DNA of 44,881 bases from a virus. The translations under genes and the position numbers were made by a program. Below, one piece after another: positions 1 to 44,881 of the stretch. The notes beneath the pieces are model-generated. The model worked only from the letters and a program-made list of their open reading frames with translations. It did no database searches and had not been told where the DNA came from. The stretch spans positions 1 through 44,881 of IMG/VR virus record IMGVR_UViG_3300023174_000279. One strand, written 5' to 3'. Position 1 is the first letter of the stretch, and every line of letters starts with the position of its first letter.

Positions 1-80
1 TACATCCAACCCATAGCTGGACGCCATTTCTTCTGCATCCAGTCTTCGTCTTTTTTAACTTCTTTAATTTCTTCTGCCAT
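1..80 (-). CDS. Possible holin-like protein, N-terminus only (partial)
   Basis: An open frame enters from the left edge and starts with ATG at 80 on the minus strand. The visible 26 residues begin MAEEIKEVKKDEDW and then read MQKKWRPAMGWM. A charged N-terminus followed by KWRP and aromatic residues resembles the N-terminus of some small phage holins with membrane segments, but no membrane segment falls inside the window. A good ribosome binding site (AGAGGTAA) lies just upstream, inside the end of the neighbouring gene. Only four bases separate it from the gp54-like gene, so the two are probably co-transcribed. The holin call is a weak resemblance. Confidence 0.45.
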   Translation of the reverse strand, partial: MAEEIKEVKKDEDWMQKKWRPAMGWM

Positions 81-84
81 TTTA

Positions 85-843
85 TTACCTCTTTAAAATA
101 CCTGGGAGTTTTGTGACAACTTTCGAACCGACTGCGCCGATTGCGAAATTCTTCAATCTATTCATAAATGAATTCAATGGATCTTTCTTAGTTTGCACTG
201 CAGATGGAGTCTCATTAAAAATTGGATTATATGTACTTGGTGAATCGCCCAAGAAATTATATGGAGAAAACCCACCATCAGTAGCATCAGTATTTTCAAT
301 TTCTTGAGCACCAATATGATAATATTTGTAAGCAAAATTTACAGATAATTTCATAATATCTTTATTCCCATGGTCTAACTGTATAGCACCAATACTCTTT
401 GGGAATGCTTCAAATAATTTTACAGCATATCTTGATTGATTTTTTAAATCTTGAACTTCAATAACAATATCACATGTGTAATTATCGTAGTAGTTAAAGT
501 TTCTTGTTCCTGGATTTTGAATATACGTCATCCAATTATCAAATAACAATTTAACCTTCATTGAAGTGTCAACATAAAACGACATATTTACATCTTCATA
601 TAATCTTTCATATGGTGCTTTTCTAATTTCACCATAAGTTCTCATATCTGATGTATTAAAATTTGTTCCTGGAATTTGAACTTGGTCACATAACAAAATA
701 GCATCACGCATCCAACCATTGGTACCTAAATTCATAATCCTGCTATCAGGACTTGCAAAAATACCCACGATAAATCGGTTATTCCTAGCAAGACCATCTT
801 GCTTTACTTTTGATATAAAATCGTTTAATGGAGAGTTCGCCAT
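85..843 (-). CDS. 54: Baseplate tail-tube initiator, gp54-like
   Basis: 252 residues with the tail-tube (T4 gp19) type fold. Landmarks are NDFISKVKQDGLARNNRF at the N-terminus, then LCDQVQIPGTNF, RKAPYERLYEDVNMSFYVD and LFEAFPKSIGAIQLDHGN. In T4, gp54 and gp48 sit on top of the baseplate hub and seed polymerisation of the gp19 tube. A gp48-like protein is separately encoded at 1945, so this one best fits gp54. T4 gp54 is somewhat longer (320 residues). It could in principle be the tube protein gp19 itself, but gp19 normally follows gp18, which starts at 44822. The C-terminal part (about 195-252) is low-complexity and basic. The start abuts the next gene (ATG at 843, neighbour ends at 844). 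Confidence 0.75.
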   Translation of the reverse strand: MANSPLNDFISKVKQDGLARNNRFIVGIFASPDSRIMNLGTNGWMRDAILLCDQVQIPGTNFNTSDMRTYGEIRKAPYERLYEDVNMSFYVDTSMKVKLLFDNWMTYIQNPGTRNFNYYDNYTCDIVIEVQDLKNQSRYAVKLFEAFPKSIGAIQLDHGNKDIMKLSVNFAYKYYHIGAQEIENTDATDGGFSPYNFLGDSPSTYNPIFNETPSAVQTKKDPLNSFMNRLKNFAIGAVGSKVVTKLPGILKR

Positions 844-1446
844 TTATGCTCTTCTTATAATTTTTCTGGAATCTGCCCAGACTTGTTGTTTAGATGCGCC
901 TACAAATCTTTCGACAGGTAATAACATAGCAGTTGCCCAATCTTCTGAATAGACTTGTCTAAATTGGCTTCTTACATGACCAGATAAATATTGTTTTACG
1001 CAAGGTTTAGCTGCAGCGAAACGAGAAACTCCGTCAATTAATGCCCAGCTGTATTTAATCTTTGTAGTTTCATCCCAGCGACTATTATTCTTAAACACTA
1101 ACAATTCATCTAGTAGTTTAATACGTAGATCGTATGATAGATAGTGCATATTTAAACCATAGAATCCATCTTGAGTCTTTCTAAAAGGAAAAACTAGAGG
1201 AAATCTATCATAATAAGGAAGATCGTCTTTTGTCTTTGGATCATATACATACATGTATAAGTTTCCAGGAACGATAGCAGATCTTAGGTGGCTTGGTTCA
1301 CCCTTCAATACTTTATTGGGGGTGATGTTTTGCTGCGCCATTGACGCTACTTGTTTTTCAAACCAGCCTCTAGATCTCTTTACCGCAGTTAAAAGATCGA
1401 ACTTGTTCTGGTCGAAAACGTCTTGAATTGGTTTCTTGATAGCCAT
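844..1446 (-). CDS. Conserved T4-type virion-module protein, possibly DNA-end protector gp2
   Basis: 200 residues, soluble, with no recognised catalytic motif. The central part reads PGNLYMYVYDPK, LPYYDRFPLVFPF and DGFYGLNMHYLS, which I associate with a conserved protein of T4-like aquatic phages encoded beside gp4. The C-terminus is basic and ends IIRRA. In T4 the order is 3-2-4-53, so by position it could be gp2, the protein that caps DNA ends in the head. The sequence alone does not prove that. A minus-strand CTAAATA element at 1453-1459 lies only a few bases before the ATG, as at gp25. Confidence 0.5.
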   Translation of the reverse strand: MAIKKPIQDVFDQNKFDLLTAVKRSRGWFEKQVASMAQQNITPNKVLKGEPSHLRSAIVPGNLYMYVYDPKTKDDLPYYDRFPLVFPFRKTQDGFYGLNMHYLSYDLRIKLLDELLVFKNNSRWDETTKIKYSWALIDGVSRFAAAKPCVKQYLSGHVRSQFRQVYSEDWATAMLLPVERFVGASKQQVWADSRKIIRRA

Positions 1447-1452
1447 ATTCTT

Positions 1453-1459
1453 TATTTAG
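1453..1459 (-). promoter_or_regulatory. Possible late promoter, CTAAATA
   Basis: The minus strand reads ACCTAAATAAAGAATATGG with the ATG of the 844-1446 gene at 1446. The heptamer resembles the T4 late -10 element TATAAATA. The gap to the ATG is very short, so an RNA made from it would be nearly leaderless. The purine run AAAGAA may instead serve only as a weak ribosome binding site. Confidence 0.35.
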
Positions 1460-1460
1460 G

Positions 1461-1898
1461 TCAAACCAAGCCAAGTTCTTTTTCTGTTATGATTTTAAAT
1501 TCCCAACCACGATCTTTGCAGTACTCTGTTGCTGCTTTCCATTTGGCTTGGTTTTTGATATATGTCATAGACTCGGTGATATATTTCTTGGTTTGGCGTC
1601 CAGGATACTCTGGTGGAACGCATTGTTTGGCTGGCTTTACTTCGACCAGATATCGTTTCAGAGAACCATCTTTTTGTTGAACTTGGATCTGAAAGTCCAC
1701 GAAATAACGATGTATCTTATTATCGGTTGGGCAACGATATGGAACCACAGTTTCCTCAGATTGCCATTTTATAATACTCGGATTCTTATCGCACCAAGAT
1801 GCAAAACGAGTTTCCCAACTAGATCGCATGATAATGTTGGTTGGATCACCAGTGTATTTTTCTGGATATATAGGTTTGAACAATCTTTTATGGAACAT
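1461..1898 (-). CDS. 4: Head completion protein gp4, PD-(D/E)XK-like nuclease fold
   Basis: 145 residues from the ATG at 1898; a longer GTG start at 1928 exists but is less likely because T4 gp4 is about 150 residues. The start MFHKRLFKPIYPEKYTGDP and the motif SSWETRF are typical of gp4. The residues E29, D68 (in YFVDFQIQV) and E86-x-K88 (in LVEVKPAK) form an E...D...ExK pattern like TnsA or PD-(D/E)XK nucleases. In T4, gp4 acts after packaging to make heads competent for tail joining. The neighbours gp48 and gp53 match T4 gene order (4 next to 53), except that this gene is divergent from them. Its likely promoter is the minus-strand element at 1929-1935. Confidence 0.85.
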   Translation of the reverse strand: MFHKRLFKPIYPEKYTGDPTNIIMRSSWETRFASWCDKNPSIIKWQSEETVVPYRCPTDNKIHRYFVDFQIQVQQKDGSLKRYLVEVKPAKQCVPPEYPGRQTKKYITESMTYIKNQAKWKAATEYCKDRGWEFKIITEKELGLV

Positions 1899-1903
1899 AA
1901 ATA
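1896..1903 (+). promoter_or_regulatory. Putative T4-type late promoter (CATAAATA) for the gp48 operon
   Basis: CATAAATA differs by one base from the T4 late element TATAAATA and lies 42 bases before the gp48 ATG. It overlaps the start codon of the divergent gp4 gene (CAT at 1896-1898). Confidence 0.6.
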
Positions 1904-1928
1904 AGTAATAGAATAGCCAATAACCCAC

Positions 1929-1935
1929 TATTTAG
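1929..1935 (-). promoter_or_regulatory. Putative late promoter (CTAAATA) for gp4 and downstream minus-strand genes
   Basis: The minus strand reads CTCTAAATAGTG about 30 bases upstream of the gp4 ATG. Together with 1896-1903 it forms a face-to-face pair, so the two start sites would lie between the elements and the 5' ends of the RNAs would overlap. Confidence 0.5.
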
Positions 1936-1944
1936 AGAATTTAA

Positions 1945-3051
1945 ATGGCAGATACCACACCAGCAACGCAAGCAGCACCAGCTTCTCCTCCAAAACCGAA
2001 TCTTTATACCCCAAGAGGAGAAGCCGATAAATTTGTCACAGGTAAGTATGACATAAAAAATTATTCATATCCTGCAGATTTATATGATCCAGGTGGACAA
2101 TATGGTGGTAATTATGCTATCTTTTACATCAATGTATCTAGTGAATCTAAACTATTAAAAGAAGATGGCGTTCAGACAGTTGCTGACTATACTCCAAATG
2201 ATCGTGGTGATTTAGTCGGACAAGGATTAACTGCTGCTCAATTAACAACAGCAAATGCTGTAGCTGGATCAGTCGATGGCGCAATTGCTGGTGGATTGCT
2301 TACTGGTGATGTAAAGGGCGCAGCAAAGGGTGCTGCAACTGGTGCTGTTGTAGGTGCAGCAACAGGGGCGATTGTTGGGTCTCAGGGATCTCGTTCACAG
2401 AAAAGATTAAAGACTGCTATTGCTTTACACATTCCAAATAATCTTTCAGTTAATTATAGTATGACATGGAGTGAAGATGATACTGCTGCTTTGGCAATGG
2501 CTGGCGCTGCAGTTCAACAAGGTTGGGAAGTAGCAAAAGCACTTAGTGGTAATGGAAATAATACTGACGTAAGTGGCGTCGGCGCAGCAATCCTTACTAA
2601 TATTGCGTTATCAAAGGGTCCAAATCAAGCAGGAAATTCTGTGGCTACTGGATTGGCAGCAAACCCAAAGAAAGAACAGGTATTTAAGGGAGTCAACTTT
2701 AGAACATTTAGTTTTGATTATAAGTTCTTTCCAAGAAACTGGAACGAAGCGCAAAATGTACGTAATATTATCCAAGAGTTTAAATATCACATGCACCCAG
2801 AGTTTAAGGATAACAATAATTTCGTTTATATCTATCCATCTGAATTTGATATTTTCTATTATCAAGATGGTGAAGAAAACTTAAATTTACATCGTCACAC
2901 ATCTTGCGTCCTTACAGACATGGCTATTAACTACACACCAAATGGTATGTTCAGTACATTCGCCGATGGTTCACCAACGCAAATTGATGTTACTCTAACA
3001 TTCCGTGAATTGGCTCTATTGACTAAAGATAAAGTTAAGGATGGTCTATAA
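1945..3051 (+). CDS. 48: Baseplate tail-tube cap, gp48-like
   Basis: 368 residues. The N-terminus is rich in Pro and Ala. A Gly/Ala-rich stretch (about residues 110-145) resembles a glycine-zipper-like helix. The C-terminal half carries the conserved gp48 signature: FRTFSFDYKFFPRNWNEA, then INYTPNGMFSTFADGSPTQ and LTFRELALLTKD. In T4, gp48 joins the hub to gp54 and starts the tail tube. T4 gp48 is 364 residues, so the length fits. It ends in a TAATG overlap with gp53, which suggests coupled translation. It is the first gene of the rightward operon. Confidence 0.85.
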   Translation: MADTTPATQAAPASPPKPNLYTPRGEADKFVTGKYDIKNYSYPADLYDPGGQYGGNYAIFYINVSSESKLLKEDGVQTVADYTPNDRGDLVGQGLTAAQLTTANAVAGSVDGAIAGGLLTGDVKGAAKGAATGAVVGAATGAIVGSQGSRSQKRLKTAIALHIPNNLSVNYSMTWSEDDTAALAMAGAAVQQGWEVAKALSGNGNNTDVSGVGAAILTNIALSKGPNQAGNSVATGLAANPKKEQVFKGVNFRTFSFDYKFFPRNWNEAQNVRNIIQEFKYHMHPEFKDNNNFVYIYPSEFDIFYYQDGEENLNLHRHTSCVLTDMAINYTPNGMFSTFADGSPTQIDVTLTFRELALLTKDKVKDGL

Positions 3052-3818
3052 TGTATTTTAAAAATTTCCCTAAGATGCTTTATGACTTTGATATCACTAA
3101 AGTCGTAGGCTCTGGAACTCAAGCAAAAGCCACAGCATTTATTGGCGGTGGAGCAATCACTGGTGTTCGTATTGATGATGGTGGTTCAGGTTATGTATCC
3201 GCAGATATAATCTTCTCTGCTCCAAATGAATCATTCCAAGGTAATGTGTCAGCTGCTCAAGCATTTGCTGTTGTTAATAATGGTTCTATCACAGAAATCG
3301 TTATGACTCAGGGTGGATATGGATATACTTCAGTTCCAACAGTAACTATATCAACACCATATACTACTTTAGAGACACAAACCAAAGCACTAATCCTTAC
3401 TGATATCACGCGAAATATTAGATTCCGTAGAGACATTCTTGCAAATATTACTGTGTATGATTACTATGATATTGTTGAAGGAGAAACGCCAGAGATCGTT
3501 GCTGAAAAGATTTATGGTAATGCGCAATATCATTGGATCGTTATGCTTGTAAATGAACGCTATGATTATCTTGGAGACTGGCCACTAACTCAACCAGCAC
3601 TTGACTTATATGTTACGCAAAAGTATGGCGCCACCGTAAATGCTATACATCATTATGAGAATGCTAAAGGTATTATTGTTTCTTCAGATTATCCTTCTGC
3701 AGTTCCAATTACTAATGCAAATTATGAAGCGCAAGTAAATGAATCCAAGCGTAGAATTAAAATTATATCACCACAGTTATTATCAACGATTCTTAAAAAC
3801 TTTAAAGATGAAATCTAA
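3051..3818 (+). CDS. 53: Baseplate wedge gp53, with inserted glycine-rich repeat domain
   Basis: 255 residues. The start YFKNFPKMLYDFDI and the C-terminal part (from about residue 120: TDITRNIRFRRDIL, YGNAQYHWIVMLVNE, DWPLTQPALDLYV) match gp53, the wedge protein that helps wedges close around the hub. Between them, about residues 20-105 hold two copies of a beta module of the type DGGSGYVSADI and GGYGYTSVPTVTIS. The same module occurs in gp8 and gp14 here. The domain is an insertion: T4 gp53 is about 196 residues and lacks it. It is joined to both neighbours by TAATG overlaps. Confidence 0.85.
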   Translation: MYFKNFPKMLYDFDITKVVGSGTQAKATAFIGGGAITGVRIDDGGSGYVSADIIFSAPNESFQGNVSAAQAFAVVNNGSITEIVMTQGGYGYTSVPTVTISTPYTTLETQTKALILTDITRNIRFRRDILANITVYDYYDIVEGETPEIVAEKIYGNAQYHWIVMLVNERYDYLGDWPLTQPALDLYVTQKYGATVNAIHHYENAKGIIVSSDYPSAVPITNANYEAQVNESKRRIKIISPQLLSTILKNFKDEI

Positions 3819-5107
3819 TGCAATCAGTAGATAAAGAATTAAGATTTGCTGGTGATGTTAGTATTGAGAAATGCGACATATTTACCAGCGGTGGGTTGAG
3901 ACAGGATATTGCTGCTCAAGTAATCGCCATTACTGTTTATGAAGATATATTTTCACCATTTATATCTGGTTCATTAACAGTAAGAGAATCATTTGACTTA
4001 GTAAACCTTTTCCCATTCGTTGGTGAAGAGATGGTTGAGATTGAGATTGTAACTCCAACGCTAGAAGAAAACAAAAATATTCGTGGCACCTTTTACATCT
4101 ATAAGATGACTGACCGAGTGTTGCTTGGCGATAAATTAGTTTCATATGTTTTACACTTTATTTCACCAGAAGCTGTTATTGATTTAAATAAAAAGATTAG
4201 TAAAGTATATTCTGGTACACCAGAGGAAATTATTAAGTCATTACTTACTGATAATGTAAATGGTTTGCAATCTAAGAAAGAAATCTTTGTTGAGCCAACA
4301 GACAAACAGATAAAGTTTATATCAAACTTTTGGTCGCCATCTAAATGTATTACATGGGTTACTGATGGTGCAGTAAATAAAAATGATGTTCCAAACTATG
4401 TGTTCTTTGAAAACCGATATGGGTTTTATTTTATATCACTAGATACTCTTTATACTAATGGTTTATACCAGTCATTCACTAAAGACGGCTACACTAGAGA
4501 TTCTCTGCCTAATGGTGGTGATGCTAGAAACGTAGAAGAAGATTTTAGAAGAATAGATGAAGTAGCAATTCCCGTTGGTTATGACTACATGAGTAAGATT
4601 CGTGGCGGTATGTATTCTTCTAAATTAGTTTCTTATGATTTGAATAGAAAAGTATATAATGCTAGAAATTATAACATAAGAGACAAGTACGATAAACTAA
4701 AGCACTTGAACCCAAATAAATTAATTGGTGACAATGCTATCTTTAGATCGAATTCATTGATACTAAATTATCCAAGAGATAATGCCAACTTCAGTGGTTT
4801 TGGTGATGCCACTAATTACAAATATGCTCAAGAACGTATCTCTCTAATGAAGTTGGCAGAAGCCAGCAAGATTGAGATTACAGTTCCAGGAAGATCTGAT
4901 TATACCGTTGGTCAGAAAGTTTCTGTTACATTAAACAAGACTCAACCAGTAAGCAAAGAAGATGATAATCAAGATTTAGTTGATAAGATGTTTTCTGGTT
5001 ATTATATTATCTCTGCAATTAATCATTACGTAACTAGAGAGCGCCATGAGTGCCATATGGAATTGATTAAAGATAGTTTACAATTAAATATTGATGGGAA
5101 AAAATAA
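3818..5107 (+). CDS. 27: Baseplate hub protein, gp27-like
   Basis: 429 residues. Segments such as SPFISGSLTVRESFDLVNLFPFVGEE, broken here as SGSLTVRESFDL and FPFVGEEMVEIEI, and VLHFISPEAVIDLNKKIS match hub proteins that form the trimeric ring holding the spike (T4 gp27, 391 residues). The C-terminal VGQKVSVTLNKTQP and SGYYIISAINHYVTRERHECHMEL are the usual hub beta-barrel end. The position directly before gp5 supports this, since gp27 and gp5 form the (gp27)3(gp5)3 complex. The ATG overlaps the gp53 stop, and its own stop overlaps the gp5 ATG. Confidence 0.75.
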   Translation: MQSVDKELRFAGDVSIEKCDIFTSGGLRQDIAAQVIAITVYEDIFSPFISGSLTVRESFDLVNLFPFVGEEMVEIEIVTPTLEENKNIRGTFYIYKMTDRVLLGDKLVSYVLHFISPEAVIDLNKKISKVYSGTPEEIIKSLLTDNVNGLQSKKEIFVEPTDKQIKFISNFWSPSKCITWVTDGAVNKNDVPNYVFFENRYGFYFISLDTLYTNGLYQSFTKDGYTRDSLPNGGDARNVEEDFRRIDEVAIPVGYDYMSKIRGGMYSSKLVSYDLNRKVYNARNYNIRDKYDKLKHLNPNKLIGDNAIFRSNSLILNYPRDNANFSGFGDATNYKYAQERISLMKLAEASKIEITVPGRSDYTVGQKVSVTLNKTQPVSKEDDNQDLVDKMFSGYYIISAINHYVTRERHECHMELIKDSLQLNIDGKK

Positions 5108-8100
5108 TGTTTTATACAGGTGTAGTTGAAAGTCGTTCAGACCCATTAGAACTTGGTCGTTGTCAGGTTCGTATTGTAGGGTTGCACACCCACGATAAAA
5201 CGCAACTTCCAACTCAGCAATTACCATGGGCAACTCCAGTTCAACCTATTGGTTCTGCTGCCATGAACGGTATTGGTTATACTCCAGTTGGACCAGTTGA
5301 AGGTACTACTGTTATTATTATGTTTGCTGATCAGGATATGCAGCAACCAATTATGCTTGGTACTGTTGGCGGTATTCCTCAAGCACCGCAACCAGTTGCT
5401 GATGATGACAGCGCAACTGCTATTCAATCATATGCTATTAAAGATATTATTCTTAGAACTATTGAAGGACCAGTTACTGGTAAACAACTAACCTTTGTTG
5501 ATAAAGAAACAAATAAAACTAACCTTACAAATGGATTAGCTGCGAATATGAAAGTCCTTGGTTTTGGACTTTCAAATAATTGTACTATTGTCTCAATAGA
5601 TTCAGCAACTCAAATAACAATTAGTGAAGAAGTTACTGGTTATGGCGAAAACATCATAACATTTAAACCTGCAGCAACAAACGTAGCTGCAGTAAATCAA
5701 AGTAAAGCATCTACTGTTTTAACTGATAGTAATGGTAATCCAGTTGTTAGTGGTGATGGCACTCCTGTTCAAACTACTCCAGCTGCGCCAGCAGCAAATG
5801 CAACAAACACTTCAATTCCAACTATACCACCACCAAAGTCTTCAACAAATGTAAGTAAAGCATCTGATGGTATTAAAGCACTTATTGCTGCTTGTGATAA
5901 AGTTGGATTAACTACCAAAGAGCAGAAATGCGCCTTACTTGGTATTGCTGGTGGTGAATCTGGATGGATTCCTCAGCTGGAAAGTTATAACTACAGTGCT
6001 GCTCGTTTAAAACAAATCTATTCATTTACAACTGAAGAAACTGCGGCAAAATATTCGGACGCTTCTAAGAAAGGTGTCACTAGAGAAGAATTTTTTAGTT
6101 GGGTATATGGTCCAACACAGCGTGGTAAAAACTTCTTGGGTAATCAGACTGATGCTGATGGTGGTAAGTATTTTGGTCGTGGATTCATTCAGTTAACTGG
6201 TAAAGGTAACTACGCTCGCTACCAGAAACTTGCAAATGCTGCTGGTTTAAATATTGATATTGTTAATAATCCAGATTCACTTGATGCTGATATTAATGTA
6301 TCAGCATTAGTTGCTGCTCTTTATATTAAAGATAGAGTGCCAGCTGGTGTTAAACCTAATGCACATCCTGATTATTTCTATGCAGCAAAAAAAGCAGTTG
6401 GAGTTAATTCTCCAGATATTGCAGCAAGAAAATTAAAATATTATGAGTATTTCTATGGGAATGATGCTGGTGGAGCAGTAGAAAAAGATGCTAACCCACC
6501 CTCAGTTGAACCACCAAAAGATGGTGGTAATCCAACACCTGGACCATCAGAAGCATCAATTGCAAACGGAACTGATAATACTGGATTCAGAGATCCAAAC
6601 AACAAATATCCATTAAAGGATTATATCAATGAACCAGACACAAATCGTTTGGCTCGTGGTTTAGTTGAAGGTACTATTGTTCACAAAAAAGATTCTTCTA
6701 TTCGTAAGGGTGTTCCAAAAGCAAATGGACAAGGGTCATGGGATCAAAATCTACCTTCGTATGGCGCACAATATCCTTATAACAAAGTTTATGAATCTGA
6801 AGCTGGTCACATTCAAGAGTTTGATGATACCCCTGGATACGAACGTATCCATACTTATCATAGAGCAGGAACATACCACGAAATAGATCCAATGGGCACG
6901 CAGACAAATTATATTGTTGGTGACTCTTTTACAATTACTGAACGTAATGGTTTTGTTTGGATTGGTGGTGAGTGTAACTTAACAGTTGATGGTAATGTTA
7001 ATATATTCTGCCGCACTGATGCAAACATTGAAGTGTCTCAAAATGCAACAGTAAAAGTTGGTAATAACTTAGACATTGGCGCTGCAAATGATGTTACTCT
7101 TGCAGTCGGTGGTAATATGCAATTAAAAGCTGCTGGTAAATTAGATATTGCTGCAGATAATATCACAATGAAATCTGCCAACAATATGTTCTTCCAAGCA
7201 GGTGTTGGCGCAAGTATTAAATCAGAATCAGTTCAGATTGAATCTGCATCAGATATGAACATCCTTGCTGGTGGAACTTTACGTGCTGATTACTCTGAAG
7301 GGCAGTTCGGTAATGGTGCTTCTGGCGCACAAGATGTTGAAGACTTTACTTTAACACCGCCACCAGTAGGAGATCCATTGAACCCAACAGTACCACAATT
7401 GATACCACCTGATCGTAGAGTAGCTGATGGTGCTGCTGCTGAAACACCTGAAGATTATGCAACACCAGAAGGCAGAGCGCAATCGGCTCAGCAGTCAAGA
7501 GAAAGTGGCGTCGCTAATCCCCCGCCAGCAGTAAATGCTGAAACACCAGCACCAGCTTCTGGTGGCTCAAATACAGTAGTACCAGCTGATTGTAAAATTA
7601 TTTACAATACAACTAACTTTACCGATGACTACAGAATGTCCAAGAACTTTACATTAGGTATGTTAATGGATGGTGGTTTAAATGGTAAACATAAATTAGT
7701 TGATCAACAACTAACAGGCGCAGATGGTAAAATAAGATTATATACTGTTCAGGAAATTGTATGTAATCTAGCGCAGACTTGTCAAAATATTCTTGAACCA
7801 GCATTAGAAGTTCTTCCAGGTGGTATTAGCGGAAGAAATAAACAGTGGAAAATTACATCAGGGTATCGTTTGAAGGGTGTTATTAAAACTGAATCGCCAA
7901 ACTCATCTCACTGTAAGGGTTTTGCTATTGACATAGCATTGTTACTTCCAGATAGAATGCGCAAGACATATGAACTTGCAATTGCTCTAGAAAAGATTCT
8001 TCCTTATGATCAGCTAATTCTTGAATATCGTTATCAGGATCAAGTATGGGTTCATATGGGTTATGGTGAATCCAGAAGAAAGATGGCGTTTACTATGCTT

Positions 8101-8178
8101 AATGATAAGACTCATACAAGAGGTAGTTTTACTCTACTTGATTCTATTACCCCTCCAGGAGCAGTAGTAAAGGGATAA
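5107..8178 (+). CDS. 5: Tail spike/hub gp5 with GH19-type lysozyme and M15-type peptidase domains
   Basis: 1023 residues, against 575 in T4. Domains in order: an OB fold (about 1-95; FYTGVVESRSDPLELGRCQV, YTPVGPVEGT); a muralytic domain (about 255-455) with GIAGGESGW, where E284 is the likely acid, and YFGRGFIQLTGKGNY (355-369), typical of GH19 chitinase-fold lysozymes rather than the T4 GH24 lysozyme; a VgrG/gp5-like triple beta-helix (about 565-745; repeats such as NLTVDGNVNIF, DVTLAVGGNMQL); a Pro/Ala linker (about 750-830); and a C-terminal M15 peptidase-like domain with SSHCKGFAIDIA (H935, D942) and VWVHMGYG (H983), the usual zinc ligands. It should trimerise under the hub, pierce the outer membrane and cut peptidoglycan in both glycan and peptide. 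I am confident of the gp5 role, a little less of the M15 activity. Confidence 0.9.
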   Translation: MFYTGVVESRSDPLELGRCQVRIVGLHTHDKTQLPTQQLPWATPVQPIGSAAMNGIGYTPVGPVEGTTVIIMFADQDMQQPIMLGTVGGIPQAPQPVADDDSATAIQSYAIKDIILRTIEGPVTGKQLTFVDKETNKTNLTNGLAANMKVLGFGLSNNCTIVSIDSATQITISEEVTGYGENIITFKPAATNVAAVNQSKASTVLTDSNGNPVVSGDGTPVQTTPAAPAANATNTSIPTIPPPKSSTNVSKASDGIKALIAACDKVGLTTKEQKCALLGIAGGESGWIPQLESYNYSAARLKQIYSFTTEETAAKYSDASKKGVTREEFFSWVYGPTQRGKNFLGNQTDADGGKYFGRGFIQLTGKGNYARYQKLANAAGLNIDIVNNPDSLDADINVSALVAALYIKDRVPAGVKPNAHPDYFYAAKKAVGVNSPDIAARKLKYYEYFYGNDAGGAVEKDANPPSVEPPKDGGNPTPGPSEASIANGTDNTGFRDPNNKYPLKDYINEPDTNRLARGLVEGTIVHKKDSSIRKGVPKANGQGSWDQNLPSYGAQYPYNKVYESEAGHIQEFDDTPGYERIHTYHRAGTYHEIDPMGTQTNYIVGDSFTITERNGFVWIGGECNLTVDGNVNIFCRTDANIEVSQNATVKVGNNLDIGAANDVTLAVGGNMQLKAAGKLDIAADNITMKSANNMFFQAGVGASIKSESVQIESASDMNILAGGTLRADYSEGQFGNGASGAQDVEDFTLTPPPVGDPLNPTVPQLIPPDRRVADGAAAETPEDYATPEGRAQSAQQSRESGVANPPPAVNAETPAPASGGSNTVVPADCKIIYNTTNFTDDYRMSKNFTLGMLMDGGLNGKHKLVDQQLTGADGKIRLYTVQEIVCNLAQTCQNILEPALEVLPGGISGRNKQWKITSGYRLKGVIKTESPNSSHCKGFAIDIALLLPDRMRKTYELAIALEKILPYDQLILEYRYQDQVWVHMGYGESRRKMAFTMLNDKTHTRGSFTLLDSITPPGAVVKG

Positions 8179-8179
8179 T

Positions 8180-8647
8180 ATGGCTTGGACTCCTTCTAAT
8201 ACTTCTTTAAAAACTGTGGATCAGTTACCTGTTTATACTAACTATTCACAAACATTTTCTTATGTTGATCCAGATCCATTAACAGATTATTCAGTCACAG
8301 GAATCGTTGCTGATAAAACTAATGCTCTAATGGTTATTGGTGTAAATAACATTTCTGGGCAGTATGATGCCCAACCGCATGGTGGAAGTAGTATTACATA
8401 TTTGAATAAAAATAAAACATATAATACTGTTACTAATTTTAATGACATAACAAACTCATATGAAATTTGTTCTTTTACTGCACCAACTGTACAAACTGTA
8501 ACATATAGTTATACTGTTACAGCCAAAGATAAAAATCTTATCGGTCCAGATGTTCAGCAAGTATACACAGTTGTATCAACATTTAATTGGGATATTGGAA
8601 AAACTGCTCTATTAAATGCTATTGCCCAAACTAGGATCGGAAGATAA
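8180..8647 (+). CDS. Unknown beta-rich virion protein between spike and PAAR tip
   Basis: 155 residues, not recognised. It is Thr/Tyr/Val rich, without signal peptide or membrane segment. Segments such as YTNYSQTFSYVDPDPLTDYSV and TAPTVQTVTYSYTVTAKDKN (each a short excerpt of the chain) suggest one or two Ig-like beta domains. The C-terminus (FNWDIGKTALLNAIAQTR) may be a helix. It starts one base after gp5 and overlaps the PAAR gene by TAATG, so it is probably made together with the spike and tip. A tip adaptor or hub-associated role is inference from position. Confidence 0.55.
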   Translation: MAWTPSNTSLKTVDQLPVYTNYSQTFSYVDPDPLTDYSVTGIVADKTNALMVIGVNNISGQYDAQPHGGSSITYLNKNKTYNTVTNFNDITNSYEICSFTAPTVQTVTYSYTVTAKDKNLIGPDVQQVYTVVSTFNWDIGKTALLNAIAQTRIGR

Positions 8648-8949
8648 TGCCAGCTATATCAACAATCGGAGATAAGAGCACTGGACATGGTTGTTTTTCG
8701 CCCACTGCTATGATAACTACACCCGTGGCCAAAACTTATTTTAATGGGAAGTTGGCTGGGGTAGTGGATTCTAATTGTAAATTTGCAGCACATAGTTGTG
8801 GCGTAACTACCCATAATACAGATATTCGCATTCCTAGCAGTGGAGCTAGTAAGACTTATATCGAAGGTAAAAAAGCAGCTAGAATTGGAGATAGTATACA
8901 GTGTGGTGATGTAATTGCTCAAGGTTCTACAAATTCCTTCATAGAATAA
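8647..8949 (+). CDS. PAAR-motif spike tip protein
   Basis: 100 residues. It begins MPAISTIGDKSTGHGCFSPT and continues with short Gly/Ser turns, KTYIEGKKAARIGDSIQCGD and AQGSTNSFIE near the end. This is the PAAR pattern, in which a small cone with a metal site of His and Cys residues sharpens the tip of gp5 or VgrG spikes. Candidate ligands are H14, C16, H48 and C50 plus later Cys and His residues. In T4 the corresponding protein is gp5.4. It overlaps the previous gene by TAATG and is followed by gp25, as in other T4-like phages. Confidence 0.85.
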   Translation: MPAISTIGDKSTGHGCFSPTAMITTPVAKTYFNGKLAGVVDSNCKFAAHSCGVTTHNTDIRIPSSGASKTYIEGKKAARIGDSIQCGDVIAQGSTNSFIE

Positions 8950-8951
8950 AC

Positions 8952-8958
8952 CTAAATA
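8952..8958 (+). promoter_or_regulatory. Possible late promoter (CTAAATA) before gp25
   Basis: CCTAAATAAGAATATGG places a late-like heptamer five bases before the gp25 ATG at 8964. The same arrangement, with one extra base, precedes the gene starting at 1446 on the other strand. It would yield a nearly leaderless RNA, so it may be only a weak translation signal. Confidence 0.35.
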
Positions 8959-8963
8959 AGAAT

Positions 8964-9356
8964 ATGGCAAATAATACAAGAACATTCTCGGATTTGGATC
9001 TAAATTTCACGAAAAATCCCGTGACGATGGACGTTACTCGTCGCTATGATGAGGATGCTGTAAAGAATGCTTTAAAAAACTTAATTTTAACTGGCAACTA
9101 TGAGCGTCCATTTCATAGTGAGATCGGTAGTCCAATTAGAAAACTTCTATTTGAACCAGCATCTCCAATGCTTGGTGCCATGTTAAAAAGAACAATACAG
9201 GATGTTATTACCTCTTTTGAGCCAAGGGTTAACATTATTGATATAATTTGCGTCGTAGCATCAGATGATCAGACTATTAATGTTACTATTGAATTTACAA
9301 TATTAAATACGACTGCTCCAATCACGCTAGATTTAACGCTACAGAGAACACGATAA
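8964..9356 (+). CDS. 25: Baseplate wedge gp25
   Basis: 130 residues, the same size as T4 gp25 (132). The chain has DLDLNFTKNPVTMDVTRRYD at the start, then RPFHSEIGSPIRKLLFEP and ITSFEPRVNI; the EPR motif is the hallmark of the gp25/TssE family. gp25 joins the wedge core to the first sheath ring and is needed for sheath assembly. It is directly followed by gp6 (stop and ATG adjacent), and in contractile injection systems gp25 contacts gp6/TssF-like proteins. Confidence 0.92.
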   Translation: MANNTRTFSDLDLNFTKNPVTMDVTRRYDEDAVKNALKNLILTGNYERPFHSEIGSPIRKLLFEPASPMLGAMLKRTIQDVITSFEPRVNIIDIICVVASDDQTINVTIEFTILNTTAPITLDLTLQRTR

Positions 9357-11192
9357 ATGGCAACTTCAAATAAAAAGATTAATGTCACAACACTTGATTT
9401 TGATGACATTAAAAAGAACTTAAAAACATTCCTAAGTGGGCAATCCGAATTTCAAGATTATGATTTTGAAGGTTCAGCCATGTCTGTTCTGTTGGACGTT
9501 CTGGCTTATAATACTCACTATAATGCTCTTTACAATAACCTTGCTATCAATGAGATGTTCCTTGATTCTGCAAGAAAACGTAACAGCGTAGTTTCTCTTT
9601 CAAAAATGCTTGGTTACTCACCAAGATCTGCTACTTGCTCCAAAGCAACAATTACTCTTACAGTTTCCGCTCCTGGATCTGGGGCAACTACTTTAACACT
9701 ACCAGCATATACTCCTTTTACAACTACTATTGATGGTGCTTCATACACATTCTATACTATTGGTTCAGTTGTTGCAACAAGTTCAACTGGTGTATTTACT
9801 TTTAGTAATTTGGTAATTACTGAAGGTACTCCACTAACATTTAATATTACTGTTGGAACCAATACACGTTATATTATTCCAAACTCAGCGATTGATTTAA
9901 ATACATTAACAGTAAGAGTTCAAGATTCCGCTTCATCATCAGTGTATACTACATTTACCAAAGCTGAAACATTAATTGGTGTTGACTCCACAACAAAATG
10001 TTTTTGGGTAAAAGAGATTGATGAAGGTTTATACGAATTAACATTCGGTGATGGTAATCTTGGTATGCAATTAGATACTGGTAATATTGTTCACTTAAAT
10101 TATTTCGTTTCTAGTTTAGATGCTCCAAATAAAGCACGTCAATTTACATATGGTGGCGGAACTCTAATTTCTGGCGCAGCAATCTCCATCACTACAACTG
10201 GTATTGCTGCTAATGGTGCACCAGCAGAAGATATCGATAGTATCCGTTTCAATGCTCCAAGAATGTATGCTTCTCAGAATAGGGCAGTTACTCCAGATGA
10301 TTATAAAGCAATTGTTTACTCACAGTTCTCTGACGCTGCTTCAGTAACATGTTGGGGTGGTGAGGATAACAACCCTCCAGTTTATGGTAAGGTTTATGTC
10401 TGTGTAAAACCAAAAGATGCGGATAAATTAACAACAACTCAAAAGGCAGCATTAATTGCAACAATTTTGGATCAACGAAATGTTGTATCAGTTCAGCCTA
10501 TTATTGTTGACCCAGAATATATTAATATTGCATTGCATGTTACTGTCTATTATAATGAACAGGCTACTTCTAAGACAGCATCAGAAATCGCAGCTGTTGT
10601 TACTAATACTATAAATGCATATAATGCAAACGACTTGAGTCGTTTTGATGGTGTATTTAGATATTCCAAACTAAGTAAGTTGATTGATAATTCTGATCAG
10701 TCTATAACAAATAATATTACCACTGTATTATTACGTAGAGAATTGAATGTTCGTTACAATACTTCTGCGCAGTATATATTAAACATGATTAATCCAATTT
10801 GGAGTTCTGGTCAACCAGAAGAATCATTTAAGAGCACTGGTTTCTATATTGCGGGCAGTGATGAATTGCATTATCTAGATGATGATGGTGTTGCGCACGT
10901 TCGTTTATATCGTTATGGTGCCAACGGTATTAAAATTATTGTAAATCCAACAATTGGTAATATTGATTATGCCAAAGGTGTTGTTGATATTAAGAACTTA
11001 CACATTACTGCTCTTGCTGATATTGACTTGGAAATATCTATTCGACCACTATCAAATGACGTAGTATCAGCATTAACTCAAATTGCTCAAATTGCTAAGG
11101 ATCACTTAACAGTAACTGCGCTTCCAGACCCAACTGCTTCTGGTGATTTGCGTGGTGGTTATAACTACACATTTACTTCTAGCCGTTCATAA
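9357..11192 (+). CDS. 6: Baseplate wedge gp6 (baseplate J-like)
   Basis: 611 residues; T4 gp6 is 660. N-terminal helices read LLDVLAYNTHYNALYNNLAI and EMFLDSARKRNSVVSLSKML. These are followed by a beta domain and the baseplate-J-type signature (SDAASVTCWGGEDNNPPVYG at about residues 323-342). The C-terminal part has YWSS-like turns and a long beta/alpha end. gp6 dimers form the inner ring of the baseplate and drive its hexagon-to-star change. It is coupled to the next gene by a TAATG overlap at 11190-11194, as expected for partners of the (gp6)2-gp7 core. Confidence 0.88.
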   Translation: MATSNKKINVTTLDFDDIKKNLKTFLSGQSEFQDYDFEGSAMSVLLDVLAYNTHYNALYNNLAINEMFLDSARKRNSVVSLSKMLGYSPRSATCSKATITLTVSAPGSGATTLTLPAYTPFTTTIDGASYTFYTIGSVVATSSTGVFTFSNLVITEGTPLTFNITVGTNTRYIIPNSAIDLNTLTVRVQDSASSSVYTTFTKAETLIGVDSTTKCFWVKEIDEGLYELTFGDGNLGMQLDTGNIVHLNYFVSSLDAPNKARQFTYGGGTLISGAAISITTTGIAANGAPAEDIDSIRFNAPRMYASQNRAVTPDDYKAIVYSQFSDAASVTCWGGEDNNPPVYGKVYVCVKPKDADKLTTTQKAALIATILDQRNVVSVQPIIVDPEYINIALHVTVYYNEQATSKTASEIAAVVTNTINAYNANDLSRFDGVFRYSKLSKLIDNSDQSITNNITTVLLRRELNVRYNTSAQYILNMINPIWSSGQPEESFKSTGFYIAGSDELHYLDDDGVAHVRLYRYGANGIKIIVNPTIGNIDYAKGVVDIKNLHITALADIDLEISIRPLSNDVVSALTQIAQIAKDHLTVTALPDPTASGDLRGGYNYTFTSSRS

Positions 11193-13126
11193 TGATTACA
11201 AGACCTAAAGTCTCATCTATAGTAGCATCACAGCTACCTGAGTTTATCAGAGACGAGTATCAAACATTCGTTGATTTCTTAAAAGCATATTACGAGTTTT
11301 TAGAAACAACGCAGAAAGATCCTACTACATTAAGGGATATTGACAATACCCTTGATTCATTCATTACATATTTCAAAGACGAATTAGCAGCAAAGATACC
11401 ATATTCAACTGTTGATGAGCGATTCTTAATATCAAGAATTAAAGATCTGTATCTAGCAAAAGGTAGTGAAGCATCATATAAACTTCTATTCAGAATTTTA
11501 TTCAATAAAGATATTACACTTCAATATCCATCTACTCAAATGCTACGTGCATCTGATGGTAAATGGAATCAAGACGTTTCAATTTTCGTTAAAATTTTAG
11601 TTGGTAGCCCTCAAGATATTGTTGGCAAATTAGTAGACGTTGTTACTCAATCTAAAGTAGTTCGTGTTCTTGTCGATCGTCGTCAATACGTTGAAGTCGA
11701 AGTAGATCGCGCAATTAGAATTTCTGATGACACGTATGAGTTTATCATTGATCGTCGCTTCTTTGGTAATATTTCTGTTGGTGATACTTTACGATACCTT
11801 GATAACAATAATAATTTGGTGTTTAATGGTTTGATTTTACCAACAACATCTTCATTAAAAGTTGAAGCACCTGGAACTGGGTTTAAAGTAGGCGACCTTT
11901 ACAATATTAATAACTTCCAAGGTTATGGAAGTATTATGAAAGTTTCTGAGGTAAATTCTACTGGTGGTATTACTCAGGCACAATTCATTAAATATGGAAC
12001 TGGGTACACTACAGATTTCTCATCCTCAATTGTTTCACAGAAGGGTCAAGATACTGCATCAACAGAGGGTGTTATTATTTCCCGTGTTGATAGTTTCTTA
12101 GCTCCTGCCAATAAATCTGTTGCGCTTGGTATTTCAGAAAGTACATATGGTTTCGCAGAAAGTGGATCCATTAATACTGCCGATTATAACTTACCGATAA
12201 ACTCAGTTTTAACTGGAACTCTTACTGCCACTAATGGTAGCGCAACAGTTACTGGTGTTGGAACATTATTTACAACTCAAGTTGAGTTTGGTGACTTCTT
12301 AACACTTGGTGGTGTTCAGTATAAAGTTTACAGTGTTTCTAGTAATACAAGTTTAACGCTTGTATCTAACTTTGCTGGAACTACTTCTAGTTCATTAACT
12401 TCTGTTGCTAATTTGCGACCAGCAGCTATTGATGGAACATATGCTGGTTTAACTATTCGTGAATTCGGTATTAGTTCTGCTAACTCAGTTGCCACTACTA
12501 CAACTCCTGCCATCATTAAAGTATCTCTTGGACCACTTGCTAAATATCCAGGGTATTATGTTAATAATGATGGATTCTTGGATGATGCTATTTACATTCA
12601 AGATAGTAATTACTATCAAGCATTTTCATATGTTATTAAGATTGACCAATCTTTAAACACATATAAAACCATTGTTAAGAATTTAATTCATCCTGCTGGT
12701 ATGGCAGTATTCGGTGAATATGATTTACGTAATGAATTTACAATACAAACTGCTATTGAATCTTTAATTAAGATTCTTTCTATTACAGCAGCAGACTCAG
12801 TAGTATCAGGAAATACTCTAGAGATTAAAGATATCTCTAAAATTTTAAACTCAGAAGCATATGATCATTATTTGAATAATGGTGTAACTCTTGATAATGA
12901 TACGGTAGGCACAGTTGACTTTACTGGAACATTACTAAATAGAACATTACCATACTTTGAAACAATCAAACCTCTTGGCTCTCATAAAACATATGCCAAT
13001 GCTGATGAAAATTCTACAGTTTCACCAACAGATTCAGGTGGATTGATATTATTTAACCCATATGTTGATGCTGGTTACTTTTTAAATGACGGTGGTTCAT
13101 ATGTTGGAACCCCTACAACTTTCTAA
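11192..13126 (+). CDS. 7: Baseplate wedge, gp7-like
   Basis: 644 residues, shorter than T4 gp7 (1032). The N-terminus is helical: QLPEFIRDEYQTFVDFLKAY, then KDLYLAKGSEASYKLLFRIL. This pattern is typical of the cyanophage-type gp7 that pairs with gp6. About residues 340-400 carry a TATNGSATVTGVGTLFTTQ module that is also found twice in the gp10-position protein and once in the 959-residue protein at 35822. The C-terminal part ends SGGLILFNPYVDAGYFLNDG. Assignment to gp7 rests on the helical N-terminus and on the position between gp6 and gp8; the remainder is divergent. Confidence 0.7.
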   Translation: MITRPKVSSIVASQLPEFIRDEYQTFVDFLKAYYEFLETTQKDPTTLRDIDNTLDSFITYFKDELAAKIPYSTVDERFLISRIKDLYLAKGSEASYKLLFRILFNKDITLQYPSTQMLRASDGKWNQDVSIFVKILVGSPQDIVGKLVDVVTQSKVVRVLVDRRQYVEVEVDRAIRISDDTYEFIIDRRFFGNISVGDTLRYLDNNNNLVFNGLILPTTSSLKVEAPGTGFKVGDLYNINNFQGYGSIMKVSEVNSTGGITQAQFIKYGTGYTTDFSSSIVSQKGQDTASTEGVIISRVDSFLAPANKSVALGISESTYGFAESGSINTADYNLPINSVLTGTLTATNGSATVTGVGTLFTTQVEFGDFLTLGGVQYKVYSVSSNTSLTLVSNFAGTTSSSLTSVANLRPAAIDGTYAGLTIREFGISSANSVATTTTPAIIKVSLGPLAKYPGYYVNNDGFLDDAIYIQDSNYYQAFSYVIKIDQSLNTYKTIVKNLIHPAGMAVFGEYDLRNEFTIQTAIESLIKILSITAADSVVSGNTLEIKDISKILNSEAYDHYLNNGVTLDNDTVGTVDFTGTLLNRTLPYFETIKPLGSHKTYANADENSTVSPTDSGGLILFNPYVDAGYFLNDGGSYVGTPTTF

Positions 13127-13139
13127 TTAAGGAGATATT

Positions 13140-13586
13140 ATGAACTTAAACGATACATTCAACCCAACTGGCGAACTTGAGATAGTTGTTCGTGGACCAG
13201 ATGGTAATATTAAAGAAATTCGCAAAGCAAAAAATTTAGTAGTTTCTGCTGGTAAAACATACATTGCTTCTCGTATAGTTAGTGGATCAGCATCATCTAT
13301 TATGTCGCATATGGCTATTGGTACTGGTACTGCAACACCTGCATCTTCTGATACTGCATTAGGTACTGAAGCTGGTCGTGTTACTTTGGCTTCTGGTTCT
13401 AACTCTGCCAATGCTATTACTTATACTGCAACATTCCCAGCTGGTACTGGTACTGGTGCTATTACAGAAGCTGCTGTTTTAAATGCTGCATCTTCTGGAA
13501 CTATGCTATGCCGCACAACATTCCCTGTAGTTAACAAAGCAGCTGGTGATTCTATCGCTGTTACATGGGTAGTTACAATCAGCTAA
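13140..13586 (+). CDS. Small virion structural protein, beta-rich
   Basis: 148 residues. GELEIVVRGPDGNIKEIRKA is followed by KNLVVSAGKTYIASRI and a Gly/Thr/Ala-rich body that ends in DSIAVTWVVTIS. This layout (NLVV-x-x-GK-x-Y-I-A) is common in small tail or baseplate proteins of many tailed phages whose exact role is unknown to me. A strong ribosome binding site (AAGGAG) precedes the ATG. It sits between gp7 and gp8 in a wedge operon, which supports a baseplate-attached role. Confidence 0.6.
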   Translation: MNLNDTFNPTGELEIVVRGPDGNIKEIRKAKNLVVSAGKTYIASRIVSGSASSIMSHMAIGTGTATPASSDTALGTEAGRVTLASGSNSANAITYTATFPAGTGTGAITEAAVLNAASSGTMLCRTTFPVVNKAAGDSIAVTWVVTIS

Positions 13587-13598
13587 TTGGAAATCTAA

Positions 13599-16415
13599 AT
13601 GTCATCATTACTAAAATCTCCGTTAGACAATTCTATTGCTGACGCAGTATATAATGAAATCCAAAATCGTAGTGCACGTTATTACTACTTTTTAGGTAAA
13701 ACTATTCGTTGGACAGATGAGGCTACCCCTCCATATCCAATCGATAGTTTCAATTACGATCTACAAACTCGTAATGAAATTATTACCATGAAGGAACTTA
13801 ACTCAACTGATGTGGCTTTCGTAATCCCTAGAGTAGATTGGGTAACTGATCAAGTTTGGGATATGTATGATGATCAATATTCCACAGAAGTTCAAGGTAT
13901 TAACTTAATCACTGGCGGTTATGGTTATTCTTCAGTGCCAACTATTACTATCTCTGGTGGTGGTGGAACTGGTGCGTCAGCTTCAGCTGTCCTTAGTAAT
14001 GGTAGTATTATTGGTATTACATTAAACTCTCGTGGTGTGGGTTATACATCTATTCCAACAGTCACTATCTCTGGTGGTGGTGGCGCTGCAGCTACTGCAA
14101 CTGCAGTTGTTACTATTGCTCCATCTGGTGCACAGCGTCTAGAAGACACAAACTGCTATGTTTTAACTGATGATTACAACGTATACAAGTGTCTTGATAA
14201 TAATAACAATGCAGTTTCTACGTATAAACCAGTTGGTACTGTTGTAGACCCAGTTATTATGCCAGACGGATATATGTGGAAATACCTGTATAGTATTCCA
14301 ATTGCTCTGCGTAATAAATTTTTGACTGACGTATATATGCCAGTCGTTAATTCTATTCGTTCACAGTTTTATTCTGGTGGTGAGATTTTAGATATTAATA
14401 TTGAAAACGCTGGCCAGAATTATAGTTTCGCTAATATTACAGTTGCTGGTGATGGATACAGAGCATCTGATCCATTGCTATTAAATTCATTAACAATTTC
14501 TGCTGGTGGAACTGGCTATACTTCTGGCGCCACCCTAACTGTTGCTCCTCCATTTAATGGGGCAAATACATGGACTGCTGGTGTTGGTATTCTTCTTGGT
14601 CAGAAAGTGGAATACTTAAATAATTTATATGAGTGCACTGTTTCAGGAACTACTGCTTCTCCTGGACCTAATCATAAATCTGGTATTGTTGCAAATGGAA
14701 CTGCTGGTTTAAAATACATTGGTACTAGAGCAACTGGTACATTGACAGTTACTAGTGGGGTTGTTACAGGTTATACGCTAAATGGGTCTGTTTTAGATAT
14801 TACTATGACCAATGGTGGTATTGGGTATTCTTCTGCCCCAACATTGAACATGACTGGTGGTGGTGGTAGCGGTTTCGTTGGTCAAGCCATTATGAATGGT
14901 ACTTCAGTATCACGAGTAATAGTTTCTAATTCAGGCAATTCTTACACATCAGTTCCAACATTAACTTTTGGAACTTTATGGACAGCATCTACTGCAGTCA
15001 CAATTGGTCAACAATTATATTTCTCAAATAGACTTTATACAGTAACTGCATCTGGAACTACCCACGCTTCTACTGCTCCAACTATTACTGGTGCTGTTGC
15101 TTCTATTCCTGTAACAAATGGTGGATCTGGATATACTTCTTCACCAACCTTTACAGTAAGCGCACCTGATGTTACTGGTGGAAGTAATGCTGTTGTTACT
15201 GCAGTAGTTTCTGCTGGTGCTGTTACTTCTATTACTATCTCGGGTGGTGGTACTGGTTATATTAACCCACCAACAATTACATTTACTGGTGGTGGAGGAT
15301 CTGGATTGATCCTTGGAACCCCAGTTTTACAAACTGCAAGTAATGGTACTGCTACTTTAAAATATGCTGGTGTTACTGCAACTGGTACTGCTACTTTAAA
15401 ATATGGCGCAGGTTATTCTGCTTTACCAACTGCCACAATTACTCCAGTTTCTGCTGGTAGTGGTGCCACTGCTTATTTCGTTGGTGTTCAATCAGCAGCT
15501 AAACTTATTCCATTAATTACTAATGGTCAAATTAAATCAGTTCAAATTGATGACGGTGGTATTGGATATACATATGCCAACTTAACAGTAAGTGGTGATG
15601 GTACTTCTGCTCAGCTGGCTGCGGATCTATCTCCAGGTGATATTAATACACTTCAAGCGAATACTGAATTGCTTACGCCTGATGGTCGTATTATGGCGTA
15701 TCCTGTTATCTCTGGTGGTTATGGCTATGGTGCGGATTTCCCTATTACTATTACTGGTGATGGCACTGGTGCTTCTGCAATGGCTCGAGTAGTTAATGGT
15801 AAAATAAACAAGATTGAAGTTTTAAACTATGGTCTTGGGTATCGCTGGTGTAAAGTAGCGTTTGGCCAAGGTGGTGGTTCTGGCGCTGTTGCTCGTGGTA
15901 TAATGGCTCCATATGGTGGACATGGTAAAGATCCTATTACTGGTATGTTCGCCAAGAAATTAATGTTCTACAGTAACATATCAAAAGATGCTAACCAAGG
16001 ATTTACTGTAAATAATGACTTCCGTCAACTTGGTTTAATTAAAAATCCAAGAAAATTTGGAGCATATGGTAACTTAGATTCAAGTTTGGCTTCTGCTTGT
16101 TATGTCATTGCTGGGACTATTGATATTAATAACTTCTCTCAAGATATGCAGGTAAACTTGGGTTCTGCAACTGGACCAATGTTTAGGATTGTTGCTTTAA
16201 CATCTACTGGAGTGCTATTACAATCTCTTGATAATGCAGTTCCAGTTGTTGGTAACGTATTTGTTAATGCTGCAGGAAATACTTTCTCTGCATCAGGTGT
16301 AACTGCTCCAACAGTAGATAAATATTCAGGACACTTACTATTCATAGACAACAAAGTAGCGTTCACTCCTACTGCTGATCAAAATGTGACTCTAAGAACT
16401 GTTATAAATTTTTAA
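13599..16415 (+). CDS. 8: Baseplate wedge gp8-like, expanded by glycine-rich repeats
   Basis: 938 residues, against 334 in T4. The N-terminal part (PLDNSIADAVYNEIQNRSAR, YYYFLGKTIRW, and VDWVTDQVWDMYDDQ) and the C-terminal part (MFAKKLMFYSNISKDANQGF, DFRQLGLIKNPRKFG, and DKVAFTP-type end) match gp8. Between about residues 100 and 770 lie many beta modules of the type GGYGYSSVPTITISGGGGTG. Also present are two chitin-binding-like stretches (about 321-365, NTWTAGVGILLGQKVEYLN; and about 460-495, LWTASTAVTIGQQLYFSN). In T4 gp8 dimers link gp7 and gp10; the repeats probably decorate the outside of the wedge. Confidence 0.8.
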   Translation: MSSLLKSPLDNSIADAVYNEIQNRSARYYYFLGKTIRWTDEATPPYPIDSFNYDLQTRNEIITMKELNSTDVAFVIPRVDWVTDQVWDMYDDQYSTEVQGINLITGGYGYSSVPTITISGGGGTGASASAVLSNGSIIGITLNSRGVGYTSIPTVTISGGGGAAATATAVVTIAPSGAQRLEDTNCYVLTDDYNVYKCLDNNNNAVSTYKPVGTVVDPVIMPDGYMWKYLYSIPIALRNKFLTDVYMPVVNSIRSQFYSGGEILDINIENAGQNYSFANITVAGDGYRASDPLLLNSLTISAGGTGYTSGATLTVAPPFNGANTWTAGVGILLGQKVEYLNNLYECTVSGTTASPGPNHKSGIVANGTAGLKYIGTRATGTLTVTSGVVTGYTLNGSVLDITMTNGGIGYSSAPTLNMTGGGGSGFVGQAIMNGTSVSRVIVSNSGNSYTSVPTLTFGTLWTASTAVTIGQQLYFSNRLYTVTASGTTHASTAPTITGAVASIPVTNGGSGYTSSPTFTVSAPDVTGGSNAVVTAVVSAGAVTSITISGGGTGYINPPTITFTGGGGSGLILGTPVLQTASNGTATLKYAGVTATGTATLKYGAGYSALPTATITPVSAGSGATAYFVGVQSAAKLIPLITNGQIKSVQIDDGGIGYTYANLTVSGDGTSAQLAADLSPGDINTLQANTELLTPDGRIMAYPVISGGYGYGADFPITITGDGTGASAMARVVNGKINKIEVLNYGLGYRWCKVAFGQGGGSGAVARGIMAPYGGHGKDPITGMFAKKLMFYSNISKDANQGFTVNNDFRQLGLIKNPRKFGAYGNLDSSLASACYVIAGTIDINNFSQDMQVNLGSATGPMFRIVALTSTGVLLQSLDNAVPVVGNVFVNAAGNTFSASGVTAPTVDKYSGHLLFIDNKVAFTPTADQNVTLRTVINF
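15344..15405 (+). repeat. Direct repeat pair (23 bp) in the gp8-like gene
   Basis: TGGTACTGCTACTTTAAAAT plus ATG occurs at 15344-15366 and again at 15383-15405. It encodes repeated GTATLKYG-type turns and may arise from recent slippage within the repeat region. Confidence 0.7.
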
Positions 16416-16423
16416 CATAAATA
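16416..16423 (+). promoter_or_regulatory. Putative late promoter (CATAAATA) before the gp10-position gene
   Basis: TTTAACATAAATAAACAAAT places the octamer 26 bases upstream of the ATG at 16449, directly after the stop of the gp8-like gene. The position and spacing fit a T4-type late promoter. Confidence 0.6.
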
Positions 16424-16448
16424 AACAAATAACTTAAAGAGTAAAAGA

Positions 16449-19400
16449 ATGCTAGATTTCAATACCGAACCGTATAACGACGACTACGACGAAACTAAGA
16501 AGTTTTACCGTATTCTCTATCGCCCATCATTTGCGGTTCAGGCTCGCGAACTAACTCAAATGCAGAGTATTCTGCAGAATCAAATTAAGCGACATGGAGA
16601 CGCTATCTTTAAACAGGGTGCTATGGTTATCCCTGGACAAGCATCTATTGCTACTGCAACACAACCTGGAGGTGGTACAGATTACGTAAAACTAATCTCC
16701 TTGTATAATGGTGTTGCTGTTGAAACATTTCTCACTAATTTAAATGGTAAGACTTTAATTGGCCAGACTACTGGTGTAAAAGCCACAGTAGTTCTTACTC
16801 AAAGCGCAGAAGGTAATGACCCAACTACATTATATTTGAATTACCAACAATCTGGTACAAATAAAACAACTAAAACTTTTGCTGTTAATGAAGTTCTGGT
16901 TACTGAAGACAGCGTATACTCTGTTCAAGTTGGTTCTGCAAATAATTCTATTGGTAAGGGTTCAACTGCAACTATTAATTCTGGTGTTTACTATATTAAT
17001 GGTCATTTCTGCTTAGTTGATACTCAAACTATTGTTCTTGACAAATATACTACATTACCATCATATCGTATTGGTCTTTTAGTAACTGAAGAGATTATTA
17101 CTCCAGAAGAAGATGAAACTCTACTAGATAATGCGCAAAATAGTTTTAACTATGCTGCTCCAGGTGCGCATCGTTTTTATATTGATTTAACTTTAACCAA
17201 ACTTCCAATTGATACAATTCTAGACTCAAACTTTGTAGAATTAATTCGTGTAACAAATGGTTCTATTAATACCATTGTACAAAACACAGAATATTCATTA
17301 CTTGGTAATGAATTGGCAAGACGTACATACGATGAATCTGGCGACTATACAGTAAGAGGATTTGAAATAGACATTCGCGAGCACAGAAATAATAATCGTG
17401 GAACATGGGCTTCTAACACTGCATATCTAATTGGCGATATTGTAGTTTACAATGGAATTACATATACCGCTTTAAACTCAGCAACTTCAATTACAACCCC
17501 ACCAACTCATACATCAAGCACTGCATATGATGGTCCAGGCGCAACTGGTGTTAACTGGCAATATGATACTGCGCCAGCATACAATCGTGGTGTTTATTTA
17601 GATGGAGTTGAATCTAACTTAGCCATTGGTATTGAGCCAGGAAAAGCATATGTTCGTGGATTTGAAATTGAAAAAACTGCCATTACATATATCCCCGTGC
17701 CAAAAGCAAGAACATATAACCAAGCCACAGCAGCAGTTGTAGATACCCGAGTTGGTAATTATGTATTAGTAACTAACGTAAATAACCTTCCTCCAATTAA
17801 TGAGCTGGGTCAAATTGCATTATATAATGCAATTACTGGTTCTTCAAATCGTGGAACGCCACAGGGAACTATTGTTGGTTATGCTCGTGCTCGTTTCATG
17901 GAGTGGCATAATACATTACCATTTGGTAATTCTTCAATTTATAAACTTGGTTTATTTGATATTCAAATGAATCCAGGATATTCATTTAATTCTGATGTTA
18001 AAGGTTTTGGATATACAGCACCAAGCGATTCTAATTTGAATTTTACTGCTGATATTAGCCCAAATATTAGACAGCTTACTGGTTCAGTGACTGCAGCTGG
18101 AACAACTATTACTGGAACTAATACTAATTTTCAACAAGAGTTAAGATTAAACGATTTGGTTTTAATTACTTCTGGCGGTACTAGCTACTATCGTAAGGTT
18201 ACAAATACTCCAACCCAAAATAGTTTTACAGTAGATGCTTCTATTACTGTTACTGGTGCCAATATTTACTTGGCCACGACACAGATTTATGAACCAGATT
18301 ATGCTAGTTTAGTATTTCCATTACCGAATGGTGCTATAAGATCTATGCGAACAGCTGGATCTGGTGGAACAAATAACACAACATTTTATACATATCAAAA
18401 GTTCACTCAAACTGCAACTGGAACTGCTTTAACATTGAGCACTTCTGGTACATTTGCATCATCTTCTGAAACTGATAACTACATCTGCGTTGATAATGAT
18501 TCTACTGCTGGTGGTAGTATATTTACGCCAGATGCAATTAATGTTAGTGGTTCTACTGTAAGTATTACTGTTCCATCTGCTCAATCAGGTCGCTCAATTA
18601 GTGTTATAGCAGCAGTCATTCGTAATGGTTCTGGCTTCGAGAAAACTAAAACTCTTACAACTGCTACGCCAGAAACATTTACAACTGCTGTTGCTGCTCA
18701 AGCCAGCGTAATATACTTAGATAAAGCTGATATATTTAAATTAATAAGTGTAACAATGGCTCCAGGTGCTGCATTTGGAACAACTCCAGCTTCCAGCGCA
18801 TATACTGTTGATATTACAGATCGTTATGAGTTTGACAATGGTCAAAGAGATACTCATTATGATTGGGGTTCACTCACTTTAAAACCATCTTATGCTGCCC
18901 CATCAAATCCAATTAGAGTGTCATATCAATATTTTGAACATGGCGCTGGTGACTACTTTGATGTAAACTCATATAGCGGAATCGACTATAAACAGATTCC
19001 ATCTAACTTAAGAGATTCAATTGACTTCCGCCCACGTGTTGCTAATAAATCTGTTGGCGCAAAAAACTTTATTGGCACTGGTGGTATTGTTTCTGGAACA
19101 CCAAAACGTGGTGAATCAGTTACTGCCGATTATAGCTACTATCTACCAAGATCAGATAAAATTGCTCTAGATTCTAATGGGCTACTATTTAATATTTCTG
19201 GTGTTCCTGCGCTAAAACCAGGTCTTCCAGCAGATCCAGCATTGGGTATGATATTATATACACTAAGTCTTGAAGCATTTACTTTTGGAACATCACCAGA
19301 TAGTATCTTGACTACAAAGATAGATAATAAACGCTATACTATGCGCGATATTGGTAATCTTGATAAGCGTATTAACAACTTAGAATACTACACTGCCCTT

Positions 19401-22400
19401 TCATTATTAGAGCAAGAAACTCAATCCATGTCTATTAAAGATTCTTCTGGTCTTGATAGAATGAAAAATGGTTTTGTTGTTGATAATTTTACTGGAAGTT
19501 CTTTATCTGATAAAGCATCACCAGATTATTTTTGTGCAATTGACATGGCTAATAACCAGCTGCGTCCTTTCTACACAATGCAAAATGTAAACTTGCTGGA
19601 AAAATATTCATCTTCTTCTGCAAGAGCTTCTTCTAATTATCAGTTGACTGGTGATATTATTACTTTACCGTATACAACTACGCCAATTGTTACTCAACAG
19701 TATGCATCACGTTTAGAAAACATTAATCCGTTTGCTATCTTTACATTCCTTGGTGATGTTACTATCAATCCTCCATCAGACGATTGGTTTGAAACTGCTC
19801 GAGCTCCAGATATTATTCAAGCAGTAGAAGGTAATTATGATACTGTTAGAATTATGGCAGAAAAGGCTGGTGTTCTTGGTACTGTTTGGAATGCTTGGCA
19901 AACAGAATGGATGGGTAATGAATTCCAAACTGCAGCTTGGGTTACAGATGAACGTCCAAGAATTGTATTGAATCAGGTTATTGCTAGAAATGTTGGCCAG
20001 TCAAGAACTGGTGTTAATACTGCAATTGCTCTTAAAACTGACTATCAACAAGTTGATGATCGTGTAGTTTCAACTGCAGTAATCCCATATATTCGCTCAA
20101 GAAATCTACTTGTTCAGGGTCACAAATTAAAACCACAAACTAGATTCTATCCGTATTTTGATGGTGTGGATATTAGTGCGTATTGTACTATTGCTAGTAA
20201 GATGGTCTATACTCCTACTTCTGGGACTTTTGATTATACCACAAACGTAGGTGGTCAGGCTTCAGAACTAAAACGTAGAATTGAAGGTGATTCTCAGGTA
20301 TGTTTAAATACTGGCGATGTTATTACTAATAACGCAGGTACTGCTTCTGCTGTTGTAGTAAATAAATATTTTGATGAGACAGGTGCATACTGTTTAAGTT
20401 TATTAAATATCATTGGCACATTTACGGCAGGTGATACTATATCTGGTTCTATTACTAGTGCACAAGGAACTGTAGTTTCTGTCGCTACTCCAACAACATT
20501 AGTTACTAGCAGTATTGGTGATATTGAATTCTTGTTTAATATTCCAAATACCGAATCTGTTCGTTTTAGAACTGGAACTAGAGAGTTAAAACTAGTAGAC
20601 GCTAGCACATATGCTGGTGATTACACTTCACGTGGTATTGCCACATATGAAGCTACTGGCACACTAACTACTAGACAGGCTACAATTAATGCAGTCCGTA
20701 ATGCTCAATTGGTTCAGGAACAAGTTTCTGACACTCAAACTATCTTACAGAGTAGAGTTGCAAGAACAGTTATTGGTTGGTATGATCCACTTGCCCAGTC
20801 ATTCTTAATTGAACAAAAAGGTGGAGCATTCTTAACAAGTATTGATGTGTTCTTCGGAACTAAAGATTCTACTCAGCCAGTAACTTTACAAATCCGTGAG
20901 ATGGTAAATGGTACTCCAGGAAAATCAATTCTACCATTTAGCGTTGTAACTAAGCGTGCAGAAGATGTTCAGTTATCTGCAAACTTTGTGACTATGCCTG
21001 ATGGAACTCAGAAACGTAGCTATGACACTCCAACTAGATTTACGTTTGAGAGTCCAGTTTACGTTCAAGATAATACTGAATATTGTTTCGTTCTGCAATC
21101 AGACTCAAATAATTATAATGTTTGGATCTCTTATATGGGTGATCAAATCCCTGGATCTGGTAGAACTATTTCTGTTCAACCATATGCTGGTGTAATGTTT
21201 AAGTCGCAAAATGCTTCTACTTGGACACCAGATGATAATGCTGATATAAAGTTTGTTATTAATAGAGCAGTATTTAACACCAATGTTGTTGGTGATGTTG
21301 AATTTATCAATGATGTGCTACCATATGATACATTGGATACTGATCCATTCCAGACAACTTCTGGTTCTACTTTAGTTAGAGTTTGGCATTATGATCATGG
21401 TATGTCTTCAGGATCTACTGTTAATATTCTGGCTGTTGATGCGAATGATCCTGGAACTGGAACTATTACAGCATCAACAAGTAGCACTACAGTTACTGGT
21501 GTTGGAACTGCATTCACTACTCAATTAGCAGTTGGTTCGAGTTTGTATAATTCAGCTGATATATTAATTGGCAAAGTAGCTTCCATTGCTAGCAATACTT
21601 CATTAACGCTATCTTCAAATTCTGGAGTTGCTGTAGCTGCTGGTAATACTTTCCAATATATCAATCCAATCAATGGTATCCCAGCGATTGAATTATATAC
21701 ACCTCTAACAATTAGTAACGTAGACGCAAATTCATATACAGTTAATGTTTCCACTGCTGCAACAATAAGTGGGTATACTGGTGGAACTCTAGTAAAAGCA
21801 AGTAAGAATATTCAGTATGATATTATTAATCCATCTATTCAACTGCAAACATTCTCTGATACTAAATCATCGTTTAAAATTAAAACAACTTCTGGTAAAT
21901 CAGTAGATGGTAGTCAATCACCATACGTTCTTGATTCTGGTTTTACTCCATGTTTAGTTAAACAGAATAACACATTTTATACACCAAGGATGATTGCTTC
22001 AGAAACTAATGAAAGTGTTCTAATGGCTGGTGCTAAATCAGTGACCTTTGCAGTTCAGATGGAAACTGATAACGATTCTGTTTCGCCAATTATTGATACT
22101 ACTCGATCAAGTTTAATTGCAATTAGCAATAAGCTGAACAAACCAACTGAGGCTAATACTAATATCGCTGCTCTTGATAATATTACAGCGTTTACTCATG
22201 CTACTGGTGCGTTCACTTTTGTATCTGGTGGAACTATTACTTCTACTGTTTCTGGTGTTAGAACTGCAATGGCTGGTATTGGTATTGGTAAATATGTTAC
22301 TATTTCTGGCGCTACTACTTCTGGTAATAATGGGACTTTCTTAGTTACTAGTTTCAGTGATAATGGAACTACTGGGACACTTACTCTGAATACTACATTC

Positions 22401-22823
22401 ACTGGTGAGAACTCAATCTCTGGTACTACTATTACCGCTAGAACTTTGTTTGCTGATGAGATCGCTCCAGTCGGTGGGTCTTCTATCAGTAAGTATGTTA
22501 CATCTCCAATTAAGTTCGCCAATGCTTCTACTTACCTAAGAGTTATGATCGCTGCAAATATCCCAGCTGAAGCTGATGTTTCTGTTTATTACAAAACTTG
22601 TACTGGCGATTCGGCTCAGTTAGATAATACTAAATATACTCTGATGACTCCCGATGGTATTGTAACTAAAGTAGATAATGGTAAATCTGGCTTTAGTGAT
22701 ATTGCTTATACTTTGACAGGTATGTCCTCATTTGATACAATTAAAGTAAAAATTGTTATGAATTCTACTAATAGTGCTGCAGTTCCTATTATTAAAGACT
22801 TTAGAGTTATCGCTTGCCCATAA
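16449..22823 (+). CDS. Giant baseplate/virion protein at the gp10 position (DUF4815-like N-terminus)
   Basis: 2124 residues, the largest gene here; T4 gp10 has 602. The N-terminus (DETKKFYRILYRPSFAVQAR, ELTQMQSILQNQIKRHGDAI) matches the DUF4815 domain found in the gp10-position protein of T4-like aquatic phages. Further along are a chitin-binding-like stretch (about 318-350, RGTWASNTAYLIGDIVVYNG), two T-x-VTGVGT-x-F type modules (nt 18074-18255, 21456-21640), two GTF-x-AGD/ETI type modules (nt 16740-16915, 20299-20485), and a beta-rich C-terminus ending NSAAVPIIKDFRVIACP. It is probably a fibrous, multi-domain wedge protein that carries fibres or binds host glycans. It follows gp8, which in T4 contacts gp10. 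Confidence 0.72.
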   Translation: MLDFNTEPYNDDYDETKKFYRILYRPSFAVQARELTQMQSILQNQIKRHGDAIFKQGAMVIPGQASIATATQPGGGTDYVKLISLYNGVAVETFLTNLNGKTLIGQTTGVKATVVLTQSAEGNDPTTLYLNYQQSGTNKTTKTFAVNEVLVTEDSVYSVQVGSANNSIGKGSTATINSGVYYINGHFCLVDTQTIVLDKYTTLPSYRIGLLVTEEIITPEEDETLLDNAQNSFNYAAPGAHRFYIDLTLTKLPIDTILDSNFVELIRVTNGSINTIVQNTEYSLLGNELARRTYDESGDYTVRGFEIDIREHRNNNRGTWASNTAYLIGDIVVYNGITYTALNSATSITTPPTHTSSTAYDGPGATGVNWQYDTAPAYNRGVYLDGVESNLAIGIEPGKAYVRGFEIEKTAITYIPVPKARTYNQATAAVVDTRVGNYVLVTNVNNLPPINELGQIALYNAITGSSNRGTPQGTIVGYARARFMEWHNTLPFGNSSIYKLGLFDIQMNPGYSFNSDVKGFGYTAPSDSNLNFTADISPNIRQLTGSVTAAGTTITGTNTNFQQELRLNDLVLITSGGTSYYRKVTNTPTQNSFTVDASITVTGANIYLATTQIYEPDYASLVFPLPNGAIRSMRTAGSGGTNNTTFYTYQKFTQTATGTALTLSTSGTFASSSETDNYICVDNDSTAGGSIFTPDAINVSGSTVSITVPSAQSGRSISVIAAVIRNGSGFEKTKTLTTATPETFTTAVAAQASVIYLDKADIFKLISVTMAPGAAFGTTPASSAYTVDITDRYEFDNGQRDTHYDWGSLTLKPSYAAPSNPIRVSYQYFEHGAGDYFDVNSYSGIDYKQIPSNLRDSIDFRPRVANKSVGAKNFIGTGGIVSGTPKRGESVTADYSYYLPRSDKIALDSNGLLFNISGVPALKPGLPADPALGMILYTLSLEAFTFGTSPDSILTTKIDNKRYTMRDIGNLDKRINNLEYYTALSLLEQETQSMSIKDSSGLDRMKNGFVVDNFTGSSLSDKASPDYFCAIDMANNQLRPFYTMQNVNLLEKYSSSSARASSNYQLTGDIITLPYTTTPIVTQQYASRLENINPFAIFTFLGDVTINPPSDDWFETARAPDIIQAVEGNYDTVRIMAEKAGVLGTVWNAWQTEWMGNEFQTAAWVTDERPRIVLNQVIARNVGQSRTGVNTAIALKTDYQQVDDRVVSTAVIPYIRSRNLLVQGHKLKPQTRFYPYFDGVDISAYCTIASKMVYTPTSGTFDYTTNVGGQASELKRRIEGDSQVCLNTGDVITNNAGTASAVVVNKYFDETGAYCLSLLNIIGTFTAGDTISGSITSAQGTVVSVATPTTLVTSSIGDIEFLFNIPNTESVRFRTGTRELKLVDASTYAGDYTSRGIATYEATGTLTTRQATINAVRNAQLVQEQVSDTQTILQSRVARTVIGWYDPLAQSFLIEQKGGAFLTSIDVFFGTKDSTQPVTLQIREMVNGTPGKSILPFSVVTKRAEDVQLSANFVTMPDGTQKRSYDTPTRFTFESPVYVQDNTEYCFVLQSDSNNYNVWISYMGDQIPGSGRTISVQPYAGVMFKSQNASTWTPDDNADIKFVINRAVFNTNVVGDVEFINDVLPYDTLDTDPFQTTSGSTLVRVWHYDHGMSSGSTVNILAVDANDPGTGTITASTSSTTVTGVGTAFTTQLAVGSSLYNSADILIGKVASIASNTSLTLSSNSGVAVAAGNTFQYINPINGIPAIELYTPLTISNVDANSYTVNVSTAATISGYTGGTLVKASKNIQYDIINPSIQLQTFSDTKSSFKIKTTSGKSVDGSQSPYVLDSGFTPCLVKQNNTFYTPRMIASETNESVLMAGAKSVTFAVQMETDNDSVSPIIDTTRSSLIAISNKLNKPTEANTNIAALDNITAFTHATGAFTFVSGGTITSTVSGVRTAMAGIGIGKYVTISGATTSGNNGTFLVTSFSDNGTTGTLTLNTTFTGENSISGTTITARTLFADEIAPVGGSSISKYVTSPIKFANASTYLRVMIAANIPAEADVSVYYKTCTGDSAQLDNTKYTLMTPDGIVTKVDNGKSGFSDIAYTLTGMSSFDTIKVKIVMNSTNSAAVPIIKDFRVIACP

Positions 22824-23050
22824 TGACTGCTTTTTTAAAAGTTCAGGGTCACGCCAGTTTAGTTCGAGATACAGCTACTGGCGCTATCCTAAATAATAAT
22901 AGAACTGAGTATGAAGAATACCTCGATAGAAAGAGGAAAGCAGAAGCCCGAGAAGCTGAAATTTCTCAACATACAGAAGACATAAATAACATAAAGAACG
23001 AATTATCAGATATAAAACAGCTTCTCCAACAGCTGGTATCTACTAAATAA
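22823..23050 (+). CDS. Small coiled-coil protein conserved in T4-like aquatic phages
   Basis: 75 residues from the ATG at 22823, which overlaps the gp10-position stop (TAATG). A TTG start nine bases earlier is possible but less likely. The N-terminus MTAFLKVQGHASLVRDTATG with GAILNNN is a short beta motif. The C-terminal half is charged with heptad-like Ile/Leu spacing (INNIKNELSDIKQLLQQLV), predicting a trimeric or dimeric coiled coil. I recall similar small proteins in cyanophages directly after the gp10-like gene, with no known function. It may be a fibre or wedge attachment piece. Confidence 0.65.
   Translation: MTAFLKVQGHASLVRDTATGAILNNNRTEYEEYLDRKRKAEAREAEISQHTEDINNIKNELSDIKQLLQQLVSTK
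23043..23049 (+). promoter_or_regulatory. Possible late promoter (CTAAATA) before the Cys-tailed fibre
   Basis: CTAAATAAGACTG overlaps the stop of the small coiled-coil gene and lies 22 bases before the fibre ATG at 23071. The downstream AAGGAAAC is a good ribosome binding site. Confidence 0.4.
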
Positions 23051-23070
23051 GACTGACTAAGGAAACTTAA

Positions 23071-24168
23071 ATGGCATCTATAACTGCTCCATCGCTAACG
23101 CTAAGATCTACTAAAGGTAGTCCTCTTACAAACGCTGAAGTTGATCAAAACTTTACAAATATATCCACACAGATTGCGCTTGGCCAGACTGCTGCCAGTT
23201 ATACTGCAGCTGACGTTCTAGCAAAACTTATTACTGTTGATGGTTCTGGCTCTGGTCTAGACGCTGACTTGCTAGACGGATTAAACTCCGCCACTGCAAA
23301 TACTGCTTCTACTATCGTTGCTCGTGACGCTTCTGGTAACTTTGCTGCTGGTACTATTACTGCTACTCTTTCTGGTAATGCTTCTACTGCTACTGCTCTT
23401 ACATCTACATTAGGTGTTGCTGCTGGTGGTACTGGTGCTACTTCTGCCTCAGCTGCTAGAACTAACTTGGGTGTTGTCATTGGTACTGATGTTCAAGCAT
23501 ATGATGCTGAACTAGCTGCTCTTGCTGGTGTTACTTCTGCTGCTGATCGCTTACCATACTTTACTGGTTCTGGTACTGCTGCAGTAACAACTTATACAGC
23601 ATATGCTCGTTCTCTAGATGCAGCTGCTGACGCTGCAACTGCTCGTTCTACTCTTGGCTTAGTTCTTGGTACAGACGTTCAACCATTCGATGGTGACTTA
23701 TCTGCTATCGGTGGTCTTACTGGTACTGGTGGTGTTTATGTTAAAACTGCTGCCAATACTGCTGCCCTAAGAACTATTACTGCTGGCGCTGGTATTTCTG
23801 TTACTAACGGCGATGGTGTTTCTGGTAACCCAACTATCGCTGCTAATGTAACGTCAGTTCAAGGTAATACTGGTGCGGTTATTGTTTCAGTTCCTGTTAC
23901 ATCGGTTCAAGGTAATACTGGTGCGGTTATTGTTTCTAGTGTAGCATACTCAACCATTGCTGGTACTGCTCAAGCTGGCTGGCCAACTTCTCTTTCTGGT
24001 TTTACTAACAACTTGGGTAACTATGGTGCGTTTGTTGATGGAACTGGTCAAGGCGGTGCGCAATTTGGCCAAAACACGCCACGTGTAACATCAGTTTATA
24101 TGTCAAAACAAGGTAACTATGGTAGCTGTCAAGTTGGCGCAGCATGTAACTGCAATTGCAACTGTTAA
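23071..24168 (+). CDS. Tail fibre with Cys-Asn C-terminal tail (candidate modified protein)
   Basis: 365 residues. The N-terminus has [20 protein letters not shown], a common attachment motif of phage fibres. The middle has repeats of the type [19 protein letters not shown] and two exact copies of [14 protein letters not shown]. The last fourteen residues read [14 protein letters not shown]: all five cysteines of the protein lie there (C353, C359, C361, C363, C365), four of them alternating with Asn. This tail is unlike ordinary fibre tips and lies two genes before a SPASM radical SAM enzyme, so it may be the substrate of that enzyme. Alternatives are metal binding or disulphide cross-linking. 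The ribosome binding site is AAGGAAAC. Confidence 0.85.
23857..23936 (+). repeat. 32-bp direct repeat in the fibre gene
   Basis: A 32-base sequence beginning GTTCAAGGTAATACTGG occurs at 23857-23888 and 23905-23936, giving the repeated peptide [12 protein letters not shown]. Confidence 0.85.
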
Positions 24169-24180
24169 TTAGGATTAAAA

Positions 24181-24993
24181 ATGGCAAACGTATATAAAAT
24201 ACAAAGACCTTCAGGTAGATTTAATGTTTATACATCAAATGAAGCAAACTTTGTCCATATTATTGATATCACTCCGCAAACACTAACATATCAACTTAAA
24301 GATACTGATACAGATACTCTTTATCATAATTTAGTTTTTAACTTAGATAATCTAAAACAAAACCAAAGATTTGGTGAACAAACTTGGTGGGCTATTGACG
24401 ATCGTTATATTACATATGATTCTGTCAATGCTGGTACTTCTAGTTTAATTAATATTCCATCTGATGGATTTATTAGTATTTTAGATGATACATATGTATC
24501 AAAACGAGGCGCAATTGCAAGATTTGGCGTAGATAATTATGATATGTGTCCAATTAGGATCTTTGTTCCAACTGCAGATGGTGATTTTACTACTTGTTCT
24601 TATGCTGTAATTATCCCAGACACTACTGATTTACATCTTAATGGTGTTGATTTAAATCCACAACCAACAACAATTGATGTTACTGGTGGAACAGTAGTTG
24701 AGGGTGAGTTTTATTGGAGATCATTACTATCTAAAGTAACAGCAACTACTCAATCATCAAGTACAGCAGGTACTAGTATTAAGGTTAATGTTACTGCTGA
24801 AGAAACCAATCTTAAGAAACTTTATCTTGAACCAATTTGTGGTGTTCTTGATAGAACAGAAGTTAAACTAACAAATGGTTCTGGAAGTTTTAATATTTTA
24901 ACTTCCACATTAATTGCTGGTGAAACAGTAGAAGTCAAAATTGGCCATAAAAAATTTAGCAATATAACTAAATTTACTAAAGTTTTAAGTTAA
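24181..24993 (+). CDS. Unknown beta-rich protein following the Cys-tailed fibre
   Basis: 270 residues, not recognised. There is no signal peptide or membrane segment. The first 110 residues are rich in aromatic and Asp residues (VYKIQRPSGRFNVYTSNEAN, TWWAIDDRYITYD). The last 60 look like an Ig-like sandwich (SGSFNILTSTLIAGETVEVK). Three cysteines (C123, C139, C220) are scattered. It has a good ribosome binding site (TAGGATTA) and starts 12 bases after the fibre, so it is probably co-expressed with it. It could be a fibre partner, a fibre chaperone or a distal receptor-binding piece; no function can be assigned from sequence. Confidence 0.55.
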   Translation: MANVYKIQRPSGRFNVYTSNEANFVHIIDITPQTLTYQLKDTDTDTLYHNLVFNLDNLKQNQRFGEQTWWAIDDRYITYDSVNAGTSSLINIPSDGFISILDDTYVSKRGAIARFGVDNYDMCPIRIFVPTADGDFTTCSYAVIIPDTTDLHLNGVDLNPQPTTIDVTGGTVVEGEFYWRSLLSKVTATTQSSSTAGTSIKVNVTAEETNLKKLYLEPICGVLDRTEVKLTNGSGSFNILTSTLIAGETVEVKIGHKKFSNITKFTKVLS

Positions 24994-25003
24994 AAACTAA
25001 TGA

Positions 25004-25011
25004 CATAAATA
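25004..25011 (+). promoter_or_regulatory. Putative late promoter (CATAAATA) before the radical SAM gene
   Basis: The octamer CATAAATA lies in the 68-base gap before the radical SAM gene and is directly followed by the hairpin at 25013-25035. Confidence 0.6.
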
Positions 25012-25012
25012 G

Positions 25013-25035
25013 TCTGGTAGGAGAAATCCACCAGA
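25013..25035 (+). terminator. Hairpin with GAAA tetraloop and T-rich tail, terminator-like
   Basis: TCTGGT, a bulged A, GGA, loop GAAA, TCC, ACCAGA form a nine-pair stem, followed by ATTATTTATTTT. This fits an intrinsic terminator for the fibre and unknown-protein transcript. It lies right where the start site of the overlapping late promoter would be. Confidence 0.7.
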
Positions 25036-25061
25036 ATTATTTATTTTGAAATCAGGATATT

Positions 25062-26447
25062 ATGGCTATTTTTAAAATTGATTCTTTGCAGCCAGTAACT
25101 GGCGAAAAACGTATAATTTATTATGATTCTTCAGTAAGCACTCTTACATGGGAAGATGGTACTAATATCATCCCAGAAGCAAAAATCCAACCACCAGTCA
25201 AACAAGTTAAACTTGAAACAGGTAAACGAGAATTTTCTAAAATCAAAATACAATTAGGATTATCTTGTAATTTTGAATGTGATTATTGTTCTCAGAGATT
25301 TGTTCCAACTGCAGACGCAACCAATCCAGATGATGTTCAACCATTTGTTGATAATATGTCTACGTGGTTCCATGGTGGAGAAGATGGTTTAGGTAAAGGT
25401 GTCCAATTTGAATATTGGGGTGGTGAACCCTTTGTTTATTGGAAAACTATGAAACCATTGGTTGAATCAATTAAGTTAAAATACCCAAATGCTAAAAACT
25501 TAGTTATAACTAATGGTAGTCTATTAGACTTAGAAAAAAATTCTTGGTTAGATAAACATGATTTCTTAGTTTGTATATCACATGATGGTCCAGGGCAATT
25601 TGTTAGAGGTCCAGACCCACTAGATGATCCAAAATCTAAAGAAGGTATTATTGATATTTTTAAAAGACTTGCTCCAAAAGGTAGATTTTCTTTTAATGCA
25701 ATGATAAACTCTAAGAATATTAATCGAGAAAGTATTTCTTTATTCTTTGAAAAATTAGTTGTAGACAACATTGGCAATGACTACCTAAAATATTTGTATA
25801 TTGGCGAGGGTGGTTTTGTAGATGCATATGATGATGGTGGTTTATCTAATTCTCTATTAGATGAAGAAGAAGATGTAAAATTTAGGAATTTATCATATAA
25901 TGAGATAAGAGATGCTAAAGCTGAAAGATTTGTTTCTATAAACCAAAAAGTTAATAGTTTTATAGAAGGTGTAAAAGCAGGAAGACGAATTGAGTCGCTA
26001 CCTCAAAAATGTGGTATGGATAAAGCAAGTAATATTGCGGTAGACTTAAATGGGAATGTCCTAACTTGTCAGAACGTAAGTTCAGTTTCTAATAATCCAG
26101 ACGGGATATCTCATTTACTTGGAACAGTCGATAATCTAGAACAAATTCGTATAAACACTGGAACGCACTGGAGTGATCGAAAGGATTGCCCAACATGCCC
26201 AGTAATCCATCTTTGTAAGGGTGCTTGTTTGTTTTTGTCTGGTGATCTTTGGGATGCATCTTGTAATAATTCATTTAGTGATAATATTACAGCATTTGCA
26301 ATGGCATTTGAGATTTTAACTGGGTATATCCCAGTTTACCTTGACGGACCACAACGTCCTGATCGTAAGGATATTTTTTGGTGGGTTAATGGGAAGCCAG
26401 AAAATACTAGGAAACTAAAGAAGATTATCCCTATTGTTGCGGTATAA
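25062..26447 (+). CDS. Radical SAM/SPASM peptide-modifying-type enzyme
   Basis: 461 residues. A short beta-rich N-terminal part (about 1-55) precedes the radical SAM core: C69-x3-C73-x2-C76 (CNFECDYC), which binds the catalytic 4Fe-4S cluster, then the GGEP motif in EYWGGEPFVYW. The C-terminal part carries a complete SPASM signature: C317-x13-G331-x4-C336, C376-x2-C379-x5-C385-x3-C389, and C401. These would hold two auxiliary clusters. SPASM enzymes usually modify peptides or proteins, for example anaerobic sulfatase maturases and sactipeptide, ranthipeptide or PQQ-type maturases. All ligands are present, so the enzyme should be functional. It is embedded in a virion operon, two genes after a fibre with a Cys-Asn tail and followed by a 96-residue partner candidate. 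The substrate is inferred, not shown. Confidence 0.92.
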   Translation: MAIFKIDSLQPVTGEKRIIYYDSSVSTLTWEDGTNIIPEAKIQPPVKQVKLETGKREFSKIKIQLGLSCNFECDYCSQRFVPTADATNPDDVQPFVDNMSTWFHGGEDGLGKGVQFEYWGGEPFVYWKTMKPLVESIKLKYPNAKNLVITNGSLLDLEKNSWLDKHDFLVCISHDGPGQFVRGPDPLDDPKSKEGIIDIFKRLAPKGRFSFNAMINSKNINRESISLFFEKLVVDNIGNDYLKYLYIGEGGFVDAYDDGGLSNSLLDEEEDVKFRNLSYNEIRDAKAERFVSINQKVNSFIEGVKAGRRIESLPQKCGMDKASNIAVDLNGNVLTCQNVSSVSNNPDGISHLLGTVDNLEQIRINTGTHWSDRKDCPTCPVIHLCKGACLFLSGDLWDASCNNSFSDNITAFAMAFEILTGYIPVYLDGPQRPDRKDIFWWVNGKPENTRKLKKIIPIVAV

Positions 26448-26449
26448 AC

Positions 26450-26740
26450 ATGGAACCTTTTGTTAATCAGATGTGTATAGAGATTGATCAAACTCATAGG
26501 ATCGGTGATAATTGGGATATCTTTGCTATAAAGGATATGTTTTTATTTAACTCTACTGTAAATAATTATGGTCAAAAAGACACTATAATTCCACTTAGTT
26601 TAATCCTAAATAAAGAAGAACTTCCTAATCAAGAACATATAAAACATATTATAAATAACAGAGAACCTGTTATGAAAAGAGTGATTGACCTAAATAATCA
26701 AACAGAAAACTGGGTATTTATACCTAAAAAGGAAAATTAA
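26450..26740 (+). CDS. Small protein linked to the radical SAM enzyme, unknown
   Basis: 96 residues, starting two bases after the radical SAM stop, so translation is probably coupled. It is soluble and charged. It has a beta-like N-terminus (MCIEIDQTHRIGDNWDIFAI), a helix with NKEELPNQEHIKHIINNREP and a basic C-terminus (VFIPKKEN). The size suits a substrate-binding partner such as a RiPP recognition element (winged-helix, about 80-100 residues), or a phage-specific accessory. It has only one Cys and no leader-core pattern, so it does not look like the precursor itself. I do not recognise the family. Confidence 0.6.
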   Translation: MEPFVNQMCIEIDQTHRIGDNWDIFAIKDMFLFNSTVNNYGQKDTIIPLSLILNKEELPNQEHIKHIINNREPVMKRVIDLNNQTENWVFIPKKEN

Positions 26741-26742
26741 AA

Positions 26743-27690
26743 ATGACTACCAAACATGTAAAATGGGTTATTGCCCACGAACCTATCGGTTTGTTTTTGA
26801 AGGTTGCAGAAGCATTTTCTGCAGAAGTTAATGCTAAAACTAATGGTGCATTTGACATCGAAGTTCTCTCATTAACTGATTATACTAACAAGTATAATGA
26901 TGGCAAGAAAATAAACAAGAATGAATTAATGGAGTTAGTTGATACTGGCAAAATTGAAATGAGCCATATCTATACTACTTGGTTAGCGGATTATAATAAA
27001 GATCTACATGCGTTGGATCTACCATTCTTGTTTAAAGACCACGATCATGCTGACCGTGTTTTAGAAGGCAAAATTGGCGCTGAGTTACTAGCTGGTGTTG
27101 CTAAGAATTCTAATACACATGCTATGTCTTTCACTTACTCTGGTGGCTACCGTGTAGTTCCAGCAAACTTCCGTGCTGATACTGTTGCTTCTTGGGAAGG
27201 TCAAACTGTTCGTACTTCACGTAGTCCAGTTGCTGTTGAGACATTCAAACTTCTTGGCGCAGTTCCAAACAAAGATATCGAACTTGAACAAATGAATCAA
27301 GCTGCAGATGCTGGTTTGATTACTGCTGGTGAATCTACATATGTTCGTATTTTCCCGCTACAACAAAATGAATCATTCAAAGTAGTTAATGATACTGCTC
27401 ACAGTTTGTTCTTAACTTCTATTATTGTTAACCAAGATTTCTTCAAACAGTTTGATGCTGAAACTCAAGAGATTATGGCTACTGCTGCTTTCAATGCTGC
27501 TCGCAAAGAGCGTCGTGAATCAGTTGCTGATATTCCAAATATCTTGGCTCAGTGTAAAGCAGAAGGTGTTGAAGTTGTGCGTATGTCTGCGGAAGAAGAA
27601 ACTAAATTTAAATCTGTTACTTCTAAAGTATACGAGAAGTTCGCTGATTACTTCACTCCAGGATTGGTTCAGAAGATTCAGTTACACTAA
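26743..27690 (+). CDS. TRAP-type solute-binding protein (DctP family) without signal peptide
   Basis: 315 residues. The fold signature is clear: KWVIAHEPIGLFLKVAEAFS at the N-terminus, a middle WEGQTVRTSRSPVAVETFKL with LLGAVP, and the Arg of the carboxylate-binding motif in QTVRTS. The usual family proteins are periplasmic and catch organic acids for a DctQM permease. This one starts directly with the mature domain (MTTKHVKWV), so it would stay in the cytoplasm unless built into virions. It follows the 96-residue gene by two bases, with a good ribosome binding site (AAAAGGAAAA), and is ended by a strong hairpin. It could be a virion receptor or permease-docking protein, or a metabolic gene; the sequence cannot decide. 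Confidence 0.88.
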   Translation: MTTKHVKWVIAHEPIGLFLKVAEAFSAEVNAKTNGAFDIEVLSLTDYTNKYNDGKKINKNELMELVDTGKIEMSHIYTTWLADYNKDLHALDLPFLFKDHDHADRVLEGKIGAELLAGVAKNSNTHAMSFTYSGGYRVVPANFRADTVASWEGQTVRTSRSPVAVETFKLLGAVPNKDIELEQMNQAADAGLITAGESTYVRIFPLQQNESFKVVNDTAHSLFLTSIIVNQDFFKQFDAETQEIMATAAFNAARKERRESVADIPNILAQCKAEGVEVVRMSAEEETKFKSVTSKVYEKFADYFTPGLVQKIQLH

Positions 27691-27704
27691 TTAATTTTTA
27701 GTGA

Positions 27705-27711
27705 CTAAATA
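27705..27711 (+). promoter_or_regulatory. Possible late promoter (CTAAATA) overlapping a terminator
   Basis: GACTAAATA lies between the TRAP protein gene and the hairpin at 27711-27734, about 40 bases before the PP-loop gene. Confidence 0.45.
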
Positions 27712-27734
27712 TTAGGGAGCTGAGGCTCCCTAAT
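27711..27734 (+). terminator. Perfect 10-bp hairpin, intrinsic terminator-like
   Basis: ATTAGGGAGC, loop TGAG, GCTCCCTAAT is a perfect inverted repeat followed by TTCATTT. The flanking A and T tracts also suit a bidirectional terminator, but the next gene is in the same direction. Confidence 0.8.
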
Positions 27735-27750
27735 TTCATTTGAGGAATAT

Positions 27751-28773
27751 ATGATATTACATTATAATGCACACATGATTTCTGATATTATAAAGACAGA
27801 CCTACATTTAATAGAAAATAGTGGGTTTCTTTCTGATAACTGGTTGAATACATTTAATCAATATGAAAAATTCGGTTTAAATAATCATAACGCTGTTTTT
27901 GATCGAACTAATGTCTTACCGCATTATCTTAATATATCTAAAGATAAACATCCAATCCCAACTGGAATGTGTAACAAATCATTCTTTGAAGTTTCTGAAC
28001 AAAGAGCAAAAGAATTATTATCCTTAGATGTCCCTATTAATGTAATGTGGAGTGGGGGTATAGATAGCACATACATATTATTCCTCTTAAAATATTTTGC
28101 AAATGATCCAGATCAGATACGGGTTTATGGAACTTATAATAGTATATTTGAATCTGGCGACCTATTTGATAGAAGAATTAAAAAAGAGTTTAAATATAAT
28201 ATTAAAATTGCCCAGAATAACGAATTTAATTATGAACATGAGGGTATATATGTAAGCGGTATGTGTGGTAATCAATTGTTTGGACCAACCGATGATATGT
28301 TTGCTACTGGATCTACTGCTATGTTCCATCATACCTTAGGATCTCCAAATACAATATATGAACCTTATACTGTAATCAACCCAGAAATACTTGAATTTTT
28401 ACACCCAATTATCAAATCTTCTCCTAAAAAAATAGAAACTGTTGCAGACTTAAGATGGTTATGTATTTTCAATCTAGATTGGTATACTTCTATTTACGAA
28501 CATAAAATTATGTTGCCAAAGCACAAATATGATAGTATACATGGTTTTTTCAATTCTGACCAGTTTCAGAGATGGGCAATTAATACTAAAGAACCATTTA
28601 CTAGAGTTCCAGGAAATCCAAATACACATAGATGGCAAATGAGAGATGTTTTATCCGATTTATTTGGTGAGGTTCATTATGCTCAAAACAAATCTAAAAA
28701 GATATCAAATTTTTCAATACATAATTTTTTGTGGATTCTACTCTTAGAAAATGGTAAGAATATTTTGCAATAA
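27751..28773 (+). CDS. Asparagine-synthetase-like PP-loop ATP pyrophosphatase domain protein
   Basis: 340 residues. The PP-loop WSGGIDSTYILFLL (residues 100-113) is the ATP-binding motif of N-type pyrophosphatases. YVSGMCGNQLFGPTDD (about 168-183) corresponds to the GDGADELFGG region of asparagine synthetase C-terminal domains. The N-terminal 95 residues lack the catalytic Cys of the glutaminase domain, so it would need ammonia, an amine or another nucleophile. The family adenylates carboxylates and makes amides, including beta-lactam synthetases and lasso-peptide cyclases. Here it lies just after the radical SAM operon. A modification role on the neighbouring fibre tail, or on Asp/Asn, is inference. 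It has its own strong ribosome binding site (GAGGAA). Confidence 0.72.
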   Translation: MILHYNAHMISDIIKTDLHLIENSGFLSDNWLNTFNQYEKFGLNNHNAVFDRTNVLPHYLNISKDKHPIPTGMCNKSFFEVSEQRAKELLSLDVPINVMWSGGIDSTYILFLLKYFANDPDQIRVYGTYNSIFESGDLFDRRIKKEFKYNIKIAQNNEFNYEHEGIYVSGMCGNQLFGPTDDMFATGSTAMFHHTLGSPNTIYEPYTVINPEILEFLHPIIKSSPKKIETVADLRWLCIFNLDWYTSIYEHKIMLPKHKYDSIHGFFNSDQFQRWAINTKEPFTRVPGNPNTHRWQMRDVLSDLFGEVHYAQNKSKKISNFSIHNFLWILLLENGKNILQ

Positions 28774-28790
28774 TCCCAAGTTCCGTATCT

Positions 28791-28798
28791 TATAAATA
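28791..28798 (+). promoter_or_regulatory. Late promoter with perfect TATAAATA
   Basis: TCTTATAAATAAAGAGG contains the exact T4 late element, 34 bases before the ATG at 28832, right after the PP-loop gene. Confidence 0.75.
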
Positions 28799-28831
28799 AA
28801 GAGGTATAAGAATAGTGTTTAGGATGGGTCA

Positions 28832-29167
28832 ATGGCTACTATTAGCAATCTTTTTGTGGACGCTGGGAGTGATTACAGTAACATAATTACTGTGAGTTCT
28901 ACCAACGGACAACCTCTGAATTTAAGTGGGTATACTGTAGCTTCTCAGATGAGGAAGTCATACAGTTCATCCACTGTATACGCATTTACCGCATCGGTCT
29001 ACGATGCAGCCAACGGTAAAGTCAGACTCCAACTATCCGCTTCAAATTCTTCAGCTATCCCCGCAGGGAGATGGCTATATGACGTGGAGATCACCTCTGC
29101 AGCTGGTGCAAAAACCAGAGTGGTTGAGGGTATCGTAACTATAACCCCACAGATAACACAAATATAA
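28832..29167 (+). CDS. Small Ig-like virion protein, baseplate-upper-protein N-terminal type
   Basis: 111 residues. The pattern GSDYSNIITVSSTNGQPLNL, GYTVASQMRKSYSS and AGRWLYDVEITS with VEGIVTITPQIT is a common Ig-like fold in phage tail and baseplate proteins, similar to the N-terminal domain of BppU-type proteins. These link fibres to the baseplate or decorate the tail. It opens the fibre operon behind the perfect late promoter and overlaps the next gene by TAATG. Confidence 0.6.
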   Translation: MATISNLFVDAGSDYSNIITVSSTNGQPLNLSGYTVASQMRKSYSSSTVYAFTASVYDAANGKVRLQLSASNSSAIPAGRWLYDVEITSAAGAKTRVVEGIVTITPQITQI

Positions 29168-29418
29168 TGGCAGATACAATAGCAGTAGTAACCCCAGACC
29201 AAGCATTATCGGTAGCAGTTTCGGAAGGTGTTCTTACACTTTCATCGACAAACTTAGCTGCGCCAGCTGTGGTTGAATCAATGTCAAACATCGCCGATGT
29301 CGATGTAACTACTAATGGTAAAGTAAACGGGTCCATACTAGTTTACAAAACAAACACAAATAAATGGACCTCTTCCACTACGCTTGATGCGCAGAATATG
29401 GAAGGTGGCGAATATTAA
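29167..29418 (+). CDS. Small fibre-associated protein
   Basis: 83 residues, overlapping the previous gene by TAATG. The pattern SNIADVDVTTNGKVNGSILV, then YKTNTNKWTSSTTLDAQNME is typical of short pieces in phage fibre operons (a DGSVLVY-x-x-x-x-NKW type motif). It has no catalytic motif. It is probably an adaptor or a piece of fibre, with the next fibre starting 22 bases later. Confidence 0.55.
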   Translation: MADTIAVVTPDQALSVAVSEGVLTLSSTNLAAPAVVESMSNIADVDVTTNGKVNGSILVYKTNTNKWTSSTTLDAQNMEGGEY

Positions 29419-29440
29419 TCGTTTAATCGGAGAATAAAAG

Positions 29441-32026
29441 ATGGCATCAATAATTAGAATAAAACGCTCATCGGTTTCAGGGAATCCAGCTACGCTTGGC
29501 ACTGGCGAATTAGCGTATTCAGCCTTTAATGGCGCAGGTGGTAATCGTCTATACATCGGTATGGGGTCAGAAACCTCAGGTAATGCTGCTAACCACCTTG
29601 TAATTGGTGGTACTTACTACACTGGTTTAATTGATGCATCTACTGCTGGCACACTAACAACCAACCAATCTTCAATCCCAGTTCTTTCTTCAACTGGTAC
29701 GATTGACACGTGGAAAGTTGGTAATACCCAATTAACTGGAAACACACTATCATCTACTGATACCAACGGTAATATTAATATTACCCCAAATGGTACTGGT
29801 AAATTAGTTCTTAACAATCCATATATTAATGGTACAACTGATACTCTTGCTGAGTATATCTATGATCTAGTTGGTGGTGCAGTTACTGGCACTTCAGGTC
29901 AGATCGTTGTTACTAACTCTGATGCTGGTAATACTTCTACAATTGCTTTAGCAACTACTGCAGTTACTGCAGGTAATTATGGTTCTTCTAGCGCAATCCC
30001 AACATTCACTGTTGATGCGTATGGTCGCTTAACTGCTGCTGGTACAGCTTCTCTAGCAACTTCTTTAAATATTGCTGGTGATACAGGTACAGATTCTGTT
30101 GCTCTATTAACAGACACAATAACTTTTGTTGGTGGTACTGGTATCACTTCAGCAGTAACTGCTGTTGGTTCTGCAACTAGCGTTACTTTTGATATCGATT
30201 CAAGTGTTGTTACTTTAACTGGTACTCAAACACTTACTAATAAGACACTAACAAGCCCAGCATTAACTACTCCAGTTATTGCTTCTACTGGCGCAATCTT
30301 TAATGGTACTACAGGTACTACAACTGTTGTAGCTTCTTCAGCTGCTGGTTCTACTACTTTAACTCTACCAGCTGCTACTGATACTTTAGTTGGTAAGAAT
30401 ACAACTGATACACTAACTAATAAGACAATTAGTTTCGGTTCTAACACCGTAACTATGACATCTGCTCAGTTGGCTACTGCGCTTTCTGATGAAACAGGTT
30501 CTGGTCTTGTAGTATTTAATAATAGTCCTAGTTTAATTACGCCAACTCTTGGTGTTGCTTCTGCAACTACAATTAATAAAGTAACCATTACTGCTCCTGC
30601 AACTGGTTCTACTTTAACTATTGCTGATGGTAAGACTCTTACTGTAAACAACACCTTAACATTAACTGGTACTGATACTTCTTCAGTTGCTTTTGGTGCT
30701 GGTGGTACTGTTGCTTATGTAGCAAACAAATTAAGCGTATTTGCTGCCACTACTTCTGCTGAACTTGCTGGCGTTATCTCTGATGAGACTGGCACTGGTG
30801 TTCTAGTATTCTCTAATAGTCCAACTCTAGTAACTCCAACTCTTGGTGCTGCTCTAGCAACTAGCATTACTGCCACTTCTGGCAATATGACTGTTAGTGC
30901 TGCATCTGGTAATAACAGTGTTAACTTAGTTCCGACTGGTACAGGTACTGTTGACGTTGCTAACAAGCGTATTACTTCTGTTGCTGAACCTACTCAGTCT
31001 AGCGATGCTGCTACTAAGAACTATGTTGACGCAGTTAAGACTGGTCTTGATGTTAAAGATTCAGTTATCGTTACTACAACTGGTAACTTAACTGGAACAT
31101 ATGCTAACGGATCTTCTGGTGTTGGTGCAACTCTTACTAACTCTGGCACTCAAGCTGCTCTTACTATTGATAGCAGAGTTCTTACTGTTGGTGATCGTGT
31201 TCTTGTTAAAGACCAAACAACTGCTCTGCAGAATGGTTTCTATAAAGTTACTACTGTTGGTACTGTTTCCACAAACTGGGTATTAACTCGTTCAACTGAT
31301 GCGGACGAAAATAGTGAAATCACTCCAGGTGCATTTACTTTCGTTGAAGAAGGTACTGTTGGTGGTAATAATGGTTACGTATGTACTAACGTAGGTGCTA
31401 TTACTATCGGTACTACACCGATTACTTTCGTTCAGTTCTCTGGCGCTGGTTCAGTTATCGCTGGTGATGGTTTAACTAAGACTGGTAATACTTTAAATGC
31501 AGTTGGTACTGCTGGTCGTATTTCTATCTCTGCTGATGCAATTGATATCTCGTCAAGTTATGTTGGTCAAGCAACTATTACTACTCTTGGTACTATCGGT
31601 ACTGGTACTTGGCAAGGTACTATCGTTGGACCTACTTATGGTGGTACTGGTGTTAACAACGGAGCTAACACTCTTACACTTGCAGGTTCAGTAACTCACG
31701 ATGGTGCGTTCACTAGAACTTTCACTGCCACTGCTAACACTACATTAACACTACCTGTTACTGGTACTCTAGCAACATTAGCTGGTTCTGAAGCACTAAG
31801 CAATAAAACAATTACTGCTTCTTCTTTCAGTGGCACTACTATTGCTGGTTCTGGTTTAATTACTTTCACTAACACTACCGAAGCTGGTCCACTTGGAACT
31901 GCTGGTGTTGTTATGTCTGGCGGTTTGTCAGTTGCTAAGAAAATTTATGTTGGAACTGACGTTATCGGTGCTGGTGCTGCAACATCAACTTTGGATGGTT
32001 TCCAAATTGATGGTGGTACGTACTAA
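29441..32026 (+). CDS. Large repetitive tail fibre
   Basis: 861 residues. It begins IIRIKRSSVSGNPATLGTGE, the Mtd-like attachment start (RIKRS-x-x-x-G-x-P-A-x-L-x-x-GELA). The body has repeats such as QTLTNKTLTSPALTTPVI and DTLVGKNTTDTLTNKTI, plus GNINITPNGTGKLVL. About 505-670 contain a fibre domain with VGDRVLVKDQTTALQNGFYK and WVLTRSTDADENSEI, shared by many phage fibres. The C-terminus is GLSVAKKIYVGTDVIGAGA with TLDGFQIDGGTY. It is probably a trimeric host-recognition fibre. The hairpin at 32044 ends its transcript. Confidence 0.85.
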   Translation: MASIIRIKRSSVSGNPATLGTGELAYSAFNGAGGNRLYIGMGSETSGNAANHLVIGGTYYTGLIDASTAGTLTTNQSSIPVLSSTGTIDTWKVGNTQLTGNTLSSTDTNGNINITPNGTGKLVLNNPYINGTTDTLAEYIYDLVGGAVTGTSGQIVVTNSDAGNTSTIALATTAVTAGNYGSSSAIPTFTVDAYGRLTAAGTASLATSLNIAGDTGTDSVALLTDTITFVGGTGITSAVTAVGSATSVTFDIDSSVVTLTGTQTLTNKTLTSPALTTPVIASTGAIFNGTTGTTTVVASSAAGSTTLTLPAATDTLVGKNTTDTLTNKTISFGSNTVTMTSAQLATALSDETGSGLVVFNNSPSLITPTLGVASATTINKVTITAPATGSTLTIADGKTLTVNNTLTLTGTDTSSVAFGAGGTVAYVANKLSVFAATTSAELAGVISDETGTGVLVFSNSPTLVTPTLGAALATSITATSGNMTVSAASGNNSVNLVPTGTGTVDVANKRITSVAEPTQSSDAATKNYVDAVKTGLDVKDSVIVTTTGNLTGTYANGSSGVGATLTNSGTQAALTIDSRVLTVGDRVLVKDQTTALQNGFYKVTTVGTVSTNWVLTRSTDADENSEITPGAFTFVEEGTVGGNNGYVCTNVGAITIGTTPITFVQFSGAGSVIAGDGLTKTGNTLNAVGTAGRISISADAIDISSSYVGQATITTLGTIGTGTWQGTIVGPTYGGTGVNNGANTLTLAGSVTHDGAFTRTFTATANTTLTLPVTGTLATLAGSEALSNKTITASSFSGTTIAGSGLITFTNTTEAGPLGTAGVVMSGGLSVAKKIYVGTDVIGAGAATSTLDGFQIDGGTY

Positions 32027-32033
32027 CTAAATA
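32027..32033 (+). promoter_or_regulatory. Putative late promoter (CTAAATA) between fibres
   Basis: TAACTAAATATAG follows the stop of the first long fibre and is followed within 11 bases by a hairpin, as at 25004 and 27705. Confidence 0.5.
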
Positions 32034-32043
32034 TAGTATAATA

Positions 32044-32063
32044 CTGGGGATTTTTATCCCCAG
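32044..32063 (+). terminator. Perfect 8-bp hairpin with TTTT loop
   Basis: CTGGGGAT, TTTT, ATCCCCAG is a perfect inverted repeat in the gap between two fibre genes, followed by CTAACCTTTTT. It fits an intrinsic terminator. Confidence 0.75.
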
Positions 32064-32084
32064 CTAACCTTTTTAGGAATATGG

Positions 32085-34649
32085 ATGAGTAATAAAGTCT
32101 TACTCAAGAAGTCGTCTGTATTGGGCAAAGCCCCAGAGACGTCTGACTTGGATTACGGTGAGTTGGCATTAAACTATGCTGATGGCTTACTGTATTTCAA
32201 AAATAGTAATAATATCATCCAATCCTTTGCTGCGTATAACTCTGCAACAGTTACATTAACAGCAACACAAACCCTAACAAACAAAACCCTTACTAGTCCT
32301 ACTCTTAATACTCCAAGTATTAATGGTGGTACAGTTTCGCTTACCAATGGTACATTAGTAGTACCTGTATCCGCATCACCTTCTCAAACTGAAACAGGCT
32401 CTGTTGCTTATGATTCTGGATTTGGTGTATTAACAGTTGGCACTGGTAGTAGTCGCAAACAGCTTGTAGATACAAATACTAGTCAAACATTAACCAATAA
32501 AACTCTAACTGCAGCATCTCTTGGTAACTCAGTTTTAACAGGAACACTTTCTGCTGGTGGTGGTGTTGGTACTAATAATCAATATCTAAAATCAACAGGT
32601 ACTGGTGTTGCTTGGGCAACTCTGCCTGCTGCGTATTCTTTACCAGAAGCTACTACTTCTACTCTTGGTGGTGTAATTGTTGGTAGTGGTTTAAGTGTAA
32701 CTTCTGGAACAATTTCTGCTAACTTTGATGGTGCATATTCTAGTCTTTCTGGAAAACCTACTTTTGCCACGGTAGCCACTACTGGTTCATATTCTGATTT
32801 AACAAATAAGCCAAATCTATTCAGTGGTGCATACGCTGATTTATCTGGCAAACCAACAATACCTTCTGCAGTATATTCAGCAGTTGCTGTTGCTGGTCAA
32901 TCAACTCTTACTGCTGGTTCTTCTACTGCCACTCTAACTCTAGCAGCTGGAACAGGTATCAGTCTTACCACAAATACTGGTACTGGCACACTAACAATTA
33001 CTGGCACAAGTTCTTATACATTACCTGCCACAACTACCACAACTCTTGGTGGTGTAATTATTCCAGCAGTTGCTACTTCTGGTATTACTAATACTAGTGG
33101 AACTATTGGTTTAGCAACTGCTTCTTCTACTCAAATCGGTGGCGTTCGTGTTGATAATACTACTATTGGTATTTCAGCTGGTATTATTTCTGTTACTCAA
33201 TCTGGTTTACAAGCACCTGCTGCAGCATTAACAGGAACTACTCTTGCTTCTAACGTAGTAAATTCTAGTCTAACTTCTGTTGGCACTTTAGTTGACCTTA
33301 CTGTAACTAACCCAATTGCTGGTTCGGTAACTGGTAATGCTGGTTCTGTCACTAATGGTGTTTATACAACAGTATCATATTCAAATCCTGCTTGGATTAC
33401 AAGTTTAGCTGGTAGTAAAATTACTGGTCTTGCTACTTCAGCAACTACTGATACAACAAATGCTTCAAATATTTCTAGTGGAACATTAGGTTCTGCTAGA
33501 TTGCCAATCGCTACAACTGGCGCAATTGGTGGTGTTAAGATTGATGGAACATCTATCACTATTACTGATGGTGTTATTTCTGCCGTAGCTGCAGTTGGTG
33601 CTGCAGCAGCTGGTCAGTTAACTGGTTCCACTTTAGCTGCAAATGTAACTAACTCTAGTTTAACTTCTGTTGGCACACTTACTAACTTAACAGTAACAAA
33701 TCCAATTACTGGTTCTATTACTGGATCTGCTGGTTCAGTTACTGCTGGTAATATCGTTGGAACTATTCAATCTGCTAACTTACCAAAAGCAACTACAGCT
33801 AATCTTGGTGCAGTTCGTGTTGATGGAACTTCTATTACTATTGATTCTGCCACTGGTATTATTAGTTCAACAGGTGGTGGCGGTGGTGCTGGTTCAGGAA
33901 CTGTTAATACAGGTACTGCTGGTAACTTAACATACTATGCAAGTTCAACTACTGCTGTTAGCCCACTTACTGCTTTAAACTGGAATTCAGGAACAACTAC
34001 TTTAGCGTTGACTGGAACATTCAGTGCAACGACTCTTTCTGGTTCTTTAGCTGCAAGTAATCTTACTGGTACTATCGCTGCTGCAAGATTACCAGTCGCA
34101 ACTACTTCTGCCGTTGGTGGTGTTAAAGTTGATGGTTCAACTATCACTATCGATGGTAATGGTGTTATTAGTTCTACTGCTTCTGGTGGTGGATCTGGAA
34201 CAGTAACTTCAATTTCTGTTGGTTCTGGATTAACAAGTTCAACTGGCGGAGCAATTACCACAAGTGGAACTATTACCGTAGATACATCAGTTGTAACTAC
34301 AAATACTGGTTCTCAAACACTAACTAATAAAACACTAAATAGTCCAATAATTACTGGTTCAGTAACTGCTGGTGGTGGCGTTGGTACTTCTGGTCAAGTA
34401 TTGACATCGACTGGTAGTGGCGTTCAGTGGACTACGGTTTCTGGTGGCGGTGGAAGTTATACTCTTCCAGTAGCATCGGTTTCAGTCCTTGGTGGTATTA
34501 AAATTGGTAGTGGTTTATCTGTTGCAGGAGATGGTACTGTTGATGTTATCGGTGCTAGTGGCTCTACTGCAGCAGGTGTAGTTCCTTACGATTTTGGGTA
34601 TATCACTGAAACAGTTATGACCATGCAAGATCATGGTTCAATAGTATAA
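32085..34649 (+). CDS. Tail fibre with Mtd-like N-terminus
   Basis: 854 residues. The N-terminus VLLKKSSVLGKAPETSDLDY with GELALNYADGLLYFK is the attachment domain of Mtd-type fibres. The body is built from repeats QTLTNKTL, TTGAIGGVKIDGTSITI and TSVGTLTNLTVTNPI. The C-terminus YDFGYITETVMTMQDHGSIV resembles the D-x-G motif at the end of cyanophage fibres. A short ATG at 32081 is out of frame and is not the start; AGGA lies eight bases before the ATG at 32085. It is part of the variable set of fibres that probably sets host range. Confidence 0.82.
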   Translation: MSNKVLLKKSSVLGKAPETSDLDYGELALNYADGLLYFKNSNNIIQSFAAYNSATVTLTATQTLTNKTLTSPTLNTPSINGGTVSLTNGTLVVPVSASPSQTETGSVAYDSGFGVLTVGTGSSRKQLVDTNTSQTLTNKTLTAASLGNSVLTGTLSAGGGVGTNNQYLKSTGTGVAWATLPAAYSLPEATTSTLGGVIVGSGLSVTSGTISANFDGAYSSLSGKPTFATVATTGSYSDLTNKPNLFSGAYADLSGKPTIPSAVYSAVAVAGQSTLTAGSSTATLTLAAGTGISLTTNTGTGTLTITGTSSYTLPATTTTTLGGVIIPAVATSGITNTSGTIGLATASSTQIGGVRVDNTTIGISAGIISVTQSGLQAPAAALTGTTLASNVVNSSLTSVGTLVDLTVTNPIAGSVTGNAGSVTNGVYTTVSYSNPAWITSLAGSKITGLATSATTDTTNASNISSGTLGSARLPIATTGAIGGVKIDGTSITITDGVISAVAAVGAAAAGQLTGSTLAANVTNSSLTSVGTLTNLTVTNPITGSITGSAGSVTAGNIVGTIQSANLPKATTANLGAVRVDGTSITIDSATGIISSTGGGGGAGSGTVNTGTAGNLTYYASSTTAVSPLTALNWNSGTTTLALTGTFSATTLSGSLAASNLTGTIAAARLPVATTSAVGGVKVDGSTITIDGNGVISSTASGGGSGTVTSISVGSGLTSSTGGAITTSGTITVDTSVVTTNTGSQTLTNKTLNSPIITGSVTAGGGVGTSGQVLTSTGSGVQWTTVSGGGGSYTLPVASVSVLGGIKIGSGLSVAGDGTVDVIGASGSTAAGVVPYDFGYITETVMTMQDHGSIV

Positions 34650-34660
34650 GAGAATAATAC

Positions 34661-35812
34661 ATGGCAATTCAATTACAAGTTAGACGTGGCACAGCTACCC
34701 AACATAACACCTTTACTGGTGCTGCGGGAGAACTTACACTTGACACAACTAATAATTCGTTGCGTGTTCATGATGGTTCTACTGCTGGTGGTCATCAGAC
34801 TCTTCGCGCAAATCTAACAAACATAATCTCAGGTTCTAGTCTTGCGCTTGGAGCAGGTGGTTTTACTGGCGCAACATTAGCACTAACTGGTAATGCAACT
34901 GTTGGCGGAACATTAGGTGTTACTGGCGATACAACTGTTGGCGGAACATTAGGTGTTACTGGTAATACAACAATTAGTGGATCATTAACTGTAACTGGAA
35001 ATATTACACTTAATGGTACTACTCAAACGATTAACTCAACAGTAACTACTATTGTTGATCCAATTATTAGAATTGGTACTGGAACTGGTGGTGCTGTATT
35101 AACTACTAATGATAGTAAAGATCGTGGTCTAGAATTCAATTATTATTCTAGTGCTAACAGATATGGATTTATTGGTTACAAACAAGCAACTGGTGATATT
35201 CGTTTTTTATTAAACACTACCAATACTTCTGAAGTAATTACTGGAACTCTTGCGAATATTGTTGCAGCTGGAATTACTGGCACGACAGGTACATTCTCCT
35301 CAACTATGGGGATTACTGGTAATACAACTATTGGCGGAACATTAGGTGTTACTGGTAATACTGCTTTAACTGGCACACTAAGTGCTGGTGCAACAACTCT
35401 AAGTTCTTTAACTCTTACTACTCAATTAGGTATTGCTCAGGGTGGTACTGGTCAAACAACTCTGCCAGAGATTGGTCAAATTCTAATTGGTAATTCCTCA
35501 AACGGATTTACCATGAACCGTATTACTGCTGGTTCATATATTCAGATCACTAATACCAGTGGTGGTATCTCAATTGGATACACTGGTACTTCAGGTTCTT
35601 CTGCGGTTTTCGCAGCGCAAGCAACGTCAGATCTTGGTTATGTATATGACTCCAATATTATTGCAACAGAAGATCTCGGTGCTGTCGGTGGCACAAGTCC
35701 ACTATCATATGATTGCGGTGTATTGCGATTAGACGGTATTGTCTCTATTTCTAACCTTGACCAATCTGTAAAATCAGATTATCTTGGTTACTCAATTATT
35801 TTCGGATTCTAA
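34661..35812 (+). CDS. Tail fibre with Mtd-like N-terminus and a C-terminal D-G motif
   Basis: 383 residues. The start IQLQVRRGTATQHNTFTGAA and GELTLDTTNNSLRVHDGSTA are the Mtd-like attachment start. The middle has repeats of the type TVGGTLGVTGNTTI, encoded by near-identical 31-base DNA copies. The C-terminus has SDLGYVYDSNIIATEDLGAV and SDYLGYSIIFGF, similar to the end of the previous fibre. It shares the operon (12 bases after the previous stop) and is probably also a structural fibre. Confidence 0.8.
   Translation: MAIQLQVRRGTATQHNTFTGAAGELTLDTTNNSLRVHDGSTAGGHQTLRANLTNIISGSSLALGAGGFTGATLALTGNATVGGTLGVTGDTTVGGTLGVTGNTTISGSLTVTGNITLNGTTQTINSTVTTIVDPIIRIGTGTGGAVLTTNDSKDRGLEFNYYSSANRYGFIGYKQATGDIRFLLNTTNTSEVITGTLANIVAAGITGTTGTFSSTMGITGNTTIGGTLGVTGNTALTGTLSAGATTLSSLTLTTQLGIAQGGTGQTTLPEIGQILIGNSSNGFTMNRITAGSYIQITNTSGGISIGYTGTSGSSAVFAAQATSDLGYVYDSNIIATEDLGAVGGTSPLSYDCGVLRLDGIVSISNLDQSVKSDYLGYSIIFGF
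34896..35355 (+). repeat. Three copies of a 31-bp direct repeat in the fibre gene
   Basis: CAACTGTTGGCGGAACATTA with GGTGTTACTGG occurs at 34896-34926 and 34932-34962. A third copy with one mismatch lies at 35325-35355. It encodes the peptide TVGGTLGVTG. Confidence 0.85.
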
Positions 35813-35821
35813 GGATATAAA

Positions 35822-38701
35822 ATGGCACGTCAGTTAGTTGAAAAATATATTTTCTCACCAAACGTAGCGGGATCAGGAACTGTTAAGTTTCCTGGTAAAG
35901 TTGACTTAACTCAGCTTTTGATTATTGCTAACAAAACTCAGCAAACAAACATCTATGCTATTGGTGACCCAACAAAGAATGGTACAATTTCTTATGATGC
36001 TACTGATACTACTTTTATGGGTGGTACTTCTCAGTACTCTGAACAAGTCGGTGTAACTACTGTAACTTTTGCAGCAGATACATCAACAATGTTGGCGGAT
36101 GATAAACTTGCCATTTACTCTGATGCTCCAAAATATGTTGGTAATATTGTTCGTCCATATGGCTTCGGTGTTGATGCTATTGAACGTCAACGTGTTGCTA
36201 ATCCACAATCATTAATTGACGCTGACTTTGAATATGGTTTACAGCCTACTAAGTGGCAGAACTATACCGATATCCGTGGTATTCCAGGTATCTACGAAAA
36301 GCCAGGTCTTGACTTGTTTATTACTGATATCACATCAGATGGTGGTAATCCATCTGTTATGACTGTTACTTGTTCACAGGCTCACGGACTTTCTGTTGCT
36401 AACCCAGTTATTATCTTCGGTTGCGCAGGTGTATCTAACGCTGCTCGTTCTGAGGGTTCGTTTGTTATTAATACTGTTCCTTCTTCAACTACGTTTACAT
36501 ACTTTGCTAAAGGTATTGTAGGAACTAATGGAACTTCTGTCTATAATCAATCTACTTACGCACGTCGTGGTGGTTTCTATGCTGGTTCTGGTTTACCAAT
36601 TACTGGCTATACTTCTAACGCAGCTTCGCCTTCTGTTATTACGGTAACTTGTTCAGCAAATCATGGTTTAGTTGCAGGATCTCCAATTGTTAACGTAGTT
36701 ACTTCTACTGGCACTTACCATGAATTGATGGGTGGTAACTTCTTTATTGAGTCTGTGCCAACTGCAAATACATTTACGTTCACTGCCAGAGTTGGCGGTG
36801 CTGTTCAAAATTCTAGCATTGTTGCTACAACTTATACTCGTTCTGATGCGTTCGTTCAACACAGACCATTTGATGGTGGTGTTAACTTAGGTACATTCCT
36901 ACCTTCTCATGGTGCATCTGTTTCTCGTCAGACTAAAAAATATATGCGTTACCAATCTGGTAAAGGTATCCTTTGGACTTCTGGTGTTTTGTTTAATCCA
37001 GTTCTAAACCTTGACCAAATTTCTGCTGCAGCTACTACTGTTGGTTCAGTCATAACAGTATCAACTGAAATTGACCATGGTTTACAAGCTGGTTGTACTG
37101 TTGAAATTGCAGGTGTTGTTACTAGTGGTTATAATGGTATCTATGGTGTAGTTTCTATTGTTAATGAGTCTACATTTACAGTTTCTGCTCAAGCTGTTCT
37201 TGGTAGCACTTCTGCTGTTATTACTAACTTACCACGTGTTACTGTTAAAAATTGGATCGGCGCATCAACTCGTGTTGGTGCGTTTGATGATCAAAACGGA
37301 CTATTCTGGGAATATGATGGACAAGAATTAGCAGTTGTTAAGCGTTCAGCAACTTATCAGTTGTCAGGGTTTATTTCTGTTACAGCTGGATCTCAATCAA
37401 TTACTGGTTCATCAACTCGATTTACTCAGCAATTAAAAGCTGGCGACTCAATCGTTATTCGTGGTATGACATATCGTGTTGGTTCTATCACTGATGATAC
37501 TACCATGACTATTAATCCAGAGTATCGTGGTGTTAATAATTCTTCAGGTATTAAAATTGCACAGGTTATTGATACTCGTATCCCGCAATCTCAATTTAAC
37601 TTTGATAAGATTGATGGTACTGGTATTTCTGGATATGCAGTTAACTTGAATAAAATGCAGATGTTGGGTATCTCGTTCTCTTGGTATGGTGCGGGTTTTA
37701 TTGACTTCATGCTTCGTGGTCCAGACGGTAATATGATTCCAGTTCATCGTATGAAACAGAACAACGTAAATGATGAAGCGTATATGCGTACTGGTAACAG
37801 TGCAGTTCGCTACCAAGCGATTAATGAATCTGCTCGAGATCGTTTAGCAACTACAATGAATAGTTCTGTTACTTCAATTGTATTAAATGACGCTTCTCGT
37901 TTCCCAGCTACTGGTGGTACTGTTCTTATCGATCATGAATATATTACCTACACTGGTAAGACTGGAAATACTTTAACTGGTTGCACTCGTGGCGCATCGT
38001 TTACGATGTTCGTTGGTGGTTCTACTAAGACATTCTCTGGTGGTGTAGCAGCAAGTCATTCTGTTGGTAATGGATTTAATGCGGTAACCTTAATTACTTG
38101 TACTTGCGCACCTATTGTCAACCACTGGGGTTCTTCTTATATTATGGATGGTGGTTTCGATTCGGATCGTGGTTATTACTTTAACTATGCTGGTATCGGT
38201 AATAGTATTGCAGCTAGTAGTTCTGAAACACAATTCTTTTTACGTTTAGCACCTTCTGTTTCTAACTCAATTGCTGGTAATTTCGGCGATCGAGATCTTA
38301 TTAATCGTTCTCAACTGTTGCTACAAAAACTACAAGTTCAGTCTGACCAGTCTGTGCAGGTATATGGTATTTTGAATCCAGGTAATATTGATGCGTCTTC
38401 ATTAACATGGACTGCTGTTAATACTACTGCGCTTGGTTCACAACCTTCGTTTGCTCAGATTTCTACCAGCACTTCAACTGCTGCAACGCCAGGAGAACAA
38501 AACTTTTCAACTCTTGGTCAACCAAATGGTTTCGCTGAGATTGACTTATCACAGTTGAAAGAACTAACAAACTCTGCTATTGGTGGGTATTCTAACTATC
38601 CTGATGGTCCAGACGTTTTAGCAGTTGTTGTTAGAAATCTTTCTTCAACCAATGCAGCAACTGTTTCAGTAAACTTATTCTGGTCTGAAGCGCAAGCATA
38701 A
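35822..38701 (+). CDS. Large modular virion structural protein
   Basis: 959 residues. The N-terminal 180 residues (RQLVEKYIFSPNVAGSGTVK, IVRPYGFGVDAIERQRVANP, LIDADFEYGLQPTKWQ) match a conserved virion protein of T4-like aquatic phages. Three tandem modules follow, each with an HGL turn and an F-x-V/F-x-x-PS/NESTFTV type strand (nt 36328-36520, 36603-36810, 37019-37230). A VTAGSQSITGSSTRFTQQLK module (nt 37364-37535) is shared with gp7 and the gp10-position protein. The C-terminal part has LDQSV-type strands and SSTNAATVSVNLFWSEAQA. It is probably a fibre-shaft or baseplate-decorating protein; the exact place is unknown. Confidence 0.65.
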   Translation: MARQLVEKYIFSPNVAGSGTVKFPGKVDLTQLLIIANKTQQTNIYAIGDPTKNGTISYDATDTTFMGGTSQYSEQVGVTTVTFAADTSTMLADDKLAIYSDAPKYVGNIVRPYGFGVDAIERQRVANPQSLIDADFEYGLQPTKWQNYTDIRGIPGIYEKPGLDLFITDITSDGGNPSVMTVTCSQAHGLSVANPVIIFGCAGVSNAARSEGSFVINTVPSSTTFTYFAKGIVGTNGTSVYNQSTYARRGGFYAGSGLPITGYTSNAASPSVITVTCSANHGLVAGSPIVNVVTSTGTYHELMGGNFFIESVPTANTFTFTARVGGAVQNSSIVATTYTRSDAFVQHRPFDGGVNLGTFLPSHGASVSRQTKKYMRYQSGKGILWTSGVLFNPVLNLDQISAAATTVGSVITVSTEIDHGLQAGCTVEIAGVVTSGYNGIYGVVSIVNESTFTVSAQAVLGSTSAVITNLPRVTVKNWIGASTRVGAFDDQNGLFWEYDGQELAVVKRSATYQLSGFISVTAGSQSITGSSTRFTQQLKAGDSIVIRGMTYRVGSITDDTTMTINPEYRGVNNSSGIKIAQVIDTRIPQSQFNFDKIDGTGISGYAVNLNKMQMLGISFSWYGAGFIDFMLRGPDGNMIPVHRMKQNNVNDEAYMRTGNSAVRYQAINESARDRLATTMNSSVTSIVLNDASRFPATGGTVLIDHEYITYTGKTGNTLTGCTRGASFTMFVGGSTKTFSGGVAASHSVGNGFNAVTLITCTCAPIVNHWGSSYIMDGGFDSDRGYYFNYAGIGNSIAASSSETQFFLRLAPSVSNSIAGNFGDRDLINRSQLLLQKLQVQSDQSVQVYGILNPGNIDASSLTWTAVNTTALGSQPSFAQISTSTSTAATPGEQNFSTLGQPNGFAEIDLSQLKELTNSAIGGYSNYPDGPDVLAVVVRNLSSTNAATVSVNLFWSEAQA

Positions 38702-38704
38702 ATA
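38697..38704 (+). promoter_or_regulatory. Putative late promoter (CATAAATA)
   Basis: The octamer overlaps the stop of the 959-residue gene and lies 24 bases before the next fibre ATG, with GAGGAA as ribosome binding site between them. Confidence 0.55.
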
Positions 38705-38727
38705 TACAAAAATAGAGGAAATTCAAA

Positions 38728-40518
38728 ATGGCAACCCAAGTACAATTTAGACGAGGAACTACTACCCAGAACAATGCGTTTACTGGAGCAAATGGTGAGA
38801 TTTCTGTCGATACTGATGTAAAAACATTACGACTTCACGATGGTGTGACTGGCGGTGGTGCATCTATTATGATGAATACCACTACTGCTCAAACTGCGCT
38901 GAATAAAACATTTAGTACTGGTTCTGTGTGGACTGGTAATGCGGTTGCTCTAGCATATGGCGGTACTGGTTCATCATTGTCTGCTGTTCAGGGTGCGGTT
39001 GCTTATTCTGGTGCTTCTGGTTTAGGTCTTTCTGCTGCAGGTACTTCTGGTCAGGTTCTAATTTCTGGTGGTACAGGTTCTCCAGTTTGGGTTAATGCTT
39101 CCTCGTTAACTACTGGTGTTGCCACTACTGCTGTTACTGCTACTAACATTGCGGGTGGTTCTGCTGGTCAGTTGATTATTCAGTCTGACACTGGTTTATC
39201 TACTTTCATTACTGCTGGTGCATCAGGTACGTTTTTACAATCAGCTGGTGCTGGTTATGCTCCTACTTGGGCAGCTGGTCAAGTTACTATCGGTTCTACT
39301 GCTGTTGCTCTTGGTGCAACTGTTACTTCCTTTACTGGTCTTAATATTCTAACTGCAACTGGCACTAGTCACTGGGTTTTACCAGTTGGTAATACTGCTC
39401 AGCGTCCAGCTTCTCCTGCGACTGGTATGGTTCGTTATAATACTACTACAGTTGGTTTTGAAGGTTATTCTTCAGGTTCTTGGTCTTCGCTTGGTGGTGT
39501 ATCTTCTGTAGATAAGTTTACATATATCCAAGCAGAAACTTCTGCTGGTGCTTCTAATGGCGAATTAGAATTCTTTGCTGAAGACGCAGCTGGTACTGCA
39601 GCAGTTAAAGTTGCTGGTATGAATAGAACTCGTTTACTAGAAGCTACTGGTACTGTTCTTGGTACTCAAACTACTCAAAACTTATTTAATACTGTTGCCA
39701 CTACTCTTAACATAGGTGGTGCAGCAACTACTCTTTCTATTGGTGCAGCGACTGGTACTGCTACGATTAATAATGCTGAAGTTGTTATTACTGGTAACCT
39801 TACAGTTAATGGTACTACGACTACTGTAAACTCAACTACACTAACTGTAGACGATAAAAATATTGAACTAGGTTCTATTGCATCACCAACTAATACTACT
39901 GCAGATGGTGGTGGTATTACTCTGAAGGGTGCAACTGATAAAACATTTAACTGGGTTAATTCTACTACTGCTTGGACATCTTCTGAAAATCTAGCATTAG
40001 CGACTGGTAAAAATATATTAATGAATGGTTCTACATCAGGAACTATCACGGTAACTGCCACTGCAATCGCTGGAACAAATACCCTAACTTTACCTGCAGC
40101 TACTGATACTTTGGTTGGTAAAGCAACTACTGATACTCTTACTAATAAATCATTAACAAGTCCAGTTGTAACTGGTACTCAGAATAATAACTCTCTTGTT
40201 TATGAAACTACATTTAACGTAGGAAGTATTACTACTGCCACTGCTGTTCATAGTTTTGCTGTTGCAACTTATCGTTCAGCGTCTTATGTTTTCCAAATTA
40301 CAAATGGAACATTCTATAAAATTGTTAAAGTATTAGTTGTTCATGATGACACAACTGCTGTACAAAGTGATGCTTACATTGACGACGTTGAAATTGGAAC
40401 AGGTACTCAGAATACAACTTATGCGTTTGATATTTCTGGCGGAAATGTTAGACTACTAGTAACTGCTGCATCTGGTACTGCCACCGTAAAAGGTATGGTA
40501 TCAATGATTGTGGTATAA
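38728..40518 (+). CDS. Tail fibre with Mtd-like N-terminus
   Basis: 596 residues. It begins TQVQFRRGTTTQNNAFTGAN and GEISVDTDVKTLRLHDGVTG, the same attachment start as the fibre at 34661. The body has VATTAVTATNIAGGSAGQLI, repeats such as DTLVGKATTDTLTNKSLTSP and STTLTVDDKNIELGSIASPT, shared with other fibres of aquatic phages. The C-terminal 100 residues form a beta domain (ATAVHSFAVATYRSASYVFQ, VRLLVTAASGTATVKG). Nine bases separate it from gp13, so it is transcribed with the neck operon. Confidence 0.8.
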   Translation: MATQVQFRRGTTTQNNAFTGANGEISVDTDVKTLRLHDGVTGGGASIMMNTTTAQTALNKTFSTGSVWTGNAVALAYGGTGSSLSAVQGAVAYSGASGLGLSAAGTSGQVLISGGTGSPVWVNASSLTTGVATTAVTATNIAGGSAGQLIIQSDTGLSTFITAGASGTFLQSAGAGYAPTWAAGQVTIGSTAVALGATVTSFTGLNILTATGTSHWVLPVGNTAQRPASPATGMVRYNTTTVGFEGYSSGSWSSLGGVSSVDKFTYIQAETSAGASNGELEFFAEDAAGTAAVKVAGMNRTRLLEATGTVLGTQTTQNLFNTVATTLNIGGAATTLSIGAATGTATINNAEVVITGNLTVNGTTTTVNSTTLTVDDKNIELGSIASPTNTTADGGGITLKGATDKTFNWVNSTTAWTSSENLALATGKNILMNGSTSGTITVTATAIAGTNTLTLPAATDTLVGKATTDTLTNKSLTSPVVTGTQNNNSLVYETTFNVGSITTATAVHSFAVATYRSASYVFQITNGTFYKIVKVLVVHDDTTAVQSDAYIDDVEIGTGTQNTTYAFDISGGNVRLLVTAASGTATVKGMVSMIVV

Positions 40519-40527
40519 GGATAACAA

Positions 40528-41493
40528 ATGGCTATCCCAACAAGTAGAGAAGGTCTAAAGCAATACTGCCTCAGAGATCTAGGTGCTCCAGTACTGGAGA
40601 TAAACGTAGATGATGACCAGTTAGAAGATCGTATTGATCAGGTGCTGGATTACTGGCGTCTTTATCACTATGAAGGTATCGAACAGATTTATCTTAAGTG
40701 CCAAATTAAAGCATCTAGACTAACTATTACCACAGGTAATGCTGCTTCATTTGGTTTAGAACAACCTGTTGTTGGTGCAACTTCTGGTGCAACAGCAACT
40801 GTTACTAGAGAGAATGATACAATTTCTTCTGGTAATACTTTGCTTGTTAAGAATGTAGTCGGTACTTTTGTTGCTGGTGAAACTATTACCAGTGGTGCAA
40901 TTACTGCAACTCTTGGTTCAGGTACTCCTTGCGTTCTTGGTGAGTACGATAAGAAATACGTAGACATCCCTGACTCAGTTTATGGTGTTCAGAAAGTTTT
41001 ATCTATTGGTATGGCATCTTCTTCAAAGAATATCTTTGACTTGCAATATCAATTACGCTTAAATGACTTGTATGATTTAACTTCTACATCAATCATTTAT
41101 TATAAAACTGTTATGTCACATTTGGCTCTATTAGATTTAGAATTAAATGGTCATACATTATATCGTTTTAATCGCTTACAAAATCGTTTGTATCTAGATA
41201 TTAACTGGGCAACTGACGTTCAGTTCGGCGATTATATTATCGTTCAAGCATATCGTGCTTTAGATCCAACTGAGTTCTTCAAAGTATGGAATGAGAACTG
41301 GATCAAGCGTTATACTACTGCTCAATTCAAACGTCAATGGGGCACTAACCTTAAGAAATTTACAGGTCTTCAACTTCCAGGTGGCGTAACATTAGATGGC
41401 GATAAGTTATATGCTGAAGCCATGAATGAAATTCAAATCTTAGAAGACGAACTGCAAAATAAATCTGCTCCGCTAGAATTCTTCTTAGGATAA
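40528..41493 (+). CDS. 13: Neck protein gp13, with inserted beta module
   Basis: 321 residues, close to T4 gp13 (309). The N-terminus IPTSREGLKQYCLRDLGAPV with DDQLEDRIDQVLDYW is diagnostic for gp13. After about residue 70 there is a beta insertion of the type VVGATSGATATVTRENDTIS and VGTFVAGETITSGAI (nt 40754-40925), also found twice in the gp10-position protein. The conserved part resumes with YDKKYVDIPDSVYGVQKVL and ends ELQNKSAPLEFFLG. gp13 with gp14 forms the collar below the portal that joins the head to the tail. The stop is one base before the gp14 ATG. Confidence 0.88.
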   Translation: MAIPTSREGLKQYCLRDLGAPVLEINVDDDQLEDRIDQVLDYWRLYHYEGIEQIYLKCQIKASRLTITTGNAASFGLEQPVVGATSGATATVTRENDTISSGNTLLVKNVVGTFVAGETITSGAITATLGSGTPCVLGEYDKKYVDIPDSVYGVQKVLSIGMASSSKNIFDLQYQLRLNDLYDLTSTSIIYYKTVMSHLALLDLELNGHTLYRFNRLQNRLYLDINWATDVQFGDYIIVQAYRALDPTEFFKVWNENWIKRYTTAQFKRQWGTNLKKFTGLQLPGGVTLDGDKLYAEAMNEIQILEDELQNKSAPLEFFLG

Positions 41494-41494
41494 A

Positions 41495-42424
41495 ATGTCT
41501 ACAACAAATGTATATTTTTCTCAGGGAACTAAAAACGAACAGCACCTGATTGAAGATATTATCATTGAATCGCTAAAGATTTATGGTAATGAAATATTCT
41601 ACATTCCAAGATCTTTAGTATCTAAGGATAATGTTCTAGGTGAAGATCGTCTTTCTCAATTTAAAACTGCATTTCCTATTGAAATGTATTTTGAGAACGT
41701 AGACTCATTTAGTGGTCAAGGTGCGTTTATTCAGAAGTTCGGTTTGATGATTGAACAATCTGCAACTCTAGTAGTTGCTCGTAGACGCTGGGAACAGTTG
41801 GTTGGTCGTTATGGTCAAACTCAAATTCCTTCTCGTCCGAATGAAGGCGATTTAATTTACTTCCCGCTTACTGGTAGTATGTTTGAACTTAAATTCGTTC
41901 AACATCAAGATCCATTCTATCAACTTGGTAAACTATATGTTTACAAACTACAAGTTGAATTGTTTCAGTACTCTTCAGAAAGAATCGATACAGGTATCGC
42001 TAAGATTGATACCTTTGAATCTCTTAAAACATTCAGCACTAATACAACTAGAAATATTCACGGTAGAGTGGCAACTATTACAATGACAAATAGTGGTTCA
42101 GGATATACTTCTGTTCCAACAGTTACCCTTATAAGTTCTACTGGTTTTGGCGCAACTGCAACAGCAATCAGAGGAACTTCAGGAACTAACCTTAATAAGA
42201 TTACTGGGATAACTATCACTAATGCTGGTACTGGTTATCAAACTGCCCCAGTTGTTACTTTTGTCGGTGGTGGTGGTACTGGTGCTGCAGCAACTTGTAC
42301 ACTTGATATTGATATTAAGAAATCTTCTGATGGCTTTGGTGAAAATGACTCATTTAAAGATGCAGCTACTGATGTCATTAACTTTGATGAACAGAATCCA
42401 TTTGGAGAAATAAACAATGCTTAA
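41495..42424 (+). CDS. 14: Neck protein gp14, with C-terminal glycine-rich repeats
   Basis: 309 residues; T4 gp14 has 256. The N-terminal part (LIEDIIIESLKIYGNEIFYI, AFPIEMYFENVDSFSGQG, EGDLIYFPLTGSMFELKFVQ) matches gp14, which sits with gp13 in the neck. From about residue 190 there are two glycine-rich modules (SGSGYTSVPTVTLI and AGTGYQTAPVVTFVGGG) of the kind in gp53 and gp8, followed by the conserved end DAATDVINFDEQNPFGE. It overlaps gp15 by eight bases, which suggests coupled translation. Confidence 0.88.
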   Translation: MSTTNVYFSQGTKNEQHLIEDIIIESLKIYGNEIFYIPRSLVSKDNVLGEDRLSQFKTAFPIEMYFENVDSFSGQGAFIQKFGLMIEQSATLVVARRRWEQLVGRYGQTQIPSRPNEGDLIYFPLTGSMFELKFVQHQDPFYQLGKLYVYKLQVELFQYSSERIDTGIAKIDTFESLKTFSTNTTRNIHGRVATITMTNSGSGYTSVPTVTLISSTGFGATATAIRGTSGTNLNKITGITITNAGTGYQTAPVVTFVGGGGTGAAATCTLDIDIKKSSDGFGENDSFKDAATDVINFDEQNPFGEINNA

Positions 42425-43166
42425 TGGAAATGTTTATTACCATGGCTCTATAAGAAAAGCCATTGTGGCTTTTGGTCGTTTATTCAGCGACATTTATATC
42501 GACCGCAAGCAAGGCGACTCTGTTTCTGGTACTACTATTCAGCGTTTACAAGTTCCACTTTCTTACGCACCAAAAGAAAAATGGTTAGTTCGTTTAGATC
42601 AGCAGCCTGATTTAGAAAACAACGTAACTATGATTTCTTTGCCAAGAATGTCTTTTGAAATTAATAGTTATCAATATGATTCTTCTCGTAAGTTGAATCG
42701 TATGCAACAAATTAAAACTGATGCAGATAATAGCACAAAGCCAACAGTATATACTCCAGTTCCATACAACGTGGATATCTCACTTTATATCTTGACAAAA
42801 ACTCAAGAAGATGGTCTACAAATTATTGAGCAAATTCTGCCCACGTTTACTCCAGAATATACCTTGGCAGTTAACGTAGTTCCTGAGATGGGCATTACAA
42901 TGGACGTTCCTATTATTCTAGAAAGCGTAAGTGTTGTTGATGAGTATGATGGTAACTTTCAAGATAGAAGGTTCGTTACTCATACACTAAATTTCCAAAT
43001 GAAACTAAACTTATTTGGTCCAGTTTCTGGTCAAGGTATTATTACTGAAGTTAATGCCAACATCGGACAAAATGAATCAACTGGCGCAAACAGAGTATAT
43101 GTGGCTCAAGGTGATATTACTACCGTAACAGTTACTTCGGAACAGTGGTCTGGCGAAGGATTATAA
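42417..43166 (+). CDS. 15: Tail terminator/sheath stabiliser gp15
   Basis: 249 residues; T4 gp15 has 272. The N-terminus YYHGSIRKAIVAFGRLFSDI with YIDRKQ and VPLSYAPKEKWLVRLDQQPD is diagnostic, as are SLPRMSFEINSYQYDSSRKL and MDVPIILESVSVVDEYDG. gp15 forms a ring on the last tube and sheath rings and is needed to join tails to heads. The ATG lies inside the end of gp14. The C-terminal 25 residues are specific to this group. The next gene, gp17, starts with TTG directly after its stop. Confidence 0.92.
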   Translation: MLNGNVYYHGSIRKAIVAFGRLFSDIYIDRKQGDSVSGTTIQRLQVPLSYAPKEKWLVRLDQQPDLENNVTMISLPRMSFEINSYQYDSSRKLNRMQQIKTDADNSTKPTVYTPVPYNVDISLYILTKTQEDGLQIIEQILPTFTPEYTLAVNVVPEMGITMDVPIILESVSVVDEYDGNFQDRRFVTHTLNFQMKLNLFGPVSGQGIITEVNANIGQNESTGANRVYVAQGDITTVTVTSEQWSGEGL

Positions 43167-44744
43167 TTGGCTGAAATATATAATTCGAATTCGAACTTAA
43201 AAGCTGCTGGTGTTGTTGTTGATTTTACTCCAGAGAACATTCAAGAGTATATAAAGTGTTCCCAAGATTATATTTACTTTATTGAGCATTATTGTTATAT
43301 TGTTACTCTTGATCATGGTTTACAGCTGTTTAAGTTATATGAATGCCAGAAGAATAAGTTACATGTTATGCATAATAACAGACGTATCATTCTTATGGAG
43401 GGTCGTCAACAAGGTAAGACAACTACCTCTGCCGCATATATCTTATGGTATACTTTATTCCAAGCGAGTAAAACCGTAGCGATCTTGGCAAACAAAGCAA
43501 CTGCTGCAAGAGAAGTATTAGATCGTTATCAAACTATGTACGAGTTGCTACCACTATGGATGCAACAAGGTGTCACTACTTGGAACAAAGGTGACATCGA
43601 ATTAGAAAATGGTTCAAAAGTTTTTACTGCTGCCACATCTACTTCTGGTATTCGTGGTAAGTCTGTTAATATGTTATACGTTGATGAGGCTGCAATTATT
43701 CCAAACAACGTAGCAGAAGAATTCTTTACTTCAGTTTACCCAACGATTTCTGCTGGTGAAACAACAAAGATTCTACTGAGTTCTACGCCACTTGGTTATA
43801 ATCACTTCTGGAAATTCTGGAATGATGCTGAGAATGGTCGTAATGGATTCACACCATTGTTTATTCCTTATTGGGAAATTCCAGGTCGTGATGAAAAGTG
43901 GGCAGCTGAGCAGAAAGCAATGCTTGGTGAACTTAAATATAACCAAGAGGTTGCGTGTAAATTCCTTGGTTCTAGTTTAACTTTAATCTCGGCAGACGTT
44001 ATTGCTAAGATGCCAATAGATCCAAGAATCCATGAGAAAGATGGATTAGATGTTTACGTTAGACCATCCGCTGGACATACATATTGTTTGGTGGCTGACG
44101 TAGCCAAAGGTGTTGGTGGTGACTATTCAGCATTCCAAGTGATTGATATTACTGAGTCTCCATATCGTGTTGTTGCAAAATATAGAAGTAACAACATTAG
44201 TCCTTTGTTATATCCTAACATCCTATACAAAATAGGTAAAGAATATAATGAAGCGTATCTCTTGCTAGAGATAAACGTAAGCGAACAAGTTGCCCATATC
44301 TTGTATAATGAACTAGAATACGAGAATATTTTGTTTGTTAATCGTCACACAAATGGGCAGTATGTCGGCGCTGGCTTCGGTGGAGGTAAAACTCAACTTG
44401 GGGTCAATACCGATAAAAAGATTAAACGAATTGGGTGTCATAACTTCAAATCTTTAGTCGAAGAGAATAAACTATTAATCACTGATGCGGATACGATTTC
44501 TGAAATCTCTACTTTTATTGAGAAAAAAGGATCTTATGAAGCAGATGAGGGGTATCATGATGACTTGGTTATGCCTTTAGTTCTTTTCGGTTGGTTAACA
44601 ACTCAGCCGTATTTTAAAGACCTAAATAACATAAACCTAAGAACTATTATGTATGAGAAGCAGATTCAAGCGATTGAAGATGAACTTACTCCCTTCGGGT
44701 TCTATGATGATGGAAATGGCGAAAAAGACCCTTTGAATTTTTGA
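43167..44744 (+). CDS. 17: Terminase large subunit gp17
   Basis: 525 residues; T4 gp17 has 610. The ATPase part has a Walker A-like EGRQQGKTT (residues 78-86, K84) and Walker B MLYVDEAA (169-176, D173, E174), followed by LLSSTPLGYNHFWKFW. The nuclease part has VADVAKG (D311), and DEGYHDDLVM (D460-M469; D465, D466) as metal ligands. It packages DNA into the head through the portal. The only start that keeps the conserved N-terminal helices is TTG at 43167, directly after the gp15 stop; GAAGGATTATAA provides a good ribosome binding site. No gp16 small subunit lies before it, unlike T4. Confidence 0.93.
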   Translation: MAEIYNSNSNLKAAGVVVDFTPENIQEYIKCSQDYIYFIEHYCYIVTLDHGLQLFKLYECQKNKLHVMHNNRRIILMEGRQQGKTTTSAAYILWYTLFQASKTVAILANKATAAREVLDRYQTMYELLPLWMQQGVTTWNKGDIELENGSKVFTAATSTSGIRGKSVNMLYVDEAAIIPNNVAEEFFTSVYPTISAGETTKILLSSTPLGYNHFWKFWNDAENGRNGFTPLFIPYWEIPGRDEKWAAEQKAMLGELKYNQEVACKFLGSSLTLISADVIAKMPIDPRIHEKDGLDVYVRPSAGHTYCLVADVAKGVGGDYSAFQVIDITESPYRVVAKYRSNNISPLLYPNILYKIGKEYNEAYLLLEINVSEQVAHILYNELEYENILFVNRHTNGQYVGAGFGGGKTQLGVNTDKKIKRIGCHNFKSLVEENKLLITDADTISEISTFIEKKGSYEADEGYHDDLVMPLVLFGWLTTQPYFKDLNNINLRTIMYEKQIQAIEDELTPFGFYDDGNGEKDPLNF

Positions 44745-44759
44745 GAAAACCAATAAAAA

Positions 44760-44766
44760 CTAAATA
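44760..44766 (+). promoter_or_regulatory. Putative late promoter (CTAAATA) before gp18
   Basis: AAACTAAATAAATGG lies in the 77-base gap after gp17, 55 bases before the gp18 ATG. T4 also has a late promoter before gene 18. Confidence 0.6.
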
Positions 44767-44771
44767 AATGG

Positions 44772-44790
44772 TAGACAAGATTTCTGTCTA
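44772..44790 (+). other. Six-bp hairpin in the gp18 leader
   Basis: TAGACA, a seven-base loop, TGTCTA form an inverted repeat just downstream of the late promoter. There is no T run after it, so it is more likely a 5' leader structure than a terminator. Confidence 0.45.
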
Positions 44791-44821
44791 AAAGTAAAAC
44801 TTATTAACAAGGAGAATTACA

Positions 44822-44881
44822 ATGCCTTTCCAATTATCTCCAGGCGTTGCAGTCGTAGAAAAAGATTTTTCAGCGATCGTT
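44822..44881 (+). CDS. 18: Tail sheath protein gp18, N-terminus only (partial)
   Basis: The frame opens with ATG at 44822 and runs off the right edge after 20 residues. MPFQLSPGVAVVEKDFSAIV matches the gp18 sheath start (x-x-SPGV-x-x-x-E-x-D-F/L). A strong ribosome binding site (AAGGAG) lies before it. Its position after gp17 matches T4 gene order. gp18 is the contractile sheath that drives the tube through the envelope. Confidence 0.85.
   Translation, partial: MPFQLSPGVAVVEKDFSAIV

What the first reader, a model, noticed from the sequence alone, without database searches (positions are those of the whole stretch)
23071..28773. Candidate phage-encoded RiPP-like system that modifies a virion fibre
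Seen: in one late operon region, a fibre whose five cysteines all lie in a C-terminal [14 protein letters not shown] tail, an unknown protein, a radical SAM enzyme with the complete SPASM signature, a 96-residue protein two bases later, a TRAP-type binding protein, and an asparagine-synthetase-like PP-loop enzyme. Known: SPASM radical SAM enzymes and asparagine-synthetase-like enzymes are both typical maturases of ribosomally made, modified peptides. Inference: the phage may modify its own fibre tip, for example by thioether or other C-C/C-S cross-links on Cys-Asn, to make a rigid or reactive receptor-binding tip.
Basis: partly seen in the sequence, partly recalled or inferred. Interest (0 to 1): 0.92.

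Follow-up and report, generated by a model that had tools for sequence, protein, structure and literature searches.

The report
Phage enzyme tailoring cysteine-tipped tail fibres
Many phages and prophages carry a radical-SAM enzyme of the kind that chemically modifies peptides, almost always beside a tail-fibre protein ending in an alternating cysteine tail, so they probably build a chemically modified fibre tip, which I could not find described before.

Summary
The window's radical SAM/SPASM enzyme belongs to a large phage family (over 570 viral contigs; 82 loci in bacterial genomes). Its genes sit beside virion-type proteins ending in alternating Cys arrays (CNCNCNC, CNCACNC, CACACAC).

Two-way test. 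A blind DNA search for a C-N-C-N-C-N-C-stop end found 50 real gene ends; all 46 with enough contig carry the enzyme. In the enzyme's main clade, 138 of 157 have an array, 14 are contig fragments and 5 lack a strict one. Fibre relatives without the tail have no enzyme within the fetched flanks. Where the fibre lacks the tail but the enzyme is kept, the next gene is a separate Cys-array protein.

In nine sequences the array is followed at once by a Hint domain with its Cys and His intact, which would cleave and expose the array at the C-terminus.

The 96-residue protein, TRAP-type protein and asparagine-synthetase-like enzyme form a separable module found without enzyme or tail. The "unknown" 270-residue protein is a two-domain Ig-like protein.

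The chemistry is inferred: most likely thioether cross-links. Formylglycine is disfavoured. No modification has been measured.

The parts
23071..24168 (+). Tail-fibre protein (365 aa) carrying the C-terminal Cys array; presumed substrate
   Evidence: Matches PHROG tail-fibre families; five Cys, all in the tail; homologues share N-terminal part and NCNCNC end
24124..24165 (+). C-terminal tail [14 protein letters not shown] with the alternating Cys array CNCNCNC ending at the last residue
   Evidence: Sequence; array conserved beside the enzyme across the family
24181..24993 (+). Two-domain Ig-like protein (270 aa), frequent third gene of the system; probably a virion protein, not a RiPP recognition element
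   Evidence: Relatives near the enzyme in 197 of 271 loci; AlphaFold model pLDDT 94, all-beta with C-terminal Ig-like fold; Big_1 hit in a relative
25062..26447 (+). Radical SAM/SPASM enzyme (461 aa), phrog_1802-like; presumed maturase of the Cys array
26450..26740 (+). 96-aa protein, part of a separate accessory module (not a core part of the Cys-tail system)
   Evidence: Found with the PP-loop gene in loci without enzyme or array
26743..27690 (+). TRAP (DctP-type) binding protein; accessory module, not core
   Evidence: absent from enzyme+tail loci L002, L004, L012-L016, L027; present without them in L375-L381 and others
27751..28773 (+). Asparagine-synthetase-like PP-loop enzyme without glutaminase domain; accessory module, not core

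Best explanation
This is a dedicated virion-tailoring system. A phage-encoded radical SAM/SPASM peptide maturase acts, during late expression, on an alternating Cys-X array (X = Asn, Ala or Asp) at the C-terminus of a tail-fibre or fibre-tip protein. The modified array becomes the outermost tip of the fibre. Shown by comparison: the enzyme-array pairing, the C-terminal placement of the array, and Hint domains that would cleave to expose it. Inferred: that the enzyme modifies the array at all. Inferred with less confidence (about 0.45): that the product is a ladder of radical-made thioether links from Cys sulphur to a neighbouring X or backbone carbon (2 Da lost per link), giving a rigid, protease- and redox-resistant tip for receptor contact or outer-membrane penetration. 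The Ig-like protein encoded between fibre and enzyme is probably a partner virion protein. The 96-aa/TRAP/Asn-synthetase-like genes are a separate module.
For: (1) Blind DNA pattern scan for CNCNCNC-stop in viral contigs: 53 hits, 3 out of frame, 50 real ORF ends; enzyme in the same stretch for 41 and elsewhere on the same contig for 5; the other 4 contigs end too soon. (2) Enzyme to array: 94 of 107 distinct enzyme loci with full flanks by a strict scan; most exceptions are degenerate or missed arrays, or a distant chromosomal sister group; tree clade of 157 has 138 with an array. (3) Loss together: fibre relatives without the tail (L319-L371) have no enzyme in their flanks. (4) Substrate swapping: tail on one big fibre, on 2-3 tandem 81-98 aa mini-fibres, on a separate small protein, or on a Cys-rich protein 16-48 bp upstream of the enzyme; the array and the enzyme stay. 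(5) Nine distinct Hint domains start 0-1 residue after the array, with invariant Cys1 and His. (6) X positions: N 452, A 140, D 67, all others 38. (7) The enzyme is closest in fold to peptide- and protein-modifying SPASM enzymes: anSME, CteB, ChlB, TigE.
Against: No modification has been observed; all links are genomic. The product chemistry is not fixed by homology: every NCBIfam maturase model scores far below its cut-off. No RiPP recognition helices are seen in the enzyme model and no leader peptide is evident. A few relatives in the clade lack a strict array (L011, L021, L153, L193, L196), and a divergent phage group (L413, L415) has the enzyme but no array in 36-57 kb.
Confidence: 0.72

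Rival explanations
1. The array is an unmodified metal-binding tip (for example Zn, Cu or an Fe-S cluster at the apex of a fibre trimer), and the enzyme acts on another partner and merely travels with it.
For: Alternating Cys are plausible metal ligands; phage spike tips often hold a metal ion (own knowledge). The array varies from 3 to over 10 Cys, which suits a loose metal site better than one defined cross-link.
Against: 46 of 46 informative CNCNCNC ends carry the enzyme; metal binding alone needs no radical enzyme. X is almost only N, A or D.
Confidence: 0.12
2. The enzyme is an anaerobic sulfatase-maturase-like oxidase that turns the Cys residues into formylglycine (aldehyde tip that could react with host amines), as the JWF annotation implies.
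For: Best Foldseek hits are anSMEcpe structures, including those with Cys peptides bound; JWF annotation 'anaerobic sulfatase-maturating enzyme'.
Against: The residue after the SPASM Cys that is the catalytic Asp277 in anSMEcpe (own knowledge) is Gln337, invariant over 23 diverse members. No C-x-P-x-R motif. Score 44 against a cut-off of 349.
Confidence: 0.1
3. The array is a peptide cargo or bacteriocin-like RiPP that uses the virion for delivery rather than a structural tip.
For: Enzyme class typical of RiPPs; the group with 129-173 aa Cys-rich proteins beside the enzyme looks like precursor plus maturase.
Against: No RiPP exporter, leader peptidase or immunity gene seen in the main-clade loci read; the array is fused to fibre N-termini shared with ordinary fibres; Hint cleavage would keep the array on the fibre side.
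Confidence: 0.08
4. The radical SAM gene is an auxiliary metabolic gene unrelated to the fibre, and its place is a shared cargo site.
For: The TRAP and Asn-synthetase-like genes in the same stretch do behave as separable cargo.
Against: Two-way co-occurrence across siphovirus-like, T4-like and prophage settings, with the substrate gene changing form while the array stays.
Confidence: 0.03

Closest known systems
PapB / ranthipeptide radical SAM maturases (NF047865)
   Same: Radical SAM + SPASM; makes many thioether links between Cys and Asp/Glu side-chain carbons; PapB accepts Cys-Xn-Asp with n = 0-6 (PMC9413430)
   Different: Window enzyme scores 49.6 against a cut-off of 340; substrate here is a virion fibre C-terminus with Asn/Ala/Asp between the Cys; no recognition helices in the model
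CteB (SCIFF thioether maturase) and TigE, solved SPASM RiPP maturases
   Same: Fold and sequence similarity
   Different: Low identity (13-16%); precursors there are small peptides with leaders
Anaerobic sulfatase-maturating enzyme (anSME)
   Same: Best fold match; modifies a Cys in a protein rather than a free peptide
   Different: Catalytic Asp position is an invariant Gln; no CxPxR motif; score far below cut-off
Achromobacter phages JWF and 2-1 (phrog_1802 enzyme plus Hint-fused fibre)
   Same: Same enzyme family (43-45% identity) and a fibre with a CNCDCNC-type array in a cultured siphovirus
   Different: Array followed by a Hint domain; annotated separately as 'anaerobic sulfatase-maturating enzyme' and 'Hint family protein', with no link made in the record
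DynA and quinohaemoprotein maturase (QhpD) SPASM enzymes
   Same: Similar SPASM architecture; DynA is the top NCBIfam hit (E 2e-14); both modify ribosomally made chains
   Different: Both far below the curated cut-offs (53 of 450; 37 of 453)

Membership tests
Radical SAM / SPASM enzymes | CxxxCxxC SAM cluster motif | tested here: met
   C69, C73, C76 invariant in 13 and 23 diverse members
Radical SAM / SPASM enzymes | Seven-Cys SPASM signature CX9-15GX4C ... CX2CX5CX3C ... C | tested here: met
   C317, G331xxxxC336, C376, C379, C385, C389, C401 invariant; TIGR04085 28.8 bits, cut-off 27
RiPP biosynthetic system | Gene-encoded substrate linked to a dedicated maturase | tested here: met
   Genomic linkage only: 46/46 array ends with the enzyme; 138 of 157 in the enzyme clade
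RiPP biosynthetic system | Leader peptide and RiPP recognition element | tested here: not met
   Enzyme N-terminus is three strands without recognition helices; the Ig-like partner is not an RRE fold; no leader visible
RiPP biosynthetic system | Leader protease, exporter or immunity gene | tested here: not met
   None in the main-clade neighbourhoods read; ABC-transporter-like genes only in the distant relatives L187 and L193
RiPP biosynthetic system | Demonstrated post-translational modification | not testable with these tools
   Needs mass spectrometry
Ranthipeptide maturase PapB (NF047865) | Curated family score | tested here: not met
   49.6 bits, cut-off 340
Anaerobic sulfatase maturase | Asp after SPASM Cys276 (base) and CxPxR substrate | tested here: not met
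   Position is invariant Gln337; no CxPxR in the arrays; 43.9 bits, cut-off 349
Hint domain (in JWF-type substrates) | N-terminal Cys1 and block-B His | tested here: met
   Both invariant in nine distinct sequences; Pfam Hom_end_hint E 3e-12, above cut-off, in JWF
Hint domain (in JWF-type substrates) | Actual self-cleavage | not testable with these tools
   Needs expression
Asparagine synthetase-like RiPP cyclase as part of this system | Co-occurrence with enzyme and array | tested here: not met
   Absent in L002, L004, L012-L016, L027; present without them in L375-L381, L383, L386-L388, L397

The most novel reading that the evidence does not exclude
Tailed phages have a widespread, previously unrecognised class of virion maturation in which a radical enzyme rebuilds the extreme tip of the receptor-binding fibre into a non-standard polymer (repeated Cys-to-neighbour cross-links or another alternating backbone change). 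In some lineages a self-cleaving Hint domain exposes or transfers that tip.
Probability: 0.55. Interest if true: 0.95.

Novelty: new variant of a known kind. Interest (0 to 1): 0.88.

Why it matters
If true, phages build receptor-binding tips from chemistry so far known from peptide antibiotics and cofactors. It gives a function to a large family of phage radical SAM genes that are otherwise annotated only by domain, offers an easy genomic handle (CxCxC-stop beside phrog_1802) in cultured phages and prophages, and would add a new radical peptide chemistry with a very simple repeat substrate. No paper describing it was found in the open-access library searched; subscription journals and preprints were not held.

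Tried and rejected
Asn-synthetase-like enzyme, 96-aa protein and TRAP protein as co-maturases: rejected by co-occurrence. The 270-aa protein as a RiPP recognition element: rejected by its predicted fold. Formylglycine formation: disfavoured. Family search for Cys-array proteins in Pfam, NCBIfam and PHROGs: no precursor family found. Scan with the 270-aa protein alone found nothing, its sequence being too variable for that tool. Plasmid search: no full-length relative. Fibre search in phages with the JWF fibre: only JWF and 2-1 full length.

Full report
Observation. The fibre at 23071-24168 has five cysteines, all in [15 protein letters not shown]. The enzyme at 25062-26447 has the SAM-cluster motif and the complete seven-Cys SPASM set. 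The window is a 44.9-kb virus record with baseplate, hub and connector genes around the region, so the setting is a late tail operon.

The enzyme family. The enzyme matches phrog_1802 (E 2e-63) and no curated NCBIfam maturase above its cut-off; the nearest are DynA, PapB, anSME and nif11-type maturases.

Enzyme to array. In the first 80 viral loci, most loci with upstream DNA have a protein ending in an alternating Cys array just upstream. In a strict scan over 178 distinct enzymes, 94 of 107 with full flanks have one. Of the 13 others, L011 and L021 end in NCRNCNC, L072 has GNCNCN and NCNCSK, L054 and L258 were missed by the scan rules (their arrays are visible and, for a near-identical locus, 38), L153 probably has a frameshifted substrate (not proven), and seven (L193, L196, L198, L200, L204, L205, L207) are distant relatives with bit scores under 390. 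In the tree a clade of 157 (support 1.0) has 138 with an array, 14 undecidable fragments and 5 without a strict one. A divergent phage group (L413, L415) has the enzyme and no array anywhere in 36-57 kb; L413 falls with the chromosomal outgroup in the tree.

Array to enzyme. I searched all viral contigs for DNA encoding C-N-C-N-C-N-C-stop, which knows nothing of the enzyme. Of 53 hits three are out of frame with many stops. Of the 50 real gene ends, 41 have the enzyme in the fetched stretch, five more have it elsewhere on the same contig (L111 and L132; L095, L123 and L129 lie on contigs already known), and four end at a contig edge 0.1-1.4 kb past the tail. No informative counterexample exists. 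As a background, C-terminal CxCxC tails occur in 155 of 2427 ORFs on the enzyme's strand within 4.5 kb and in 7 of 4513 other ORFs in the same loci.

Loss together. Searching with the fibre minus its tail gives two sets: relatives with the Cys tail, which have the enzyme wherever the contig reaches that far (L318, with only 2.4 kb past the fibre, is cut too early because the accessory genes lie between in its near-identical relative L310), and relatives without it (L319-L371), which have no enzyme in the fetched flanks (up to 7 kb; several are shorter). Four loci (L311, L312, L315, L316; also L130 and the fragment L314) have a homologous fibre that ends in a chaperone-type coil with no Cys tail, yet L311, L312, L315, L316 and L130 keep the enzyme; there the next gene after the fibre is a separate 117-133 aa protein with 15-19 Cys ending in NCNCACNCNC-type arrays. 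So the array is a movable module: one 350-440 aa fibre, two or three tandem 81-98 aa mini-fibres (L025, L049, L100), a stand-alone protein, or a Cys-rich protein 16-48 bp upstream of the enzyme.

Placement of the array. In about 155 of 178 distinct substrates the array ends 0-9 residues from the C-terminus. Of the rest, nine distinct substrates continue at once into a Hint domain (CFPAGT...), with Cys1 and the block-B His invariant, in Achromobacter phages, a Burkholderia genome, Rhodospirillales and a Halomonas genome. From established Hint biology, cleavage before Cys1 would leave the array as the new C-terminus or pass it to a nucleophile. This is independent support that a free C-terminal array matters. 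Another group (L069, L072, L077 and kin) has a different domain, CSKIICTKL..., after the array, unexplained.

Composition. Inside the arrays X is Asn 452, Ala 140, Asp 67, all others together 38. Cys is the constant; X is mostly limited to residues with a plain beta carbon, while Gly and Ser are rare. This fits, but does not prove, chemistry at a carbon of X or its backbone.

The enzyme fold. The model (pLDDT 88) matches anSMEcpe, CteB, ChlB and TigE best. The N-terminus is a three-stranded sheet without the helices of a RiPP recognition element. The residue after the SPASM Cys that is Asp277 in anSMEcpe (its catalytic base, from my own knowledge) aligns with an invariant Gln337, which argues against formylglycine. 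PapB, a related maturase, links Cys to Asp at spacings of 0 to 6 residues, also nested (PMC9413430), so closely spaced thioether links in a C-N/D-C array are chemically plausible.

The other genes. The 270-aa protein is predicted with high confidence (pLDDT 94) as an all-beta protein with Ig-like folding, best seen at the C-terminus, and has relatives near the enzyme in 197 of 271 loci. It is probably a virion partner. The 96-aa protein, the DctP-type protein and the Asn-synthetase-like enzyme are a second module: missing between enzyme and next gene in L002, L004, L012-L016 and L027, and present without enzyme or array in L375-L381, L383, L386-L388 and L397; in L377 and L383 they lie near phage-encoded IscU/IscA-type genes.

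Mechanism and confidence. Shown: co-inheritance, C-terminal array, Hint placement, enzyme class. Inferred: the enzyme modifies the array (about 0.8); the product is thioether cross-links (about 0.45), or other radical chemistry such as epimerisation or C-C links (about 0.25); the tip acts in receptor contact or envelope penetration (about 0.6). No modification has been measured, and no earlier description was found in the searched library. Papers that mention JWF were checked only in part.

Noticed in passing
window 26450-28773; L377 5771-8735; L383 6727-10338: A separable phage module of a ~96-aa protein, a DctP-type binding protein beginning MTTKHVKW with no obvious signal peptide, and a PP-loop Asn-synthetase-like enzyme lacking the glutaminase domain; in other phages it lies by IscU and IscA genes. 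Function unknown.
   Followed up: partly
L077 11480-12382, L072 11484-12437, L066, L069, L075-L080: Substrate proteins encoded just downstream of the enzyme whose Cys array is followed by a ~170-aa domain starting CSKIICTKL and a hydrophobic stretch; no family match.
   Followed up: partly
L025 5714-7562; L049 8160-9998; L258 6198-8001: Two or three 2OG-Fe(II) oxygenase-like genes in a row between the Ig-like proteins and the radical SAM gene; possible further tailoring (for example Asn hydroxylation).
   Followed up: no
L413 and L415 (3300004687, 3300025382): Divergent phage group with a related radical SAM gene next to the Asn-synthetase-like and 96-aa-like genes but no Cys array in the contig.
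   Followed up: partly
L198, L200, L204, L207: Chromosomal sister enzymes (Variovorax, Ramlibacter, a gammaproteobacterial MAG), some with a ~770-aa protein upstream and, in L200 and L204, an ATP-grasp-looking gene; a possible bacterial system with another substrate.
   Followed up: no
L195 (Polynucleobacter necessarius chromosome, G025:C1:1086237-1087583): The enzyme gene is split over reading frames, so it looks like a decayed remnant.
   Followed up: no
L025 3431-4214, L049 5799-6608: Three tandem ~85-aa mini-fibres with similar N-termini and different bodies, each with its own Cys tail: a possible diversification set for receptor binding.
   Followed up: no
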